This document shows, one piece after another, positions 1-54,725 of a stretch of DNA of 54,725 nt. The stretch is from a virus. Positions within the stretch are counted from its first letter, which is position 1, and each line of letters begins with the position of its first letter. The notes under the pieces are model-generated. The model was not told the origin of the DNA. It made no database searches and saw only the letters and a program-made list of their open reading frames with translations. Made by a program: the position numbers and the translations under genes. The stretch lies in IMG/VR virus record IMGVR_UViG_3300027728_000016, positions 1 through 54,725 of that record; one strand, given 5' to 3'.

Positions 1-498
1 CCCGCGATATGCCTGCCTACCCTGTCCGATCGCACCCCATTGGGCTGTGATTTTGCCGATTCGTTCTTTGATTTCTTTAAACAAAGTATTAATACTAGCG
101 TCGGAATCTCTTGTTATGCCCTCTTTACTAGACAACATGGCTTCCCATTTAGAACCATTCCACTTAACTGCACCCATGCCGTCTTGGCCTTGAATGATTA
201 CATAGTTGGGTGATCGACTTTTGATATCTGCCCAGGTTACTTTTTCTAGTTTTTCCCATCTAACATCATGCGGCATAGCAAATTCTTTGTGTACCTTCTG
301 GACGAGTGCATCAGCATATGGACCGCGACGAATGCCGGAAAGGTCAGGGATAGTTGAATCTTCGTCAAGAATTTCTCTAAGAAGATGGGTTATTGTGTAA
401 TGAAGTGCTTCACGAGCAGGATCTTTATCAGCGACCTTTCTAGTCACCGCTGGCTTGAGGATTTTGATGTTTTCTTTGAATATTTCTGTGCTTCTCAT
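1..498 (-). CDS. Unrecognised phage protein, C-terminus beyond window edge
   Basis: Open minus-strand frame from an ATG at 498-496 to the window edge, at least 166 residues with no stop. It starts MRSTEIFKENIKIL and later reads NYVIIQGQDGMGAVKWNG. I do not recognise the family and see no signal peptide or membrane segment. The mix of charged helix and a glycine/tryptophan-containing segment suggests a soluble globular protein. It starts 2 nt after the stop of the Dps-like gene, so the two are probably co-transcribed. The forward-strand frames here are shadows. Confidence 0.6.
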   Translation of the reverse strand, partial: MRSTEIFKENIKILKPAVTRKVADKDPAREALHYTITHLLREILDEDSTIPDLSGIRRGPYADALVQKVHKEFAMPHDVRWEKLEKVTWADIKSRSPNYVIIQGQDGMGAVKWNGSKWEAMLSSKEGITRDSDASINTLFKEIKERIGKITAQWGAIGQGRQAYRG

Positions 499-500
499 TG

Positions 501-941
501 TTATGCCCTTGCCGTCTTTAGGATGCTTCTAAGCATCCATACTTTTTTAGAATATAAGTCTTGTAAATCCGCCATGTAGTTAGCTATCCCTTGCTCTCGG
601 GTTTCAGTAGCAACGTCAAATATAGTTTTCACTAATTCAACCATATCAGATGAATCACTCAACAATTCTTCAAACATCAAAGCCGCTCGCGGTATTTTAT
701 GTTGTTCCCGTACTATACTAAGTTCCAATAGGCGAGACAGGTTACCTGGAGTATAGGAATCTAGTGAGCGTATATGCTCACCCACCGTGTCGATTGATTC
801 ATATACCTCTGAATAGAATGAGCCTAGAAACTCATGGTATTGTGGGAAATCACTACCTTCAACATTGAAATGGAAACCGTGTATCTTAGTGTACAAGACA
901 AACGTGCTTCCTAACAATGTTTTTAAGTCATCTACTAACAT
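501..941 (-). CDS. dps: Dps/ferritin-like DNA-protection protein
   Basis: 146 residues, slightly short of bacterial Dps. Dps proteins form dodecamers that oxidise and store iron and shield DNA. The ferroxidase spacing is visible: H24, H36 (+12), D51 (+15 from H36) and E55 match H51, H63, D78 and E82 of E. coli Dps. The position equivalent to E. coli D67 (H36+4) is Gly40, so iron oxidation may be altered. The rest is four-helix-bundle-like. The ATG follows AAGGA, and a late-type promoter lies at 960-967. It is the first gene of a minus-strand unit running to the window edge. A role in protecting phage or host DNA from oxidation is inference. Confidence 0.8.
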   Translation of the reverse strand: MLVDDLKTLLGSTFVLYTKIHGFHFNVEGSDFPQYHEFLGSFYSEVYESIDTVGEHIRSLDSYTPGNLSRLLELSIVREQHKIPRAALMFEELLSDSSDMVELVKTIFDVATETREQGIANYMADLQDLYSKKVWMLRSILKTARA

Positions 942-959
942 TACTTTATCCTTATGTAG

Positions 960-967
960 TATTTATC
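960..967 (-). promoter_or_regulatory. T4-type late promoter (GATAAATA) for dps
   Basis: Minus-strand GATAAATAC, close to the T4 late consensus TATAAATA. It ends 18 nt before the dps ATG with AAGGA between them. It is divergent from the promoter at 975-982, seven bases away. Confidence 0.65.
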
Positions 968-974
968 ATTATGG

Positions 975-982
975 CATAAATA
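975..982 (+). promoter_or_regulatory. T4-type late promoter (CATAAATA) for HNH endonuclease
   Basis: Plus-strand CATAAATA. If the final A is at -6, as in T4 late promoters, transcription starts at G988, the first base of the leader hairpin described next. Confidence 0.6.
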
Positions 983-984
983 TA

Positions 985-1044
985 GATGTAGTTCGCGGAT
1001 CTAGGCAATCCCAACTACTCTAATGCTATAGAGGAGCATCAGCT
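985..1044 (+). promoter_or_regulatory. Structured 5' leader of HNH endonuclease mRNA (copy 1)
   Basis: GTAGTT 988-993 pairs with AACTAC 1013-1018. Inside it GGAT 997-1000 pairs with ATCC 1008-1011, closing a 7-nt loop. A second small hairpin pairs TCTA 1019-1022 with TAGA 1029-1032, followed at once by the Shine-Dalgarno GAGGAG. The same architecture precedes the GIY-YIG gene at 42866, where the inner stem is GGGA/TCCC instead (compensatory change). The predicted late transcript starts on the first paired base. Function unknown; a 5'-end stabiliser or translational control element is inferred. Confidence 0.6.
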
Positions 1045-1650
1045 ATGTGTATTTATTGTGGTACTCAGTACCATCGCTTAATTTATGAGAATCATTTTGG
1101 ACCTATTCCTTTTGATGAAGAGGATAGAAGTTACGAAATACACCACATTGACGGTAACCATAATAATAACTCGCTTGAAAACTTACAATGTGTCTCTATT
1201 AAAGAGCATTATCAAATCCATTTGAATCAAGGTGATCTTAAAGCCTGCCTTATAATGTCTAAAAGAATGAGTTTGTCCCCGAAAGAGAAATCTAGGTTAG
1301 CTAAGATATCAAACGCCGGGCCACGCAATCCCTCATTCGGTACTATATGGATAACAGACGGGGCAACTAATAAGAAGATACAACAAGATGATTCTATACC
1401 GATTGGTTGGATCAAAGGCCGGTCCTTTAACACCGACTTTGCTGACAAATTTACTAAAAGAAGTAAGGTGGGTAAAAATAATCCCAGATATAACCACACA
1501 CAGTATCATTTTAGAAATACAGGAACAGGTGAAGAAGTCACCCTTACCCCCGGTGAATTTTCACTTGCGTACGGAATCAACATTAAGAAAGTGCGCTGTC
1601 TGTTTCGCAAAAAGTTAGATTCAATTAAAGATTGGATTATTATTTTCTAA
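1045..1650 (+). CDS. HNH homing endonuclease
   Basis: 201 residues on the plus strand, against its neighbours. Residues 31-59 hold the HNH core: EIHHIDGNHNNNSLENL followed by H55 and H59. An N-terminal CxxC (C2, C5) may help bind zinc. Residues 105-130 contain the WITDG...IPxGWxxGR module often seen C-terminal to phage HNH domains. The last 50 residues look like a helix-turn-helix DNA-binding unit. The ATG follows GAGGAG. Such enzymes cut intron- or gene-less alleles and spread by repair. It lies between dps and the small gene at 1793, with no sign of an interrupted gene, so it is probably a free-standing endonuclease. Confidence 0.85.
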   Translation: MCIYCGTQYHRLIYENHFGPIPFDEEDRSYEIHHIDGNHNNNSLENLQCVSIKEHYQIHLNQGDLKACLIMSKRMSLSPKEKSRLAKISNAGPRNPSFGTIWITDGATNKKIQQDDSIPIGWIKGRSFNTDFADKFTKRSKVGKNNPRYNHTQYHFRNTGTGEEVTLTPGEFSLAYGINIKKVRCLFRKKLDSIKDWIIIF

Positions 1651-1652
1651 TA

Positions 1653-1793
1653 TTACTTTTGGTTTAGAAGATCGCTAGCTTTTGTTTTCCAAACATCAGG
1701 GAATATGCCATGCACTATTAAAACAATCGCAATTTTCCATGCATGACATAGATGCTCAAAATATCCCTTGTTTACTTCTTTTAAGTGTGACAT
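1653..1793 (-). CDS. Small conserved membrane-type phage protein, 46 aa
   Basis: ATG at 1793-1791, TAA at 1655-1653. It reads MSHLKEVNKGYFEHLCHAWK, then a hydrophobic stretch IAIVLIVHGIFPDVW, and ends KTKASDLLNQK. The YFEH..AWK..VHG.FP..W.TKASD pattern is one I associate with short proteins of T4-like marine phages; no function is known to me. The hydrophobic centre could be one membrane segment. It starts 2 nt after the stop of the large multidomain gene and ends 3 nt from the convergent HNH gene. Confidence 0.6.
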   Translation of the reverse strand: MSHLKEVNKGYFEHLCHAWKIAIVLIVHGIFPDVWKTKASDLLNQK

Positions 1794-1795
1794 TA

Positions 1796-4700
1796 TTATT
1801 TCTTAAATGTCTTCAGTTGCAACATGTAGTGCTTGCCAGTCGCTCCCCTTTTCCAGGAATCAACAAGCTCATATTCAGGCAGTCCTCTGTCTAATCGGGC
1901 AATGAATGCGTCATATAACTTAACTCTACTAGGTTCTTCAGCGAAAAAATGTATTTCTATAGGTTCATGCATGATGGTATACTTTTTGACAATATCGATG
2001 ACGGTGGCAAAGACTCTACGCGCATCACCTGTATTTTCGATTCCGGTTTTAGGTTTTCCATTTTTATCATCGATACGAAATGATACCTCAATAGGCTCGC
2101 CGTCGGCGGTCAGTGCGGCCTGTGTGTTAGTCATACCCAATAGCCTTATAATAGTCTCATATTCAATATTATTAGCAGTCACGAAAGTAGCTATGTAATT
2201 ATTTCCAATTTGGTAAAAATCATATTTGTATGGTTTAGAGTCTAGTGATTCATTTGTCATCGCAGTGAGGTGTTCGGGCCCTTTACTCTTGAGACGACCA
2301 TGCTTTTGTTGATGTGTTCCTGATAACAGTAGATCGGTACTTTCTTCTACTGAGTTACTGCCAACCGACATATTAGCAACATCACTTGCTTTGATGTGAA
2401 CCAATCTTAATGTACCCGTTGCTCTTGCTTCCCAGTAACCAGTATTATGAATATGCATCATCATGTAGTATAGATACGTAGGATCTAGTACATCAGTAGC
2501 AGTGACTTTGATTCCGATATTGTCTGGTGAAAAGGTTTTAGTTGGTGTGCCAACTGTAGATTCACTACCATTGCGTTGTAGCCAAAAGTCAGCATCAGGG
2601 AAATTAGTCTTTACCGTGCATAGGTCCTTGAGTCTTGCTGATGTTGCTTCGATTAGCTCTTCCTCACCTATATCGATGTACTTGATAGGTCTTTTAGTTA
2701 GTGCGGCTGCGATAGCACGATGATTGCCATCAACAATATAACCGTTGTCTAGTACAATAATTCTATTTGAAAGATTTGGATCGTTGATGTATTCATCAAC
2801 AATCTCGTGTTGTTCTTCGCTCAATCTTCCAAACAAGTCTTCAATAAACTCTACTCCATACTGCTCGCACAAAAACAAGTCTAGCTTTCTAGGGCCTATT
2901 GTTCCTACTTCAAATGGGGTGTCCCAGATACCCGTGCCGTAATCCCAGATTCTCTCGTCGTTATCTGGCTTGTTATTCTTGTAAATTTGATTTAAGGTGA
3001 TAGTCTGGTCACTCGTATCTTCATTAGTCATCGCAATGATTCTACGAGGACCCTTGCTTTTGAACATGCCGTATTCTTCTTCATACGTAGTAGGGCCGCC
3101 GACCATTTGTCCTCCATTTGACCCTGCACTTCCTCCGCCTTGGCCGGTGCTTGCAGTCTCAGATAAAGCATTTCCTGCTCTACCGATTTTCATAAAACGA
3201 GTATAATCTGTTTCAGGATCAGCTAGTTCTTTTTCACCAGTATAATAAGTTTTTTCTAGGGGAAACAGTTCATCAAATTCTTGTAAGTCGTCGGTACTAA
3301 TCAATACATCATCTACGTTGTTTCTTGCTTGAAATGCACAGAGCATACCCTTAGGTATTTTAGTGAGAAATACCGGGCCTGTCTCATTGCAACTTGTATT
3401 GATTATTATTCCGGGCTTCTTAAATACTACATCTTCCGCCTTTTGATGCAGTAAAATTAACTTGCCGTCATCATTTAACGTATCAAGTAATTCTTTGCTA
3501 CGTGCCAATGATTCTTCGTCTGGTTCAACTAAGACAAGCTTATCAAACTGTACGCCGGCTTGTTGTAAGAATATCCCAATATTACCGTACCAGCTACCCA
3601 ATGCATATATAGTACCTGCATTCTTACCCTTAAGACCTTTTGCTAACATCTTGCATAACCAAGTCTTACTCTCAACTAAGTCTGGGGTAAAGCTACCCTC
3701 TATTGTGTCGGGGCTTGCTTCAACCACAGTGTTTTCTGTTATTGATCGATAAGGATGATGGACTATCCAACGACGTTCCCCATCACCATTTACCGACTTT
3801 GTTACCAGTAACTGACGCACCCATCTACCTAGCCATACCAAGGCGATGTAGCTGAGCGCGCTGGGCGCCGCTTTTTGTATCTGGGTACCCACTAATAGTG
3901 GTATCTGCTCCATGGTAATAGAGTACGGCGAGGGCGGCTCGTCATCCTCAGAATCAAAAAACGTTCCATCGACTAACTTAGTAAGTTTATATTTCGACAA
4001 TAATGCAGAAGGGTATTGGTCTAGCACAGATTTTACGTTGAGAGGGAAAATTTTAGCTTTTTCATTATTATCTAAATCGTTTGCACCTGCTGCTATCATT
4101 TCGTCAGCACGAGCTAGTGTAAGCTCGCGTATTTGCTGTACAACATCGGCTATCGTCTCAACATCTGCAAAATACAGAAGGTTTTTAATTTCAGGTTCAT
4201 GCTTCTTGAAGAATGGAATCAATTTCGGAAAACGTTTATTTAAAAGTACAGGAAGAGGTACTTCAGAATCATCTTCGTCCATGAATTGATTTGTAGGGAA
4301 GTGCAATTGATACTTCTCCCCTTCATGTGTCGGTGTCTTTGGAATAAGAATATACATTTTACCTTGACGATTGTACTGATCAAAATAGTTCTGACCTCTA
4401 GTAGCAGCAGTACACCAGCGAGTTCCGCGGCCATAACGACATGCGGCTGCGGTGTCTTCCGGGACTATCACAGTTACGGTATCGTCTTCGTATACTTTCG
4501 ATGCTTTACCTTTTTCTTCTTCTTTTTTGATATTTTTTTCGATGTCATCAAACTCATAATTGTCAAACATCATGTTTTCAAATTCGTGATATGTTTTAAA
4601 ACGATTGATGTCACTATGTTCTGGCTTGATCATTCTACGTTTCTTGCCAAGATCATAGATTCCCAACACACCTTGACGATTGATATCCTCAAGATTGAAA

Positions 4701-4969
4701 TTACCATTGGCATACATTCGTGCTAACCACGGGGTATAAACTTTATTTGGAGTAGGATCGGAATTTTCAATCGTGCCGAGAATAGTATTGGTCCAAGATC
4801 GCAGTTGATCAATTCCCCATCGGGCAATCCCTCCCCGTAATTTTTGGTGAATTGATATAAGGTTCATTGGAGGTCGGATATCTTTTGCGAGAGCTTGGAG
4901 AATTTTATCCCCGACCATCTCAGCAGTTTTAGCTCTGCTATATTCTATTAAGAATTCACGAAATCTCAT
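1796..4969 (-). CDS. Large multidomain protein: WCTA domain, methyltransferase-like fold, ParB-like domain
   Basis: 1057 residues from the ATG at 4969, which overlaps the upstream TGA; the frame stays open upstream but MRFREFLIEY mirrors the next gene's MRAREFLLEY. Order: a likely capsid-targeting peptide (L-I-E at 7-9); a domain shared with the upstream gene around YGRGTRWCTAATRGQNYF (179-196); a Rossmann-like methyltransferase segment with LGSWYGNIG (457-465) and acidic LVEPD (479-483); a Gly-rich linker; a ParB/sulfiredoxin-like motif VLDNGYIVDGNHR (739-751); and a C-terminal domain ending near EEPSRVKLYDAF. The phrase KSKGP....AMTNE occurs twice as a linker repeat. No enzyme activity can be assigned; I infer a virion-packaged modular effector. 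Confidence 0.7.
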   Translation of the reverse strand: MRFREFLIEYSRAKTAEMVGDKILQALAKDIRPPMNLISIHQKLRGGIARWGIDQLRSWTNTILGTIENSDPTPNKVYTPWLARMYANGNFNLEDINRQGVLGIYDLGKKRRMIKPEHSDINRFKTYHEFENMMFDNYEFDDIEKNIKKEEEKGKASKVYEDDTVTVIVPEDTAAACRYGRGTRWCTAATRGQNYFDQYNRQGKMYILIPKTPTHEGEKYQLHFPTNQFMDEDDSEVPLPVLLNKRFPKLIPFFKKHEPEIKNLLYFADVETIADVVQQIRELTLARADEMIAAGANDLDNNEKAKIFPLNVKSVLDQYPSALLSKYKLTKLVDGTFFDSEDDEPPSPYSITMEQIPLLVGTQIQKAAPSALSYIALVWLGRWVRQLLVTKSVNGDGERRWIVHHPYRSITENTVVEASPDTIEGSFTPDLVESKTWLCKMLAKGLKGKNAGTIYALGSWYGNIGIFLQQAGVQFDKLVLVEPDEESLARSKELLDTLNDDGKLILLHQKAEDVVFKKPGIIINTSCNETGPVFLTKIPKGMLCAFQARNNVDDVLISTDDLQEFDELFPLEKTYYTGEKELADPETDYTRFMKIGRAGNALSETASTGQGGGSAGSNGGQMVGGPTTYEEEYGMFKSKGPRRIIAMTNEDTSDQTITLNQIYKNNKPDNDERIWDYGTGIWDTPFEVGTIGPRKLDLFLCEQYGVEFIEDLFGRLSEEQHEIVDEYINDPNLSNRIIVLDNGYIVDGNHRAIAAALTKRPIKYIDIGEEELIEATSARLKDLCTVKTNFPDADFWLQRNGSESTVGTPTKTFSPDNIGIKVTATDVLDPTYLYYMMMHIHNTGYWEARATGTLRLVHIKASDVANMSVGSNSVEESTDLLLSGTHQQKHGRLKSKGPEHLTAMTNESLDSKPYKYDFYQIGNNYIATFVTANNIEYETIIRLLGMTNTQAALTADGEPIEVSFRIDDKNGKPKTGIENTGDARRVFATVIDIVKKYTIMHEPIEIHFFAEEPSRVKLYDAFIARLDRGLPEYELVDSWKRGATGKHYMLQLKTFKK

Positions 4970-6273
4970 CTTGGTTTTGGTACCGACACCGACGCAGCCG
5001 TCCAAGTACTACCGTCTCTTTTCATGAAGATGTTTCTATTAACAAAGTCCGCCAGGGCCAAGCTGGCGGCTGAGGTTCCGGGCCGCCTTTCCTTCTCTAT
5101 GTTTGCAGCAATGACATAAGTTAGGTCAGCAATAGAAGGCAACTGATGAAAATCTTCAGGATCTACCAAACTGTGCAATTGACTCTTTAAATATTCTGCT
5201 GAGGGACGAGTTGCTTGTTGCATGTCAATGCTAAATCTGCGAGCCTCGTCACTCCACCTTATATAATCGTCGCCGGCGTTATGAACTTTATCCCAGTCAA
5301 TCTCACCGTCATCGTCACCATATTCTTTTTGCATTGCTTGGTAGTAATAATCGTCATTCTGTTCCCAGTCAGATATTATTTCCCACATATGATCTTGGGC
5401 AATATCTGCAATCTGATCAATATACTTTTGTAACACTTCATCAGGCATGAATAACATACTATTTTTAAGCTCGGGTTCATTCTCATAAAAGAATTCAAGT
5501 AATTCTGGAAATCTTTTAGTCAATAAATTAACTACATCTACGTCGCTGTCTTTCTCGTCCATGAATTGAGCCGAAGGAAAATGAAGTTGGTATTTCTCTT
5601 TAGCATACTTTGGATTCTTTGGAATAAGAATATACAGTTTACCCTGACGATTGTAATGATTAAAGTAGTTCTCTCCTTTAGTAGCAGCAGTGCACCAGTG
5701 TGTCTCGGCGCCGTATCGGCAAGCAGCGGCTTCATCGTGCGGGACAACTACAAGAACATCACCGTTTTCAAATACTTTAGATGCTTGACCTTTTTCTTGT
5801 ACTTTTTTCTCAGTGTTATCTATGGCATCCAGATCATAGCCCACACGCATTGTTCCTTCAAAGTCTTCATAAGACTTGAAAACGTTGATATCATTGTGTT
5901 CCGGTCTGATCATACGTCTTCTTTTACCAAGATCATAGATTCCCAATATATTTCCCCGATTCAAGTCTTCTAAATTGACACCGCCGTTGACATACATTCT
6001 TGCTAACCAAGGTGTATATTGTTTATTTGTAGTAGGATCTTTTGTTTCGATGACGCTCAGCAAGTCTTCTAGAAATCTCGCTCTGACCGCAGGGTCTTTG
6101 ATGAGGAGGCCAGCCTTTTCTCGGTTAACTTCTCTAAAACTACTTCTCACCTGATCAAGCGGACCCACATTACCTCGATCAGCCATTACAGCTTTTTCAG
6201 CTTTCTCGCTTCCAGAGATTATCTGAGCAGTTTTCTTACGATCATACTCAAGTAGGAATTCACGGGCCCTCAT
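4966..6273 (-). CDS. WCTA-domain protein, paralogue of the downstream gene
   Basis: 435 residues. It starts MRAREFLLEYDRKKTAQ, with a possible cleavage after L-L-E (7-9). Residues 1-280 align end to end with the first 280 of the next gene, including the YTPWLARMY, GIYDLGKRRRMI and ACRYGAETHWCTAATKG motifs, so the two arose by tandem duplication. The C-terminal third is unique, acidic and helical and lacks the methyltransferase and ParB-like parts. Four-base ATGA overlap with the downstream gene shows translational coupling. Function unknown; the invariant Arg-Tyr-Gly...Trp-Cys-Thr-Ala core looks like a binding or catalytic site. Confidence 0.7.
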   Translation of the reverse strand: MRAREFLLEYDRKKTAQIISGSEKAEKAVMADRGNVGPLDQVRSSFREVNREKAGLLIKDPAVRARFLEDLLSVIETKDPTTNKQYTPWLARMYVNGGVNLEDLNRGNILGIYDLGKRRRMIRPEHNDINVFKSYEDFEGTMRVGYDLDAIDNTEKKVQEKGQASKVFENGDVLVVVPHDEAAACRYGAETHWCTAATKGENYFNHYNRQGKLYILIPKNPKYAKEKYQLHFPSAQFMDEKDSDVDVVNLLTKRFPELLEFFYENEPELKNSMLFMPDEVLQKYIDQIADIAQDHMWEIISDWEQNDDYYYQAMQKEYGDDDGEIDWDKVHNAGDDYIRWSDEARRFSIDMQQATRPSAEYLKSQLHSLVDPEDFHQLPSIADLTYVIAANIEKERRPGTSAASLALADFVNRNIFMKRDGSTWTAASVSVPKPR

Positions 6274-6278
6274 AACTG

Positions 6279-7856
6279 TTACTTAGTCAAGCCCTTCATG
6301 ATAGAACTCTCTTTTTTCATACGAGTGCCGGCACTCTTTGGTGTGAACTTACGATATGATTGTCCGGCGTTCCCGCCTTGCCCCATGCCACCTGCGAATG
6401 CAGTGTCTTCTTCTATCTCGCCGGCTGATTTGGGACGATACGTTCTTCTTCCACCCGGCTGAACTCCCACTGGACCTGATGTATCCGGCATCTCAGTTAG
6501 AACTTTCTTCCAGAAACGATTAACACTTTCGGGTAATGCCGGATGATTTTTGTCATACATTTTTTCAGTATCTTTTTCCATTCCTTGTTTCATTACTCGT
6601 AATACCGCTTTCTCATTTCCCTGCATCTGGCGAAGTGCCTGTAAAGTAAGAATTGGATCAAGTGGAATGGGTGAGTCAAATCGAATATATTTGTATAGCT
6701 TCGGTGCTACTCTTTTTAATGTTGCATAAGCGTCATCATGTTCCGGTGTGATGAATCCACCTGTTTGATTAGCAGTTGTCTGTGTATCACTTATTTCGCT
6801 GATTGTCCCGTTAAACTGACGATCTCTCGAACACCCATCCGTATTAATCTTTATAACCTGCTCTGTCGCGAGTTTTCTATTATAGTCTTCTTGTACGTGT
6901 GGTCTAACTCGATCATATACGGCATCAAACAGTTTATCGGGATCAACACCTGCGTTTTTTGCTTCGGCTTCAATTGCATCGAGAATCATAGAATTGCTAG
7001 GGTTTGGACCTATATAATCAACTATATATTGAACTAACTGGTCAAACGTCATACGGTTGTGCCATTTTTCTGAGGCTTCTCGCAGTTCTTTCTTGATCTT
7101 GTAGGTTTTGTTTGGATGCTTTTTCTTCATCAGGTTGACACTGTTTTCCGCATCTTTGGGATCAACATACTTGACAGTTGGCTTGCCATTGGCATAGATC
7201 ACTGAAACTAACTCACTTTCAGATAGCATGATGCCCTGCAATATGGCGCTTTCATTATTTTTGCTCTTATTTCCCCAGTTCTTTGCGCCCTTCTTGCGGC
7301 ACTGTACTAAAGCACCACTGGCATAAGCACTTGGCCATACTTTGTATCGTGCTTTAACTTTATGATAGCAAGCATCCTGCTTTTCATTAATCATTGATTC
7401 ATGCACAATAGGTCCACGACAGTTTGGGCATTCGTTGAATGGAATATCTTGATTCATCATGTCTTCGTTCTTTTTCTTTCCGGCACAATGTGCTTTTTGA
7501 CTAAAGCCTTTTGGATTAGAGCAATTGATACTATCTTTGTATGATTGACTCCACTTTTCGTTTAATTGAGTATCTTCGTTTGTCTTTTTCTTAGTAGCTA
7601 CATTTTTAGCCTGGCCTCGACGTTCTGGGTTTGGGTCTTCTCTGCGCTTCTTACTAGCAGCATACTTGCGACCCTTCTTACCTAAATTCTGTGCTTTCTT
7701 CTGCGGGAGGCACTTCGGCTTACCTTCACTATCACTGCCTCTTGCACAAGCTCCGCGAATCTTGCCATCAGGACCAAAACGAACCCACTTCTCTTTGAAC
7801 CACTTACGTAGATTCTCGTCAAGCTGTTCAATGTCACCGAATTCGTCACTAGTCAT
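6279..7856 (-). CDS. Basic Cys/Lys-rich repeat-domain protein (candidate packaged protein)
   Basis: 525 residues built from short cationic modules. GACARGSDSEGKPKCLPQ and a GKKGRK...RREDPNPER stretch (35-90), a KDSINCSNPKGFSQKAHCAG module (107-127), a CPNC pair and an ACYHKVKARYKVWPSAYASG module (162-181) are types I know from marine T4-like phages; the last resembles the DUF5872 type. The C-terminal half is helical and ends in two RPKSAG/TPKSAG repeats. The N-terminus is acidic, with L-D-E at residues 12-14, a possible prohead-protease site. DNA or RNA binding is suggested by charge only. It directly follows the Fe-S-like gene with no gap. Confidence 0.65.
   Translation of the reverse strand: MTSDEFGDIEQLDENLRKWFKEKWVRFGPDGKIRGACARGSDSEGKPKCLPQKKAQNLGKKGRKYAASKKRREDPNPERRGQAKNVATKKKTNEDTQLNEKWSQSYKDSINCSNPKGFSQKAHCAGKKKNEDMMNQDIPFNECPNCRGPIVHESMINEKQDACYHKVKARYKVWPSAYASGALVQCRKKGAKNWGNKSKNNESAILQGIMLSESELVSVIYANGKPTVKYVDPKDAENSVNLMKKKHPNKTYKIKKELREASEKWHNRMTFDQLVQYIVDYIGPNPSNSMILDAIEAEAKNAGVDPDKLFDAVYDRVRPHVQEDYNRKLATEQVIKINTDGCSRDRQFNGTISEISDTQTTANQTGGFITPEHDDAYATLKRVAPKLYKYIRFDSPIPLDPILTLQALRQMQGNEKAVLRVMKQGMEKDTEKMYDKNHPALPESVNRFWKKVLTEMPDTSGPVGVQPGGRRTYRPKSAGEIEEDTAFAGGMGQGGNAGQSYRKFTPKSAGTRMKKESSIMKGLTK
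7780..7804. repeat. 25-bp direct repeat, copy inside the basic protein gene
   Basis: The 25 bases starting cgaacccacttctctttg are identical to 8376-8400. Here they encode the WFKEKWVRF part of the basic repeat protein. Confidence 0.8.
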
Positions 7857-8285
7857 TTAGTCGGCCTTCTTATTCTTGTCTTTTTCAGTGATTGGGCCGC
7901 CGGTTACCCATGCTTTGCAACTACGACTACCTGCACACTTGAAGTGTAAGAAGTTGCAATATCCCAAATCACTTAAATTGATAGTAGCATTAGGATCAAT
8001 ATTATCTTCATCGCCTTTGATACCACTTGCTATACAGTCACGCATACTATCACTGACATCAAATGCTGCACAATTTCCGCACATCATTGACTTAGCTGTG
8101 GGTTCGTCTACTTTAAATACTTTACTCAAGTCTTTCCAGTAGGAGCCGGGCTTATTTGGATTAGCTGGCCCGTACAAGTATTCATCAATCGCAACTTGAC
8201 GATTCTTAAGATTTAAATCGATATCATGGGTGGCACGGGGGCAACCTTTCTCAACTGCTTCTAGTAGGTTGATTATGTCACGCAC
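7857..8285 (-). CDS. HiPIP-like small iron-sulphur protein (cysteine pattern)
   Basis: 142 residues. The start is GTG at 8285-8283, preceded by GGCAGGA. The first nine residues (MRDIINLLE) end in L-L-E, like a T4 capsid-targeting peptide. The C-terminal 75 residues carry CGNCAAF, a further Cys, then YCNFLHFKCAGSRSCKAW. The CxxC..F, CxxL.F and SCxxW spacing resembles high-potential iron-sulphur proteins (C-x2-C...C...GWC.xW). A zinc-binding fold is the alternative. If it does bind a 4Fe-4S cluster, it would be a redox protein made by the phage, perhaps carried in the virion. It abuts the next gene. Confidence 0.55.
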   Translation of the reverse strand: MRDIINLLEAVEKGCPRATHDIDLNLKNRQVAIDEYLYGPANPNKPGSYWKDLSKVFKVDEPTAKSMMCGNCAAFDVSDSMRDCIASGIKGDEDNIDPNATINLSDLGYCNFLHFKCAGSRSCKAWVTGGPITEKDKNKKAD

Positions 8286-8333
8286 TTATCCTGCCCCTCT
8301 GCTAACAATCATGCTTTTACGAATAGAACTCAT
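8286..8333 (-). CDS. Possible 15-residue leader or remnant peptide
   Basis: ATG at 8333-8331 after GGAAGG, reading MSSIRKSMIVSRGAG, with TAA adjoining the GTG start of the downstream gene. A good ribosome-binding site and tight coupling argue for translation. The small size and the duplicated fragment just upstream (8376-8400) argue for a degenerate remnant. Confidence 0.25.
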   Translation of the reverse strand: MSSIRKSMIVSRGAG

Positions 8334-8375
8334 GATTACCTTCCACTATTATTATTTGCCACTGCGGACTCACAC

Positions 8376-8400
8376 CGAACCCACTTCTCTTTGAACCACT
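8376..8400. repeat. 25-bp direct repeat, intergenic copy
   Basis: Exact copy of 7780-7804 in the 135-bp gap upstream of the HiPIP-like gene. It no longer lies in an open frame, so it looks like the scar of a duplication or deletion. Confidence 0.8.
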
Positions 8401-8420
8401 AGTGGCTGCTCATGTGACTA

Positions 8421-9713
8421 CTAGCCTTTTTTGTTCTTGTTAGCTAACATGCCACGTTTGTTAGCAGTCGCCCAAGCAATATTCTCAGCTTCTTTCTTTG
8501 ACTTGCCTGTTTTTTCTTCAGATTTCTTGATGTGCTTTACCATTCGGTCAACTTTAGCACCTTCCTCTATATTAGTTCCGGTTAGTTGAGGTTTTTCACG
8601 AAGTTTCTTCATTACTTGCGTTTTGTAGTGCGGAACTTCTCTCTTTGATAACCCCGTAACAGCTGGTTTGCCATCAACTAGAACAGCCCAACTATGTTCA
8701 TCGTTTCCGCCCCATTTCTTAACCGTGATTCTTTTTTCGATAGGGTCTGCTGCCTCGCCAACACCGCCACCGGCGATAACACCGCCGGTCATCTCACGAA
8801 CTTGTTTACCCTCAAGATACTGACGAACTGAGTTTAGATAATCTGCTGCTTTAGTGATCTTAGCCTGTACCCAGCCTTCGAGTCCTTGATCTTCAGACAC
8901 ACCTTGAAGCATCTCAAATGTCTGCTTAGCATTCTTTGCTGCTTGGAATAAGTCACTGCGAGCCATCTCGACTTCATGATCTCTACGATCTTGATCGTGA
9001 GGAATAAATCCGCTCTTTAATCTATGCCCTTGTCCTGGCACGATGATCAATTCATCTTCATCTAGGTGTGCTTCCTTGATGCCTTTAGCGTCCGGTGATA
9101 GTTTCCCATTAAACATTTTTCTCACTGAATCCTTAGTAAATCTGCCCTTAGAATCTAACTCAGCATCAAACTCATCTTTACTTTTCTTAGTTTTCGCACT
9201 TTCAAACATATTTCCTGTTCGATCTCTGGCTGAGCCCTGCAGGCGCCAGTCTGACCGAATCCACTTTTCGGCGTCGTTGAAGCCAGACCTAGTATTACTG
9301 AATTGCCTAACTTTGCCGGTTGGTAAAAACTTAACTTTAATATGGGACTGCCTGCCTGTACTAGGATGTTCAAAACCCGTATATGTGGCTACAACATCTC
9401 CATTGTGTATGTACTTACCTGTATTTACTGTTCCAGACCAGTGTGAAGTATCACCACTACCATACTCGTGAGTCCATTCTTCTGACACACTTTTCTTACC
9501 TTGACTCATTCTGGGTAAAGCAGCCGGCGATTCTGAAATAGAGTCGGCAAGCTTTTTATTAGGCTCTTTACCAGTGAATAAGCTACCTGCTTTTTGATTA
9601 GGATAGACGCCTTGTCCAACGTTAGACCGTTTCAGTACCTTGACAATCATTGGCTGTGCTACAGTTGCGACCGAGCCGGCTGTTGTACTTTCGTAGATAT
9701 CGTTAATTTTCAT
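8421..9713 (-). CDS. Modular basic protein with conserved C-terminal phage motif
   Basis: 430 residues. It starts MKINDIYESTTAG, with I-Y-E at 6-8 as a possible prohead-protease cleavage. The middle contains HEVEMARSDLFQAAKNAKQ and GLEGWVQAKITKAADYLNS, a helical segment I recognise from T4-like marine phages. The last 48 residues (RMVKHIKKSEEKTGKSKKEA, then NIAWATANKRGML) form a common basic tail module of phage proteins. No enzyme motif is visible. A late-type promoter lies at 9746-9753. A capsid or packaged protein is the most likely role, by inference. Confidence 0.65.
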   Translation of the reverse strand: MKINDIYESTTAGSVATVAQPMIVKVLKRSNVGQGVYPNQKAGSLFTGKEPNKKLADSISESPAALPRMSQGKKSVSEEWTHEYGSGDTSHWSGTVNTGKYIHNGDVVATYTGFEHPSTGRQSHIKVKFLPTGKVRQFSNTRSGFNDAEKWIRSDWRLQGSARDRTGNMFESAKTKKSKDEFDAELDSKGRFTKDSVRKMFNGKLSPDAKGIKEAHLDEDELIIVPGQGHRLKSGFIPHDQDRRDHEVEMARSDLFQAAKNAKQTFEMLQGVSEDQGLEGWVQAKITKAADYLNSVRQYLEGKQVREMTGGVIAGGGVGEAADPIEKRITVKKWGGNDEHSWAVLVDGKPAVTGLSKREVPHYKTQVMKKLREKPQLTGTNIEEGAKVDRMVKHIKKSEEKTGKSKKEAENIAWATANKRGMLANKNKKG

Positions 9714-9745
9714 TGATAAAATCCATCGTTATAGAGTATATAGAG

Positions 9746-9753
9746 TATTTATC
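9746..9753 (-). promoter_or_regulatory. T4-type late promoter (GATAAATA)
   Basis: Minus-strand GATAAATAC, 32 nt before the ATG at 9713. It is followed by a duplicated ACTCTATA. Confidence 0.6.
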
Positions 9754-9810
9754 ACTAGTTGCTTCGATTTACGATTGTCCATCCACGACATTGATTGTAC
9801 CGAAATAGCC

Positions 9811-9843
9811 AAAAAGGTAGGGAAGATTAAATCTTCCCTACCT
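9811..9843 (-). terminator. Intrinsic terminator after the glycosyltransferase gene
   Basis: A 14-bp perfect stem (9815-9828 with 9830-9843, one-base loop). On the minus strand it is followed by TTTTT. It closes the 9857-10756 gene just before the late promoter of the next gene. Confidence 0.85.
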
Positions 9844-9856
9844 GTATTATAGAAAC

Positions 9857-10756
9857 TTAGATTTCGTTTCCGTTTTCATCAATGATCTTGTAGCCCTTGG
9901 CCTTTTGAGCTTCTGCCCACATGGGACCAATCGTATCCAAAAGATGCTGCTGATTTTCCATGCAAAAAACATATGAACCGGAATGTCTTAACAAGACACG
10001 CTTGTCAACATAAATCTTGCCACCTAGGTCTCTAAAGTTCTCGCAGGCCGTCCAGTCCTCGGAATAATAACGATTTTGACGTACTGCGGTATCAAAGTAC
10101 GTCTTCAAGTATTGATCATACATCGGGTCAAGACCAATATCGTTCTTGTACTGCTTGACTGCTGGATGAGAATCCAGCTTACCGAATACATGCTTCTTCA
10201 TAAGAAGGAAGCCAGTGCCCGCTTTTGAAACTTCCTGTAGGCCATCAGCGCCCTCTTCAGCACCTTCAAATCCATTGACGACCCACTTGATTGGCATCGT
10301 CTTCATTGGGTAAAGTCCACCAATGACATCAACGTCACGATTTAGTAGAACGAGTAGATGCCAAGGTTCCCAACCAATATCTGCGTCCACGAAGAATAGG
10401 TGAGTCGCGTCCGGCATTGCCAAAAACTTTGCAGTGAGAGTGTTACGTGCGCGACTGATGAGTGATTCGTTCACCATAGTCTCAAGCGTCCAATCGATGC
10501 CTAACTGACGCGCAGTGTTAGCCCACTTGATAAAACTCATGAACGTAGATTCAGTCAACATCCCGCCGTAACATGGCATTGCGATGTGAACTTTTGTAGT
10601 ACGTAGGAAGTCAACGTTAACTTGAATTTGACCTTCTTGCGGAGCTTGCTGTTGTTCTGTTGCTGCTTGATCAGCAATTTCTTGAATCTTTTCTACGGGA
10701 ACAGTACGCTCTTCGCCGCTCGGTGCAGTAGTTGTAATCTTTGGTTTCTTAGCCAT
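9857..10756 (-). CDS. Glycosyltransferase, GT-A fold (family 2-like)
   Basis: 299 residues. It moves a sugar from a nucleotide-sugar donor to an unknown acceptor. After a charged, Gln-rich N-terminal 50 residues comes a GT-A core: VHIAMPCYGG (56-65), then HLFFVDADIGWE (119-130) with the metal-binding VDAD, then GGLYPMK, and GTGFLLMKK typical of these folds. It is a full-length single-domain enzyme without membrane segments. The SD is AGAGGA, and a weak late-like TGTAAATA lies at 10788-10795. Ends in a strong terminator. Likely roles are virion or host-surface glycosylation, or modification of DNA; the sequence does not decide. Confidence 0.8.
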   Translation of the reverse strand: MAKKPKITTTAPSGEERTVPVEKIQEIADQAATEQQQAPQEGQIQVNVDFLRTTKVHIAMPCYGGMLTESTFMSFIKWANTARQLGIDWTLETMVNESLISRARNTLTAKFLAMPDATHLFFVDADIGWEPWHLLVLLNRDVDVIGGLYPMKTMPIKWVVNGFEGAEEGADGLQEVSKAGTGFLLMKKHVFGKLDSHPAVKQYKNDIGLDPMYDQYLKTYFDTAVRQNRYYSEDWTACENFRDLGGKIYVDKRVLLRHSGSYVFCMENQQHLLDTIGPMWAEAQKAKGYKIIDENGNEI

Positions 10757-10876
10757 GAAGTCCTCTTCTAATGTAAGCTATAAAGATATTTACAACAGAA
10801 CGAGGGTATGGATTTTTTTTATTTGACAGAAAGTATCATATTTACTGTGTTTTGGCTAGCCTAAGCCAATCATTAA

Positions 10877-11932
10877 TTATCTTTCTTCTAAGTAATCATT
10901 GGTTGTGATTCGATCAGCATCGATAACTTTTTTGATCGCAGCTTCTAGTTTTTCGCGGCTCGGGCCATATGGACTCACCTGCACAAAATTGACGAATGTA
11001 TACATATCTGTAGTATCAGGAACCTTAGTATAGACTGCATAATTTACTTTACGAACATCGTCATCTTCATCGACTTCTTTAGACAGATAATAGTTATTGC
11101 CCAAATCTCTAACGATGTCGATATCTCTACCATCTTTGTAAATTGGTTCTCTTGTACTTTCACTCTCATAGACACGCTTATTGTGTTTGTAGAGTTGAGT
11201 TTTAGCTTCGCTCAATAAATGAACGAATTTTGCTTTTTGTGCAGGAGTCGCTTCATTGATCAACGGTTTGATAGTAGCAATCAACCTACGAATGCTCTCA
11301 GTAATCTGCAGGTTATTGTCGAATGTTTGTTTCATCTTTTCTGCTGAATCTCCGTATAAGTCAGTTAGAATTCTCATTTTTTTCTTGGTATCGGCACCTG
11401 CATATGCCTTGCGAATAGCACTTGCGTCACGCATTGTTTCCCCCGCGATAGGAAACTCGGCTACATCAGTTGATAACACATATGCATGTTTAGTCATCGG
11501 CTGTGGGTTTTGCATCGCTTTTGCTGAGTAAGGTTGCATGTAAGGAGCAGAACCATCTTTCTTGGGCTTGAAACTAAAACGAGGATCCGGAGCGATGCCC
11601 ATTGACGGGTCACCCTCCATATCTTTTTTGCTCACCCCAAACACTAGCATAGTATTATCAGGGTCGCCGCCATTCATTTCTACCTTATCTAAGTATTCCT
11701 TTGCCATATATGGATTACTAACTGCCATAATGTTCTTTGAAGGAATGCCCAAAGCAGAAGCCATCATAGCACGATCTTGTGATGAGAAAGGACTCTTTGG
11801 TTGTTCTTGTTTAGCTGAGATAGCAAGATATGTATTCGCCAAACCAAACTTCTGCGCCAACTGCTTAAAGCTAGCTGCGTGGCCTTTGTGCAGAGGATGG
11901 AATCTCCCGGGATATACTGCTATCACATTCAT
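10877..11932 (-). CDS. NadM-like nucleotidyltransferase (cytidylyltransferase superfamily)
   Basis: 351 residues. The N-terminal 200 residues are a nucleotidyltransferase of the HxGH class: GRFHPLHKGH (9-18) and the second signature MRDASAIRKAY (167-177), which replaces the usual ISxTxxR. Such enzymes join a nucleotide monophosphate to a small phosphorylated substrate, as in NMN adenylyltransferase. The C-terminal 140 residues are a separate helical and acidic domain found in phage versions. NAD salvage is a plausible role because T4-like phages often carry NAD genes, but the substrate is not proven. Four bases separate it from the upstream H1-like gene. Confidence 0.75.
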   Translation of the reverse strand: MNVIAVYPGRFHPLHKGHAASFKQLAQKFGLANTYLAISAKQEQPKSPFSSQDRAMMASALGIPSKNIMAVSNPYMAKEYLDKVEMNGGDPDNTMLVFGVSKKDMEGDPSMGIAPDPRFSFKPKKDGSAPYMQPYSAKAMQNPQPMTKHAYVLSTDVAEFPIAGETMRDASAIRKAYAGADTKKKMRILTDLYGDSAEKMKQTFDNNLQITESIRRLIATIKPLINEATPAQKAKFVHLLSEAKTQLYKHNKRVYESESTREPIYKDGRDIDIVRDLGNNYYLSKEVDEDDDVRKVNYAVYTKVPDTTDMYTFVNFVQVSPYGPSREKLEAAIKKVIDADRITTNDYLEER

Positions 11933-11935
11933 TGA

Positions 11936-12121
11936 TTAATTTGCTTCTTTGCGTGCATTCTTTTCTTCAGTGATCTCGTTGCGACGAGTCTTGCACAACT
12001 TAGCAAGTTCACCTAATGCCTTACGGGCACGAGTACCAGCAGCACTATTGCCTTTGTTAAACTTTTCGTTTTCTGCGAGGAATACCTCGAACTGTGCTTT
12101 GATATTGATTGTAGTTTCCAT
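11936..12121 (-). CDS. Histone-H1-like (Hc1-type) small basic protein
   Basis: 61 residues. The segment GNSAAGTRARKALGELAK (24-41) followed by KTRRNEI matches the GNKAAxxRxRxxxxxL pattern of chlamydial Hc1-like nucleoproteins and small phage relatives. It would be a single amphipathic, basic helix pair that binds DNA or another helix. Related short proteins occur widely in T4-like marine phages. It lies directly upstream of the NadM-like gene. Confidence 0.65.
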   Translation of the reverse strand: METTINIKAQFEVFLAENEKFNKGNSAAGTRARKALGELAKLCKTRRNEITEEKNARKEAN

Positions 12122-12132
12122 TGTAATTCTTT

Positions 12133-12519
12133 CTAATAGCTTATCTTTACAAAATTTACAGCGCCGCCTTGAAAACCTTCAATCTTCGCTCTGACATAAA
12201 CAAAATTGCCTTCGACATTTGTGTACACCCTAGCATTGGACGCGATTTGCGGAAGTGAGTTTGCTGCTGCGTTAGCATTTGCCTCTAACTCATAGACTTT
12301 GAACCAATCCAAATCTACGGGCTGAGAAGCTAGTGTGGCTTCCAGTACAATGTTACCTGTACAGTTGGTTAAACTTATGTTGACCGTTTGCAGGTCTTTA
12401 TTACCTAGATAATATGCCGCGGCAGGACGTGAGTCGCCCGTTACTGTATACGGTGCTCCGTTTCCTGGATTAACGTATGCTGTTTGTGGAAATAATATTA
12501 GTGTGGTAGAAGCACTCAT
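12133..12519 (-). CDS. Small beta-rich structural protein
   Basis: 128 residues from the ATG at 12519, chosen because GGAGAAAAAGC precedes it and the start overlaps the upstream TGA. It is beta-rich, with NISLTNCTGNIVLEATL and a DLDWFKVYELE segment. This resembles the small beta-sandwich modules used in phage tails and capsid decoration, and a comparable module occurs at the C-terminus of the 42752 gene. No enzyme motif. A structural role is inferred. Confidence 0.6.
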   Translation of the reverse strand: MSASTTLILFPQTAYVNPGNGAPYTVTGDSRPAAAYYLGNKDLQTVNISLTNCTGNIVLEATLASQPVDLDWFKVYELEANANAAANSLPQIASNARVYTNVEGNFVYVRAKIEGFQGGAVNFVKISY

Positions 12520-12596
12520 GCTTTTTCTCCACACTGCCCGCAAAATATTGCAGCAGAAGACCAACCAACCAAATATGTGTAGAATACGAAAGCCAT
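12516..12596 (-). CDS. 26-residue peptide with membrane segment and CxxC
   Basis: ATG at 12596-12594 overlaps the upstream TAA, and TGA overlaps the next ATG, so it is tightly coupled on both sides. It reads MAFVFYTYLVGWSSAAIFCG and ends QCGEKA. One hydrophobic helix is followed by CGQC. Double coupling supports real translation; function unknown. Confidence 0.45.
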   Translation of the reverse strand: MAFVFYTYLVGWSSAAIFCGQCGEKA

Positions 12597-12760
12597 TATG
12601 TGTTAGCGACCTCTACAATCACTCCCGGGCCTGCTAATTCCTGTGCCACTTGCTCCAATGCTAGTTGTGCATCTTCCGAAACAATGTGTTGCGTTGTATC
12701 TTCGTCTTTTACAAGTTTTGATAACCTAATAACGATGGCTTCTTCTATCATTCTAGCCAT
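12596..12760 (-). CDS. Small conserved phage protein, 54 aa
   Basis: Starts MARMIEEAIVIRLSKLVKDE after TTTGGAG, with late promoter GATAAATA at 12785-12792. It is acidic and helical with no recognisable domain. TAATG overlap with the 26-residue gene. Short proteins starting MARMIEEAIV are familiar from T4-like phages, but I know no function. Confidence 0.6.
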   Translation of the reverse strand: MARMIEEAIVIRLSKLVKDEDTTQHIVSEDAQLALEQVAQELAGPGVIVEVANT

Positions 12761-12784
12761 ATTAATACTCCAAATTATATAGAG

Positions 12785-12792
12785 TATTTATC
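12785..12792 (-). promoter_or_regulatory. T4-type late promoter (GATAAATA)
   Basis: Minus-strand GATAAATAC, 24 nt before the ATG at 12760. It drives the small-gene group 12760-12133. Confidence 0.6.
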
Positions 12793-12795
12793 TAA

Positions 12796-13413
12796 TTAGG
12801 ATGATTTCTTTTCTAATTTGTAGGTTTTACCAATGACATTGGGAAACATCAGATGAATGTAGGTTAACATAGCTGGGTCGTTATAATCAATATAGTAATG
12901 ATCATAAATCCAAATGTATTTGTATCCCCAACTGCTTAGGGGATACAAACATCGAAGAAAAGGATGATTCGGGCGTAACCCATCAGTTCGTTCTAGATAT
13001 TCTACAAACGCTGGCCTAAACTCAGCTTCTACCCTTTTTGTCTTAAGATAGGACCTAAACTTAGCAGGAGGAGTATTCTTAAATAGTTTTACGCCATGTG
13101 TCACAATAGCTTCAGTTATGGGGCCGGCATTAGCCAGTAATTGAAATTGCTCAACCAGTGCTAAATCGTTGCTAAAGAAGGTGATACGGTCCCCTTCTAG
13201 CCTGAACTTATTATTCTCTCGATGCAAAGCAAGGAATATACTGATTTTTTCCCGATCAGTATATGATGTTGTATGCATCTCTGGCAGACTGATGAGGTTT
13301 CCCAGCTGTATACTTTCTTGACCTCTGGGTGTCCGTACACTAACTCTATACTTAAATTTATTGTAGTAAAGGATAGTCCGATCTTCAGCTTTGAATTTCA
13401 ATGATGCCGTCAT
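12796..13413 (-). CDS. Unrecognised conserved-looking protein overlapping the clpA 3' end
   Basis: 205 residues from the ATG at 13413 (AAGGA seven bases upstream), overlapping the ClpA C-terminal coding end by 29 nt; a further upstream ATG at 13464 is less likely. It reads TILYYNKFKYRVSV near the start and ends in a Tyr/Trp-rich region YKYIWIYDHYYIDY. It is basic, mixed alpha/beta, with no motif I can name. The overlap means it is expressed with the second half of clpA. Confidence 0.55.
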   Translation of the reverse strand: MTASLKFKAEDRTILYYNKFKYRVSVRTPRGQESIQLGNLISLPEMHTTSYTDREKISIFLALHRENNKFRLEGDRITFFSNDLALVEQFQLLANAGPITEAIVTHGVKLFKNTPPAKFRSYLKTKRVEAEFRPAFVEYLERTDGLRPNHPFLRCLYPLSSWGYKYIWIYDHYYIDYNDPAMLTYIHLMFPNVIGKTYKLEKKSS

Positions 13414-14593
13414 GGCCAATCCTTGCGTTTTGCTTTTGAGTAATTTGGAAAACAATCTCGTCATTTTCTAAAACTGCCATGATACTTGAATTCGCAATGC
13501 GCTCAAAGAGAATCTTCTTTGAGAGGGGAACGCGAATCAGTTCATCGATCTTGCGAGCGAGCGGGCGGGCTCCCATCTTACTATCGTATCCTTTAGCAGC
13601 TAGGTAGTCAACTACCGATTCGCTCAAATTAAGAGTGATATTGTGCTTTTCGAGCAAGGGCTTCTTGACCTCGTCGAGGAACTTGATAACGATCTTCTTG
13701 ATAGCAAGCGTATCCAACTTGTTGAACTTACAAATCATATCAAGACGATTGCGGAACTCAGGTTTGAAGAACTGCTTGAGTGCTTTCTCGTCTTCATCGG
13801 TTTTTTCTAACATACCGAAGCCAATGTTATTACGCTCATTGTCTGCTGAACCAAGATTAGAGGTCATAATAATAATAGTGTTCTTGCATGAGACTTCCTT
13901 ACCGTTAGAACCGGTGATGCGTCCCTCATCCAAAATCTGCAAGAAGATGTTGAAGATATCGGGGTGAGCCTTTTCAACTTCGTCGAATAGCATAATCGAA
14001 TGAGGGTTCTTGCTCAAGTCTGAAATCAAACGTCCACCCTGCACCTGTGAATCGCTGAAGCCTACATATCCCGGGGGAGGACCAATCAAGCCACTTACGC
14101 TGTGCTTCTCTCCGTATTCCGACATGTCATACTTGAGAAGCGGCATCTCCAAATTCTTAGAGAGCAGCTTAGCAAGCTCAGTATTATGATGAATAAAACC
14201 ATTTGAAGTTTGATACAGGTGAGAATCCGATACTACACTAAGATCATAAAATAACGTATCGTCAATTGGAACAACATCCAGAACAGAAACCTCGGACCCA
14301 TTTTGCTTGCAAATTATATCTCCAGTCTGCAATGAATCAAAATACAGACATTCCTCACCATCGTGAATTAGGTGTTTATCGGCAGCAGAAATCGTGTCTC
14401 CTGAATCAAAGGTTATTTTTCTACCCGTAGTTTCTTTGGTAATAGCAGCATTCACTTCTACCCAATTGTCATTCTCATCTTTGATTTGAATTTCGGAGTT
14501 TAAAAATTGCTCATGTTCAGGTACGAATGTGGTCTTTTCATAAAGACTAATGAGGTTGAAGAGTTTTGCGATAGGTAGAGTGATTTCTTTCAT
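13385..14593 (-). CDS. clpA: C-intein fused to ClpA C-terminal half (D2 AAA+ domain)
   Basis: 402 residues. Residues 1-137 are the C-terminal part of a split intein; 138-402 are ClpA. The ClpA part starts with Thr138 of the D2 Walker A motif, then has GPPPGYVGF, Walker B LFDEVEKAH (202-210), sensor TSN, an IGF tripeptide (257-259) aligned with the ClpP-docking IGL loop of ClpA, FRNRLD and YDSKMGARPL. It cannot bind ATP at D2 until spliced to the upstream half. Own SD (AAAGGGA) and a possible promoter at 14637-14665, so it can be made separately. Joined to the N-half it gives 755 residues against 758 in E. coli ClpA. An unspliced, non-functional remnant is unlikely because all motifs are intact. 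Confidence 0.9.
   Translation of the reverse strand: MKEITLPIAKLFNLISLYEKTTFVPEHEQFLNSEIQIKDENDNWVEVNAAITKETTGRKITFDSGDTISAADKHLIHDGEECLYFDSLQTGDIICKQNGSEVSVLDVVPIDDTLFYDLSVVSDSHLYQTSNGFIHHNTELAKLLSKNLEMPLLKYDMSEYGEKHSVSGLIGPPPGYVGFSDSQVQGGRLISDLSKNPHSIMLFDEVEKAHPDIFNIFLQILDEGRITGSNGKEVSCKNTIIIMTSNLGSADNERNNIGFGMLEKTDEDEKALKQFFKPEFRNRLDMICKFNKLDTLAIKKIVIKFLDEVKKPLLEKHNITLNLSESVVDYLAAKGYDSKMGARPLARKIDELIRVPLSKKILFERIANSSIMAVLENDEIVFQITQKQNARIGHDGIIEIQS
14183..14593 (-). other. C-intein, 137 residues (atypically split intein)
   Basis: Block B region ITFDSGDTISAADKH contains the His (73) used in step one; the usual TxxH is here AxxH. Block F reads FYDLSVVSDSHLYQTSNGF and the end is HHN, followed by extein Thr. 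The pattern FDxGxxIxxxxxH and the C-terminal block resemble the atypical TerL split inteins (short N-part, long C-part) known from metagenomes. Asn137 cyclisation and Thr+1 give a complete splicing centre with Cys1 of the N-intein. Confidence 0.9.
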
Positions 14594-14636
14594 ATAATTC
14601 CCTTTGTGTTAGTGACAGTGTATTTAATATAATACT

Positions 14637-14665
14637 ATAATACTGTGTTTTTCATAAAAAGTAAA
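14637..14665 (-). promoter_or_regulatory. Possible sigma-70-type promoter for the C-half of clpA
   Basis: TTTACT, 17 nt, TATTAT on the minus strand, 43 nt before the ATG at 14593. A late-like ATTAAATA overlaps downstream at 14621-14628. Weak -35, so only moderate support. Confidence 0.4.
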
Positions 14666-14692
14666 GCTGTTTGTTGATTTTCTTGCCCAAAT

Positions 14693-14700
14693 GATAAATA
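14693..14700 (+). promoter_or_regulatory. T4-type late promoter (GATAAATA) for the Vsr-like endonuclease
   Basis: Plus-strand GATAAATAA. The predicted start at 14706 is the A of the Shine-Dalgarno AGGAG, giving a 14-nt leader before the ATG at 14720. Confidence 0.6.
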
Positions 14701-14719
14701 AACATAGGAGCAACATGTT

Positions 14720-15802
14720 ATGGCAAGACGTTTAGAAACAAGACTCGAAGGCAGCAAGCCCTTTAAGGACAGAATCGGAAGACCATTAATTTCCGTTGAA
14801 ATTGAAAGATTATATGAATTTCATCATAGAGTAGGCTACACTCCGGACAGGATACATGCGATAGTCCAATTTATTTTATTAGGATACGATGATTGGAGTA
14901 GTATTTGGAATAAATTAAAGACCTTGCACAACGGTACATTAGAATACCAAACTCTACTTTACGGAGATGTTATGGGCAAAACCAAATATTTGGAACTTAA
15001 CAAGAAAAAAACTAAAGGATTTGACCATTCGTCTGATGCTCAAAGAGAGAAGGGAAAAAAATCAGCCAAGCTATCAAAAGGAAATAAAGAATGGAGTGTG
15101 CGCGGGTTGGGGTATTGGATCAAAAAAGGATACACAAAAGACGAATCATTAGAGAAAGTGAAGGCAATACAAATAACTAATTGCTTAGATAGATACATAA
15201 AAAAATACGGTATTGATGAGGGGACCCAAAAGTTTAATGATAGGAAGAATACTTGGAAAAAAACGATGAACTCTTCGATTATTGGCAAAAAAAGAAGTCT
15301 GGGACTATGGAGATACGTAGAAAGATACGGTGAAGCTGAAGGAGAGAAAAAATATATCGAAATGCGTATTAAAAGAAATTCTAAATGCAGTATAGGAAGA
15401 GCGTCTGCCGAGTCGCTAGATGCACTTTCCCCAATCATACGTATCTTAGATCAAAATGGTATTAATTACTATATAGGAATAGAAGGAAATAAAGAATGGT
15501 TCATATTCAATAAAAAAGAAAAAAAGATGTTTTTCTATGATTTAACTATACCTTCATTGGGGATAATAGTAGAATATCACGGTGAGGGATTTCATCCTAA
15601 TCCAAACTGGGAAGAGAAGATGCTAACTGAGTGGAGACAAGTTAGAACAGGAAAAGGCGCTAAAGAAGTGATGGACTATACTAAAATGAAAAATCTTACT
15701 GCAATAGAAAACAGATGGACCGTATTTGAAATCTTCTCGTCAGAGGTTTCAAATACGGTCCCCAGGATAAAAGACGTTATACTGAAATCAATCCGTTCTT
15801 AA
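14720..15802 (+). CDS. Vsr-like (EDxHD-type) homing endonuclease in the clpA fracture
   Basis: 360 residues on the strand opposite to clpA, filling the gap between its halves. The C-terminal nuclease region reads FFYDLTIPSLGIIVEYHGEG then FHPNP, with D274, E285 and H291; this matches the Vsr/PD-(D/E)xK-related EDxHD family first described beside split inteins in metagenomic phage genes. The middle carries two copies of a Y-G-x-x-E-G-x-x-K-[YF] module (RYIKKYGIDEGTQKF and RYVERYGEAEGEKKY), probable DNA-binding units. The ATG follows AGGAG. Its last 26 nt overlap the N-half of clpA convergently. It presumably cuts uninterrupted clpA alleles. Confidence 0.85.
   Translation: MARRLETRLEGSKPFKDRIGRPLISVEIERLYEFHHRVGYTPDRIHAIVQFILLGYDDWSSIWNKLKTLHNGTLEYQTLLYGDVMGKTKYLELNKKKTKGFDHSSDAQREKGKKSAKLSKGNKEWSVRGLGYWIKKGYTKDESLEKVKAIQITNCLDRYIKKYGIDEGTQKFNDRKNTWKKTMNSSIIGKKRSLGLWRYVERYGEAEGEKKYIEMRIKRNSKCSIGRASAESLDALSPIIRILDQNGINYYIGIEGNKEWFIFNKKEKKMFFYDLTIPSLGIIVEYHGEGFHPNPNWEEKMLTEWRQVRTGKGAKEVMDYTKMKNLTAIENRWTVFEIFSSEVSNTVPRIKDVILKSIRS
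15717..15761. repeat. Perfect 15-bp inverted repeat inside the endonuclease gene
   Basis: Arms 15717-15731 (ggaccgtatttgaaa) and 15747-15761 are exact complements separated by 15 nt. It codes for the endonuclease C-terminus on the plus strand and lies 15 nt past the stop of the clpA N-half on the minus strand, where it would form a stable 3' hairpin without a U-tract. Confidence 0.85.
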
Positions 15803-17333
15803 CAGCAAAATTGTACATATCATCGGTAATTTTTACAGTAACTTCTTGCTCACCCGCCAAACACTTACCCGTACCTGTAGGTCCCAAGAACAAGAAACTT
15901 GCGATGGGCTTCTTATCATTGCCGATACCAGCGAATGATACATAAACCCGTTCAAGAACTTTATCTACTGTCTCGTCTTGACCATAAAGCTTATCCTTGA
16001 CGTTTGTGTCAAGCTGATGAATACGATCAAGGTTGTCGCCGGACATTTTGTCCGCAGGGACCCCAGTAAACTTTTCAACTTGATCATAGATCAACTGTTT
16101 GGTGATGACTGCATTCTTGTTTTCAAGCACCCGCTGCTTTGCACAAGCTGCATCTAGCAAGTCAATCGACTTGTCGGGGTTCTTGCGGTCGTGAATATAA
16201 CGATCTGCACTTTCGACTGCTGCTTCGATTGCCTCTTCGCTAATACTAACGTTATGGAAATCATTCAGACGGGTAGAAAGTCCACGCAGGATTCGAACAG
16301 TAGAATCATGTGAAGGTTCATCGATAGAAACACGATAGAATCGGCGCATCAACGCTCGATCCTTTTCGAATGATTCGTAGTATTCTTCCCAAGTCGTAGA
16401 TGCGATTACCTTAAGGTTGCCCTTAGTGATAGCGGGCTTGATCATGTTAGAAAAGTCAACAGCTCCAGAAGTCGAGCCGCCGGCACCCTGCATAGTATGT
16501 GCTTCGTCGATGAATAGAATAGCCTTCTTCTTGACAGTAAGTGCCTGCAGTACGTGCTTTACCTTTTCTTCGAAGTCACCTCGATATTTAGATCCAGCAA
16601 GCAACGTGCCGATTTCAAGCGAGTAAAGTTCATGGTCTAGCAAGAAGTCTGGAACTTCTTCATTGACGATTGCATTTGCGATACCCTCAGCGATAGCAGT
16701 CTTCCCGACGCCAGGGTCTCCCACCATCAATACGTTAGCTTTGAATCGCTTTGCCAAAACGTTGATGATGTCATCGATCTCTTTAGTGCGACCGATCACT
16801 GGTTCTAGTTTTTCATTTCGTGCAAGCTGAGTTAGATTGATAGTATATTCGTCAAGAATCTCGTCAGCCTGGACATCACTGATGCCGCTAGCATACTCGC
16901 CGCCGCGATAGTTCTTTTGCCAATGAGCGAGAAACTCTGCCTTACCGATGCCGTACTTGAGCAGGAAGTAATGTCCATGCGAATTGCCTTCACTAGCGAT
17001 ACTCATGAACAGATCAATCGTAGCCATCTGTCGGCGGCCAGTGAACAAGACCTGAGTAACAGAACGGTTCATGACGCGTTCGAGTGTATTAGTACGCTTT
17101 GGCTGGCTGGCTGGGTCTTTAGATTCAATCGCGTGCAGGCCGTTAAGATACGCTTCGACTTCAGTGATTAGCATATCTGTGTCGGCATTAAAGCTGTTCA
17201 AACACTTCCTAAAAGGAGAGTGAGTAATCAATGCAAGAAGCAAATGTTCTACTGTGCAATATTCATGGTTGCGTTGCTTAGCAGCTTCAATTGCTCGTTC
17301 AATGATATTTTCAATTTCGGGCGAGGTCTGAAT
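15777..17333 (-). CDS. clpA: ClpA N-terminal half (N-domain, D1, start of D2) fused to N-intein; ATT start
   Basis: 518 residues if started at ATT 17333-17331. No ATG, GTG or TTG precedes TTG 17243 in frame, but the upstream codons read IENIIERAIEAAKQRNHEY then TVEHLLLALI, which match the ClpA N-terminus; AAAGGA lies 8 nt before the ATT. Then come Clp_N repeats, D1 Walker A GDPGVGKT (205-212), Walker B LFIDEAHT (273-280), and LFLGPTGTGK (481-490), the first part of D2 Walker A. Residues 491-518 are the N-intein. Role: ATP-driven unfolding of proteins, probably feeding host ClpP. Late-type promoter at 17355-17362. It must splice with the 14593 product to work. Confidence 0.9.
   Translation of the reverse strand: MQTSPEIENIIERAIEAAKQRNHEYCTVEHLLLALITHSPFRKCLNSFNADTDMLITEVEAYLNGLHAIESKDPASQPKRTNTLERVMNRSVTQVLFTGRRQMATIDLFMSIASEGNSHGHYFLLKYGIGKAEFLAHWQKNYRGGEYASGISDVQADEILDEYTINLTQLARNEKLEPVIGRTKEIDDIINVLAKRFKANVLMVGDPGVGKTAIAEGIANAIVNEEVPDFLLDHELYSLEIGTLLAGSKYRGDFEEKVKHVLQALTVKKKAILFIDEAHTMQGAGGSTSGAVDFSNMIKPAITKGNLKVIASTTWEEYYESFEKDRALMRRFYRVSIDEPSHDSTVRILRGLSTRLNDFHNVSISEEAIEAAVESADRYIHDRKNPDKSIDLLDAACAKQRVLENKNAVITKQLIYDQVEKFTGVPADKMSGDNLDRIHQLDTNVKDKLYGQDETVDKVLERVYVSFAGIGNDKKPIASFLFLGPTGTGKCLAGEQEVTVKITDDMYNFAVKNGLISV
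15780..15863 (-). other. N-intein, 28 residues
   Basis: Starts CLAGEQEVTVKI (block A: Cys1, Leu2, Gly4) directly after GPTGTGK and ends NGLISV at the stop. Typical split N-inteins are around 100 residues; only the atypical TerL-type ones are about 25. The remaining splicing blocks are all on the C-intein. Confidence 0.9.
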
Positions 17334-17353
17334 GGTACTTTTCCTTTACAAAA

Positions 17354-18157
17354 CTATTTATTTTTACTACGATTGATACTATCAATTATATCATTGTCTA
17401 TATTATCAGGGATGTATGGCTTGATCAATAGTATTTGGTCACCCATCGTGCCATCACGAGAGGGCATACCATAACCAGGTACCCTAATAACCTGAGCAGG
17501 TTGTGTATTGGGTTTAATTACAACCTCTATTGTTTTTCCATTAATGGTTTGAATTGGAACTTTAGCGCCCACAATCAAGTCTAGTACAGAGATAGTCAGT
17601 TGCGAATATAGATCACTGCCTTTCCGTTCATATCTATGATCAGGAGTGATGGCGAACTCAACAATTAGTGTTACATTGTTGATGATATTATCATAGCGCA
17701 TCGTGTCACCGTTGTCAACACCAGGAGGAATTTTTATGTTGATGACTTTCACCCCTTGGGGGGTACTAAGCTGTATTATACTCTCGGTTCCAGTATATGC
17801 ATCAACCAATGATACACCAAGACGAGTGCGCATCACTTGTTGCTGCTGTGCGAATGGGTTAGGTCTGTTTCCAAAAATCTGTCCGAACAAATTTTCTAGA
17901 TCAAACGCATTACCATATACTGAGAATTCTTCTCCCCCACTACCGAATGGATTATGTTGCTGTCTAGATTGAGGGCTGTCGTATCGTAAACGCTTATCGG
18001 TATCACTTAATATTTCGTATGCATTACTGATTTCTTGAAACTTATTAATGTCGCCGCCGCGATCAGGATGATGCTGCATCGCAAGTTTACGAAATGCACT
18101 TTTAATTTCTTCCTGAGTAGCGGTGCGAGATACCCCGAGAGTAGTGTAATGATCCAT
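17354..18157 (-). CDS. dnaJ: DnaJ/CbpA-type co-chaperone
   Basis: 267 residues. The J domain (1-65) has the HPD motif at 30-32, needed to stimulate DnaK. A Gly/Phe/Asn/Gln-rich linker (66-105) follows, then the two beta-sandwich substrate-binding domains (106-255) with TRLGVSLVDAYTGTE and IKIPPGVDNGDTMRY. There is no zinc-finger domain, so it is CbpA-like. Promoter TTGACA-17-TATTAT ends 6 nt before the ATG, predicting a leaderless mRNA. It lies just upstream of the clpA N-half, so a host-DnaK/ClpA remodelling pair is suggested. Confidence 0.9.
   Translation of the reverse strand: MDHYTTLGVSRTATQEEIKSAFRKLAMQHHPDRGGDINKFQEISNAYEILSDTDKRLRYDSPQSRQQHNPFGSGGEEFSVYGNAFDLENLFGQIFGNRPNPFAQQQQVMRTRLGVSLVDAYTGTESIIQLSTPQGVKVINIKIPPGVDNGDTMRYDNIINNVTLIVEFAITPDHRYERKGSDLYSQLTISVLDLIVGAKVPIQTINGKTIEVVIKPNTQPAQVIRVPGYGMPSRDGTMGDQILLIKPYIPDNIDNDIIDSINRSKNK
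17355..17362 (-). promoter_or_regulatory. T4-type late promoter (AATAAATA) for clpA N-half
   Basis: Minus-strand AATAAATAG overlapping the dnaJ stop; predicted start at 17349, giving a short leader with AAAGGA before the ATT start. Confidence 0.5.
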
Positions 18158-18163
18158 TATTAA

Positions 18164-18192
18164 ATAATAGCAGATTAGCTAATAGATGTCAA
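18164..18192 (-). promoter_or_regulatory. Sigma-70-type promoter of dnaJ, leaderless
   Basis: TTGACA (18187-18192), 17 nt, TATTAT (18164-18169), then 6 nt to the dnaJ ATG. No Shine-Dalgarno fits between. Confidence 0.75.
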
Positions 18193-18195
18193 TAA

Positions 18196-18693
18196 TTACT
18201 TTACACTACCTACTTCGGTATTTATGTTAGTTGCACCCTCAATCTTTTCCTTAGTGCGACCATAAGCAGCGATACCGAGTACGGCGCCCATCGCGATGTG
18301 GAATAGACCAGCACCCTGTAGTGAGATTGGTTGCCATGGAGTTGTTACGCTACCGTTTGTTGCAGCCTGTAAGATAGACCAAGCAATTGGAAACAGAATG
18401 AAGTCGGTAACACAGACTGCCATGTACACCCATCCCATTGCGGGGCGCCATTTCTTGTTGACCCAATCTTCATTGTCATTCTTAACTAAAACATCTGCGT
18501 TTTGGGCAGCATTGTTGCCGGCTTGAGTTAATGCGGCGTTATTCAGGTTCAACATCTGATTTGCTTGCTCATTGCGTTGCTGTATTAGTCCAAAGAATTC
18601 TTTGTCATTTACCATTGAATCATAATGATTATCATTACGAGCAATGATATCTAACCCTTCTCCTACTTCTTTATTTGGTAACAAGTTAATCAT
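18196..18693 (-). CDS. Holin (three-membrane-segment type)
   Basis: 165 residues. A charged, Asn/Gln-rich N-terminal 75 residues precede KKWRPAMGWVYMAVCVTDF and FILFPIAWSILQ (membrane segments about 84-105), then LQGAGLFHIAMGAVLGIAAYG (about 128-148). The WRPAMGW and GLFHIAMGAVLG motifs are typical of the holin family with three segments that includes gene-transfer-agent holins. It would make the membrane lesion that lets the endolysin reach peptidoglycan; the GH19 endolysin of this window is about 10 kb away. It is 2 nt downstream of the next gene. Confidence 0.75.
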   Translation of the reverse strand: MINLLPNKEVGEGLDIIARNDNHYDSMVNDKEFFGLIQQRNEQANQMLNLNNAALTQAGNNAAQNADVLVKNDNEDWVNKKWRPAMGWVYMAVCVTDFILFPIAWSILQAATNGSVTTPWQPISLQGAGLFHIAMGAVLGIAAYGRTKEKIEGATNINTEVGSVK

Positions 18694-18694
18694 A

Positions 18695-19270
18695 TCACAT
18701 TCCTGCCATTGCTTTTAGATTTTTAATGTAAGTATCTTCTTCGTATGCTAGACGGGTGGATTCTAATCCCGCAAGGTTTCTAACTTCATTCAATTCAGCG
18801 GTTTCGGCGGCGGCTTCGGCTTCAGTTTCGGTCCTAGCTGCGTATTCATTTGGATTCAGAATCATGTTTTGACGGATGATTTCTTCATCAGCATCAAAAT
18901 CGGCGCCTTCGATCTCAACGGTCCAGTCTCTCATCTTGATTCCAGTTAGTGGCTCTAACTCAGAAAGTAAACGAATGATTCTGCTTGGAACCTTTGATCT
19001 ACGTTCGATTTCGACAAATACGAGATATTCACCGGGCTCGATTTCACCATCACTAACACTCGCGTCTAGTACGAACTCATAGCCTCTTTCGAACCAAGAC
19101 ACTAGGTCTTCGGCTGCGAGTTTAGACTTAATATTGAAAGTTAACGTAACAATATTCTTATCTTTACCCATTTTGGCTGCATATTCATCGACGGTTATCT
19201 TGGGTTCTATCTGTCCCACCATATCCATATAGTCTAGGCTTTCATTTAGACGTATCATATTTTGCCTCAA
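18695..19270 (-). CDS. Conserved phage protein of unknown function
   Basis: 191 residues. The N-terminus MRQNMIRLNESLDYMD has L-N-E at 8-10, a possible prohead-protease site. The central 110 residues read KNIVTLTFNIKSKLAAEDL, VSWFERGYEFVLDASVSDGE and EYLVFVEIERRSKVPSRII. This looks like a ferredoxin-type alpha/beta domain that I recognise only as a conserved T4-like marine phage protein. The C-terminus is acidic helix. It abuts the upstream gene; the pair probably works together in the virion. Confidence 0.6.
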   Translation of the reverse strand: MRQNMIRLNESLDYMDMVGQIEPKITVDEYAAKMGKDKNIVTLTFNIKSKLAAEDLVSWFERGYEFVLDASVSDGEIEPGEYLVFVEIERRSKVPSRIIRLLSELEPLTGIKMRDWTVEIEGADFDADEEIIRQNMILNPNEYAARTETEAEAAAETAELNEVRNLAGLESTRLAYEEDTYIKNLKAMAGM

Positions 19271-19870
19271 TTATATCTGCGTCGACTGGAATATAGCAGA
19301 AGACTGTGCTTGGTCTGCTTGAGTAGATGGACCACTATTTTCAGATTTGCCAGCTGCGGTATCTAAGTCTTCGTTGTAAGCATCTTCGATATCTGATAGA
19401 TCGATAGTAGTATCAGCGAGATCGATAGTACCTTCTTTAATGTCATCCATAAGTTCAAGTGGAACCTGAATCTCAACGAACCAGACCTTACGTTTATTCA
19501 TCTTTGGATAGCGGGTACCTGGTACAAAATCTTCATAATCTTTTACTTCTACGGGAACGTTTATTTCGCTCTTGCCAAAGGTAACTTTACAGCCAATATT
19601 AGTAAGTCTCCGTCCACCTCTTGGGTCAGGCATTAACTTGTGAGGCCACATAAAGATGCACTTAACAGAATATCTACCAAGTACGGGACCTTGAACAAGT
19701 TCACCGACAATCCAATTTTTGAACGCGTACACATCAGCTTCATCCAACACTCTTTCGAAATCTAATAGAGTACTCATGGAACCGTCGCTCATGTAAACAT
19801 TCTTGATGGTATCAACAATGCTTACAAAATCAATGTCATTAAAGAAGGTGTCTGCTGGTAAACTTTTCAT
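19271..19870 (-). CDS. Conserved phage protein of unknown function, leaderless late gene
   Basis: 199 residues. It reads MKSLPADTFFNDIDF, then a beta-rich region VKCIFMWPHKLMPDPRGGRR and KVWFVEIQVPLELMDDIK, and ends in an acidic, Ser/Gln-rich tail. No nameable domain. The late octamer GATAAATA at 19876-19883 places the predicted start exactly on the A of the ATG. It is immediately upstream of the 19270 gene, and the two are probably one transcription unit. Confidence 0.6.
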   Translation of the reverse strand: MKSLPADTFFNDIDFVSIVDTIKNVYMSDGSMSTLLDFERVLDEADVYAFKNWIVGELVQGPVLGRYSVKCIFMWPHKLMPDPRGGRRLTNIGCKVTFGKSEINVPVEVKDYEDFVPGTRYPKMNKRKVWFVEIQVPLELMDDIKEGTIDLADTTIDLSDIEDAYNEDLDTAAGKSENSGPSTQADQAQSSAIFQSTQI

Positions 19871-19875
19871 ACACG

Positions 19876-19883
19876 TATTTATC
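19876..19883 (-). promoter_or_regulatory. T4-type late promoter (GATAAATA), predicted +1 on the ATG
   Basis: GATAAATA then CGTGT then ATG at 19870. With the last A at -6 the mRNA begins with the start codon. Confidence 0.6.
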
Positions 19884-20047
19884 TTTTTGGATTATTTACC
19901 GTAATTTTGGGTGTTCTTCCTGATATCAGATTATTATTTATCATCTAAAACTAATTTGCACTTGCTCATAGTTTACTCAGTTGAAGTGTTCTAAGTAACT
20001 TTGAGAGAAGAGTTCACCTCTCATGTATCAGTCATTAGGAGACACAT

Positions 20048-20821
20048 GTGACCAAACGCAAAACTAGCGCATTGAGACAAAAAGATACTAAATCACACAG
20101 ATATGGAGCCGAAAGTAAACCACTTGACACTAGAGAATCAAAAACCATCGACTTTAATCAAACCCTGCCCCGTAGGGCCAAAAAGCCCATCGAATTAATA
20201 CCTCAGAGTATAAATCAGGAAAAATACATCATCGCATTGACCGACCCTGAAACCGATATCGTTATGGTCAGTGGTCCTGCGGGAACAGGCAAGACATATC
20301 TAGCAATGCTAGCTGCTATAAAAGCCATGAGACAAGGAGATTGCGAAAAAATACTGTTGACCAGACCTGCTGTTGCGGTTGACGATGAGAAGCACGGGTT
20401 CTTGCCCGGCGACTTAAATGACAAGATGGAACCCTGGGTCAGGCCTTTGTTCGACGTACTAAGAGAGTTCTATACTACAAAGGAACTCGATTATATGGTC
20501 GAAGAACAAGTAATTGAAGTTACCCCACTCGCCTTCTGTAGAGGGCGCAACTTTAAACATTGTTATATTATTTTAGACGAAGGACAGAATGCAACACCCA
20601 ACCAGATGAAAATGCTAATGACTAGAATTGGTGAGGGCAGTAAGATAGTCATTACTGGTGATGTAGAGCAAACTGATCGTAGAACAACCGATAATGGGTT
20701 ATTAGACTTAAAAAATAGGATTCAGCAACACAATGTCCCGGGCTTCTCAGCCTGTGAATTTGATACACGAGATATTAGGAGACATAAAATCATTGAACAT
20801 GTTTTGGAACTGTACTCTTAA
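20048..20821 (+). CDS. phoH: PhoH-like P-loop ATPase
   Basis: 257 residues on the plus strand. The start is GTG at 20048, with AGGAG seven bases upstream. Walker A GPAGTGKT (76-83), Walker B YIILDEGQN (173-181) and the TRPAV and QTDRR motifs match PhoH, an RNA-helicase-like ATPase very common in marine phages. The first 45 residues are a basic tail. An imperfect hairpin (TGAGAG/CTCTCA, 20002-20023) precedes the ribosome-binding site. It runs alone between divergent and convergent minus-strand genes and ends in a shared terminator. Its exact role in infection is unknown. Confidence 0.92.
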   Translation: MTKRKTSALRQKDTKSHRYGAESKPLDTRESKTIDFNQTLPRRAKKPIELIPQSINQEKYIIALTDPETDIVMVSGPAGTGKTYLAMLAAIKAMRQGDCEKILLTRPAVAVDDEKHGFLPGDLNDKMEPWVRPLFDVLREFYTTKELDYMVEEQVIEVTPLAFCRGRNFKHCYIILDEGQNATPNQMKMLMTRIGEGSKIVITGDVEQTDRRTTDNGLLDLKNRIQQHNVPGFSACEFDTRDIRRHKIIEHVLELYS

Positions 20822-20847
20822 AGAGCAACTGCCCTATTAAGACAATT

Positions 20848-20884
20848 AACTAGGAGAGTTAACCTCTCCTAGTTATATGTTTTT
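20848..20884. terminator. Bidirectional terminator between phoH and the 20883 gene
   Basis: An 11-bp perfect stem (20848-20858 with 20864-20874, loop 5 nt), followed on the plus strand by a T-run at 20880-20884. It serves phoH and, weakly, the convergent gene. Confidence 0.8.
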
Positions 20885-21203
20885 ACTTGCGTCTTGGAGC
20901 TGGTCTAGTAGTTTTAGGCTCCAATGTTTTTTTTAGCCGCTCTCTATTCTTAGTAATAGGAGCTTCATTTTCCAACTGAACAATCAAGTTAGGATAAATC
21001 TTAAGATAGTATTCGCGCATCTTGTCGAAGGTAGTATCATGTTCTTTACCTTCAATGATACACTTGACAATCTTTTTTTCAGCAAAATCTAGAATAACGT
21101 TGTTACTGGCGAGGTCTGAGTCACGTACTCGTTGCGAGATTGATACCATCTCATCAATCTGCCCATTTACCTTCCGCAAAAAACTGATTAAAAGGTATCT
21201 CAA
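20883..21203 (-). CDS. Conserved small phage protein (replication neighbourhood)
   Basis: 106 residues: MRYLLISFLRKVNGQIDEMV, NVILDFAEKKIVKCIIEGKE, then a helical region and a basic Pro/Arg tail. Similar short proteins occur near clamp-loader genes in T4-like marine phages; no function is known to me. It overlaps the upstream gene by 4 nt and follows gp44 in the same direction, so it is likely an early gene of the replication cluster. Confidence 0.6.
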   Translation of the reverse strand: MRYLLISFLRKVNGQIDEMVSISQRVRDSDLASNNVILDFAEKKIVKCIIEGKEHDTTFDKMREYYLKIYPNLIVQLENEAPITKNRERLKKTLEPKTTRPAPRRK

Positions 21204-21511
21204 TAATATTTCTCCACTTCTTCTGGATTATCATAGTTTACATAACGATCTGCTTCGTCATTCCAATGTCGATTGTCAACAAATGAGACATAGATGAATC
21301 TACGAAGTAACCCGATATCAAATACAAGCCCGGCATGTGACTCTCGAATAGAATATCTAAGACTTCCGCCGATGAGAAAATTACCCATCCTGCTGATTTG
21401 TATCTCTAATGTCTTGTTTTTAGTTATCGGCCAACTCTTATAGAAATAATCCTTGCTATATTCAGGATCAAATTTGAACGGCCAATTTATGTATGCTGAT
21501 AGATAAATCAT
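21200..21511 (-). CDS. Conserved small phage protein
   Basis: 103 residues, beta-rich: KNKTLEIQISRMG, then ESHAGLVFDIGLLRRFIYVS and DNRHWND. The HAGLxxxxGLxxxxxxxxFxDxRHW pattern recurs in short proteins of T4-like phages of unknown role. It lies between gp44 and the 21203 gene and is co-transcribed with them. Confidence 0.6.
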   Translation of the reverse strand: MIYLSAYINWPFKFDPEYSKDYFYKSWPITKNKTLEIQISRMGNFLIGGSLRYSIRESHAGLVFDIGLLRRFIYVSFVDNRHWNDEADRYVNYDNPEEVEKYY

Positions 21512-21547
21512 TCTTTCTCCATATAACCTGCTATCTTGATCGTTATT

Positions 21548-22477
21548 TCAGCTAGAACAAAGCTCTGCTAACGAGGCCGCGACGGATATTTCCGGGATAC
21601 CCACTAGTGGCAAGTTAGCTAATCCATTACGAATAATGATGATTGCTGCGTCTTTTTGTTCAGGTGACTTCCCCCACAGATCAAGATTGTCATATAACCA
21701 GCGATATGTATCTTCAACCCTAGAAGGATACAATGAGATATATTGCATAATTTGTTGACGACCTTCAAGAATCTTACCAGTCTTGAACAGATTAGTGGCG
21801 GCGATGAGAATCTCATCTTCACTGTTTCCGATAGACTGGGGTGCCTTCAATGTACCGGACTTAGAATTGTTCTGCAATTGATTGAGACACTTACGCAAAT
21901 CTGGATATGCAGCACGAACGTATGTGTCGAGAGTATCTAGCTCAAAATCTACGTTCTCAGCAACCAATACTGTTGCTGCACGAGCGGTAAACTCATTCAG
22001 ATCGGGCTTTGCGAGGTGAAACTTGAAACAACGAGATTCACGCAATGCAGGAATGATCTTGTGTTCATAGTTACAAGTCAGAATGAATCTAACTGACGAA
22101 GCGTATGCTTCCATATCGTTACGCAACGCAGCTTGGAACGCCGGAGTCGTATAGTCAGCTTCATCCAGTAACACGACTTTAAACTTGCCGAATGGCATTG
22201 TTTGAGCAAAGTTGTTAATCTTATCCTTGACGATATCAACCCCGTTCTCGCGTGACGCATTGATCTCAAGGACATCATACTCTTCGATCCCCAGTTCGTG
22301 AATAAGAACTTTAGCAAGTGTAGTCTTGCCAGTACCTGGATCTCCTGACAGTAAAAGATGAGGAATAGAGCCTTCTTCTATCCAACTCAATACCTGTTCT
22401 CGCTGACGATCATCTACGAACACGTAGTCATCGACTGAGTTCGGGCGATAGCGTTCAACCCAAAGGATGTTTTTCAT
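21548..22477 (-). CDS. 44: Sliding-clamp loader large subunit (gp44, RFC/AAA+)
   Basis: 309 residues. It starts ILWVERYRPNSVDDYV, as in gp44/RFC small subunits. Walker A SGDPGTGKT (44-52), Walker B VVLLDEAD (101-108) and an ESR arginine-finger-like motif (SRC box) are intact. It loads the gp45 clamp onto DNA together with gp62 (probably the 48408 gene). Promoter TTGACT-16-TATAAT lies 30 nt upstream. A 14-codon frame begins at an ATG 7 nt after the -10 box and overlaps the gp44 start out of frame, a possible control. Confidence 0.93.
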   Translation of the reverse strand: MKNILWVERYRPNSVDDYVFVDDRQREQVLSWIEEGSIPHLLLSGDPGTGKTTLAKVLIHELGIEEYDVLEINASRENGVDIVKDKINNFAQTMPFGKFKVVLLDEADYTTPAFQAALRNDMEAYASSVRFILTCNYEHKIIPALRESRCFKFHLAKPDLNEFTARAATVLVAENVDFELDTLDTYVRAAYPDLRKCLNQLQNNSKSGTLKAPQSIGNSEDEILIAATNLFKTGKILEGRQQIMQYISLYPSRVEDTYRWLYDNLDLWGKSPEQKDAAIIIIRNGLANLPLVGIPEISVAASLAELCSS

Positions 22478-22506
22478 ACTTGGTTTCTTTCGTTGTCATG
22501 TGATTT

Positions 22507-22534
22507 ATTATAGTCAATTACGTCGGAAAGTCAA
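22507..22534 (-). promoter_or_regulatory. Sigma-70-type promoter of gene 44
   Basis: TTGACT (22529-22534), 16 nt, TATAAT (22507-22512). It overlaps the stop of the 34-residue upstream gene. Confidence 0.75.
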
Positions 22535-22622
22535 TGTCGTTGATTGTTTTATATGCCCTATAAAAAAGATAGGCGGCGACCACGATTGCACCTAATGTCA
22601 TAGGAATAATTTTCTTTTTCAT
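22518..22622 (-). CDS. 34-residue single-pass membrane peptide, leaderless
   Basis: ATG 22622-22620, reads MKKKIIPMTLGAIVVAAYLF then YRAYKTINDIDFPT. A basic start and one clear membrane helix. Promoter TTGACT-17-TAACAT ends 6 nt before the ATG. Upstream, 22638-22715 holds another hydrophobic open frame (IIIVGASLIIFQIMGTIII) without a standard start codon. Function unknown; short membrane peptides in early phage regions often act on the host envelope. Confidence 0.55.
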   Translation of the reverse strand: MKKKIIPMTLGAIVVAAYLFYRAYKTINDIDFPT

Positions 22623-22628
22623 GATTCT

Positions 22629-22657
22629 ATGTTACTTGCTGTATATTGAAAAGTCAA
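22629..22657 (-). promoter_or_regulatory. Sigma-70-type promoter of the 34-residue peptide, leaderless
   Basis: TTGACT (22652-22657), 17 nt, TAACAT (22629-22634), 6 nt, ATG. Confidence 0.6.
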
Positions 22658-22771
22658 TAATGATCGTACCCATTATTTGGAAAATGATCAGAGATGCACC
22701 GACAATAATAATTGATTGACGAGGTCATCAACCCCTAGGCTTAATTTTCTCATCTCTGACTTAAAGTTATT

Positions 22772-23137
22772 CTAATACTCTTTGTCTGTCATCGTATAAT
22801 CGTTGACGTATTCTTCACTTACTAATAAAATGTCATTGGGGTCTACCTTACGGATTACTTTCTCGCCTTCGTCGTCTTCGATGGTCTGACCACGACTCCA
22901 GCGACCGTGTGCTATCATAATATAATCGCCTACTTTAACATCTTGTACGTCTGGGCCAACAGCATATACCTGGGCCCAACGGGGACGGATACCTGCACTT
23001 TTCATATCATCATCGAGAAGAATAAGTCCTCCCCTACTGATACGTTCTCTAAACTCCATGCCGCACACTAAAATAGTGTTTTTGATTGGATGTAGCTTAC
23101 GTAATTTAGTTCTAGTTATGTTAACTTTTTCAGCCAT
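22772..23137 (-). CDS. 31: GroES-like co-chaperonin (gp31-like)
   Basis: 121 residues, longer than GroES (97). The GroES fold is visible: LHPIKNTILVCGMEF at the start, a mobile loop RISRGGLILLDDD matching GGIVL of GroES, then AQVYAVGPD and VKVGDYIMIAHGRWSRG. It would cap host GroEL with a larger cavity so that capsid protein can fold, as gp31 does in T4. It lies 2 nt downstream of the 23553 gene. With dnaJ and clpA it makes a phage chaperone set. Confidence 0.85.
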   Translation of the reverse strand: MAEKVNITRTKLRKLHPIKNTILVCGMEFRERISRGGLILLDDDMKSAGIRPRWAQVYAVGPDVQDVKVGDYIMIAHGRWSRGQTIEDDEGEKVIRKVDPNDILLVSEEYVNDYTMTDKEY

Positions 23138-23139
23138 GT

Positions 23140-23553
23140 TTATTTAGTTTTCTTTGGTTCCGGGCGAACAAATTCTGGAGCTTCACTTGCTGGCTTCACC
23201 ACGAAGTTAAGCTTTTCTTCTGCTACTTTGAGTGCTTCGATTTCCAAATCTTCGTCTAACGTATCCTCAAACTCTAATTCTTCGGGCAGAAGTTCTACTT
23301 TGGTTTCTGTGTTGTCAGCGACCTCAGCAGGTAAGTGATCAGGCTTCACTATGCTATCTGTCTTAGTAGTGACAGTGCGGTGATACCCTTCTACAACTTT
23401 TTTGGTTACCGGAACAACAATCCTTCCCTGAGCATCAATAGTATCTCCTCTGGCATTTACTTTCATGTTGCTTACCGCTCGAACTTGTTCATTCATATTA
23501 ACAAGCCGACCCATGTCAACTGTTCTGCCTAATGCTGTTCTATGCTTTGCCAT
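23140..23553 (-). CDS. Conserved phage protein MAKHRTALGRTVDMG type
   Basis: 137 residues from the ATG at 23553, chosen because GAGGAG lies nine bases upstream (a TTG three codons earlier is in the spacer). The N-terminal 60 residues (KHRTALGRTVDMGRL, VSNMKVNARGDTID) are conserved in T4-like marine phages; the C-terminal half is acidic and Pro-rich. No known function; likely late and structural because it has late promoter CATAAATA at 23576-23583 and is coupled to the co-chaperonin. Confidence 0.65.
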   Translation of the reverse strand: MAKHRTALGRTVDMGRLVNMNEQVRAVSNMKVNARGDTIDAQGRIVVPVTKKVVEGYHRTVTTKTDSIVKPDHLPAEVADNTETKVELLPEELEFEDTLDEDLEIEALKVAEEKLNFVVKPASEAPEFVRPEPKKTK

Positions 23554-23575
23554 ATTATACAACTCCTCTATATTA

Positions 23576-23583
23576 TATTTATG
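23576..23583 (-). promoter_or_regulatory. T4-type late promoter (CATAAATA)
   Basis: Minus-strand CATAAATATA, 22 nt before the ATG at 23553 with GAGGAG between them. It drives the 23553 gene and the co-chaperonin. Confidence 0.6.
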
Positions 23584-23598
23584 TGCGAGAAACTACGA

Positions 23599-24105
23599 TT
23601 ATTTTAAAAATTCGTTGACATCTAATTGATAAAATAAAGAATTGATTTTATGAACCCCGATGAGGAAAAGCACAAAACTTGCTACGCTGGACCCGCGACC
23701 CACGCCCCATACTAAGTTATTGGCTCTCATCGTATCTACGAGATACTTTAAGTAACGAAGAAGCATAAACATATCTCGTTCTTGATAAAGAAGCAATTCT
23801 TCGCCTGCACGTTGTAACTCTGCTTCAGTTGAACACTGATCTAACACGAATTTAGCGATATCGAAGTTTTTATAATCATCAGGAATGAACCAATTTAATT
23901 GCTTTTCTTGATCAAAGTCAGTGATAGACTGGTCGCTCGTCAGGTACTGAATCATTTCAGGGGTGTTTTTCAAGTTTAATCTTGTATCGAAATGTATTGG
24001 TTCGGATACGAACACTCGCTTTAGCGTAATATTTGGATCAGTCATGTACATGTCGAGTAGTTCATGTTCAGAGTAAATAAATTGTCCAAATTTATCTGTA
24101 ATCAT
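23599..24105 (-). CDS. Split DnaE-like polymerase, part A (segment before the catalytic Asp pair)
   Basis: 168 residues from the ATG at 24105; an upstream ATG at 24120 overlaps the -10 box and is rejected. The C-terminal 55 residues follow bacterial DnaE: ERDMFMLLRYLKYLVDTMRA then NNLVWGVGRGSSVASFVLF, LIGVHKINSLFYQLDVNEFL. This equals VGPGRGSGAGSLVAYALKI...LLFERFLN of E. coli Pol III alpha. The protein stops exactly where DnaE continues into PDFDVDF. The 45237 gene starts at that point (MRIDSDVDID). Alone it has no catalytic residues. Promoter TTGACA-17-TATTAT ends 6 nt before the ATG. Confidence 0.75.
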   Translation of the reverse strand: MITDKFGQFIYSEHELLDMYMTDPNITLKRVFVSEPIHFDTRLNLKNTPEMIQYLTSDQSITDFDQEKQLNWFIPDDYKNFDIAKFVLDQCSTEAELQRAGEELLLYQERDMFMLLRYLKYLVDTMRANNLVWGVGRGSSVASFVLFLIGVHKINSLFYQLDVNEFLK

Positions 24106-24111
24106 ATAGTA

Positions 24112-24140
24112 ATAATACATGATTTACCGCAAATTGTCAA
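24112..24140 (-). promoter_or_regulatory. Sigma-70-type promoter of DnaE-like part A, leaderless
   Basis: TTGACA (24135-24140), 17 nt, TATTAT (24112-24117), 6 nt, ATG 24105. It overlaps the earlier ATG at 24120, which therefore is not on the transcript. Confidence 0.75.
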
Positions 24141-24141
24141 C

Positions 24142-24690
24142 CTATTTTTTAACTCTTTCCTTCCAAATTAATCCTAGCTCTACCCAAACTTTTTTGGCAA
24201 ACAGGTTTACTATTTTGTCATTCGCATCTTCATTTTCGCCGACACTGCCGTCAGCTTGGTTCCACCAAGCCTTCTTACTAAATGCACATTCTGCCACTTC
24301 GGAAACAATATTGTATTTTACTCCATCACTCAGGGATGATCCCAAAACCATATCAGTAATTTTTATTCGGCCTTCGGTGATCGCATTTAACTTCAGAAGT
24401 AAAACCATGGCAAATATCTGGTCATGTGGATCATCTGGAAGTTCGCATACTTTTAAATTAGCATTCTTGTACAGTTGAATAGCAGTAGTGTCCTTACAAT
24501 TTACAATTACTGCATTCTGTATGACATCAGATAAGAAATATGTTATCCTATCCATAGCTATATTTTTTTCCCTAGCCGATTCGGTCTCGACTAGTATAGA
24601 AAGTACGATTTCATAGCTATTAATGTGGTACTTATTTTCAAAATGTATCCCAGTTTGAAAATAAAAGTCTTTTTCAATTCGCGTATTCAC
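24142..24690 (-). CDS. Conserved phage protein of unknown function
   Basis: 182 residues, GTG start at 24690 overlapping the upstream TGA. Mixed alpha/beta: YEIVLSILVETESAREKNIA, VIVNCKDTTAIQLYKNANLK, then SDGVKYNIVSEVAECAFSKK and AWWNQADGSVGENE. The last motif recurs in T4-like marine phages near tail genes. No catalytic motif I can name. It belongs to the block with the 24929 and fibre genes. Confidence 0.6.
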   Translation of the reverse strand: MNTRIEKDFYFQTGIHFENKYHINSYEIVLSILVETESAREKNIAMDRITYFLSDVIQNAVIVNCKDTTAIQLYKNANLKVCELPDDPHDQIFAMVLLLKLNAITEGRIKITDMVLGSSLSDGVKYNIVSEVAECAFSKKAWWNQADGSVGENEDANDKIVNLFAKKVWVELGLIWKERVKK

Positions 24691-24929
24691 TGTTTATCCG
24701 ACTGAATGTTGATTTTAGTATCTATCTTTTGTTTAACGAACAACTCGTCCATTTTTTTAGTGAGTTGAGTACGATAGCTTTCTAGTGCCATTTGTAATTG
24801 TTGTATAAGGGCCATGTTACCAGTTCTATGTGCAAAACTTAGTTTTGTAGTAAGTCCTGATATAGTTTCGTGAAGTTCTTCGGTTGATTTACTAGTTAAA
24901 TCAGCCTGCTTAATGAATGGATGTTCCAT
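24687..24929 (-). CDS. Small coiled-coil protein, 80 aa
   Basis: Two long heptad-like helices (STEELHETISGLTTKLSFAH, MALIQQLQMALESYRTQLTK) and a polar tail. It starts 1 nt after the fibre-like gene stop and overlaps the 24690 gene by 4 nt. A tail-fibre chaperone or small structural adaptor fits the size and position, but this is inference. Confidence 0.55.
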   Translation of the reverse strand: MEHPFIKQADLTSKSTEELHETISGLTTKLSFAHRTGNMALIQQLQMALESYRTQLTKKMDELFVKQKIDTKINIQSDKQ

Positions 24930-24930
24930 G

Positions 24931-26652
24931 TTACCAAGATGTCAAGTTAATGCGTTTCCAGATATCATTGCCGCCGGTATAACAAGTTGCAACACAATTT
25001 CCGTTCGCAGTGGTCAATAGTACTTCAGGTCCAGCAATCCCATTAACTCTAGTACGGCTAACTGTAAGTTTACTATTACCCAAATCGTTAGACTTGACAT
25101 AATAAACTATATTTCCTTCTAGTCCGCCGAACGTAGAGCCAGTAAAGATGATAGGTGAGTTTACTTCTAGGTAGGTTGTGTTTTCTAGTGTAATCAGATT
25201 AGTAGTTGCAGTCGTATTAGTAGTCTGCCTAGCATACGTAGTTGAGTTATACTTGTTAGTCGCAACATATAGATATGATCCAGGATTGAGATACATATTG
25301 CCCGAAGCATTGGCGAGTACTACCATACTACCGCTTGGTGTAGCAGAGATAGTTATTGAGTTGGTATCTGCGACTTCTTTAATATAATATGTATTTCCAG
25401 GAAGAAGATTTGCTCCACCAAACGTACTACCGGTAAATGTTAATGGCATGTCTCTATAGAAACCAGCTGTATTAGCAACCGTCAATACATCGATTGCCCC
25501 GTTTATAGTCGTAGGTGTCGCCCACTGAGACGTGCTGACTCTCCATAAAGAACCCGATCCGGATCCAGCAAGATTCTGTACTACCCAAGTATTTGCAGTG
25601 ACTCCAGATCCTGAAAGAATCATGCCTTCTTGCACAACTCCGGATGTTTGCACCCCTACGTAAAGAACAGGGTTATTAGTCACAGCAGCAACATAGATTC
25701 CTGTCTTACCGTCGATTGGCCCGGAACTTACAGACTGACTCTGATTTACTACCCATTTGGAGCCTGAACCTGATCCAGATGTGTATCCGGTGATGTATGT
25801 ATTAGCTGCCGCGCCTGACAGTATCATGCCTATATTCACATTGCCAGTAACAAGTGTACCTATAGTAAGTTCAGTACCAACGATAGTACTTCCTGTAGTC
25901 GTAAAAACGTTTGCAGTGATAACCGTAGGGACATTAGCAGTTTGAGTTACCCGTACTTGACTAACTGAGGCACTTACTGCAACATCCCCGTTAACATCTC
26001 CTATCAGTCCAGTGGGGGGCGGGTCACGAGTGATGATTTGAGCAGTCTGAAACGCTCTATTTACTGGGGAAACTGTAATAGTGTTTCCGCAATCTAACGA
26101 ACTGAATGTGTACTCCATGATACCAACATTAGCAGGAGCAGTAATCGTAGCGGTGCCGCTAATGTTAGCGTAATTTTCAAGTATAGTTACACCATAATTA
26201 TTGTTGGACGAAACACATGCACTTGGTAATGAAATAATAGCGGCAGTGTTAGACACTGTTAGTCTTAATACAACATTACTCTCGGTATTAGTAGGAGCCC
26301 AGCCTCCAAATTGAAACGCTACATTTCCAGTTACTGCACCATACTGTACGTCAGCACGATTCACATCTACTAGTATCGTCCCAGAGAGTGCATTTCCCAG
26401 ATTGTAAGTTGTTGCCCTGAATCCACGCGTTGAAGCATTACTGATTAACGTATTTGCCATATCGTTGTTCAAAGTAGTGTTGTTGAGTGCTGCTTTAACT
26501 ACGACTTTAGACTCTAAATCAGTGAGTTCGGTTGCAGCCGTATTGATATTTGTTCTGATGGCAGCAAAATTATCACGGAATGGTTGAGAACTGTTGTTCT
26601 GACCCGGTACCGGATAGTTTACGTTGATTCCGTTTGTGTTTATTTGGCTCAT
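24931..26652 (-). CDS. Tail-fibre-like structural protein
   Basis: 573 residues. The N-terminal 55 (INVNYPVPGQNNSSQPFRDN, FAAIRTNINTAATELTDLES) is an attachment motif of T4-like virion proteins. The rest is Thr/Ser/Asn/Gly-rich beta repeats with two copies of a P(I/L)xFTGSTFGG...YYVK/YIK unit, also present in the 29198 and 32730 proteins, so these fibre genes exchange modules. The end is NDIWKRINLTSW. A weak late-like ACTAAATA lies at 26673-26680. Probably host recognition or baseplate-fibre. Confidence 0.7.
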   Translation of the reverse strand: MSQINTNGINVNYPVPGQNNSSQPFRDNFAAIRTNINTAATELTDLESKVVVKAALNNTTLNNDMANTLISNASTRGFRATTYNLGNALSGTILVDVNRADVQYGAVTGNVAFQFGGWAPTNTESNVVLRLTVSNTAAIISLPSACVSSNNNYGVTILENYANISGTATITAPANVGIMEYTFSSLDCGNTITVSPVNRAFQTAQIITRDPPPTGLIGDVNGDVAVSASVSQVRVTQTANVPTVITANVFTTTGSTIVGTELTIGTLVTGNVNIGMILSGAAANTYITGYTSGSGSGSKWVVNQSQSVSSGPIDGKTGIYVAAVTNNPVLYVGVQTSGVVQEGMILSGSGVTANTWVVQNLAGSGSGSLWRVSTSQWATPTTINGAIDVLTVANTAGFYRDMPLTFTGSTFGGANLLPGNTYYIKEVADTNSITISATPSGSMVVLANASGNMYLNPGSYLYVATNKYNSTTYARQTTNTTATTNLITLENTTYLEVNSPIIFTGSTFGGLEGNIVYYVKSNDLGNSKLTVSRTRVNGIAGPEVLLTTANGNCVATCYTGGNDIWKRINLTSW

Positions 26653-26675
26653 AATTCTCTATTTCCGTCTTCTAT

Positions 26676-29198
26676 TTAGTATTGGGTACTGCCCGGTAAA
26701 ATTGTTTTACGTGGAAAGAGGGCGTAAAAGTCTTTCGAGTCAAGTGGGTCAGGAACAGGAGTACCACTAGGTAGACCAGTCCAAGCTGCCGGATTAAGGT
26801 TTTTATCATAATTATACGTGATACTTTTGTCAACTGTAAATCTATCTATCCTGAAGTTAATCGTGTTAAGAGTTTTTACTTGTCCCGCTGAGTCTTTCCA
26901 CTGTGTTTCGATGTTGTTCTTGATAATATCAGCATATCCAGGTTTGGTATAAGCAATTACCCAAGCAGGAACGAATCCTGTGGTAGACCCATTTCTTTGC
27001 TGGCTGGTCATCCAAACGGGAAGTATACTAGAATTGTAGTCTTGTCCTAAGACTTGACCGACGCGAGATCGCATGTCAGGGAGAGAATTCGGATATAGTA
27101 TTCTAGCATAACCGGGCGAAAGACTAGTATAGTATAGACTTCCGTTTGTAGCAGATACATAACTAGTAAATATATTAGTTATGCTAGTGTACCATGGCCC
27201 CAGATTTAATGGAATAAATCTTGGCCAATAAATTTCTTCTGGTATGCTTACTCCATCTGGATTAACTAAGTTGTCAACAATCGTACTATACACGACTTCA
27301 TAGATAATATTGCCATTCGCATCGCGTGCAACGGCAGTGTTTAATTCACCTAATGTAAGGTTTCTCCAATAATGATTCCTAGTTATGGCAGCAACATATT
27401 CGTCGAAGCTACTGGCATAAATGCCATATGCATGTTCATATATGACACTAGTTGCTTTACCGAAATACGGGTCATTCGGCCGGTACAAATAATCATCAGG
27501 AATCAAAATGTTGTCTTCTAACAAGGACGCAATGAGATATCGATCTTCTACACTAGGCGAACATTTGATGTATAACGTATCTGTTGGTTGATTGAATTCC
27601 TGAAACACTGATAGAGTAAATTCTCTCGTCGATTTTATTACAGGATAGTCGGGAGAGAAAGCTTCAATCGTGAACGTGAAATCTGTAATAGTAGCTAAAG
27701 ATAAGAGCGCAGTTGTGGGTTGATATGCCACTACGCCTGAAATTTCGCCGTTATCTAATAATACAAGATTGGGAGGAAGTTCACCTTCTATCACTCTATA
27801 TGTCAGTGACACGTCAGAGATTGCTGAAACGTTAAGCAGGCTGATTGATCCATTGTTGATTTGACCCAAATCATTCGCTGTGGTCCATATTATATCACCT
27901 GAAAGGCCATTGCTTATTTTTAGTGAGAAATTGATGGACGGAGTAGAGATTGTTGGGTTTGTGGCTTTTCTTGCTGAAACACTGAAATAATATTCGCTGA
28001 TACTATTGTCCGCAATAACAGGATTACCTGTAAGCCATCCTGTCTCAGGGTCTCCAGTTAACCATTCGGGCAAATCTGAGAAAGCGTATTCAAGTGTATT
28101 TCCATCAAAATCGTGACCCATCATTCTGAATGAGAAATAATTTTCGCTCGCTGCCTGTCCTGCATATGCAGGCGTTGTCAAGGGATAGGTAATTCCCGGA
28201 GTTACTGTACCTATAGGTGGCAACAAATAGTATCTATAGTTCTCTTGATCTGCTGATATGTCATAAGTTGGTGGCCTGGTATTGTATAATGTAGGCACCC
28301 GTGAATTTGGTGGATAGCCTGGACCGCCAAAACTTACCGGAGTGTTTTGATTTATTACTGTGATAGCGTAAGAAGTAGTGTCTTGTCCTAAGGGGCTTTC
28401 TAGATTTAAAGTGACCGAATATGTCTGTATAGTTGGCTGTCCTACTTCTACTCCGGGTAAGGTAACTGTCATGTTTCCGACTGAATTACTCAACGGGTAT
28501 ATAGGGCCGTCGACAGTAGTTGATATAGTAAACGTAGTTTCATTTAGGATTGACTTGATGTAATACGTTTGTCCAAGAGTTACACCGCCGAATACTGAAC
28601 CGCTAAATTTGATTGGTCTACCTATAGAAAAGTCAGCCGTGCTAAACCCAATAATATTATTAGAACTAATTGTAGTCGCAACAGTAACTACTGTGGGTAA
28701 AGTAACATTAAGTAAAGGAGGAGCAGCATATCCTCTGATAATTCCAGATGTGTTTATCTCTATTCCAGGTGGTAATTGTCCCTGAACTACTCTGATAGCG
28801 ACTGGATTAGTTGGAACTGGATTAGTATATCCTACTTGCAGTTCTACCCAGGTGCTATCATTTACTACTATGGGACCGATCGAATCTACAAATTGAGGAC
28901 CCGATACGCCAGACACCTCCATAGAAAAGGTTCGGTCTCTAATATTTTGTAGATTGTCAGTTACTCGAACCACAAAATAATATATAGTATTGGCTGTTAC
29001 TAATCCGGGCGTGCCAAAAATCAATCCGGCTTCATTCATCGTCACCCCTAGAGGTAAATTTCCGCTAATAATAGCATATGACACAGTGGTCGCAGGTAAT
29101 ACTGCCTGCGCTTGCAGTTGAAATGCAGTAGCCATCACTACATTAGAAGGATATGAACCTATACTACCTGCAATTGTGATCCAATTGGGCTGTGCCAT
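26676..29198 (-). CDS. Adhesin-like tail protein with Ig/putative-cadherin (He-PIG-type) repeats
   Basis: 840 residues. At least three repeats have the pattern G-x-LPxGVTMNxxGxIxGTP (residues 45-62, 136-155, 460-480), followed by YYFVVRVTDN-type strands. This is the He-PIG/Ig-like fold of surface adhesins. A shared GRPIKFSGSVFGGV...YYIKS module matches the neighbouring fibre proteins. The C-terminal 300 residues are unique, with Trp/Tyr-rich DSKDFYALFPRK near the end. The SD is AAGGA. Probably a long tail fibre or baseplate spike binding host glycans. Confidence 0.75.
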   Translation of the reverse strand: MAQPNWITIAGSIGSYPSNVVMATAFQLQAQAVLPATTVSYAIISGNLPLGVTMNEAGLIFGTPGLVTANTIYYFVVRVTDNLQNIRDRTFSMEVSGVSGPQFVDSIGPIVVNDSTWVELQVGYTNPVPTNPVAIRVVQGQLPPGIEINTSGIIRGYAAPPLLNVTLPTVVTVATTISSNNIIGFSTADFSIGRPIKFSGSVFGGVTLGQTYYIKSILNETTFTISTTVDGPIYPLSNSVGNMTVTLPGVEVGQPTIQTYSVTLNLESPLGQDTTSYAITVINQNTPVSFGGPGYPPNSRVPTLYNTRPPTYDISADQENYRYYLLPPIGTVTPGITYPLTTPAYAGQAASENYFSFRMMGHDFDGNTLEYAFSDLPEWLTGDPETGWLTGNPVIADNSISEYYFSVSARKATNPTISTPSINFSLKISNGLSGDIIWTTANDLGQINNGSISLLNVSAISDVSLTYRVIEGELPPNLVLLDNGEISGVVAYQPTTALLSLATITDFTFTIEAFSPDYPVIKSTREFTLSVFQEFNQPTDTLYIKCSPSVEDRYLIASLLEDNILIPDDYLYRPNDPYFGKATSVIYEHAYGIYASSFDEYVAAITRNHYWRNLTLGELNTAVARDANGNIIYEVVYSTIVDNLVNPDGVSIPEEIYWPRFIPLNLGPWYTSITNIFTSYVSATNGSLYYTSLSPGYARILYPNSLPDMRSRVGQVLGQDYNSSILPVWMTSQQRNGSTTGFVPAWVIAYTKPGYADIIKNNIETQWKDSAGQVKTLNTINFRIDRFTVDKSITYNYDKNLNPAAWTGLPSGTPVPDPLDSKDFYALFPRKTILPGSTQY

Positions 29199-29209
29199 AT
29201 TATTCCTTA

Positions 29210-29833
29210 TTAGCTCAACGCTGCTAAAGCGAGGGCATAATGGTGCTTTCTATCTGCAAGCCCTATCGTTCCTCCGTTGATGCGTCTAGTAAGCCCAATG
29301 AAGTCACCTTTATCAGCATAGATATTTAACTTATTTACATTCCAGAACCAACCCGCTGACGCCACTGCACCGTGCGGTGTTTCTATATATGCAATTGCTT
29401 CATCTATCGTTTTGTTAATAGACAATGCAAATCTTGTATAATTTTGTCGTCCGGTTAACTGAATGAGGCCGCGACCACGGAACTTATATCCATCGCCCGA
29501 AGATTCAGGCCCATTGCTCATGCGATTTGCATAGACCTTATTGGCGATCTTCGCTGGTTTTTTCGCGTATGGTACTGCCGATTCTACTGTAGGGAAATAT
29601 TTCTTGAAGGTTTTATTCAATCCTGCAACTGAATAGTTTAAATTTTCTTTGGTGACATTAAAGCCACCGGATTCGTGTGCTGTCTGTGCTAAGAATGCCG
29701 CTATTCGTCGTGAATTTTCAAACAAGCCAAAATGTTCACCAATAGTGTTTAATGGTTCGACATATTTGGCCAAGACTACTTCTTTTGTTCTCGGGCAAAT
29801 GTCTTTTAATAGCGTGAGGGTTATTTTGTTCAT
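29210..29833 (-). CDS. GH19-type endolysin (chitinase-like lysozyme)
   Basis: 207 residues. FLAQTAHESGGFNVTKENLN (47-66) holds the catalytic Glu54 and second acid Glu63 region. YKFRGRGLIQLTGRQNY (116-132) and the C-terminal WFWNVNKLN and RRINGGTIGL motifs complete the GH19 lysozyme-like fold. No signal peptide, so release depends on the holin. Peptidoglycan of a Gram-negative-type host is the likely substrate. It lies among fibre genes, 10 nt from the adhesin start. Confidence 0.88.
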   Translation of the reverse strand: MNKITLTLLKDICPRTKEVVLAKYVEPLNTIGEHFGLFENSRRIAAFLAQTAHESGGFNVTKENLNYSVAGLNKTFKKYFPTVESAVPYAKKPAKIANKVYANRMSNGPESSGDGYKFRGRGLIQLTGRQNYTRFALSINKTIDEAIAYIETPHGAVASAGWFWNVNKLNIYADKGDFIGLTRRINGGTIGLADRKHHYALALAALS

Positions 29834-29842
29834 GTCTGTGCC

Positions 29843-30010
29843 TTATGGGTTACCTTGACCGCGACTAGCTTTAAAGCTTCGGCGCTTATGCTTATTCATA
29901 GTACTGAATTTTATTGATGATGGGTTTCCTCCAATAGTAGTTTTACCCTTCGTTTGATTTGAAAAACTGATTTTATTTCCGCCGGATGATCCGATTTTTG
30001 TTTTAGCCAT
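29843..30010 (-). CDS. Small conserved basic Ser/Gly-rich phage protein, 55 aa
   Basis: Starts MAKTKIGSSGGNKISFSNQT at ATG 30010 after AAGGA; the longer upstream frame lacks a ribosome site. It ends RRSFKASRGQGNP. The pattern KIGSxGxNKISFSxxTKGKT is common in T4-like marine phages; no function is known. It overlaps neither fibre gene nor lysin and sits between them. Confidence 0.65.
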   Translation of the reverse strand: MAKTKIGSSGGNKISFSNQTKGKTTIGGNPSSIKFSTMNKHKRRSFKASRGQGNP

Positions 30011-30024
30011 TAGTAATTCCTTTC

Positions 30025-32730
30025 TTAGGCGTATGTTGCACCGACTGAGTACCACCGAGTAGTAGTAGGAGCGACGAATTGTAGTGTTGCACCGGCAGTG
30101 TGAGTAAATGCCGCATTGGCTGCAAGACTATTGATTGCTGCACCGGATGCTGGATAGACGAGCATTGCATTTGCAGTCGAGTTAGTGATGGTAAGTACCA
30201 TACCAGCAACTGCCGTCGGCAAAACGATTCCATTTGCAGTAGACGGAACACTACTGATGAGATTGAGTTCTTTACTGATTGCCGTAGCAGTACCTTGGGT
30301 AGTTCCTGCTGCTGCGATGCCTGTTCCTACTGACCGAATAAGATAAGCAGATGCAATTACGTTTGAACCTGAAATGTTACCACTTACACCCAACGTACCG
30401 GTAATGTTAGCACCAGTTGAGGTAGCAATGATTCTTGCTCCACCGACTGCATTGATAGTGACGTTTGCGTTATTAGTAATAGCTACGTTCGAATTGCCGT
30501 TCTGCAATAATCCACTGTTGATAGTAGTGATGTTACCTGTGGTAAAGATTGCGGTAGTAGCACCGATGTTGCCGACGTTTGCGTTACCGATAACACTTAA
30601 CACGCCTGCTGTTGTTAGATTGCCACCACTTACGTTTCCTGTTGCAGCAACGACGCCTGCTGTTGTTAGATTGCCACCACTTACGTTTCCTGTTGCAGCA
30701 ACGACGCCTGCTGTTGTTAGATTGCCACCACTTACGTTACCGGTAACGGTGAGAAGATTAGTAGATTTGTTAAATGTCAACCCTGAGGTAGCGTTTGCGT
30801 TACCGGTATCATTGAATATTACCTGAGTATTTGAACCCGGAGCAGTTAGTGTACCGCTAATGTTACCTACAAATGTCGTTGCTATAATAGCACCGTTTGC
30901 TAAGTTTGCACTGATACTTGTATTAATAACTACACTTGAGTTGCCGTTCGCACCTGATGTGGTAAAGGTTGGGTAAACCGTAGTTGCAGTTGATGTGTTT
31001 TGTAATAATGCTGCTGCATTGGTTGCTGCTCCAGCAGTAGCTACACTTAAGTTTGCTACTTGTGTAGTTGAAGTCACTACGAATGGAGCAGTACCAGTTG
31101 CTATGTTAGAGATCAATTGTGGTGCGGTTATGTTTGCGGTAGCGAGTACTTGTGCAGTACCCAAATTACCAACGTTACTGTTACCACTTACACCCAATGT
31201 ACCGGTAATGTTAGCACCAGTTGAGGTAGCAGTGATTCTTGCTCCGCCAACTGCATTGATAGTGACGTTCGCATTTGCTGTTATAGTTACGTTCGAATTG
31301 CCGTTCTGCAATAATCCGCTATTGATAGCAGTGATGTTACCTGTGGTAAAGATTGCGGTAGTAGCACCAATGTTGCCGACGTTTGCGTTACCACTTACAC
31401 CCAATGTACCAGCAACGTTTGCACCAGTGCCAGTCACAACAACAATGTTGGCATTACCTACTGCACTAATGTTAACGTTACCATTTGCTGCAGGAATACG
31501 AACACTTGAGTTGCCGTTGACTACTGAGCCAGAAGTAGCAACATTGAGGTTAGCTACCTGTGTAGTTGAAGTAACAGTTAATGGAGCAGTACCAGTTGCT
31601 ATGTTAGAAATATATCTAGTAGCCGATGATACTCCCGTTGCATTTAAGTTGCCTACATTAGCGTTGCCGTTTAAAGTTAGTAATTTAGTGGAATCATTGT
31701 ATGTAAAATCAGGGTCACCGTCTAGTAGATTAGTATTATTATATTGAATAGTCGAGTTAGAACCACCCGCGCCAACACTATTGCCGGCAATTGCAAATGA
31801 GACGGCCCGGCCCCCCTCTTGGTAAACAGCGGCCGATAAACTAGTGGCCGTTGATAGTACTACTACGTTTCCGGCTACTCCGTTGGCTAGCAATTCACTA
31901 GATACTGTCATCGTAGTGGTACTAGGTGTAGATTTTACATAATACGTTATATTAGGAAGTAATCCTGTTAGATTACCGCCCGAATTAGATGTGATGTTTC
32001 CAGTAAATCTGACCGGAGCATTGACCGTCAACAATGCTTGCACGTTTGCAGCAACCGTAATAAGATTAGTGTTTACTGTAGTAGCACTTACGGTTGTGTA
32101 GCCATATGCAGTATACGCAGATGAATTTACGGGAGTAGTCAACGAAGAATCGGTGTATAGTGAAAACGTATTAGAAGTCAACACATTGGCATAATAAGAA
32201 TTACCATTTAATTGGGTCATTCCTACTGCATTAGTAATCGTAATTGCAGCGCCATCGGTGAAAAAATTGTCTTGTGTAGTGGTGACTACTGCCGGGTTAG
32301 CCTTCGTTACATTTTGAATATACGCCACAATAGTTGACTTAGGAGTCCAAGATAAATTTCCTAGACCGTCTGTTTCTAGCACATATCCAATACCGCCGCC
32401 TTCGATATTAACATTTGACACATTTCCTAGCGTGATCAGGCCACCCGCATCGCCGCCACGATTGACCCAGTTCGAGCCATCGTATACAAGAGCTTGCCCG
32501 TTTGCTAGTGTTACTGGATTTATATTTAAGTTGCCTATCGCACCTGTGATTTGACTGAAACTTATATTTGAATAAGCGGTCATCACTTCGATGTTTTCGT
32601 TGGGTGTAGTTTTACCGATAAAAAGTCTTTTGGTGTCGGTTGCCCATCCCAATTCGGCTTCGGCTAACTGCGGCAAGTCAACTTGATTACCTGATCGATG
32701 CTGTATCCTAGAGATTTGCAAGATGGCCAT
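30025..32730 (-). CDS. Large repetitive tail-fibre protein
   Basis: 901 residues. The N-terminal ISRIQHRSGNQVDLPQLAEA then ELGWATDTKRLFIG is the attachment module of many phage fibres. Then follow beta modules with GNVSNVNIEGGG and a shared RFTGNITSNSGG..YYVKS unit, and a long array built on GNxxVGNxGATxAIFTTGNI and STGANITGTLGVSGN. Three tandem 17-residue units (GNVSGGNLTTAGVVAAT) are encoded by a 51-bp repeat, and two 213-bp repeats lie 0.8 kb apart. The C-terminal 120 residues are a distinct tip. Probably a host-recognition fibre that can change length by recombination. Confidence 0.8.
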   Translation of the reverse strand: MAILQISRIQHRSGNQVDLPQLAEAELGWATDTKRLFIGKTTPNENIEVMTAYSNISFSQITGAIGNLNINPVTLANGQALVYDGSNWVNRGGDAGGLITLGNVSNVNIEGGGIGYVLETDGLGNLSWTPKSTIVAYIQNVTKANPAVVTTTQDNFFTDGAAITITNAVGMTQLNGNSYYANVLTSNTFSLYTDSSLTTPVNSSAYTAYGYTTVSATTVNTNLITVAANVQALLTVNAPVRFTGNITSNSGGNLTGLLPNITYYVKSTPSTTTMTVSSELLANGVAGNVVVLSTATSLSAAVYQEGGRAVSFAIAGNSVGAGGSNSTIQYNNTNLLDGDPDFTYNDSTKLLTLNGNANVGNLNATGVSSATRYISNIATGTAPLTVTSTTQVANLNVATSGSVVNGNSSVRIPAANGNVNISAVGNANIVVVTGTGANVAGTLGVSGNANVGNIGATTAIFTTGNITAINSGLLQNGNSNVTITANANVTINAVGGARITATSTGANITGTLGVSGNSNVGNLGTAQVLATANITAPQLISNIATGTAPFVVTSTTQVANLSVATAGAATNAAALLQNTSTATTVYPTFTTSGANGNSSVVINTSISANLANGAIIATTFVGNISGTLTAPGSNTQVIFNDTGNANATSGLTFNKSTNLLTVTGNVSGGNLTTAGVVAATGNVSGGNLTTAGVVAATGNVSGGNLTTAGVLSVIGNANVGNIGATTAIFTTGNITTINSGLLQNGNSNVAITNNANVTINAVGGARIIATSTGANITGTLGVSGNISGSNVIASAYLIRSVGTGIAAAGTTQGTATAISKELNLISSVPSTANGIVLPTAVAGMVLTITNSTANAMLVYPASGAAINSLAANAAFTHTAGATLQFVAPTTTRWYSVGATYA
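30376..30588. repeat. 213-bp direct repeat in fibre gene, copy A
   Basis: Nearly identical to 31180-31392 with the same length (71 codons). It contains the LGVSGN...GLLQNGNSNV fibre unit. Confidence 0.8.
30602..30738. repeat. 51-bp tandem repeat in fibre gene (2.7 copies)
   Basis: Copies start at 30602, 30653 and 30704; the third matches for 35 nt. Each full unit encodes 17 residues of the fibre shaft. Confidence 0.9.
31180..31392. repeat. 213-bp direct repeat in fibre gene, copy B
   Basis: Second copy of 30376-30588, differing at scattered positions only. Confidence 0.8.
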
Positions 32731-32963
32731 TATAAATTATCCTCTTTATAAGACCAAAATCGCTTCCCGTCAATAGACATACCATTGGATAGTAGTTCTA
32801 TACTATCGTTCTCTAGCGTATTTTTTTCAAAATTTTCTTTGCCGTGATTGTTGACGGCATTGGGTAGAGCTTTGCCTGACCCCAAATAGGATCGGAGATT
32901 ATTAGCATCTTTGCTAATAAAACACTTACCTAATAAATTATTGGTGGTTTTGTAAACGATCAT
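32730..32963 (-). CDS. Degenerate or truncated GIY-YIG-type domain, 77 aa
   Basis: Reads MIVYKTTNNLLGKCFISKDA then YLGSGKALPNAVNNHGKENF. The pattern IYKxTNxxxGKxYIGKxxxxxxYLGSGKxLxxAIxxYGxENFxKxxLE is that of phage GIY-YIG endonucleases, but YIG has become FIS and the protein ends after the first half. It starts at an ATG 27 nt after a late promoter, overlaps the fibre start (TAATG), and is intact as a frame. It is probably a domesticated remnant of a homing endonuclease, possibly now a coupling ORF for the fibre. Confidence 0.6.
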   Translation of the reverse strand: MIVYKTTNNLLGKCFISKDANNLRSYLGSGKALPNAVNNHGKENFEKNTLENDSIELLSNGMSIDGKRFWSYKEDNL

Positions 32964-32990
32964 ACGTATAACCTAATCCTTGATTACACG

Positions 32991-32998
32991 TATTTATC
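32991..32998 (-). promoter_or_regulatory. T4-type late promoter (GATAAATA) for the fibre unit
   Basis: Minus-strand GATAAATACG upstream of the 32963 gene and the large fibre gene. Confidence 0.6.
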
Positions 32999-33016
32999 TT
33001 AGTTGAGACGAAACCC

Positions 33017-33730
33017 TTAAACGAATTTAGAATAGTATTGTTCTAATCGCTTATACCACATATCCTGATACTTATCGTATTCGTTACCTTCGATGACGAA
33101 CTCGATATACTGTGGTTTAGTCCAAGTATTGTTTACTAGTTCTGGCTTGACACACATAAAGATAACACCTTTGCGTATCTTAGTATTATACACTTCATCG
33201 TGTGCAGTTCCATATGCAGCAGTCTGAACAAAGTAGTCATCGATCCATTCTCGCTTCTTTACTTTGTTTGATTGTTTATGATCCATGATAGCTTCTGCAC
33301 CAGCATGTATTCCGCACAAATCAGTAGTGCCTGCATAGACTTCGGGGAAATATAATGCAACTTCGGTGCCCCAATATTCGTTGCAGTTAACTAATCCATG
33401 TTCGATGATCTGAGTTGCCATCAGATGGCTTTGCTGACTATATGGATTGCTGCCCGGTGAACCGGGATCGTCATCTTTGATGTAGTTTTCGATCCACTTG
33501 TGCATCCTAGTACCTCGATTCGCGGCTTCAGAAGTGATCTCTGCTGCTCTCTTGTGACCTATGTTGTTACGCCAATTCTGTAGAGCTTGTTTAGATTCTT
33601 CAGATTTTGTTGCATCTAGGATCGTGGTTACGCTTGGAACTTTGTTACCGTCGGGGGTAAGATATCGACGCTTACCATCGACTTCTACCTTCTCCATCGC
33701 AGCGTATGGAAATTTGTTAATCAGTGCCAT
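33017..33730 (-). CDS. PD-(D/E)xK exonuclease (RecB-like)
   Basis: 237 residues from the ATG at 33730, which overlaps the upstream TAA; upstream in-frame codons belong to the neighbour. Catalytic pattern: TTDLCG (D137), IMDHKQSNK (D150, K152), and QTAAYG (Q169) match RecB-family nucleases. An N-terminal region with SVTTIL and HKRAAEITSEAANRGTRMHK is the typical start of phage members of the family. Likely role: DNA degradation or recombination ends processing, in an operon with the Fe-S carrier; some RecB-like nucleases hold a 4Fe-4S cluster, though no obvious four-Cys motif is seen here. Confidence 0.82.
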   Translation of the reverse strand: MALINKFPYAAMEKVEVDGKRRYLTPDGNKVPSVTTILDATKSEESKQALQNWRNNIGHKRAAEITSEAANRGTRMHKWIENYIKDDDPGSPGSNPYSQQSHLMATQIIEHGLVNCNEYWGTEVALYFPEVYAGTTDLCGIHAGAEAIMDHKQSNKVKKREWIDDYFVQTAAYGTAHDEVYNTKIRKGVIFMCVKPELVNNTWTKPQYIEFVIEGNEYDKYQDMWYKRLEQYYSKFV

Positions 33731-34050
33731 TATATCGTGAAACTTTCTCCGCAACCACAATAGTCGGTCGCATTAGGATTGATAAAGCTAAATTTCGAAT
33801 CAAAATCTTTCTGTAAATAATCTATGATTGTTCCCTTCAAGTACTCGACTGACTTAGGGTCAACAAACAAGACAAATCCATTTTGAGCAAGCGTGATGTC
33901 CGTGCTTATTGCAGTATCGACGTAATCTAGAACGTAAGATAGTCCAGAACATCCGGTATTTTTCACGCTGACTCTGATGCCTATACCAGAGCCGCGCTTC
34001 GATAGATGTTGTTTGATTTTTTCTTCGGCGTGTTTAGTTAATGTAATCAT
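33730..34050 (-). CDS. A-type Fe-S cluster carrier (IscA/ErpA-like)
   Basis: 106 residues, full length. The three ligands are present: Cys34 in NTGCSGLSY and Cys98/Cys100 in DYCGCGESF. The family passes Fe-S clusters to apo-enzymes. Promoter TTGACG-17-TATACT is upstream, with expression together with the RecB-like nuclease by TAATG overlap. Known in T4-like marine phages. Possible clients in this window are the HiPIP-like protein and host or phage Fe-S enzymes. Confidence 0.9.
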   Translation of the reverse strand: MITLTKHAEEKIKQHLSKRGSGIGIRVSVKNTGCSGLSYVLDYVDTAISTDITLAQNGFVLFVDPKSVEYLKGTIIDYLQKDFDSKFSFINPNATDYCGCGESFTI

Positions 34051-34072
34051 TACAATATTTACTTTATTCTAT

Positions 34073-34101
34073 AGTATAGATCAAGTTATTGCAAACGTCA
34101 A
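34073..34101 (-). promoter_or_regulatory. Sigma-70-type promoter of the IscA-like gene
   Basis: TTGACG (34096-34101), 17 nt, TATACT (34073-34078); the ATG at 34050 is 22 nt further on. Confidence 0.75.
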
Positions 34102-34104
34102 GTT

Positions 34105-34434
34105 TTATTTCATTGCTCTTTTAGCCATTTTAGCGACTGTGTTATTAGCGTCACTGTCGGGTAATTCTGGAGCGGGGGTTCCCTGTTGTCCCTTAAATAC
34201 TATTTTGTCTCCCTGGATGTTCTTAATAAGGTCTTTTAATGGCGGAGATTTGATCATTCCATACAAGTCTTCAACATCAAGAATAACATCGTAATTTTGA
34301 AAATAATTCAATAGGTCTTCGACGGTGTAATCGTCTCCGAGTTCCCCGTCTTTGAGATCCTGTGCTAATTGATTAGTCAATGCTACAATTTTAGCAACGA
34401 AGGTTCGGTCTTGATCTAGTTCAAAAAGAAGCAT
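34105..34434 (-). CDS. Conserved virion-region protein of unknown function
   Basis: 109 residues: LFELDQDRTFVAKIVALTNQ, LAQDLKDGELGDDYTVEDLL, NYFQNYDVILDVEDLYGMIK, then a basic tail. Acidic and helical; I recognise it only as a recurring T4-like marine phage protein. It follows the 35128 gene by 4 nt, suggesting a shared head-assembly role. Confidence 0.55.
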   Translation of the reverse strand: MLLFELDQDRTFVAKIVALTNQLAQDLKDGELGDDYTVEDLLNYFQNYDVILDVEDLYGMIKSPPLKDLIKNIQGDKIVFKGQQGTPAPELPDSDANNTVAKMAKRAMK

Positions 34435-34438
34435 TTGG

Positions 34439-35128
34439 TTATCGCTTCATTCTTCCTACGCTGCTCATCGAAGCATTTGGTTCTTCCGGGCTACCTAGAT
34501 CAGGCATCGGAGGAAGGTCTTCCTCTGCTGGAGCTTCGTCGTCCAAACCAAAATCTACTTCTTCGTCCCCCATATCAGGTTCGCTTCCGAATTCATTCAT
34601 ATTACCTTGACCAGTTAAACCGTTAAGTGCGTTTGTCATTGCGGTTTTTGCTGATTGAAGCGCAGTGTTAAGCGTCGCCAGTGCGCCACCGGCCTGTTGG
34701 TTGTATGTGTCACTTTCAGTAACCCCGATTTCAGATTGAATCGAGTCAACAATGGCTGGTAATTCTTTGACGAGCATATCGTTAACATCTTCATAATACT
34801 TCTGAATCGAGTCAACCATGTCTTGCGCCGCAAGAATAACTTGTGATCTATCTACTTCTTCGTTTTCGAACACGATACGAGGAGTCTTAGCTACTCTCAA
34901 GTGTTGAGATAGTACTTGTTCCATAAACTTCAACTTCAAATAAGTTGGATCGTTCAGTGCTGTATGAAACTTGGGTGATCTTCTAGATTCGTTGATAAGG
35001 CTATTTACTCTGTTAAGCATTGCACGAGTCTTTGCTTGGTCTAGTTTAGATACATCAAAATTCATAGCAAAAGACTCGTGCAATGCTCTAGCCGCTGCGT
35101 TCTTTTTGTCAAAATCATTAAGTTTCAT
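34439..35128 (-). CDS. Probable prohead core or virion protein
   Basis: 229 residues: a helical N-terminus (MKLNDFDKKNAAARALHESF), a helical middle, a Gln/Ala-rich segment and an acidic, Pro-rich tail. It has several (L/I)xE sites, as in A-L-H-E-S (16-18 plus Ser) and L-I-N-E-S, the sequences cut by T4 prohead protease. The composition resembles prohead scaffolding or core proteins. It has late promoter GATAAATA at 35157-35164. No homologue can be named for certain. Confidence 0.55.
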   Translation of the reverse strand: MKLNDFDKKNAAARALHESFAMNFDVSKLDQAKTRAMLNRVNSLINESRRSPKFHTALNDPTYLKLKFMEQVLSQHLRVAKTPRIVFENEEVDRSQVILAAQDMVDSIQKYYEDVNDMLVKELPAIVDSIQSEIGVTESDTYNQQAGGALATLNTALQSAKTAMTNALNGLTGQGNMNEFGSEPDMGDEEVDFGLDDEAPAEEDLPPMPDLGSPEEPNASMSSVGRMKR

Positions 35129-35156
35129 GAGTAGTACTCTTCCCGTGTTGATATAG

Positions 35157-35164
35157 TATTTATC
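35157..35164 (-). promoter_or_regulatory. T4-type late promoter (GATAAATA)
   Basis: Minus-strand GATAAATACT, 28 nt before the ATG at 35128, with GGGAAGAG in the leader. Confidence 0.6.
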
Positions 35165-35173
35165 ACACCTAGT

Positions 35174-35653
35174 CTAAAAACTTGGACGTTTAAGTTTTTT
35201 AAACCTAGTAGACTGGATGTGCTTACAGCTATTTATATAATAAGTGAGTTCGTCGAGAATACCTCTACGCTTCGTCCTATCTTGTTGCAGTTTAACAGTG
35301 TATATGAAATTAGATTCAGTAGTATTGGACATTTTGATCAAACGTTTGTGTATAGTGATTTCAGTTTCGATGCTGCATAGTTTCAAATCTAACATTTCGA
35401 ACTTTTCTGCTTCTCGATATTTACGTTCGTTGTGTAACACACACCAGATAGTCGCATTCCTAAGCGTAGCGAAATCGATTGGTTTTGGCATGACGTTGGA
35501 CTTTACTCTATAGTAACCAGACTCTGCAAGAACAATGGTATATTTTCCATATAGCTCATAGGTTCCTTTTTTGTCATACGTGATGATTACATGTTTAAGA
35601 TCAGAGCTAAGTTCTGACATAAAAAAATGATCGAGTTTTATCGCATTGTGCAT
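35174..35653 (-). CDS. Conserved T4-like phage protein (probable structural)
   Basis: 159 residues. TYELYGKYTIVLAESGYYRV is followed by FATLRNATIWCVLHNERKY and a helical, basic C-terminus LDELTYYINSCKHIQSTRFK. The beta N-terminus plus helical hairpin and the LRNAxxWC and YINxxKHxQxxRF motifs recur in T4-like marine phages. The start overlaps the upstream TAA by one base. Function not known to me. Confidence 0.6.
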   Translation of the reverse strand: MHNAIKLDHFFMSELSSDLKHVIITYDKKGTYELYGKYTIVLAESGYYRVKSNVMPKPIDFATLRNATIWCVLHNERKYREAEKFEMLDLKLCSIETEITIHKRLIKMSNTTESNFIYTVKLQQDRTKRRGILDELTYYINSCKHIQSTRFKKLKRPSF

Positions 35654-36090
35654 TATACTACCTCAAAATAGATGTTCTTTAACTCGTCTGAAGTGTCCAA
35701 AAATGCCGGCATCGTATCTTGTTGTCCATAACATAATATCATCGGGACACCGTCGCAGTCCTTGTACAATGCCCCTAATGGAACAATTCCATTCTCAAAA
35801 ACGCTAGAATGCTGTACTTCAAATTCAAATTTCCAATAGTGTTTGAGGTTGTTTCTGTACAAAACCCCAAACTTGCCAAATTCTGTTTCATGAACGTTTA
35901 TTTTATTTGGCATTTTAATTACTTCGGGCTGTGAACGCAATGATATAACTTGCAACAAAGTATCAAAATTACATTGTGTATTGCGCCGATTTATCCAATC
36001 GTCAACGTCATCAGAATTAGGTTTACTTCTATTCATTACTCCGGTGTGTGTAATATCAAACAGTGTAAGGCAACTGATACGATGTGACAT
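35653..36090 (-). CDS. Conserved phage protein of unknown function, leaderless late gene
   Basis: 145 residues: MSHRISCLTLFDITHTGVMN, RRNTQCNFDTLLQVISLRSQ, then a beta-rich C-terminus. The N-terminal 60 residues are strongly conserved-looking (T4-like phages carry ITxTGVxNR and NTQCNFDTxxQxISLRSQPE). Late octamer variant TCTAAATA at 36096-36103 predicts the mRNA to start on the ATG. It is coupled to the 35653 gene. Confidence 0.6.
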   Translation of the reverse strand: MSHRISCLTLFDITHTGVMNRSKPNSDDVDDWINRRNTQCNFDTLLQVISLRSQPEVIKMPNKINVHETEFGKFGVLYRNNLKHYWKFEFEVQHSSVFENGIVPLGALYKDCDGVPMILCYGQQDTMPAFLDTSDELKNIYFEVV

Positions 36091-36095
36091 AGATA

Positions 36096-36103
36096 TATTT
36101 AGA
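36096..36103 (-). promoter_or_regulatory. Late-type promoter variant (TCTAAATA), predicted +1 on the ATG
   Basis: TCTAAATA, then 5 nt, then ATG at 36090. Variant of the octamer, so less certain. Confidence 0.45.
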
Positions 36104-36106
36104 GTA

Positions 36107-36140
36107 CAAAAACCCGAGAATAATTAAATTCTCGGGTTTT
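36107..36140 (-). terminator. Intrinsic terminator after the 36575 gene
   Basis: A 13-bp perfect stem (36109-36121 with 36128-36140, 6-nt loop); minus-strand 3' side ends in TTTTTG. It ends the monocistronic 36162-36575 transcript. Confidence 0.85.
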
Positions 36141-36161
36141 CGATTTTATGTATGACTATAA

Positions 36162-36575
36162 TTAGCCAGTGAAGGTAGCGTATGCGAGACCAGTTGTAGT
36201 GTTAGCAACTGAAGCAGCAGTAAGCGCAGCATTGACTGCTGCAACAACGTTAGCACTTGCGCCGTAAGTAGCGTCAGCAACTGCCCAAACGCCAACTGGA
36301 TAAATAGCGAATGCTATAGTATCAGGGCCAGCAGTGGTGAACTCATACATGTGGATAGTAGCTTTTTGCTGAACAGTCTGAACGATGACGTTTACTTGTG
36401 TTGTGCTGAAAGCTGATGTGCTGGCTGCAACGATAGTGAAGAAGTCGAGCTTTGGACCCTGTGGCTGAACTGTTGCAGCCGAAGTAACAGCGTTAACACC
36501 AGTGTTGGTGTATGCTGGGGAGTCTATATTCAATACTGGCTTGAAGTCGCCGTTTGTACGTGTAAATTGTGCCAT
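36162..36575 (-). CDS. Small structural (virion) protein
   Basis: 137 residues, Ala/Thr/Val-rich with no charged clusters: MAQFTRTNGDFKPVLNID, QGPKLDFFTIVAASTSAF, ATIHMYEFTTAGPDTIAFAI, ANVVAAVNAALTAASVANTT. Beta strands and one helix. It has its own late promoter (CATAAATA), an AGAGGA ribosome site and a strong terminator, the layout of an abundant virion protein such as a head-decoration or tail protein. No named family. Confidence 0.65.
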   Translation of the reverse strand: MAQFTRTNGDFKPVLNIDSPAYTNTGVNAVTSAATVQPQGPKLDFFTIVAASTSAFSTTQVNVIVQTVQQKATIHMYEFTTAGPDTIAFAIYPVGVWAVADATYGASANVVAAVNAALTAASVANTTTGLAYATFTG

Positions 36576-36618
36576 ATTAGTATTCCTCTAAAAAAGTGAG
36601 TTCATTGACTCATGCATA

Positions 36619-36626
36619 TATTTATG
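36619..36626 (-). promoter_or_regulatory. T4-type late promoter (CATAAATA)
   Basis: Minus-strand CATAAATATA, 44 nt before the ATG at 36575. Confidence 0.6.
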
Positions 36627-36659
36627 CCTAATATTAAAAAAATAGGATCTGGGTATGAT

Positions 36660-37793
36660 TTATCTCTGGACTGCACGATTGGCGGCGGTAAATCCGCTAC
36701 GATTTACAAGTTTGATATCCCCCTGCGGATCTGCGATGACGTACCCCTCCCCGCCAGGTTGGCCTGCGGTCTTGGCTTTGATGCTACTACTCTTATCGAG
36801 TTGCACAATAATATCATTCTTTACATTCATTATGCCTGCAACCAATGTCCATAATGCTTGCCAGCCCGTAAGATTATCAGATATATGCTGGATTATTTTA
36901 GCTTGCTTGACAGTACTTACTTTACTGGATGCTAACCATTGTTGGAAATCAGCGCCGATATTGGTTAGACCCGTGTCTACTTTGCTATTCACGTAAGTAT
37001 AGAGTATGTTAGCAAAATCACTTATCTTCTTTTCACGCAACTCACTATCATCCAACAACATATCGATATCGCGTCCGTGTGCACGAGCGATTGACATCAG
37101 TTTGTTAGTTGCTTTGTTATCTACCTGCGGTGGTTGTTCTACTGTTACTGGCGGAACTACTAATAGTTCTCCACTACGCAATATTTTACCGTCCGTCAAT
37201 GGGCTTTCGTTGCCCATTTCATCAATCTGACGGTGTATTACTACACCTACTTTAGATTGACCGATCTGTTTACCTAATATAGAGTTAGTAGGAACATAAT
37301 ATTCTACTACATTGGGCTTGAATACATAATGTCCATTAACTACAGGCGGAGTATTGAAATACAACAAGTCACCTTTGAAGTAACCTCTATAATCTTTAGG
37401 AACCGCTCTAGCGAATATGTCAAATACGTTCTGCATATTCGTAGCGAAGTTCACATAACTAGGATTCTCTCTGTTCTTGCCGCCCGACCTGTTCAAGAAC
37501 ATGTTCTTTAAGTCGTTACCTGATTTAGCTTTGCCGTCATACCCTCTGGCAGTGAATCCACTTTTGTCAGTAAAGATGAACTCTCCATTGTCATCTCTAC
37601 CAAAAATAACAGCGGGGCTTCCATCCCACTTGACAGTAGTAGCTTTGTTGCCACCTTTCTCCATGTTGATTAGACTTTGGATGGCACGAACTGCTCCTTT
37701 GCTGCCTTCCCAAAAGAGTATATCTTCCGCATGCTGGATTCTAGCAGATTCTAATAATACATGCGACTCATTGATAATCTCTCTAATCTTCAT
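36660..37793 (-). CDS. Ligase-superfamily (covalent nucleotidyltransferase)-like protein with capsid-targeting N-terminus
   Basis: 377 residues. The N-terminus MKIREIINESHVLLES has I-N-E at 7-9, a possible capsid-targeting cut. TTVKWDGSPAVIFG (52-65) supplies the KxDG motif I (K55), and GGEGYVIADPQGDIKLVNR (347-365) supplies motif IV (EG) and motif V (K361) in the right order. This is the core of DNA/RNA ligases and mRNA-capping enzymes. It fits a family I recall as DUF6267. Overlaps the pol-beta-like gene by 4 nt. Ligase, end-repair or capping activity is inference. Confidence 0.7.
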   Translation of the reverse strand: MKIREIINESHVLLESARIQHAEDILFWEGSKGAVRAIQSLINMEKGGNKATTVKWDGSPAVIFGRDDNGEFIFTDKSGFTARGYDGKAKSGNDLKNMFLNRSGGKNRENPSYVNFATNMQNVFDIFARAVPKDYRGYFKGDLLYFNTPPVVNGHYVFKPNVVEYYVPTNSILGKQIGQSKVGVVIHRQIDEMGNESPLTDGKILRSGELLVVPPVTVEQPPQVDNKATNKLMSIARAHGRDIDMLLDDSELREKKISDFANILYTYVNSKVDTGLTNIGADFQQWLASSKVSTVKQAKIIQHISDNLTGWQALWTLVAGIMNVKNDIIVQLDKSSSIKAKTAGQPGGEGYVIADPQGDIKLVNRSGFTAANRAVQR

Positions 37794-38659
37794 AATATAG
37801 TATCCAGCAATATCCTAAACCATTCAGTAGAACCTATCTTAGCTTCTGATAGATCGGGCTTGATGTCATCTGGAACGCCCGCGTCTTTGACTACCGAGTT
37901 GTTTGCGAAATCTTTTAGTATTTTCTTGACTAGTTCAGGTGGATAATTCTTGTCCATTGCCTTATGTAATGTCTCATATGAATATAAGTCATCTGCGTCG
38001 TCTAGTTTAAGTACTTTGGCGATCTCGTCTGGATTCTTATAGGGCCCATCGATGATCTTGTTGATGTTTTTCTTTGTGTAGCCGTCACCTTTTTTATTGG
38101 GTTCAGGTGTTCTCTTAACTCTGACTAGTCCATCGGATGAACTCCACATATATCGTTCAGATTGAAGTGACCTACCATCTGGTATTTTTTCTTCAGAATC
38201 TTTGCGATCAAGAAATGCAGCGATTGTTGAAATCAAGATGTTTCGATAAACTCCTTTATATTTCGAGTCTTTCTCGTGCGGAGCATGATAGAATGTTTTC
38301 ATCCAACCCGGATCGCCGGGCATAAAATCAACTTGAACAAATCCCGTGCGTGGTTTTCCAGGCGTTTCTTTCTCAGGATCGTAATCAGCAATTTTAACTT
38401 TAGTCATGATCACCGAACTTTTAGCAAGTTCCATGATCTCAGGAATGGACTTTAGTTTCTCAACAAAGGCAGGAATATCATCTGGTTTGATATCGATAGC
38501 GACATCGATGTCACCCGAGAATTGCTTTTTACCAACACTACCCAGAGTGTTATTACGCAAATCTATGCCTAATACTTTTTCCAATGACTTAAGAGTAGGT
38601 TCGATCTCACTAATATGAATCGCACCGACTCCGGGCATCGAGCCGCCTTCTGTAAGCAT
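37790..38659 (-). CDS. Pol-beta-superfamily nucleotidyltransferase
   Basis: 289 residues. LGSVGKKQFSGDIDVAID (39-56) is the hG[GS]...Dx[D/E] signature with D50 and D52; the third acid is D111 in VQVDFM. Both catalytic strands are intact. The family adds nucleotides to RNA, protein or small molecules. It overlaps the ligase-like gene in an operon, so an end-processing pair is plausible. A C-terminal helical part (residues 195-289) could bind substrate. The target is unknown; MNT-type toxin activity is an alternative. Confidence 0.75.
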   Translation of the reverse strand: MLTEGGSMPGVGAIHISEIEPTLKSLEKVLGIDLRNNTLGSVGKKQFSGDIDVAIDIKPDDIPAFVEKLKSIPEIMELAKSSVIMTKVKIADYDPEKETPGKPRTGFVQVDFMPGDPGWMKTFYHAPHEKDSKYKGVYRNILISTIAAFLDRKDSEEKIPDGRSLQSERYMWSSSDGLVRVKRTPEPNKKGDGYTKKNINKIIDGPYKNPDEIAKVLKLDDADDLYSYETLHKAMDKNYPPELVKKILKDFANNSVVKDAGVPDDIKPDLSEAKIGSTEWFRILLDTIL

Positions 38660-38662
38660 AAT

Positions 38663-39289
38663 TTATCCTGTAATATTAATTGGGTTTAAAGCTCTAACTA
38701 ATTCATTATAAGCTTGGGGATTACTCTTGCTCAAGTTGTCAAGTTCAGTTTTAATCTTTTCTACAGATGCGAGTTCTTGTTGTTGAGCTTTTGTGAATTC
38801 TGGAGGAGCGCCCGCCGGCGCTCTTCCTTTGTTGACGCTAATTAATGCTAGTCCAACTCTTGCTAAAGTCGTGAGATTTTCTTTTACGTTTTTAGGATAT
38901 TCATCCTGTAATTTTTTGAGATTTTGTTGAACAACCGTTTTGCTCGATTCCCAATTTACCCCGTACATATAATGAGCGAACCAATCCATCATAAAATCAC
39001 TGATTGTTCTTAGTTCTGTTTCTTCGTTAATATTAATAATACTTTCGAGGACATGATTCATCATGTCATACCTCGATTCGGTTGGGATGGTTGATTTTGC
39101 GTTTGGATCAATCAATCCGCCTTTGATGCCGTTGTTCAATGAAGTTGCTGCGTCTCCTACAAAATCTTTGATAAAAATATCCTGAATCATCTGAGACTTG
39201 ATTGTGGTTCCGGGCTGACCTTTACTTCTAAATGCCGCAGCGCCTACGTCTCCGATTACGTTGTGTAATCCTATTTCATTAATTTTCAT
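38663..39289 (-). CDS. Conserved virion-region protein of unknown function
   Basis: 208 residues starting MKINEIGLHNVIGD, like the other MKI-type starts of this region. Helical: DIFIKDFVGDAATSLNNGIK, HVLESIININEETELRTISD, FMMDWFAHYMYGVNWESSK. No motif I can name; the pattern recurs in T4-like phages. The stop lies 3 nt before the pol-beta-like start. Confidence 0.55.
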   Translation of the reverse strand: MKINEIGLHNVIGDVGAAAFRSKGQPGTTIKSQMIQDIFIKDFVGDAATSLNNGIKGGLIDPNAKSTIPTESRYDMMNHVLESIININEETELRTISDFMMDWFAHYMYGVNWESSKTVVQQNLKKLQDEYPKNVKENLTTLARVGLALISVNKGRAPAGAPPEFTKAQQQELASVEKIKTELDNLSKSNPQAYNELVRALNPINITG

Positions 39290-39524
39290 TTTTCTTCCTT
39301 AAGCTTTTGGAAAATCTTGCCTGATCCTTCCCTCGGATAGCACTAAGCAATTTCTTTTCGAGTAGTTCTGCTTTTTCAGGAGAATAATTACGCTGCATTA
39401 GTTCTATCAAGTTGATAGCACTCGTGATGATATTAGATGCACGCGATTCGATCACGTGATTGATATCACGAGTTTCACTATACGACTGCAACTCCTCGAG
39501 GAGGCTTTTTGTTTTTTTCTGCAT
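39279..39524 (-). CDS. Small conserved helical protein, 81 aa
   Basis: Reads MQKKTKSLLEELQSYSETRD, then VIESRASNIITSAINLIELM. I know similar short helical proteins next to head and replication genes of T4-like marine phages; function unknown. Late promoter AATAAATA at 39548-39555. It overlaps the 39289 gene. Confidence 0.55.
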   Translation of the reverse strand: MQKKTKSLLEELQSYSETRDINHVIESRASNIITSAINLIELMQRNYSPEKAELLEKKLLSAIRGKDQARFSKSLRKKNEN

Positions 39525-39547
39525 TGAGAGTAAAATCCTACTAACAG

Positions 39548-39555
39548 TATTTATT
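39548..39555 (-). promoter_or_regulatory. T4-type late promoter (AATAAATA)
   Basis: Minus-strand AATAAATACT, 23 nt before the ATG at 39524. It probably starts the operon down to the ligase-like gene. Confidence 0.5.
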
Positions 39556-39569
39556 AAAAAGAAACAAAA

Positions 39570-40970
39570 TCATTTCTTAAGGGAATTCAATAGAGATTTT
39601 AATTTTGCGCTTTGAATGTCAGGAACTACTCGTTTTTCTTCAATAGATGGGTGTGATATATCTATGCTCGTCCCGACACTGCTAGTATTCTTGATCTGAC
39701 TCATGATCTGGCTTGCACTAGGCTGTGGCTTGCTATCACCTTCTGGGTCTTCATCAGTAATACGCATAGTTTCAATGTTATATTCTAAGTCAATCTTTTG
39801 ACCTACACCAGTCGAACTACGAGATTTCATACACTGTATCTGGTATTTACCGCGTTCGCGCATCGAGCGTGAAGTAAAGATACCAAACACATTATCAGCA
39901 GTATTGATCTTTGAGATACCACCTGCGATGTGACTATGATCAAACTCGATCTCTTCGACCGCCGAACGATTCAACTGTGACGCAGTTACCATGAGAACAC
40001 CTAGTTCTTTCGCTAGGTTTCTAAGTTCTTCCGAGACATACTTATCTTTGATAAACTGATCGTTTGGATTGACTTTCACTGAGACTGGCATGACAAGATC
40101 AAGATAATCGATCATCACGAAGTCTACTTTGATACCGGTCTGAATCTGAACTTCTTTGAGATAGCTACGAATGTCGTTTACTGTGCTTTGTGCAGGCATA
40201 CCCTTAACACGATATTTACCAGACTTCTTGCCCATCATCACGACCTTCAAGCCAGTCGTTTCAATGTCCTTGCGAATGTCTCTTGTACTCATGCTGGTTA
40301 ACATCGCATCTGTGCGCAACGAAGTTAATTCTTCTGATAGTTCGAGACTAACATACACTCCACTGAGGCCTCGCTGTAGCCAGTTTAAAGCGATGTTCAT
40401 CATGACAAGTGACTTACCAGAACCAGAACCACCCGCAAAGATGTTCAACTCGCCGCGACTAAATCCACCGTACAACAGGCGATCCATCTGAGGCCAACCA
40501 GTACTGACTTGTCCACCTGCGTTGAAATACTTATGGATACGCTGTTTAGGATCAGCAAAGTAATCAGTACCCATATCCCTCTGGAGGCTGATCTGAACCG
40601 CGTCTTTAATCAGTTTCTCGACTGGATCGAATTCTCCCTTCTCAAGCATGTCGGCTGCTTTGAGGATAGCTCGTTCAAGCTCTTGGCGTTTTGTGAATGA
40701 TTCAAATTCTTCCAAGAACCAATCGTAGTGCCCCTCATCTAGTTCAGGGATAGTATCGATAGTTGTTCCGGTCGTTGCTTTGATCTGCAAGGGATCAGGC
40801 ATCACGCTATACTTTGTAGAATGTTCTACTATGAATTCTGCAACGGGCCGAAGCGTACGATCAAAATTTGCTGGATTCATGATATTCATAACACGAGTGT
40901 ATAGGTCTGCATTTGTAACCATCATTCTTAAGAATAGTTCTTGCACGTCTGCGTTAAAGTTTTTTATCAT
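39570..40970 (-). CDS. 41: Replicative DNA helicase (gp41, DnaB-like)
   Basis: 466 residues. It is a hexameric 5'-3' helicase with a RecA-type core: Walker A GGSGSGKS (180-187), DFVMIDYLDL Walker B, the QLNRSAVE motif (H3) and KSRSSTGVG arginine finger region. The N-terminal 140 residues are the DnaB-type helical collar. It works with the primase, the next upstream gene, with which it overlaps by 17 nt. No intein, although this gene is a known intein host. A low-complexity C-terminal tail is normal for gp41. Confidence 0.95.
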   Translation of the reverse strand: MIKNFNADVQELFLRMMVTNADLYTRVMNIMNPANFDRTLRPVAEFIVEHSTKYSVMPDPLQIKATTGTTIDTIPELDEGHYDWFLEEFESFTKRQELERAILKAADMLEKGEFDPVEKLIKDAVQISLQRDMGTDYFADPKQRIHKYFNAGGQVSTGWPQMDRLLYGGFSRGELNIFAGGSGSGKSLVMMNIALNWLQRGLSGVYVSLELSEELTSLRTDAMLTSMSTRDIRKDIETTGLKVVMMGKKSGKYRVKGMPAQSTVNDIRSYLKEVQIQTGIKVDFVMIDYLDLVMPVSVKVNPNDQFIKDKYVSEELRNLAKELGVLMVTASQLNRSAVEEIEFDHSHIAGGISKINTADNVFGIFTSRSMRERGKYQIQCMKSRSSTGVGQKIDLEYNIETMRITDEDPEGDSKPQPSASQIMSQIKNTSSVGTSIDISHPSIEEKRVVPDIQSAKLKSLLNSLKK

Positions 40971-41925
40971 GTTTTCTTTTCGCCATTTCTATTTTGATTT
41001 TACTGCTTGTCGCATTTTGTAAGATAGATAAAAGTGTTGGTAGCTTACCATATTTTAGTACGGCATCATTAACATCTTTTACTCCTGAGCCCCAGTCTGG
41101 AATAGACACTTGAAAACCGAACTCTAATGCTTGTTCGCATATCAGTAATCCTGTTTTATCCTGATCAGGGACGACGATGACTCGTCTATTAAGTTTACGT
41201 ATAAGTCCTGCTTGTTCTTCACTAATTGTGTTGTGTGTAAGTGCTAATGCGTTAAGAGATAGTGCATCGAATATGCCTTCAACTACGATACATATTTCCC
41301 AGTTTGGTTTCTGCAAATCATATCCAAACACGAAACCAGGTTGTTGATCTTTAATAAATTTGGGCGCGCGGTTGTCGAGATAACGACTAGTATGTCCTAC
41401 TATCTTGTTCTTGTACGTATAGGGAATGATGATTCTATTACTATTTCTTCCATAGTCATCTGGAGTAACCATGAACGGATAATCCGTAGCTTTCAGTCCC
41501 CTACTGTTTATATAATCTACAAATGGTTTATGCTTTGGATTATTCTCGTCTAATAGTTCAGCTACAGGAAGAGGAACTTCGTTGAATTTGAGATTGATTT
41601 TTTGCTTGGCTTCTGTAACATATTCGATCAAATCCTTATGTCGTAGGTTTTCTAGATTCCATCTGGTAATCTGATTCTCATCGATACCTAACCAACCAAG
41701 GAACTGTTTGGTCACAATCGAAAATTGTCTACCTAATATAAAGCTACACTTAAAATCACAGTTGAAGCAATGAAAGGTCCAATTTTCACCATGGTGTTTA
41801 ATGCCGCCGCGCATTCTTGTGTCAACACTATGTCCGCGATGATGACAGCAAGGAGCATTGAAGCTATACCAGCCATCTTGTGTACGCTTTTTCTTGCCTT
41901 GAATAAGTGTCAGGACATCAAACAT
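40954..41925 (-). CDS. 61: DNA primase (gp61)
   Basis: 323 residues. N-terminal zinc ribbon with APCCHHRGH and HCFNCDFKC (C26, H/C..., C53, C56). TOPRIM core: CIVVEGIFDALS (212-223) and VVPDQDKTG (251-259). It makes RNA primers for the lagging strand in a complex with gp41. Promoter TTGAGT-16-TACAAT ends 5 nt before the ATG, a probable leaderless start; it then drives the helicase gene. Confidence 0.93.
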   Translation of the reverse strand: MFDVLTLIQGKKKRTQDGWYSFNAPCCHHRGHSVDTRMRGGIKHHGENWTFHCFNCDFKCSFILGRQFSIVTKQFLGWLGIDENQITRWNLENLRHKDLIEYVTEAKQKINLKFNEVPLPVAELLDENNPKHKPFVDYINSRGLKATDYPFMVTPDDYGRNSNRIIIPYTYKNKIVGHTSRYLDNRAPKFIKDQQPGFVFGYDLQKPNWEICIVVEGIFDALSLNALALTHNTISEEQAGLIRKLNRRVIVVPDQDKTGLLICEQALEFGFQVSIPDWGSGVKDVNDAVLKYGKLPTLLSILQNATSSKIKIEMAKRKHDKKL

Positions 41926-41930
41926 AGTCT

Positions 41931-41958
41931 ATTGTAACATATTTGATATGAAACTCAA
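41931..41958 (-). promoter_or_regulatory. Sigma-70-type promoter of the primase-helicase operon, leaderless
   Basis: TTGAGT (41953-41958), 16 nt, TACAAT (41931-41936), 5 nt, ATG. Confidence 0.65.
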
Positions 41959-41972
41959 GTATTACGGTTAAG

Positions 41973-42752
41973 CTATCTAGCCAAAATCTTTGTAACTTCG
42001 CCTGAATCAGATTCGAATACCATTCTTACGAATGGATGATAACCCCTGATAGTATATCCAACCGTGTCACTCGTATTGGCGTAGTAATCGTCAGTTATCG
42101 GGTACCAGTCAGTGTCTGGCTGACAGGATCCTTCAATTAACACATTGCCGTTGTATTCGTTGAATGTAGTTTGGATCGTAAGAATTGGATTATCCTGAGT
42201 ATTGATTACACTGCTGTAGTATGAACGTGCATTAGCTGGTAATGTCCACTCGGTTTGGTTATTGAGATTGGGGAAAGGTTGACCAGTTGGAATGGTAATG
42301 TTGGATGACGGCACGAACGACGGGAGAACTGAGTCAACTACATTCAAATCACCGCGCGCTCCTGCGTTCTGATCTACGAATACTGGATAGTTAAACGCAC
42401 CGACAGGAATCTCTAATGAATAATAGCATTTCTGAGCAGGGATGTCTTCAACTTCCGCAGCGTTAAGTTCAAGTGCTGCGATTCCAGTCAATGCTAATTG
42501 CAAATTAAGAGCTTTTTGAATAAGAACTTCGGTGCCGTCAGAGTTGATGATTCTGCAAATTATTTCCTTGCCAGTGATGTCAACGGGTTTTTGCTCACTG
42601 TTGAGGAACTGGAAGGTTAACCTATTATCTACCCCCCTATGGAGTGTCAGAGGCTTGCTATACACGGGTAAATATATCCTTCTTGAGTTGCCGGTGTTAA
42701 CAATAACAATCTGCCTCTGAACGTAAACAAATACTGATGTAGAGTAGGACAT
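41973..42752 (-). CDS. Virion protein with BppU-like N-terminal domain
   Basis: 259 residues. SKPLTLHRGVDNRLTFQFLN then QKPVDITGKEIICRIINSDG is the typical first beta-sandwich of BppU-like baseplate proteins. The C-terminal half has VLIEGSCQPDTDWYPI, a decoration-type beta module resembling the 12519 protein. Late promoter GATAAATA at 42780-42787, SD AAAGG. Probably a baseplate or fibre attachment protein. Confidence 0.65.
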   Translation of the reverse strand: MSYSTSVFVYVQRQIVIVNTGNSRRIYLPVYSKPLTLHRGVDNRLTFQFLNSEQKPVDITGKEIICRIINSDGTEVLIQKALNLQLALTGIAALELNAAEVEDIPAQKCYYSLEIPVGAFNYPVFVDQNAGARGDLNVVDSVLPSFVPSSNITIPTGQPFPNLNNQTEWTLPANARSYYSSVINTQDNPILTIQTTFNEYNGNVLIEGSCQPDTDWYPITDDYYANTSDTVGYTIRGYHPFVRMVFESDSGEVTKILAR

Positions 42753-42779
42753 ATTATATTAATCACCTTTGTCGTCTAA

Positions 42780-42787
42780 TATTTATC
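42780..42787 (-). promoter_or_regulatory. T4-type late promoter (GATAAATA)
   Basis: Minus-strand GATAAATATT for the 42752 gene. It is paired head-to-head with the plus-strand promoter at 42795-42802, the same arrangement as at 960-982. Confidence 0.6.
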
Positions 42788-42794
42788 ATCGGGA

Positions 42795-42802
42795 GATAAA
42801 TA
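42795..42802 (+). promoter_or_regulatory. T4-type late promoter (GATAAATA) for GIY-YIG endonuclease
   Basis: Plus-strand GATAAATAA; predicted start at G42808, the first paired base of the leader hairpin. Confidence 0.6.
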
Positions 42803-42804
42803 AA

Positions 42805-42865
42805 GATGTAGTTCGCGGGAGTACGAATCCCCAACTACTCTAATGCTATAGAAGGAAACATCAGC
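42805..42865 (+). promoter_or_regulatory. Structured 5' leader of GIY-YIG endonuclease mRNA (copy 2)
   Basis: Same architecture as 985-1044. GTAGTT 42808-42813 pairs with AACTAC 42833-42838. The inner stem GGGA 42817-42820 pairs with TCCC 42828-42831 over a 7-nt loop. TCTA 42839-42842 pairs with TAGA 42849-42852, and SD AAGGA follows. The stems are kept although the loop and inner stem sequence differ from copy 1. Confidence 0.6.
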
Positions 42866-43708
42866 ATGACTATTTATTATGTGTACGCATACCTACGCAA
42901 AAGTGACAACACCCCTTACTATATAGGAAAAGGCAAAGATAAACGAGCATATGATCCGAATCATGCTGTTCCTGTTCCCAAAGATAAATCCAAAATCATA
43001 TTCCTTGAACGAAACTTAACCGAACTCGGAGCATTGGCTATTGAACGCAGAATGATTCGTTGGTATGGTAGAAAAGATATAGGAACCGGTATACTTCGTA
43101 ACCGAACTGACGGTGGCGAGGGTACATCCGGACGAATCAACAACTATGGTTTATTAGGAGATAAAAACCCTAGTTATGATCAAAAAGTGTACACCTTTTA
43201 TCATGTCAACGGTAAGATTGAAGAATCTACCCAGTACGATTTTCGGATCAAATATAAATTAAACGGGGGAAATCTCAGTGAAGTTATTCACGGCAAACAA
43301 CCGTCAGTAAAAGGATGGAGGATTACACCTGAAACACAGCATAATGCTTTAGGAATGAACCACCCGAGCTTTCATAAAGTACACACGTTTTACCACGAAT
43401 CCGGCGTTGAAGAAACTTGCGGAAAACTAGAGTTATCTAATCAATATGGATTATCCCTTAAAGTAATCAGTAGTCTTATACGCGGTGATATAAAGACATG
43501 TTGTGGATGGCGAATGAGCAGAAATACCTCAGTACATGGTAAGGTGGACACCGCATTGTATAATTTTGTACATACTGATGGTACTGAAAAGCACTGCACA
43601 AAGAAAGAACTAATAGATTCATTTGACATCCCTAGAAGTACATTAAATGCGGTAATAAGAGGTGAACGCGGGTACGTTTCAGCAAAGGGTTGGAAAGTCG
43701 TTAACTAA
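42866..43708 (+). CDS. GIY-YIG homing endonuclease with three C-terminal repeat modules
   Basis: 280 residues. GIY-YIG catalytic domain: YYVYAYL (4-10), [12 protein letters not shown] (18-29, R27) and [11 protein letters not shown] (59-69, E60), followed by [10 protein letters not shown]-terminal residues 108-153, 172-217 and 230-278 are three diverged copies of a 45-residue unit, F-x-H-x-x-G...L...y.l....i.G....kGWr, a NUMOD/IENR-like helix-turn-helix DNA-binding module. The ATG follows AAGGA in the structured leader. It is the second homing gene to have this leader. It lies between two conserved minus- and plus-strand genes with no visible broken gene. Confidence 0.85.
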
Positions 43709-43762
43709 CCCTATAATATGAAAATATTAACTTTGGGCAATTTGGTGTAAATATACTTTAGC

Positions 43763-44143
43763 ATGAACGCAAACGATTTTTTTAAGAAACTAAACGAAAA
43801 TTACCCGTTTATAACGGTCTGTTCCTATGCCCAACAAGACTATGTTGGCATCATTCAGAATCGAGATTATGTGGTCACTACTATGTATGACTATGGTTCG
43901 TTAGCTCTCCCTGAACTAAGAACGAAATTCTTAGAATTGGGTGAAGTTTGGTGGTGGGAATCAAATAGAACGATCCCCATCAACATATTCTTGAAAGATG
44001 AATGGGCTATCTTTAAACCTTATATTCGTACTTTTAACAACAAGAGTTTAGATATCGTCTATGGCCCAGTCGTTAGTATGACAGATTTCACGAAAAAACG
44101 AGCGAAACGCAAAAGCGTTATGTTCATTAAACGGATGCCTTAA
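43763..44143 (+). CDS. Conserved phage protein of unknown function, plus strand
   Basis: 126 residues: FFKKLNENYPFITVCSYAQQ, DYVGIIQNRDYVVTTMYDYG, LELGEVWWWESNRTIPINIF, and a basic tail KKRAKRKSVMFIKRM. The GEVWWWESNRxIPIxIFL motif is strongly conserved in T4-like marine phages. TATACT ends 5 nt before the ATG, suggesting another leaderless start, but the -35 is weak. Its end overlaps the deformylase gene convergently by 17 nt. Role unknown. Confidence 0.65.
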   Translation: MNANDFFKKLNENYPFITVCSYAQQDYVGIIQNRDYVVTTMYDYGSLALPELRTKFLELGEVWWWESNRTIPINIFLKDEWAIFKPYIRTFNNKSLDIVYGPVVSMTDFTKKRAKRKSVMFIKRMP

Positions 44144-44636
44144 TTACCTTTGCTAAACTTTTCTTGCGTTTCTCTTTAGCCATCTTCATACTTAAATTTC
44201 CTACCCTTTGATCGAACGTTACCCCAAGCAAGTGATCATACTCATGCAGGAACACCCGTGCCTCTAATCCAGCAAGTTCACGTTCAACAATCTGACCACT
44301 GACATCTTGATATTGCACGATGCACTCGGTTGGGCGCTTTACCTTCAACCAAAGATTAGGAAAACTCAAACAGCCTTCTATATCTACTTCACGCTGTTCA
44401 GATAGACCAACAATTTTTGGATTAATGCACACGACTAGTTTAATGAAGTTGCCCATGACAAAAATACGCTTGCTGATGCCGCATTGTGGCGCGGCAAGTC
44501 CGACTCCGCCATTAATAGTCAATGTTTTGACCATTTCGCTTACGAGTTCTTCGGGGCTGCCATCCACTTCAAAATCCCACGGCGACGAGACTTCTAACAG
44601 TTGTGGATCATTTTCGTTAAGTAGTTCTAAATTCAT
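44127..44636 (-). CDS. def: Peptide deformylase
   Basis: 169 residues. All three motifs are present: GVGLAAPQ (44-51), EGCLSFP (87-93) and HEYDH (131-135). The enzyme removes the formyl group of new proteins and uses a metal held by Cys89, His131 and His135. T4-like cyanophages carry such genes, where support of host photosystem turnover has been proposed; the host here is unknown. Perfect late octamer TATAAATA at 44656-44663, SD AAGAAG. The C-terminus is basic. Confidence 0.93.
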   Translation of the reverse strand: MNLELLNENDPQLLEVSSPWDFEVDGSPEELVSEMVKTLTINGGVGLAAPQCGISKRIFVMGNFIKLVVCINPKIVGLSEQREVDIEGCLSFPNLWLKVKRPTECIVQYQDVSGQIVERELAGLEARVFLHEYDHLLGVTFDQRVGNLSMKMAKEKRKKSLAKVIKASV

Positions 44637-44655
44637 CGTGTTCTTCTTTAAATGT

Positions 44656-44663
44656 TATTTATA
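44656..44663 (-). promoter_or_regulatory. T4-type late promoter, perfect consensus (TATAAATA), for deformylase
   Basis: Minus-strand TATAAATA overlapping the stop of the DnaE-like part B gene, 19 nt before the deformylase ATG. Confidence 0.7.
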
Positions 44664-45237
44664 ATTCTATGTTTTCTGCTAAAAGATTAAGATGAACTAC
44701 AACCAACATTGCGTAGGCAAGGCTATGCGAACGCTTAAAATGGTAGCCAGTATCATCTTTATCCCAGACGGTTTCGTTGATCTCTTTCCAAGACTTGTTT
44801 AATAGATGTCGTTTTGCAGGTCTGATTACTGCTAGAAACATCGCTAGTCTAGGAATAGAATCTATGGGTTCCGGCATTCGTCTGATTGTATTATATTGAT
44901 TACCTAGGTGTATCAGTTGCTCGACAACTTTCCTATTTTTCAACATTGACCAATCTGGTTCTTGCATCAAGTTAATCAGATGTTCTTCGTCACGAACTAG
45001 ATTGTAGACATGAACATTTAGTAAATCTAGTTTAAAATATCCACGATCTTCGGCTTCTTTGTAATCAAGAGATGACATATCATAAGTAGGGTCATATGGT
45101 ATATCAGTGATATATACACCACTAGGATGCTTCCTAATAGGAGTTACATTGCGCATCGACGCAGGAATATATTTGATCAAGCCAAGTATCTTGTCACGGT
45201 CGCCGGTGTCAATGTCAACGTCTGAATCAATTCTCAT
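44659..45237 (-). CDS. Split DnaE-like polymerase, part B (catalytic palm and fingers)
   Basis: 192 residues. It starts MRIDSDVDID, matching the PDFDVDF catalytic pair of DnaE (D8, D10). KHPSGVYI (36-43) equals KHAGGVVI, YFKLDLLNV (67-75) equals VKFDFLGL with the third Asp (D71), IRPAKRHLL (138-146) equals FRPGPLQSG, and GYHFKRSHSLAYA (164-176) equals GYGFNKSHSAAYA. All three catalytic Asp residues are kept; the long insertion between the first two motifs of bacterial DnaE is reduced to about 25 residues. PHP, beta-binding and OB regions are absent. The upstream half is the 24105 gene. Adjacent TAG-ATG to the 45519 gene. Confidence 0.8.
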   Translation of the reverse strand: MRIDSDVDIDTGDRDKILGLIKYIPASMRNVTPIRKHPSGVYITDIPYDPTYDMSSLDYKEAEDRGYFKLDLLNVHVYNLVRDEEHLINLMQEPDWSMLKNRKVVEQLIHLGNQYNTIRRMPEPIDSIPRLAMFLAVIRPAKRHLLNKSWKEINETVWDKDDTGYHFKRSHSLAYAMLVVVHLNLLAENIEL

Positions 45238-45519
45238 CTATTTCCATTTCAATAGAAACAAAACATACAACTTTTCGTCAACGATGTCAAACTTATCGGT
45301 AATCTTGTTATTAACAATATGCATCCTGAGACCATAGTTTCGTTCTACATGCATACTGAAATCGTCAAGGTCGAAGTTTCTTACAAAGTCCTCGTCGATA
45401 GCCTCGAGGCGGACTTTCGTGATCATGTTCCAATAGTCCTGTCGTTTCTTGCGAAACTCGATATCAGGATCATCTGAGTCAAAGTCTTCGATGTTACTAG
45501 GAACATTCATTCTCATCAC
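45238..45519 (-). CDS. Small acidic protein of the '..FLLKWK' family
   Basis: 93 residues: an acidic start NIEDFDSDDPDIEF, then DYWNMITKVRLEAIDEDFVR, and the terminal unit DIVDEKLYVLFLLKWK. The same C-terminal pattern, DExxYxxFLLxW/K, appears in the four small genes at 46141-47136. It sits between the DnaQ-like exonuclease and DnaE-like part B and overlaps the exonuclease, so it may be an accessory factor. Function unknown. Confidence 0.55.
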   Translation of the reverse strand: MMRMNVPSNIEDFDSDDPDIEFRKKRQDYWNMITKVRLEAIDEDFVRNFDLDDFSMHVERNYGLRMHIVNNKITDKFDIVDEKLYVLFLLKWK

Positions 45520-46067
45520 TTGAGGTGAACAAAGCCTGCATTATAGAGTTTTTGATATGCACGCTGAACTACAATCGCTTGATGTTCAGCATCTTCTACT
45601 GCTTTGTGCGAGGTAACATGCCCACCGTCCTTGAGACTGACACCTGCAATATCATATATCGTGCGACAATCTCGAATAGCCCAAAACTGCCAGGGCACCC
45701 GCATCTCTAGGTCTTTGAAAGCCGACTCTGCGATCATGATGTCAAACACAGATCCATTGGACCAGATATTCTTTTTGTTCCAACAGAACTTGTAAAGTTG
45801 TTCCATACATTCACGATAGCTAATACGATCACGGTCGCCCATCGCTTCGTTGATGGCTTCGGGACTCTGTTCACTCCACCAACGCAGGGTATCATCACTT
45901 ATAGTGCGATTATATACATCGGTCTGCTCATCTATCGTAGGACGAAGTTCTAGGCGCTCAATAACACCAGAACCCATTGGGTCAAAAAGTACCGCACCGA
46001 CAGTGAGAATAACAGTTGACGTAGCTGTGTCAAGCGTTTCCATGTCTAGCATGATGGCAGTAGCCAT
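45516..46067 (-). CDS. DnaQ-like 3'-5' exonuclease (DEDDh)
   Basis: 183 residues. ExoI LDMETLDT (D8, E10), ExoII around VFDIMIAESAF (D109) and ExoIII SHKAVEDAEHQA (H154, D159) form a complete DEDDh site, close to the Rv2179c-like 3'-5' exoribonuclease group. Promoter TTGACA-17-TATTAT and SD AAAGG lead into a unit that continues with the DnaE-like part B, so a proofreading-type partner is plausible; an RNA-degrading role is the alternative. Confidence 0.85.
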   Translation of the reverse strand: MATAIMLDMETLDTATSTVILTVGAVLFDPMGSGVIERLELRPTIDEQTDVYNRTISDDTLRWWSEQSPEAINEAMGDRDRISYRECMEQLYKFCWNKKNIWSNGSVFDIMIAESAFKDLEMRVPWQFWAIRDCRTIYDIAGVSLKDGGHVTSHKAVEDAEHQAIVVQRAYQKLYNAGFVHLK

Positions 46068-46099
46068 ATAAAATATACCTTTCTTTTTAGTATATCATC

Positions 46100-46128
46100 A
46101 TAATACACGATGATTTAGTGGATGTCAA
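46100..46128 (-). promoter_or_regulatory. Sigma-70-type promoter of the exonuclease / DnaE-B unit
   Basis: TTGACA (46123-46128), 17 nt, TATTAT (46100-46105), then a leader with AAAGG before the ATG at 46067. Confidence 0.78.
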
Positions 46129-46140
46129 GTACAAATAAAT

Positions 46141-46428
46141 CTATTCGCACAATTTATAGTGGGTATATGTCTTTTCATCTAATATGATGTAGCCGGATAC
46201 TTTGAACCAATTGCCAAGATATCTCGGTTCCTTGTAATGGTCACGACACCACTGCTCTAGCTTTTCGGCGGTTCTAGATATACGTTCCGATCCGATCGGA
46301 ATGCGAATGAACAGTCTGTCTTCCCAAACACCATCTACATCAATCTTCTTCTTGATCTTCTGTGTCTGGGGCACTGCATCAATTATTTCATCTTGATAAG
46401 AAGTTAACCCCATACTAGTCTGAACCAT
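46141..46428 (-). CDS. Small conserved phage protein (paralogue cluster)
   Basis: 95 residues. The middle DGVWEDRLFIRIPIGSERIS is basic and beta-rich; it ends GYIILDEKTYTHYKLCE, echoing the DExxYxxFLL terminus of its neighbours. The start overlaps the upstream gene. It is one of a run of four short coupled genes of unknown role. Confidence 0.5.
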   Translation of the reverse strand: MVQTSMGLTSYQDEIIDAVPQTQKIKKKIDVDGVWEDRLFIRIPIGSERISRTAEKLEQWCRDHYKEPRYLGNWFKVSGYIILDEKTYTHYKLCE

Positions 46429-46652
46429 ATAAAATCTCTCTCATATCTAAACTTAACTTTCCATATTCCGTCAACAAATCCCCACCTACTATGCTTTTCA
46501 CAATTATCAATTTGGTTATATAACCAGTCAAGAAGGTCAGTATAGTAAACATGACCATTTGGGTCAAATACTACTGCTGTTTCATACCAACCCATATTAG
46601 TATTTTCCCAACCTTTACTGCTGTCGTAGTTTGCCAGCTGCTGATCTTGCAT
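46404..46652 (-). CDS. Small conserved phage protein (paralogue cluster)
   Basis: 82 residues from the ATG at 46652 (GAGGTG upstream; overlaps the upstream stop as TGATG). It reads MQDQQLANYDSSKGWENTN, MGWYETAVVFDPNGHVYYTD, and ends VKFRYERDFIWFRLVWG. Its C-terminus shares the cluster pattern. Confidence 0.5.
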   Translation of the reverse strand: MQDQQLANYDSSKGWENTNMGWYETAVVFDPNGHVYYTDLLDWLYNQIDNCEKHSRWGFVDGIWKVKFRYERDFIWFRLVWG

Positions 46653-46921
46653 CAAGCCCACCTCAATTTAAAAAGCATAGCATGTTTTTCTTCTTTAAAC
46701 CAAAAACTAATGTCAGATTCACGATAATACTCCCAAACAATACGTTTAGTAGTATGGTTGTATCCGGAGTTCCCGAATGTCATATGGCACCAAGTGACCA
46801 TTTCGAGTAGTTCAGAGAAAGAATACATGATTGGATTGGCACAATAGCTGGGATAGTCGGGCATCATACGCTGCACCGATATAATTTGTATCGTTCGAGC
46901 TACAGGTTCAAACTTGTCCAT
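46652..46921 (-). CDS. Small conserved phage protein (paralogue cluster)
   Basis: 89 residues: MDKFEPVARTIQIISVQRMM, MYSFSELLEMVTWCHMTFGN, ending FWFKEEKHAMLFKLRWA. The F-K/D-E-E-x-H-A-M-L-F-K-L-R-W terminus is the best example of the cluster motif and is widespread in T4-like phages. TAATG overlap with the upstream gene. Confidence 0.55.
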   Translation of the reverse strand: MDKFEPVARTIQIISVQRMMPDYPSYCANPIMYSFSELLEMVTWCHMTFGNSGYNHTTKRIVWEYYRESDISFWFKEEKHAMLFKLRWA

Positions 46922-47136
46922 TATTTCATCAACAAAAATATTATATATTTGGGTTCATCTACGATTTCAAATTCTCGGAAGGACCAGCGTAGCAACCGTA
47001 TACCCCAAATTGGTTGTATGATGTCATTAACATATTCATTACTTGTGCCGATCTGTTTCCAGTCATATCCTGATTCCAACATCCAAATTACTAGATCATC
47101 AAATGCAGGTTCATTTAGTGTAAACCGAGACAGCAT
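46921..47136 (-). CDS. Small conserved phage protein (paralogue cluster)
   Basis: 71 residues: MLSRFTLNEPAFDDLVIWML, then LLRWSFREFEIVDEPKYIIF and LLMK. Same terminal unit as its neighbours. It overlaps the next start by one base. Confidence 0.5.
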   Translation of the reverse strand: MLSRFTLNEPAFDDLVIWMLESGYDWKQIGTSNEYVNDIIQPIWGIRLLRWSFREFEIVDEPKYIIFLLMK

Positions 47137-47144
47137 AACAAGTC

Positions 47145-47861
47145 TTAATATCCTGCTTCTGCTAATAGTTCCTTTACCTGAACAACGATGTCTGAACTAC
47201 GCCTGAACTTTATAGCCCATTGTTCTGGGTTGATGTATTCCAAAATCATTTTCTGCTGTGTTTCGTCTAGACTTTCTACCATTGTGATACCAGATTCGGT
47301 ATGGTATAACATCCAAGGACTGATTCTTCCTGTAGTGATCTGATGGCAAATTTTATTACGATTGCCATAACGAAGATAGTCCCTACTTTGGATACGTTCG
47401 TCTTTGGCAAGCTCAATCGTAGTTTCTATGCTACGAGCAATTGCGTCTAGTGGGTCTTCCGTCTTAAGATGGTCGATAATGAACTTAGTATAGCTATTGT
47501 CACTTGTCCAATTGTCAATCTTGATATCGTTCTTTAATAACCAATCAGCATATCTATTGACATTTAGGCACTTGATGTTGACACAATAATGACCAAACCT
47601 AACAAATGCTAGGTAATATGCAGACTTAGTGAAGTCAAGGTATGTCTTAGATTTCTTTGTGGCAGTGTTCTTTGCATAAAACCTGACCCAAGATTGGAAA
47701 CCAATACGGTTGCCCGGCAAGTCTTTATCCTGCCAGCGCCTCTTACTTTCACACAGATGCCTAAAAATTGTCTCTTCGCGCCGAAAAGCCCGATTGCAGA
47801 ACTCGCAACTAAATTCACTCTTAGTTGCCGGAGTCTTTTTCATACTGTTCAATATCATCAT
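47145..47861 (-). CDS. Conserved zinc-finger-like phage protein
   Basis: 238 residues. FSCEFCNRAFRREETIFRHL then CESKRRW (17-43) is a C2H2/C2HC-like zinc finger (CxxC...H..CE). The rest (LGFQSWVRFYAKN, YYLAFVRFGHYCVN, LRYGNRNKICHQITTGRISP) is a conserved helical domain familiar in T4-like marine phages but without known function. The DxLRYGNxNxxCxxITTGRxSPW motif is distinctive. It overlaps gp62 by 40 nt; a nearer ATG (47843) is possible. Confidence 0.65.
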   Translation of the reverse strand: MMILNSMKKTPATKSEFSCEFCNRAFRREETIFRHLCESKRRWQDKDLPGNRIGFQSWVRFYAKNTATKKSKTYLDFTKSAYYLAFVRFGHYCVNIKCLNVNRYADWLLKNDIKIDNWTSDNSYTKFIIDHLKTEDPLDAIARSIETTIELAKDERIQSRDYLRYGNRNKICHQITTGRISPWMLYHTESGITMVESLDETQQKMILEYINPEQWAIKFRRSSDIVVQVKELLAEAGY

Positions 47862-48408
47862 CCGTTACCAAATCAGCTAATAGTTCAATCTCATCGTACT
47901 TCAATGCTGGGAATAAGTCAGCTAAGTATTTTCTCTTGCGATGAGAGTCAACGTAGCCCTCACTGATGAGGGCGATGTCATTTTCTCCAAAGTTTGGATA
48001 AATCTTTTTAAAATATTCCTTAATCTCTTTAAGTTTAGGAGATTCTTTTAGCTTGCTCACCCGATCTTTGATCTGAGGAATCCATTGATGAAACTGCTTA
48101 CCTATTCCAGGGCTTGCAGCACACAACATCAACCATACTAAGTATGGATGCTTCTGTACATTTTCATTGAACAGATACTTATTGGCATGGTAATCAGTGC
48201 TTCGAAGATAATATGATTGGGCATCTTTATTGCCTTTGATGGCACTCATCCACTGCACTAGCATATAAAAACTAATACCTTTTTTCTGAGCCTCGCTTAG
48301 ATTTTTATAATAGTCGTAGTCTTTGCGATCTAAGGCAGCAAGGACATCAAACAGGTTAACAGTCTGGTCTGCTAGTTGAAGTTCTGCTGATAGTTTTTCT
48401 TTTGCCAT
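47821..48408 (-). CDS. 62: Probable clamp-loader small subunit (gp62)
   Basis: 195 residues: TVNLFDVLAALDRKDYDYYK, LSEAQKKGISFYMLVQWMSA, YHANKYLFNENVQKHPYLVW, LMLCAASPGIGKQFHQWIPQ. This matches the gp62-like proteins annotated in marine T4-like phages (the AASPGxGKxxHQW motif), although T4 gp62 itself is very divergent. It would assemble with the gp44 subunit of this window, which is 26 kb away. The C-terminal 60 residues are an acidic helical extension. Confidence 0.6.
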   Translation of the reverse strand: MAKEKLSAELQLADQTVNLFDVLAALDRKDYDYYKNLSEAQKKGISFYMLVQWMSAIKGNKDAQSYYLRSTDYHANKYLFNENVQKHPYLVWLMLCAASPGIGKQFHQWIPQIKDRVSKLKESPKLKEIKEYFKKIYPNFGENDIALISEGYVDSHRKRKYLADLFPALKYDEIELLADLVTDDDIEQYEKDSGN

Positions 48409-48414
48409 TAATTA

Positions 48415-48714
48415 TTACATTGCTTGAGGATGAGGAAGTACTAGATGTTTATTATTGTATGATATCACATAAATCGACGCATCCATAGCACTATTATACC
48501 AATGATTAACACAATCAGCCCTAACCTTATCAATAGCTTCTTCTAATTTGTAGTCCGGGATCGTCAACTCAGTAATAAGAAACTGTTGTCTAACGATAGA
48601 TTGTCCTATAGGAGAACGGTGTAGCCGGTGAAAATAATGAACTTTGTCCATTGTGTCTGGTTCTAACTGTATTCTTGCAACTGGAATATCGGCAAATGGA
48701 TGTGGCTTCTTCAT
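48415..48714 (-). CDS. Conserved small phage protein
   Basis: 99 residues: PFADIPVARIQLEPDTMDKV, HYFHRLHRSPIGQSIVRQQF, EAIDKVRADCVNHWYNSAMD. No known domain. It overlaps the 48986 gene by 4 nt and is 6 nt from the gp62 start. Confidence 0.5.
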   Translation of the reverse strand: MKKPHPFADIPVARIQLEPDTMDKVHYFHRLHRSPIGQSIVRQQFLITELTIPDYKLEEAIDKVRADCVNHWYNSAMDASIYVISYNNKHLVLPHPQAM

Positions 48715-48986
48715 GCTTTTAATGACTCTAGTGTAATGATATGAGCGATGGCAGTTCCTAAATCTTCTTCCCGATTAACCAATGTCAATGTAGTGCCAGC
48801 AGAATCTGTATGTCGTCTTCGCAACGAATGTTCTACTACATATCCCCCGTTTGCTGGATAAATTACAAAACTAATCGAGGATTTAGAATCTATGTAGAGG
48901 TTAGGTTTTTGACCCGTCGAATTCAGTACGTAAATATGATCTTTATTTTTTTGATTAAATAGTTTTCTAAACCATTTCATTTTCAT
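48711..48986 (-). CDS. Conserved small phage protein
   Basis: 91 residues: a basic start MKMKWFRKLFNQKNKD, beta strands VLNSTGQKPNLYI and FVIYPANGGYVVEHSLRRR, then EEDLGTAIAHIITLESLKA. The GGYVVExxxxRR...DLGxAIxxIITLE pattern recurs in T4-like phages; function unknown. Coupled on both sides. Confidence 0.5.
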   Translation of the reverse strand: MKMKWFRKLFNQKNKDHIYVLNSTGQKPNLYIDSKSSISFVIYPANGGYVVEHSLRRRHTDSAGTTLTLVNREEDLGTAIAHIITLESLKA

Positions 48987-49590
48987 TTTCCTTTTCTACT
49001 TTTCCAAGCCAAACCTCGCTTAAACCAATTGGTCCGGCTATAGTTGGCAACTCGCCTAGTTCTTCTAGCTCTTGATCGTTATAGCTTACTCTAGTCACTA
49101 AATCCCAGCCGTCAACACTATTCATTTGAAATGTCAACCTATTAGGATTAAAACTATCTGCCTCGAACTCGTAGCTTTGAAACAATCCCTTCTCCTGTAA
49201 CTGTATAGCAATATAGGTGTCACCATCATCAAGAAATTCATCCGTGAAGAATTCTTCTGTTGATTCAAAGGTCGCCCCCATGTTAGACAACACTGAAGAC
49301 CCTACATTATCGAGAATCACTTCATCACTTTGTGTCACTGTCAGGTAAAGAGAATCTACAGGTACTCCGTACTCATGTGAGACATAGGCGTATTCAGCCC
49401 ATTCACCTGGTTCAAAAGAACGAATATCTTTTGGAATATCAACATCTTTATTTTCAATGAAGAAGTCTTCGTTCCAAACATAGTCGGCTATGTCTAGTGA
49501 GTCGTCGATGAACCGATTATAAAATTCACGATTGACTTTGCCGATTAAAGCTTCTCCGCCACAACCGGTAATTTCGATTCTATACTTCAC
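48967..49590 (-). CDS. Conserved phage protein of unknown function
   Basis: 207 residues from GTG 49590, preceded by AGAGGAGAG. It has KYRIEITGCGGEALIGKVNR at the start and an acidic beta-rich body with DVDIPKDIRSFEPGEWAEYA and IAGPIGLSEVWLGKVE. The GxGGEA...GxxxxxxY start occurs in marine T4-like phages. No enzyme motif. It overlaps the 49723 gene by 11 nt. Confidence 0.55.
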   Translation of the reverse strand: MKYRIEITGCGGEALIGKVNREFYNRFIDDSLDIADYVWNEDFFIENKDVDIPKDIRSFEPGEWAEYAYVSHEYGVPVDSLYLTVTQSDEVILDNVGSSVLSNMGATFESTEEFFTDEFLDDGDTYIAIQLQEKGLFQSYEFEADSFNPNRLTFQMNSVDGWDLVTRVSYNDQELEELGELPTIAGPIGLSEVWLGKVEKENENEMV

Positions 49591-49723
49591 ACTTATCTCT
49601 CCTCTTGTAAGATGTCTTGCGCAACGTGATTTTTATATTTGGGTACATCGTTCTAATAACACCGTTGATGTCCGAATGCTTGTGTTGCCGTTGAAACTTC
49701 GCTACTACTTCTAAATTAACCAT
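49580..49723 (-). CDS. 47-residue basic protein
   Basis: ATG 49723-49721 after AGGAAATAATA; reads MVNLEVVAKFQRQHKHSDIN, GVIRTMYPNIKITLRKTSYK, RRDKCEV. Strongly basic. The stop overlaps the next gene by 11 nt and the next ribosome site (AGAGGAG) is inside its end, so it is coupled. Confidence 0.5.
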   Translation of the reverse strand: MVNLEVVAKFQRQHKHSDINGVIRTMYPNIKITLRKTSYKRRDKCEV

Positions 49724-49766
49724 TATTATTTCCTGTTAGTACTATCATGTGCGTTATTAGAATAGA

Positions 49767-50267
49767 TCACCAAGCATTCCCGTAATCTACGACTTCGCAG
49801 TTTCTACTAATTTCTTTTACGAAGTACACGCAACGAGGTTTAGGAGTATCATCTAACGGAACACACAAAAATTGTCCGTTCTTAAGCCTAGGTGCATACC
49901 AAGTGACATCTGGGTATATGTCAAGAATTTCGATCAGTTGAAACGTAGGAGCAAATGATGATAAGGGGTTGAATTCAAACGCATGAAATCCCCTATCATT
50001 CAGACTAGAAAGAGGAAGTGTTTCTAAGTCTCCGTGTTCCTGTTCACCGATAAGAACTTGCCAATCAATCGGCATCTTGATTGTTCTATTTCCGATCTTC
50101 AGTACTAGTGCAGGAGAATTGAATGACTCTAGAAAGATCAATGGAATGTAATGATAATCCACATTTGCCGGCACAGAGTTATCTAGAATCGCAAATCTCA
50201 AGTCGTCTACTTCTTCGGGAAGAGTCTCTAGATTGTAGTATTGGTTTTCTAATGTTAGGATGCGCAG
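49767..50267 (-). CDS. Conserved phage protein; CTG start or frameshifted N-terminus
   Basis: 166 residues if started at CTG 50267-50265, with TTGGAG seven bases upstream. It then reads RILTLENQYYNLETLPEEVD, DYHYIPLIFLESFNSPALVL, SLNDRGFHAFEFNPLSSFAP and WYAPRLKNGQFLCVPLDD. The HYIPLIFLESFNSPAxVLKIG core is a conserved T4-like phage protein of unknown function. A 12-codon ATG frame (MKRYIGEKPCAS) begins 6 nt after the -10 box and would join this frame after one A-slip, so either a CTG start, a frameshift or a read error is involved. The first standard codon in frame is TTG 50201. Confidence 0.6.
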   Translation of the reverse strand: MRILTLENQYYNLETLPEEVDDLRFAILDNSVPANVDYHYIPLIFLESFNSPALVLKIGNRTIKMPIDWQVLIGEQEHGDLETLPLSSLNDRGFHAFEFNPLSSFAPTFQLIEILDIYPDVTWYAPRLKNGQFLCVPLDDTPKPRCVYFVKEISRNCEVVDYGNAW

Positions 50268-50299
50268 GGTTTTTCTCCAATATATCTTTTCATATTATT

Positions 50300-50328
50300 A
50301 TCATAATATATATGTTGTAAAAAGTCAA
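50300..50328 (-). promoter_or_regulatory. Sigma-70-type promoter of the 50267 gene
   Basis: TTGACT (50323-50328), 17 nt, TATGAT (50300-50305), 6 nt to the small ATG frame at 50293. Confidence 0.65.
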
Positions 50329-50357
50329 CACATTAATAGTCCAATTTAAAAGAAAGA

Positions 50358-51809
50358 TCAATAATCTAACTTTTCTATAGAGGTAGGGTACTGTGCATCC
50401 TTGTAGAAAGCTTTTCTTTGAGTAAGGTGCCTCTTTGCAAACTTACATGTTGAGGTGATGTCCCAAATTTGCACAAAATCTTTGTCTGATGCCTTACGAA
50501 GTCCTCGACCGATCGATTGAATAACTCGGACAAATGATTTGCCTGGTTCGATCAGTACTACATTGAACAGTCTAGGAACATTAATACCTACTGCCGCTAC
50601 GCCGTAAGTGCAGATTAATATCTTATCATCACTGGTAGCAATTTCATCATATTCTTCTTTCCTTTCAGTAAGCTTAGTGCTGCCGTTAACAACCACTGAA
50701 TTAGATAATCTACTAGCAAGCTCTTTTCCCGCATTGACTCGATCAACTAGAACTAATGTATTTCCTGTCTCGTTTACCTTTTGAATCAATTCTGCTATCT
50801 TGTCTAGTCGATTGGAATCTTCCAATAGATATTTCAATTCAGATTGATAGTTTGTGAATTCTACTTTATCCTTAAGTTGAACGATGTTCACGTGACATCT
50901 AGCAAGGACACCCCTGTCTTGTAATTCACTTGCTGCTAACTTACTAGTGACTGGACCCAACGAAACTAGGATAGACATCTGATCCATCGGTTCTTTGGGA
51001 ATCGTACCTGTTAGACCCCAGCGAATGGGGATATTACTGAATACACCAGTTAGCATTGTCTTAAGTACCTCAGCTTTAGCTTGGTGCACTTCGTCAACCA
51101 TAACACAGACAATATCTTCAAAGAAAAATTCATCGGATCCTTCTTCTATATCTGCTGTGTTTTTGAATAGGTTATTTAGCGACTGCCAAGTGCAAATAGT
51201 ATGTGTCTTACCATAATCCTTGCGATCACCGAAATACACTCCCACGTCAAGTCCTAGATTGACATAATCTGCTTCTGTCTGTACTACTAGGCTCTTGTTA
51301 GGGACGATTATAAGAGAACGGCCTAGATGCTCTACAGACTTAGATAGAGCAGCAGTCACAAGAGTCTTGCCCGCCCCAGTCGCGGCCTCTTGAAGCGATT
51401 GAGTGTTCTCTAAGAAATTGTTTACGATCTCAATCTGGTAATCGCGCAATATTACGGGTTGACCTGCACGTTCATGACCTTCAGGCCACGCGATACCCGA
51501 GAAAGTCTCTTCTGTTACCTTCTCAAACATGAATTCTGGACGTAGAGGTCTACGATCATCTAGTTCAATTTGATAATCATAGTCGATCAATATCGGGATA
51601 ATTTGATCGAGCAGATTCATATATGTACTACCGGCAAGTGAGAAATAACTGATCTTGCCGTTCCATCGACCTAATCGGACTGCAGGAAGATATCGCGCAC
51701 CAGGTTTCTCGAATTCAAACTTTTTATGTAAAAACTTTCGGACATCGAGGTCTAACCCTTGGATCTTTACGTTAACTTCGTCGTTGATTATGATTTTTGC
51801 TAGTTTCAT
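50358..51809 (-). CDS. uvsW: UvsW-type DNA/RNA helicase
   Basis: 483 residues, SF2 helicase. Walker A ATGAGKT (143-149), Walker B/DExH VMVDEVHQA (237-245), TGTIPKEP motif III, and motif VI QSIGRGLRKA are intact. The N-terminal 100 residues match the UvsW substrate-binding domain. In T4 it unwinds R-loops and branched DNA and helps switch origins off. Coupled (4-nt overlap) to the upstream 52798 gene and transcribed from its promoter. Confidence 0.93.
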   Translation of the reverse strand: MKLAKIIINDEVNVKIQGLDLDVRKFLHKKFEFEKPGARYLPAVRLGRWNGKISYFSLAGSTYMNLLDQIIPILIDYDYQIELDDRRPLRPEFMFEKVTEETFSGIAWPEGHERAGQPVILRDYQIEIVNNFLENTQSLQEAATGAGKTLVTAALSKSVEHLGRSLIIVPNKSLVVQTEADYVNLGLDVGVYFGDRKDYGKTHTICTWQSLNNLFKNTADIEEGSDEFFFEDIVCVMVDEVHQAKAEVLKTMLTGVFSNIPIRWGLTGTIPKEPMDQMSILVSLGPVTSKLAASELQDRGVLARCHVNIVQLKDKVEFTNYQSELKYLLEDSNRLDKIAELIQKVNETGNTLVLVDRVNAGKELASRLSNSVVVNGSTKLTERKEEYDEIATSDDKILICTYGVAAVGINVPRLFNVVLIEPGKSFVRVIQSIGRGLRKASDKDFVQIWDITSTCKFAKRHLTQRKAFYKDAQYPTSIEKLDY

Positions 51810-52798
51810 GTGATTTCTATCGGATTAGAATTTTTTAAAATAATGCACTTAGTTATCTTTGGTGCGAGCCCAAAGATATGAGTAACGTTTTGTATTTGGA
51901 CAAGATTATCGCCCGAATAATCATCTAAAATAACACTCGAAATACTGTGTTCATTTAGTTTACCGAGAATCTGATTTCTAATCGTTCGACCGCTGCCGTA
52001 TGACATACCCTGACCTAAGGTCACATCAGCACAACCAATGTTTACTAGCCATTGGACTGCGAGTGCGATGTCATTGATGTCTACTTCAGTAATAAATTCT
52101 GAGGCAAACTTAAGTTCAGGACGATTGGTTATGATCTTTGAATCTACTTTAATTCCATGTTTCGATAGCAGATATAATGTTTTCATATCCAATTTAAGTT
52201 CGACATCCTGTAACAATTCGTGAATTACATGATTGGATGCGGCGATGAAAAGATATCCGTTGTGATCGAACAATGTAGGTTCCCATATGGTCGCGCTATC
52301 ATAGTAAGATAACTTGTCTAGTATAGCCGAAAGATCGTTGCTATAGCTGACGTTACTGAAATATTTAGGAAGAACATGATGTGCGATTTTGAATGCCGTA
52401 GTAGAGAAGGGGGCCCTGTAAACTTTGGAATCTTTGCTCCATTCAAAAGAATTGTCTGAAATCTCTCTGAACTTAGCAATAAACGCTTTATTAAAGGGGA
52501 CTCTGATTTGAAGTTCACCGTCTATGGTAGACACGAACGCTCCGGTGTATTCTACTGTACTCTCTACGAGAGAGGTATTCCATGGAAGTTTTTTAAGTTC
52601 TTCTTTGACTAATCCATTTTTAGTAAGTTGCTTCTTGTACTTACTAATAAGAGTATCAAACAACATTGCCTGATTAGAAGTGATACGGTGAGTGTCACTA
52701 ATAATTGTTTGCAGGTTGGCCATGAACTTGTAGTCATACTGACTTAATGAGATTTTTCCCTGCAGGAAGAAATAAAGTAAATGTTCTTTGCAATTCAT
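51806..52798 (-). CDS. UvsW-partner protein of unknown function
   Basis: 330 residues from the ATG at 52798; a longer frame (52822) is rejected because it spans the -10 box. It reads MNCKEHLLYFFLQGKISLSQ, LFDTLISKYKKQLTKNGLVK and VPFNKAFIAKFREISDNSFE. The FREISDNSFEWSKDSKVYRA segment resembles the HARP-type substrate-recognition motif of SNF2 fork-remodellers (SMARCAL1), so it may help target UvsW. The C-terminal half has VQWLVNIGCADVTLGQG and a dinucleotide-fold-like VILDDYSGDNL. Found beside uvsW in T4-like marine phages; activity unknown. Confidence 0.65.
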   Translation of the reverse strand: MNCKEHLLYFFLQGKISLSQYDYKFMANLQTIISDTHRITSNQAMLFDTLISKYKKQLTKNGLVKEELKKLPWNTSLVESTVEYTGAFVSTIDGELQIRVPFNKAFIAKFREISDNSFEWSKDSKVYRAPFSTTAFKIAHHVLPKYFSNVSYSNDLSAILDKLSYYDSATIWEPTLFDHNGYLFIAASNHVIHELLQDVELKLDMKTLYLLSKHGIKVDSKIITNRPELKFASEFITEVDINDIALAVQWLVNIGCADVTLGQGMSYGSGRTIRNQILGKLNEHSISSVILDDYSGDNLVQIQNVTHIFGLAPKITKCIILKNSNPIEIT

Positions 52799-52804
52799 TT
52801 TATT

Positions 52805-52833
52805 ATTATATCGCCACCGCACGATAAAATCAA
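52805..52833 (-). promoter_or_regulatory. Sigma-70-type promoter of the uvsW operon, leaderless
   Basis: TTGATT (52828-52833), 17 nt, TATAAT (52805-52810), 6 nt, ATG 52798. The terminator of the upstream gene overlaps it. Confidence 0.7.
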
Positions 52834-52843
52834 CTATATCGGT

Positions 52844-52869
52844 AAAAAAAAAGAGGGCCGAAGCCCTCT
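52844..52869 (-). terminator. Intrinsic terminator of the AAA+ gene (UUCG loop)
   Basis: A 7-bp stem AGAGGGC/GCCCTCT around a TTCG tetraloop (minus strand), followed by a run of T's. A classical stable terminator, 23 nt past the stop at 52892. Confidence 0.92.
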
Positions 52870-52891
52870 AAGTTAACTGATATCTAGGATA

Positions 52892-54532
52892 TTACCCCCG
52901 CTTCATACAAGTACTTTGAGCAAGATTGGCCCAGTTCTTCGGCGAAACCTTGACGAGGTCAGCGATCTTGAGTGCCATACGGATAGACAATTCACGCAGC
53001 TTATTCTTGTTTGCTTCCATATACGTAAGGACCTGTGCACCCTCATTGTTTTGGAAGTTGTAGTCACTGAACAGTCCGCCTTCTGCATCGCGATCAACCT
53101 GACGGATCCTAAGCATCATGTCACGAGCAGTATCAATCGTCAGATCGAGGAAGTGGCAACGAGACTGAAGGGCTTCAAGGTGATCTTGCAGACGCTTAGA
53201 CTTGATATGGTCGAACTTAAGGTTCGTGATAAAGATACACGAGCCATTAAAGTTGAAGCTATTGGGAATGCCTTCTTCACGCAGCAAGCGAGAATCCGAA
53301 TTCCAACAAATCTTACGACGCTTTCCGCTGTCAAGAGCCGCCTTCAGAATGTTCAACGCAAGATCATCCATGAACACGCTATCACAGTCGTCGAAAACCA
53401 AGATGTTCTTTTTGTCACTATACTTGTAAAGCTGGGTATACAGACCAAGAGCAGTCATCGCACCCTTGACAACTTCATACCGAATACGATTGCCTGCAAT
53501 CTTGTCAAACATCGAAGCCTTTTCAAGCTGCTGCTCTACCCCGAAACTCTTACCAACACCCGGAGGTCCCGAGACGATCATCGCGCGAATATCGCCGCTA
53601 ATGCAGGCCGAAGACATCTCGTCGAGGATCTCGAACCGAGTAGCAATACGGTTCATTGCTTCTTCGTCAGTTTCCTCTGCCTTGACTTCGGCAGTGATCG
53701 GTTCTCCGTCGATCTCAAACTCGTCAGGACCGTTAACCTTGATCTTGATGTCTTCGATAGCCACGGGAAAAAATCCACCGTTCTTCACAGTAATGTATCC
53801 ACCCTTTGCACCGGTTTGAAATCCCTTAACGAGATCGAACCACGCATCGATTACGGGATAGTTACGATATTCACCGGACTTAACGAGGACACGAGACATG
53901 TTCATTCCTTTTGAATCGTTTCTATAATTCAATGTAGCAAAAGGGGCATCTGATGTCAACCTTTTATTTTCGTATTCGGACAAAATAATGTTGATAAAGA
54001 TTTCAAACAGGTCCGCGTCGGCAGAAGTGTTAGCGTTAGTAGCAGCATGAGCAGTGGTAGGATAAGGGTTGCGGAACGTCGTGAATGAATGGCGCTCGTG
54101 TGCGGGTACCAAAGCAAGTGATGCATCGCGAGCAGCATAATAAGCAGTATCAGCAGCACTAGCAGCAGCAGGAGCAGCAGGAGCAGCACGAGCAGCAGCA
54201 TCAGCCGCAGCAGCAGCAGCAGCACGAGCAGTAACCAAATCACCATTACCATTCAAGGCATCGATGACCTGTCGACAGGCATCTTCTACCGTTTGCCAGT
54301 AATCAGGAATTGGAGTCGACACAATCTTGATTTTCGCCATAGCCATGGCATATTCGATACACGCGATACGAAACTTGCGCATCACTATATCTATATCGAT
54401 AGTATTCCAAGTAAATGAAGTACTGTTGAACTTTTTCTTGAATTCTACCGTATCGAAATGGCGCATCAGGTCGTTGAACTGCTCGGGCGGTTCACAGAGA
54501 ACCGCCCACATCTCAGCTTGATGGTCAATCAT
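52892..54532 (-). CDS. AAA+ ATPase with in-frame Ala-rich N-terminal extension (two genes fused?)
   Basis: 546 residues from ATG 54532. Residues 1-211 are an unrelated helical protein with an Ala-rich repeat. From M212 (ATG 53899) the AAA+ ATPase begins (MSRVLVKSGEYRNYPVIDAW): Walker A GPPGVGKS, Walker B NILVFDDCDSVF, ESR-like region, FITNLKFDHI and QSRCHFL motifs. The joining point has its own promoter (TTGACA-17-TACATT) and AAAAGGA ribosome site, so the ATPase is probably made separately as a 335-residue protein. Such ATPases occur in many T4-like phages; target unknown. The ORF also extends to 54601, before the promoter. Confidence 0.75.
   Translation of the reverse strand: MIDHQAEMWAVLCEPPEQFNDLMRHFDTVEFKKKFNSTSFTWNTIDIDIVMRKFRIACIEYAMAMAKIKIVSTPIPDYWQTVEDACRQVIDALNGNGDLVTARAAAAAAADAAARAAPAAPAAASAADTAYYAARDASLALVPAHERHSFTTFRNPYPTTAHAATNANTSADADLFEIFINIILSEYENKRLTSDAPFATLNYRNDSKGMNMSRVLVKSGEYRNYPVIDAWFDLVKGFQTGAKGGYITVKNGGFFPVAIEDIKIKVNGPDEFEIDGEPITAEVKAEETDEEAMNRIATRFEILDEMSSACISGDIRAMIVSGPPGVGKSFGVEQQLEKASMFDKIAGNRIRYEVVKGAMTALGLYTQLYKYSDKKNILVFDDCDSVFMDDLALNILKAALDSGKRRKICWNSDSRLLREEGIPNSFNFNGSCIFITNLKFDHIKSKRLQDHLEALQSRCHFLDLTIDTARDMMLRIRQVDRDAEGGLFSDYNFQNNEGAQVLTYMEANKNKLRELSIRMALKIADLVKVSPKNWANLAQSTCMKRG
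53897..53899 (-). other. Probable internal start codon of the AAA+ ATPase
   Basis: ATG with AAAAGGA seven bases before and promoter 53931-53959. It gives a 335-residue ATPase without the Ala-rich extension. Confidence 0.65.
53931..53959 (-). promoter_or_regulatory. Internal sigma-70-type promoter for the AAA+ ATPase
   Basis: TTGACA (53954-53959), 17 nt, TACATT (53931-53936), inside the upstream open frame. Confidence 0.7.
54141..54232. repeat. GCN trinucleotide-rich tract (poly-Ala coding)
   Basis: Runs of agcagc and cagcag, encoding an Ala-rich stretch (ARAAAAAAADAAARAAPAAP) in the N-terminal extension. The Leu-rich frame opposite in phase is an artefact of this composition. Confidence 0.8.
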
Positions 54533-54560
54533 TTTGCTGCCGTTTGTTTGTTTATGATTC

Positions 54561-54589
54561 ATAATAGCGAGAGACGAATATGAAGTCAA
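54561..54589 (-). promoter_or_regulatory. Sigma-70-type promoter of the 54532 gene
   Basis: TTGACT (54584-54589), 17 nt, TATTAT (54561-54566). ATG 54562 overlaps the -10 box, so ATG 54532, 20-odd nt downstream of +1, is the likely start. Confidence 0.7.
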
Positions 54590-54601
54590 CCGAAATCGCA
54601 A

Positions 54602-54725
54602 CTAGATACTAGGCTTATCGCGATTTTCTGCCATCGCCTTGCTAACACGAATCCGTTCTTCTTCGATCTCTTTAGGTGTCATCGCCGTGTTCTGATAACT
54701 ACGAAGATTGGCTAGTTCACCTAGT
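54602..54725 (-). CDS. Partial gene at the window edge (C-terminal 40 residues)
   Basis: Open minus-strand frame entering from the edge, stop at 54604-54602. It ends LGELANLRSYQNTAMTPKEI, EEERIRVSKAMAENRDKPSI. Helical and charged; too short to name. It lies just upstream of the promoter at 54561-54589. Confidence 0.5.
   Translation of the reverse strand, partial: LGELANLRSYQNTAMTPKEIEEERIRVSKAMAENRDKPSI

Follow-up and report, generated by a model that had tools for sequence, protein, structure and literature searches.

How does a phage make a ClpA unfoldase when its clpA gene lies in two pieces, with a gene of the opposite strand between them? This question is raised by a locus in the window, that is, the whole 54,725-base IMG/VR virus record IMGVR_UViG_3300027728_000016, which is probably a piece of a large phage, since its DnaB-type helicase and one other protein have their nearest relatives in PA5oct-like jumbo Pseudomonas phages. 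Both halves of the gene are on the minus strand, and a dnaJ gene precedes the first of them. The N half spans 17333-15777 and the C half 14593-13385, and the gap of 1183 bp between the stop of the one and the start of the other is occupied by an open reading frame of 360 codons on the plus strand (14720-15802). We consider it very probable that this clpA was divided at the Walker A motif of the second ATPase module (D2) by a class 1 intein that is mobile and atypically split, that it is made whole by protein trans-splicing, and that the gene in the gap encodes a homing endonuclease.

The open frame of the N half begins at 17345 and has no in-frame ATG, GTG or TTG before the region homologous to ClpA. 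Its start codon is most likely the ATT at 17333, because an SD-like AAAGGAA precedes it, the same ATT is found in a close uninterrupted relative (L003), and most other near relatives have TTG at this place. From this start, the minus strand encodes 490 residues of N-extein (15864-17333) and a 28-residue N-intein with Cys1 first (15780-15863), followed by the stop codon (15777-15779); the half thus ends FLFLGPTGTGK/CLAGEQEVTVKITDDMYNFAVKNGLISV-stop, where the slash marks the splice border GPTGTGK/CLAGEQEV. The plus-strand frame overlaps this 3' end by 26 bp. Directly 3' of the N-half stop, an RNA hairpin with 15-bp arms is predicted on the minus strand (15717-15761; -31.2 kcal/mol for a 101-nt stretch, z -4.5), at which the N-half transcript may end or be terminated; a terminator scan did not call it. 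In the divergent intergenic region (14594-14719), a consensus scan gives promoter-like sites at 14665-14637 (minus) for the C half and at 14612-14641 (plus) for the plus-strand gene, though such sites are about as numerous in shuffled sequences. The C half opens with its own ATG at 14593, behind an SD-like AAAGGGA, and comprises a 137-residue C-intein (14183-14593, minus), a 265-residue C-extein (13388-14182, minus) and the stop codon (13385-13387). It reads MKEITLPIAKLF...HLYQTSNGFIHHN/TELAKLL..., with the C-intein ending NGFIHHN/TELAKLL, that is, with HHN before Thr+1. An identical split copy is present in a second IMG/VR contig, 3300028559_000039 (100% over 12.7 kb), which may come from the same phage population.

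The codon coordinates bear out the arithmetic of the initial annotation, in which removal of 28 and 137 intein residues left 490 + 265 = 755 residues of extein, and the joined extein aligns end to end with ClpA. Among NCBIfam models, both halves match ClpA (TIGR02639) best, the N half over its positions 2-501 (E 2e-146) and the C half over 500-730 (E 4e-83), each alone falling below the cut-off for the whole protein; Clp_N and AAA domains are also matched. The best PDB match to the N-extein is E. coli ClpA (residues 4-501), whose residue 501, which we take to be the D2 Walker A lysine, aligns with extein residue 490. The C-extein begins with the Walker A Thr and contributes the D2 Walker B motif, an IGF loop of the type that docks ClpP, and the GYVG pore loop; all of these are present in the joined extein, as are both pairs of Walker A and B motifs. 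By its N domain, two AAA+ modules, Walker A and B motifs, pore loop and ClpP-docking loop, the predicted product is a ClpA, with GPTGTGKTELAK as the expected junction peptide. The break falls within the D2 Walker A motif, GPTGTGK/TEL, and parts its Lys from its Thr (GK/T). Therefore, the D2 ATPase site is incomplete in each half by itself, and activity should depend on splicing. The ClpA motor of this phage is thus probably made only by joining two proteins.

That the break holds a split intein, as the initial annotation had proposed, is supported by the splicing residues, by profile matches to PDB inteins and by a model of the C part. Class 1 inteins splice by an N-S shift at Cys1, transfer to the +1 residue (here Thr+1), cyclisation of the terminal Asn (here Asn137) and an O-N shift. 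Across ten ClpA inteins (the window and nine others, with N-inteins of 24-42 residues), Cys1, the block B His74, the block F Asp117, His125, the penultimate His136 and the terminal Asn137 are invariant, and the +1 residue is Thr; the usual Thr of block B is absent in the window (ADKH), as it is in the relatives. By the residues Cys1, His74, Asp117, His136, Asn137 and Thr+1, the element would be assigned to class 1, and its natural division close to the N end, into 28 and 137 residues, makes it atypically split. The C-intein gives its best profile match to CatC (6dsl, E 1.5e-6), followed by RadA, gp41-1, VidaL and PolB16. A Foldseek search with its AlphaFold2 model (pLDDT 92) gave 44 matches with E no higher than 0.001, the great majority of them inteins, and the C part thus has a HINT/intein fold. 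Split enzymes joined without ligation are possible in principle, and the halves might be imagined as a non-covalent two-subunit ClpA for which the intein parts serve only as a dimerisation clasp. However, an unspliced insertion inside the D2 P-loop, between the ATP/Mg-binding Lys and Thr, should destroy the site, and the splicing residues are conserved; we regard such a clasp as extremely unlikely.

The case for trans-splicing is strengthened by genes that carry no insertion. The initial annotation had proposed a search for uninterrupted phage clpA at this locus, and 76 such loci were recovered; in the tblastn comparison, the end of the N-extein and the start of the C-extein abut exactly. One of them (L003) is 98% identical to the window in protein and about 92% in DNA, and provides an exact empty site. 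Together with the reading frames and the ClpA model, these loci confirm what had been read from the window at the outset, namely a fractured ClpA-type gene with minus-strand halves and a putative endonuclease gene on the other strand of the gap. A tree built from 57 ClpA proteins joins the window with L003 in a pair that is surrounded by numerous empty genes, and on its supported branches the fractured state must have changed at least 4 times; it should be noted that some distant fractured rows are long branches, and that the placement among empty genes is firm only for the window and for a second fractured lineage (L118). The distribution of the fracture thus appears sporadic, and the tree position suggests that the insertion was gained in the window rather than lost in L003. 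At the junction itself, the window reads AAG/ACTGAGCTTGCT and L003-L009 read AAA/ACAGAATTGGC, with five silent differences in 12 bp, against three differences in the next 250 bp (51-300) on the C side. Co-conversion of the flanks during homing would leave such a cluster, as would mutation of the target.

Two explanations without a split intein were also considered, assembly artefact and RNA intron, and between them they deserve next to no credence. The source is a metagenomic contig, and an artefact might be suspected for this reason, but the same junction in the second contig and in eight divergent lineages rules it out. An intron in the RNA would not account for the intein protein sequence at both breaks, and no Rfam match was found over 13000-17800 at E up to 1.

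If the intein no longer spliced, clpA might be a pseudogene whose halves are decaying while the phage relies on the host, which presumably has its own ClpA or ClpC. The codon changes speak against this: when assigned with outgroups, they number 55 synonymous and 6 nonsynonymous on the window branch and 47 and 6 on the L003 branch. Because the window counts resemble those of the intact gene, both halves look to be under purifying selection and as constrained as in L003, although part of the window branch may predate the insertion. Moreover, neither half has a stop or a frameshift, all motifs are present, the splicing residues are invariant in ten inteins, and the C half retains its own start and SD-like site. 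We judge a pseudogene to be very unlikely.

The gap gene is a free-standing gene, and its product is a putative Vsr-like (EDxHD-type) endonuclease. Searches of Pfam and NCBIfam gave no match for it, and the family was therefore assigned through relatives and fold. Members of the same family are found in fractured genes for terL (L083, L084, L086-L088), a gp41-type helicase (L093), phoH (L094) and polB (L095, L096), and the member at L096 is annotated 'VSR endonuclease' beside an 'intein-containing split DNA polymerase precursor'. The window protein matches the Vsr profile weakly (E 0.03), and Foldseek relates its model (pLDDT 75) to Vsr (probability 0.98, E 0.16), to I-Bth0305I (probability 0.93, E 0.4) and, also weakly, to AbaSI, at E-values that are not significant. 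Over seven relatives, E259, D274, E285 and H292 do not vary. Further downstream, at a position aligned to a Vsr Asp, the window and L118 have Thr and the other relatives Asp; we take E259, D274, H292 and this downstream Asp to be the named catalytic residues of EDxHD.

Because this last motif Asp is Thr in the window endonuclease, present-day homing is uncertain, and the cassette may be a partial relic, with an intein that still splices and keeps ClpA alive beside an endonuclease that is inactive and no longer drives homing. The same Thr in L118, the loss of the endonuclease in a lineage that kept its split intein (L104) and a frameshifted endonuclease at the D1 site of another (L090) are all in keeping with such decay. 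Yet the window frame is full length and uninterrupted, the flank at the junction resembles co-conversion, and L118, only 51% identical, has its Thr in an intact frame, which suggests that the change may be a working variant. We treat the partial relic as a serious possibility, though one that we lean against. In our preferred reading, that of a mobile split intein, the order of events would be as follows. The intein would have entered the DNA for the D2 Walker A motif, GPTGTGK/TEL, by homing, and the two clpA halves would now be translated separately. The 28-residue N-intein would dock onto the 137-residue C-intein, and Cys1, Thr+1 and Asn137 would carry out trans-splicing, yielding a 755-residue ClpA with a native P-loop. 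The Vsr-like endonuclease would cut, or would once have cut, uninterrupted clpA alleles, the repair of which would then copy the whole cassette.

We searched for further cases with a DNA pattern for the splice junction (Y-x-T-x-N-G-x-x-[HN]-H-N-T), which yielded 55 stretches that were then read individually. This nucleotide pattern worked; few loci came from scans that used as query the window endonuclease, the C-intein by itself, an alignment of three rows or the endonuclease of L090. A narrower junction pattern of the same style had 0 matches in 84,980 bacterial and archaeal genomes. The reading revealed nine fractured lineages of clpA/clpB type, including the window; most carry their gap gene on the opposite strand. 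Seven are broken at the D2 site only: the window, represented also by contig 3300028559_000039, with its antisense endonuclease; L104, without an endonuclease and with a gap of 113 bp; L111/L135; L118/L119; L130, on 327 kb; L141, with a different antisense frame in the gap; and L112/L151/L154/L156, which are ClpB/ClpG-like as well as ClpA-like and have the endonuclease on the sense strand. In L120 only the D1 site is broken and D2 is intact. In L090 both sites are broken: its clpA, a neighbour of clpS, is divided into three pieces by two split inteins. Two antisense endonucleases are also present there, and the first of them, at D1, carries a frameshift. The two C-intein parts of L090 are 42% identical to each other. 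This phage encodes ClpS in addition to its three-piece ClpA, and ClpP is encoded by two jumbo-phage records with a fractured clpA (G006 and G013). Two candidates were set aside: the gap gene of L141 had looked by eye like a GIY-YIG protein, which found no support from Pfam, PHROGs, the PDB or a SegG-like protein, and a match in Sinorhizobium phage Phosso that seemed to cover intein residues proved to be an uninterrupted gene.

The C-inteins of ClpA form one group (100/99), apart from the P-loop inteins of clamp loaders and helicases, and within it the two D1 inteins pair. We favour, with some reserve, a lineage of atypically split inteins that has become a specialist for the P-loop GK/T codons in phage ATPases and has entered clpA time and again, through both Walker A sites, giving two- and three-piece unfoldases through one or two trans-splicing reactions. 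If so, splicing would be an obligatory assembly step of phage ClpA. The initial annotation had stated that no fractured ClpA was known. No publication on a ClpA split intein or on fractured clpA lineages was found in the open-access literature searched (subscription papers not covered), and to this extent the statement holds; the window itself is not unique, however, as eight other lineages share the arrangement. Beyond the initial annotation, which was correct in its anatomy and its central idea, the additions of most weight are the exact site in the P-loop, the independent recurrence and the relative with ClpA in three pieces.

Based on these findings, we suggest that an AAA+ protease unfoldase be added to the proteins apparently assembled by trans-splicing in nature. 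Its motor site is interrupted where it is most conserved, and the arrangement is recurrent, not an isolated curiosity. The empty and endonuclease-free forms, those with sense or antisense endonucleases and those with one or two sites provide a comparative series for the origin and spread of fractured genes. For protein semisynthesis, the short N-inteins (24-28 residues), with their Cys1 and Thr+1, may serve as tools. In L090, two natural split inteins coexist in one protein, which constitutes a natural test of orthogonality, because cross-splicing would omit the middle piece between D1 and D2.

In the fractured clpA, a known gene arrangement occurs, and recurs, in a new host gene and at a new site. 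Dassa et al. reportedly described, in 2009, genes fractured by split inteins with endonucleases between the pieces, and the window resembles them in having a gene in two pieces, a split intein at the break and a gene of the Vsr-like endonuclease family between; it differs from them in its host gene, clpA, and in its site, the D2 Walker A motif. The strand of the endonuclease also differs, being opposite in the window and most ClpA relatives and sense in the terL, gp41, phoH and polB loci examined. Inteins are present in another Clp protease component, the ClpP of chloroplasts and bacteria (PMC5784728), but ClpP is a peptidase and not an AAA+ unfoldase, and that paper mentions no split ClpA intein. 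The very short N part and long C part, together with the profile and fold matches of the C-intein, recall Cat (6dsl), VidaL (6vgv) and PolB16 OarG (8cpn), although the sequence is only remotely similar (about 20% over the Foldseek alignments) and the host protein and site are others. Compared with PolB16, which is split 15/168 (PMC10189870), the window intein is split 28/137, and its nucleophiles are Cys1 and Thr+1 instead of Ser1 and Ser+1. The P-loop inteins of phage clamp loaders and helicases include a contiguous form (L092), forms split without an endonuclease (L101/L143) and others at L106, L113, L115 and L148. While they branch apart from the ClpA C-inteins, they share with them the same GK/T insertion point and the same kind of C-intein start.

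The N half of the window clpA, on the minus strand, probably begins at an ATT codon (17331-17333), which is kept in the closest relative with an uninterrupted gene, and the same position is TTG in most other near relatives. Just 3' of the N-half stop lies a strong hairpin with 15-bp arms (15717-15761), which falls within the end of the endonuclease coding sequence on the opposite strand and does not have the classic U-tailed form of a terminator. The neighbouring DnaJ gene (17354-18157), together with genes for a Cpn10-like protein (22772-23137) and a peptide deformylase (44127-44636), forms a protein-quality gene set of this phage.

Fractured clpA genes in other viruses vary in their arrangement. 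In L090 (IMGVR_UViG_3300033146_007470), clpS is followed by a three-piece clpA (1459-7170) in which split inteins break the Walker A sites of both ATPase modules, D1 and D2; each split intein is accompanied by an antisense Vsr-like endonuclease, the first of which is frameshifted. In the L141 gap, an antisense ORF of unknown family (8618-9478, minus strand) occupies the place of the Vsr-like endonuclease.

P-loop inteins inserted between GK and T in the style of the ClpA intein, some contiguous and others split, are also found in clamp-loader and DnaB/RadA-like proteins (loci L103, L105-L108, L113-L115, L125, L136, L138-L140, L143, L147, L148, L150 and L152). It seems that P-loops are preferred by an intein family common to these proteins and ClpA. 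The clamp-loader gene of L101 (IMGVR_UViG_3300003873_000051, 5690-7718) likewise has a split intein at its P-loop; its two parts are barely separated, an endonuclease is absent, and a second intein-like insertion follows VIDE (Walker B).

Distinct from the ClpA inteins are short C-inteins of ~40 aa in one phage gene family (L109, L117, L124, L126-L128, L132, L137, L145, L153 and L155), split at the usual intein position and followed by TGPEYAASI or TGVVYGASI. Vsr-like endonucleases also accompany a fractured gp41-type helicase gene in L093 (2696-5768) and a fractured phoH in L094 (3419-6690), in both cases on the sense strand. L093 has an additional small split intein piece in a recA/uvsX-like gene.

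What the first reader, a model, noticed from the sequence alone, without database searches (positions are those of the whole stretch)
14183..15863. Intein sits between Lys and Thr of the D2 Walker A, and is of the rare short-N type
The N-extein ends GPTGTGK and the C-extein begins TELAKLL, so splicing rebuilds GPTGTGKT with its essential Thr. Thr is also the +1 nucleophile. The N-intein has only 28 residues (Cys1 onward), while blocks B to F are on the C-intein (His73, HHN end). This resembles the AceL-TerL class, where the N-part is about 25 residues. Block B has AxxH rather than TxxH.
Basis: partly seen in the sequence, partly recalled or inferred. Interest (0 to 1): 0.88.

Follow-up and report, generated by a model that had tools for sequence, protein, structure and literature searches.

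The report
Split intein breaking a phage ClpA
A phage chaperone-ATPase gene is broken in two at its ATP-binding loop by a self-joining split protein intron with a DNA-cutting-enzyme gene wedged inside it; this is one of a sizeable viral family, and a related phage has its ClpA broken into three pieces by two such elements.

Summary
In this uncultivated phage, clpA is interrupted at exactly 14183-15863 (1681 bp) between Lys and Thr of the D2 Walker A motif by a class-1 split intein (28 + 137 residues) with an antisense endonuclease gene between its halves. 79 of the 80 closest clpA genes in IMG/VR lack the insert, including a 97%-identical protein on a contig that is 92% identical over 10 kb. 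The AceL-TerL comparison is only half right. The N-part has a similar length, but the split site differs. Sequence, AlphaFold models and structural registration place the break before strand b3/helix a1, as in VidaL and PolB16 (S1). AceL/GOS-TerL split after a1 (S2). The 28 residues are a 12-residue core plus an extra conserved helix, kept in a contiguous relative. A motif scan found 45 loci: a P-loop intein family in phage Clp (D1 and D2), clamp loader, RadA and DnaB. In the clamp loader, near-identical inteins occur contiguous and split. One relative has ClpS and a ClpA in three pieces, with split inteins in both Walker A motifs. Fractured genes and S1 splits are already known. The ClpA site, the three-piece gene and the contiguous/split pairs appear new. 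Splicing is inferred, not shown.

The parts
15864..17243 (-). N-extein: ClpA N-terminal part, D1 ATPase and D2 up to GPTGTGK
15864..15884 (-). first seven residues (GPTGTGK) of the D2 Walker A motif
15780..15863 (-). IntN, 28 aa: Cys1 + b1-b2 core (1-12) and extra helix a0 tail (13-28); stop TAA 15777-15779
15717..15761 (.). inverted repeat (18-nt arms, 94% complementary, 9-nt loop) 16 nt beyond the IntN stop, inside the 3' end of the endonuclease gene; z -5.2
14720..15802 (+). 360-aa Vsr-like free-standing homing endonuclease candidate, antisense to clpA; overlaps the IntN 3' end by 26 bp
14594..14719 (.). divergent intergenic region between the endonuclease and C-piece starts; ribosome-binding-like AAAGGG upstream of the C-piece ATG (by eye) and weak promoter-like matches
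14183..14593 (-). IntC, 137 aa: b3-a1 (1-19), block B with His74 (AADKH), blocks F/G HLYQTSNGFIHHN ending Asn137
14180..14182 (-). Thr+1: splicing nucleophile and the Walker A threonine of D2
13385..14182 (-). C-extein: rest of D2 and D2-small domain, with an IGF-like ClpP-contact loop (NNIGFGM, by eye)
14183..15863 (.). whole mobile insert, 1681 bp, absent from 79 of the 80 closest clpA genes

Best explanation
A mobile fractured-gene element sits in a phage clpA. The gene is expressed as two proteins. The N-piece ends in a 28-residue IntN; the C-piece starts with a 137-residue IntC. IntN supplies strands b1-b2 with Cys1 and packs into the nearly complete Hint fold of IntC. Class-1 trans-splicing follows: N-S shift at Cys1, transfer to Thr+1, Asn137 cyclisation aided by His136, and final acyl shift to the peptide bond. 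This rebuilds GPTGTGKT and so the D2 ATPase. The split is at S1 (before b3-a1), as in VidaL and PolB16, with an added conserved helix a0 on IntN. The Vsr-like endonuclease between the halves most likely spreads the whole insert by cutting intein-free clpA. Shown: the anatomy, the intact reading frames, the empty-site alleles, the fold prediction and the split register. Inferred: splicing, the order of steps and the endonuclease's target.
For: Exact insertion between the Lys and Thr codons, with an intact allele on a co-linear contig. All catalytic residues kept: Cys1, His74, His136, Asn137, Thr+1; F12, K53, H74, D117, H125, Y127, T129, N131, G132, H136, N137, T138 are invariant in 27 IntCs. 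Profile hits to solved inteins: CatC 9e-10, gp41-1 6e-7, VidaL 4e-6. IntC model pLDDT 95.8, Z 16.1, rmsd 2.2 over 136 residues with the P. horikoshii RadA intein, and Z 14.9, rmsd 2.0 over 121 residues with VidaL. Contiguous homologue L018: pLDDT 96.4, helix a0 at 19-25, b3 34-38, a1 39-45; best Foldseek hit VidaL, E 3.7e-7. L022 is the same intein (86% identical to L018) but split, in the loop after a0. Same plan (IntN, antisense endonuclease, IntC) in L025, L031, L038 and at D1 in L033/L049.
Against: No experiment. IntN and IntC of the window could not be co-folded with the tools. In the window IntC model, b3 is not assigned as a strand without IntN. Endonuclease activity and target are untested; no solved structure matched it. 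Copy L002/L014 with 100% identity may be the same sample, so support from an independent assembly comes from the diverged relatives.
Confidence: 0.88

Rival explanations
1. It is an AceL/GOS-TerL (S2) type intein, split after helix a1.
For: Similar IntN length (28 against 25-37 aa) and best sequence hit CatC.
Against: IntC carries b3-a1. The structural register starts at VidaL residue 20 and PolB16 residue 16, while CatC covers only window residues 22-138. Contiguous L018 places a0, not a1, before the break.
Confidence: 0.06
2. Decayed or non-splicing insertion: clpA is a pseudogene, or the two pieces work as a non-covalent ATPase.
For: No activity data; the phage could rely on host Clp proteins.
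Against: Both exteins are intact and nearly identical to the uninterrupted allele. All splicing residues are conserved, and Walker A is restored only by splicing. Ten distinct Clp split inteins keep the same plan.
Confidence: 0.06
3. The interruption is an assembly or sequencing artefact.
For: Single uncultivated contig; the near-identical copy may share the sample.
Against: Diverged homologues with the same arrangement come from other metagenomes (L019, L025, L031, L038, L048; IntC 53-59% identical), and long antisense ORFs are conserved.
Confidence: 0.01

Closest known systems
VidaL split intein (PDB 6vgv; IntN 16 aa)
   Same: S1 split site (IntC starts with b3-a1); best full-length structural match of the contiguous relative; AxxH-like block B (CAFNH); SH/HN C-terminus
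   Different: IntN lacks the a0 helix tail; about 19% identity; a different host gene (from memory)
PolB16 OarG split intein (PDB 8cpn; IntN 15 aa)
   Same: same S1 start of IntC
   Different: Ser1/Ser+1 and cysteine-independent, block-B His dispensable, 168-aa IntC (PMC10189870); the window intein is Cys1/Thr+1
AceL-TerL, GOS-TerL and consensus Cat (PDB 6dsl)
   Same: short IntN, Hint fold, best sequence-profile hit
   Different: split S2, after helix a1 (PMC13014065); Cys+1 (PMC11766414); the window is split S1
Fractured genes (Dassa et al. 2009; cited, paper not held)
   Same: gene cut by a split intein with a free-standing endonuclease gene between the halves
   Different: the known set, as remembered, has mostly canonical splits; here an S1 split, a Walker A site and an antisense endonuclease
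Inteins after the Walker A lysine: MCM-a and VMA-b (PMC10643990)
   Same: identical insertion position, K|T
   Different: those are contiguous archaeal inteins; these are viral and mostly split
Contiguous TerL intein of Ackermannviridae (142 phage records)
   Same: Walker A K|T site, 33% identity over 83% of IntC
   Different: contiguous mini-intein without an endonuclease inside it, in terminase

Membership tests
Class 1 intein | Cys/Ser1, block-B His, penultimate His, C-terminal Asn, Cys/Ser/Thr+1 | tested here: met
   Cys1, His74, His136, Asn137, Thr+1
Class 1 intein | Hint horseshoe fold | tested here: met
   IntC model pLDDT 95.8, Z up to 16 with solved inteins; contiguous homologue pLDDT 96.4
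Class 1 intein | protein splicing activity | not testable with these tools
   needs expression of both pieces
S1-type atypically split intein (VidaL, PolB16) | break after b2, IntC begins with b3-a1 | tested here: met
   register to VidaL 20 and PolB16 16; L018/L022 pair
S1-type atypically split intein (VidaL, PolB16) | IntN of about 15-16 aa (length seen in the two known members, perhaps not defining) | tested here: not met
   28 aa; the 12-aa core carries an extra conserved helix
S2-type atypically split intein (AceL, GOS-TerL) | IntN includes helix a1 | tested here: not met
   a1 lies in IntC residues 8-19; CatC aligns only from residue 22
Fractured gene (Dassa 2009) | two gene pieces with a split intein and an endonuclease ORF between | tested here: met
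Fractured gene (Dassa 2009) | endonuclease of the Vsr-like EDxHD family | tested here: inconclusive
   invariant D274, E285, G288, H292 in 15 relatives; hits to phage proteins annotated VSR endonuclease; weak PF18741 hits in four relatives, none in the window protein, no PDB match
Mobile intein | sporadic presence with intact empty-site alleles | tested here: met
   79 of 80 closest clpA genes uninterrupted

The most novel reading that the evidence does not exclude
The relative L003 (IMGVR_UViG_3300033146_007470) makes ClpA as three proteins, through two homologous split inteins placed in the D1 and D2 Walker A motifs. If the two pairs are orthogonal, this is a natural tandem trans-splicing system; if not, the middle piece (IntC-extein-IntN) could circularise or be skipped. 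More widely, the a0-b3 loop is a recurrent point where P-loop inteins switch between contiguous and split, and a0 is a dedicated docking element of a distinct S1 subclass.
Probability: 0.45. Interest if true: 0.75.

Novelty: new variant of a known kind. Interest (0 to 1): 0.62.

Why it matters
Characterised natural short-N split inteins are few. Here is a viral family with about 20 distinct split members, several with IntN under 30 aa, in four kinds of P-loop ATPase. Contiguous and split versions of nearly the same intein (L018/L022, 86% identical) make the origin of split inteins directly testable. The three-piece ClpA poses a natural orthogonality test. Short synthesizable IntNs with a Cys1/Thr+1 junction inside a conserved GK|T motif are also of use for protein ligation.

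Tried and rejected
AceL-like S2 classification: rejected on structural register. Generic annotation: Pfam, NCBIfam and Rfam gave no accepted intein or RNA family for the window pieces, so profile and fold evidence was needed. A mixed-family profile (A1) was too diverse for a collection scan, and the A2 scan found only known loci; the C-terminal DNA motif worked. Cellular origin: the same motif in about 85,000 bacterial and archaeal species gave only two unrelated inteins, both in one MAG. Plasmids: no match. Endonuclease against the PDB: nothing significant. Hairpin as an intrinsic terminator: no U tract, so not claimed. T4-type late promoters: TATAAATA is not enriched in the window (2 against 5.3 expected), so that control is not claimed here. 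ClpP was not found on the window contig, which may be incomplete. Clp D2 inteins as one clade: the best tree does not show it, but the data do not reject it (p-AU 0.38).

Full report
What is there. The window is an uncultivated virus record of 54,725 bases. On the minus strand a phage Clp ATPase (phrog_4871, 'ATP-dependent protease') is encoded by two ORFs. The upstream piece (15777-17243) holds the N-domain, the whole of D1 and D2 as far as GPTGTGK, then CLAGEQEVTVKITDDMYNFAVKNGLISV and a stop. The downstream piece (13385-14593) starts MKEITLPI..., runs 137 residues to FIHHN, and continues TELAKLL with the rest of D2. Between them, on the plus strand, lies a 360-aa ORF (14720-15802) that overlaps the 3' end of the first piece by 26 bp.

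It is an insertion, and the coordinates are exact. Of the 80 closest clpA genes in IMG/VR (75-100% amino-acid identity), 79 read GPTGTGKTELAKLL, or the same with one or two substitutions after the Thr, without a break; the one with Cys after Lys is the 100%-identical copy of this phage. Locus L066 (97% protein identity) is an empty-site allele on a contig 92.3% identical over 10.3 kb. The insert is 1681 bp, between the Lys and Thr codons, at 14183-15863. No intein is found on the L066 contig.

It is an intein. Profiles built from the C-part and relatives find solved inteins, best CatC (E 9e-10), then gp41-1 and VidaL. The C-part alone is modelled at pLDDT 95.8 and superposes on solved inteins at Z up to 16, rmsd about 2 over 121-136 residues. 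Class-1 residues are all present: Cys1, His74, His136, Asn137, Thr+1.

Where it is split. Published natural short-N inteins are split at S1 (after b2: VidaL, PolB16) or S2 (after a1: AceL, GOS-TerL) (PMC13014065). The window C-part contains b3-a1. Its first residue lies on VidaL residue 20 and PolB16 residue 16, whereas CatC (S2) begins at window residue 22. Independent support comes from relatives. L018 has the same kind of intein in one piece, modelled at pLDDT 96.4: strand 7-12, helix a0 19-25, strand b3 34-38, helix a1 39-45. Its best solved match is VidaL. L022 carries nearly the same intein (86% identical over IntC) broken in the loop after a0, by a stop and a gap without an endonuclease gene. 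So the 28-residue IntN is a 12-residue core plus the a0 helix, not an AceL-like N-part. In six Clp D2 IntNs the core has 57% and the tail 46% mean pairwise identity. L019, which has no endonuclease gene, still keeps the tail, so overlap with that gene is not the only reason for it.

The family. A scan of IMG/VR for HxYxTxNG[hydrophobic][hydrophobic]xHNT gave 45 stretches, parsed. Nearly all are P-loop inteins (GK|C...HN|T): Clp D2 (8 distinct), Clp D1 (2), clamp loader (many), RadA (3), DnaB (1). Four long contigs (L035, L039, L042, L062) are large inteins of another kind. The same motif is almost absent from about 85,000 cellular species. On a tree, inteins group by gene (4 label changes, the minimum), Clp apart from the rest with 100/100 support. 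The contiguous state needs three separate changes within the clamp-loader group.

Three-piece ClpA. L003 encodes ClpS (E 2.4e-27), then ClpA as an N-piece (236 aa), a middle piece (451 aa, IntC at its start and IntN at its end) and a C-piece (395 aa), split in both the D1 and D2 Walker A motifs, each gap holding an antisense Vsr-like endonuclease gene. The D1 endonuclease gene is broken into two ORFs. L033 has only the D1 intein on its contig, with a 680-aa open frame after it.

The endonuclease. Relatives in other fractured loci share invariant D274, E285, G288 and H292. Hits include phage proteins annotated VSR endonuclease. Pfam support is weak, and only for relatives. I call it Vsr-like and leave EDxHD membership open. 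In Clp loci it is mostly antisense and overlaps the IntN end by a few to 26 bp; L026 has it on the sense strand. L019, L022, L040 and L045 have no endonuclease ORF in the gap; L056 keeps a fragment and L023 a broken one.

A recurring hairpin. A strong inverted repeat follows the IntN stop at about +10 to +60 nt in the window (15717-15761, z -5.2) and in about ten of fourteen split loci. Seven have perfect stems of 11 or more pairs, against 2% of random 70-nt segments. L033 and L049 show a compensatory change. In same-strand loci (L028, L044, L059) the loop holds TATAAATA or a near match, and in L028 and L044 the 3' arm covers the endonuclease's ribosome-binding site, as described for T4 homing endonucleases (PMC2988022). 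In the antisense Clp loci its role is unknown.

Mechanism and status. Most likely the two pieces are made separately, associate through IntN docking, and trans-splice to restore the D2 Walker A motif; the endonuclease spreads the insert to intein-free clpA. Anatomy, empty sites, fold and split register are shown here. Splicing, cleavage and the effect on the phage are inferred. Known: fractured genes, S1 splits, and inteins after the Walker A lysine (MCM-a, VMA-b; PMC10643990). I found no report of inteins in phage ClpA, of a natural three-piece ClpA, or of this contiguous/split pair. The literature held is partial: Dassa 2009 and the VidaL papers could not be read.

Noticed in passing
L003 1459-7173: clpS followed by clpA in three pieces, with split inteins in both Walker A motifs; the D1 endonuclease gene is frameshifted and shares sequence with the D2 one.
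   Followed up: partly
L018 6223-6702 and L022 2452-3079: Near-identical clamp-loader inteins, one contiguous and one split with only a short endonuclease-free gap: a before/after pair for gene fracture or re-fusion.
   Followed up: partly
window 15717-15761; also L033, L049, L003, L038, L019, L026, L044, L059, L054, L028: Hairpin just beyond the IntN stop codon; in same-strand loci it holds a T4-late-promoter-like loop and (L028, L044) covers the endonuclease's ribosome-binding site. Function in antisense loci unexplained.
   Followed up: partly
L005 1962-5601, L006 2901-6582: Terminase large subunit of large phages fractured at Walker A (CRQIGK|C...HN|T) with a same-strand Vsr-like endonuclease gene between the halves and a longer N-intein.
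   Followed up: no
L016 1102-3216, L017 1394-3361 (Vibrio phage vB_VmeM-32): TerL C-piece starting with an IntC and carrying a second, contiguous intein; UvsX also split, with a GIY-YIG endonuclease gene between its pieces.
   Followed up: no
L048 8615-9418(-): The Clp D2 gap here holds an unrelated endonuclease that looks GIY-YIG by eye (no Pfam hit), suggesting the same gap is invaded by different endonuclease families.
   Followed up: no
L038 record (327 kb phage): Seven intein-like matches in one phage genome.
   Followed up: no
window 21548-22477 and 39570-40970: Clamp loader and DnaB-like helicase of the same phage are free of inteins, although their homologues elsewhere carry them at the P-loop.
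   Followed up: partly
window 23599-24120(-): Stand-alone 173-aa protein matching only the start of the DNA polymerase III alpha NTPase domain; no intein-like end seen.
   Followed up: partly
window 501-941, 17354-18157, 20048-20821, 22772-23137: Ferritin-like, DnaJ, PhoH and Cpn10-like genes: a chaperone-rich phage with dnaJ directly upstream of clpA.
   Followed up: no
CAKLQH020000043.1 (L145): Record named Acinetobacter phage MD-2021a carries argC, clpS, clpA, aroF and bioH and looks like bacterial chromosome.
   Followed up: no
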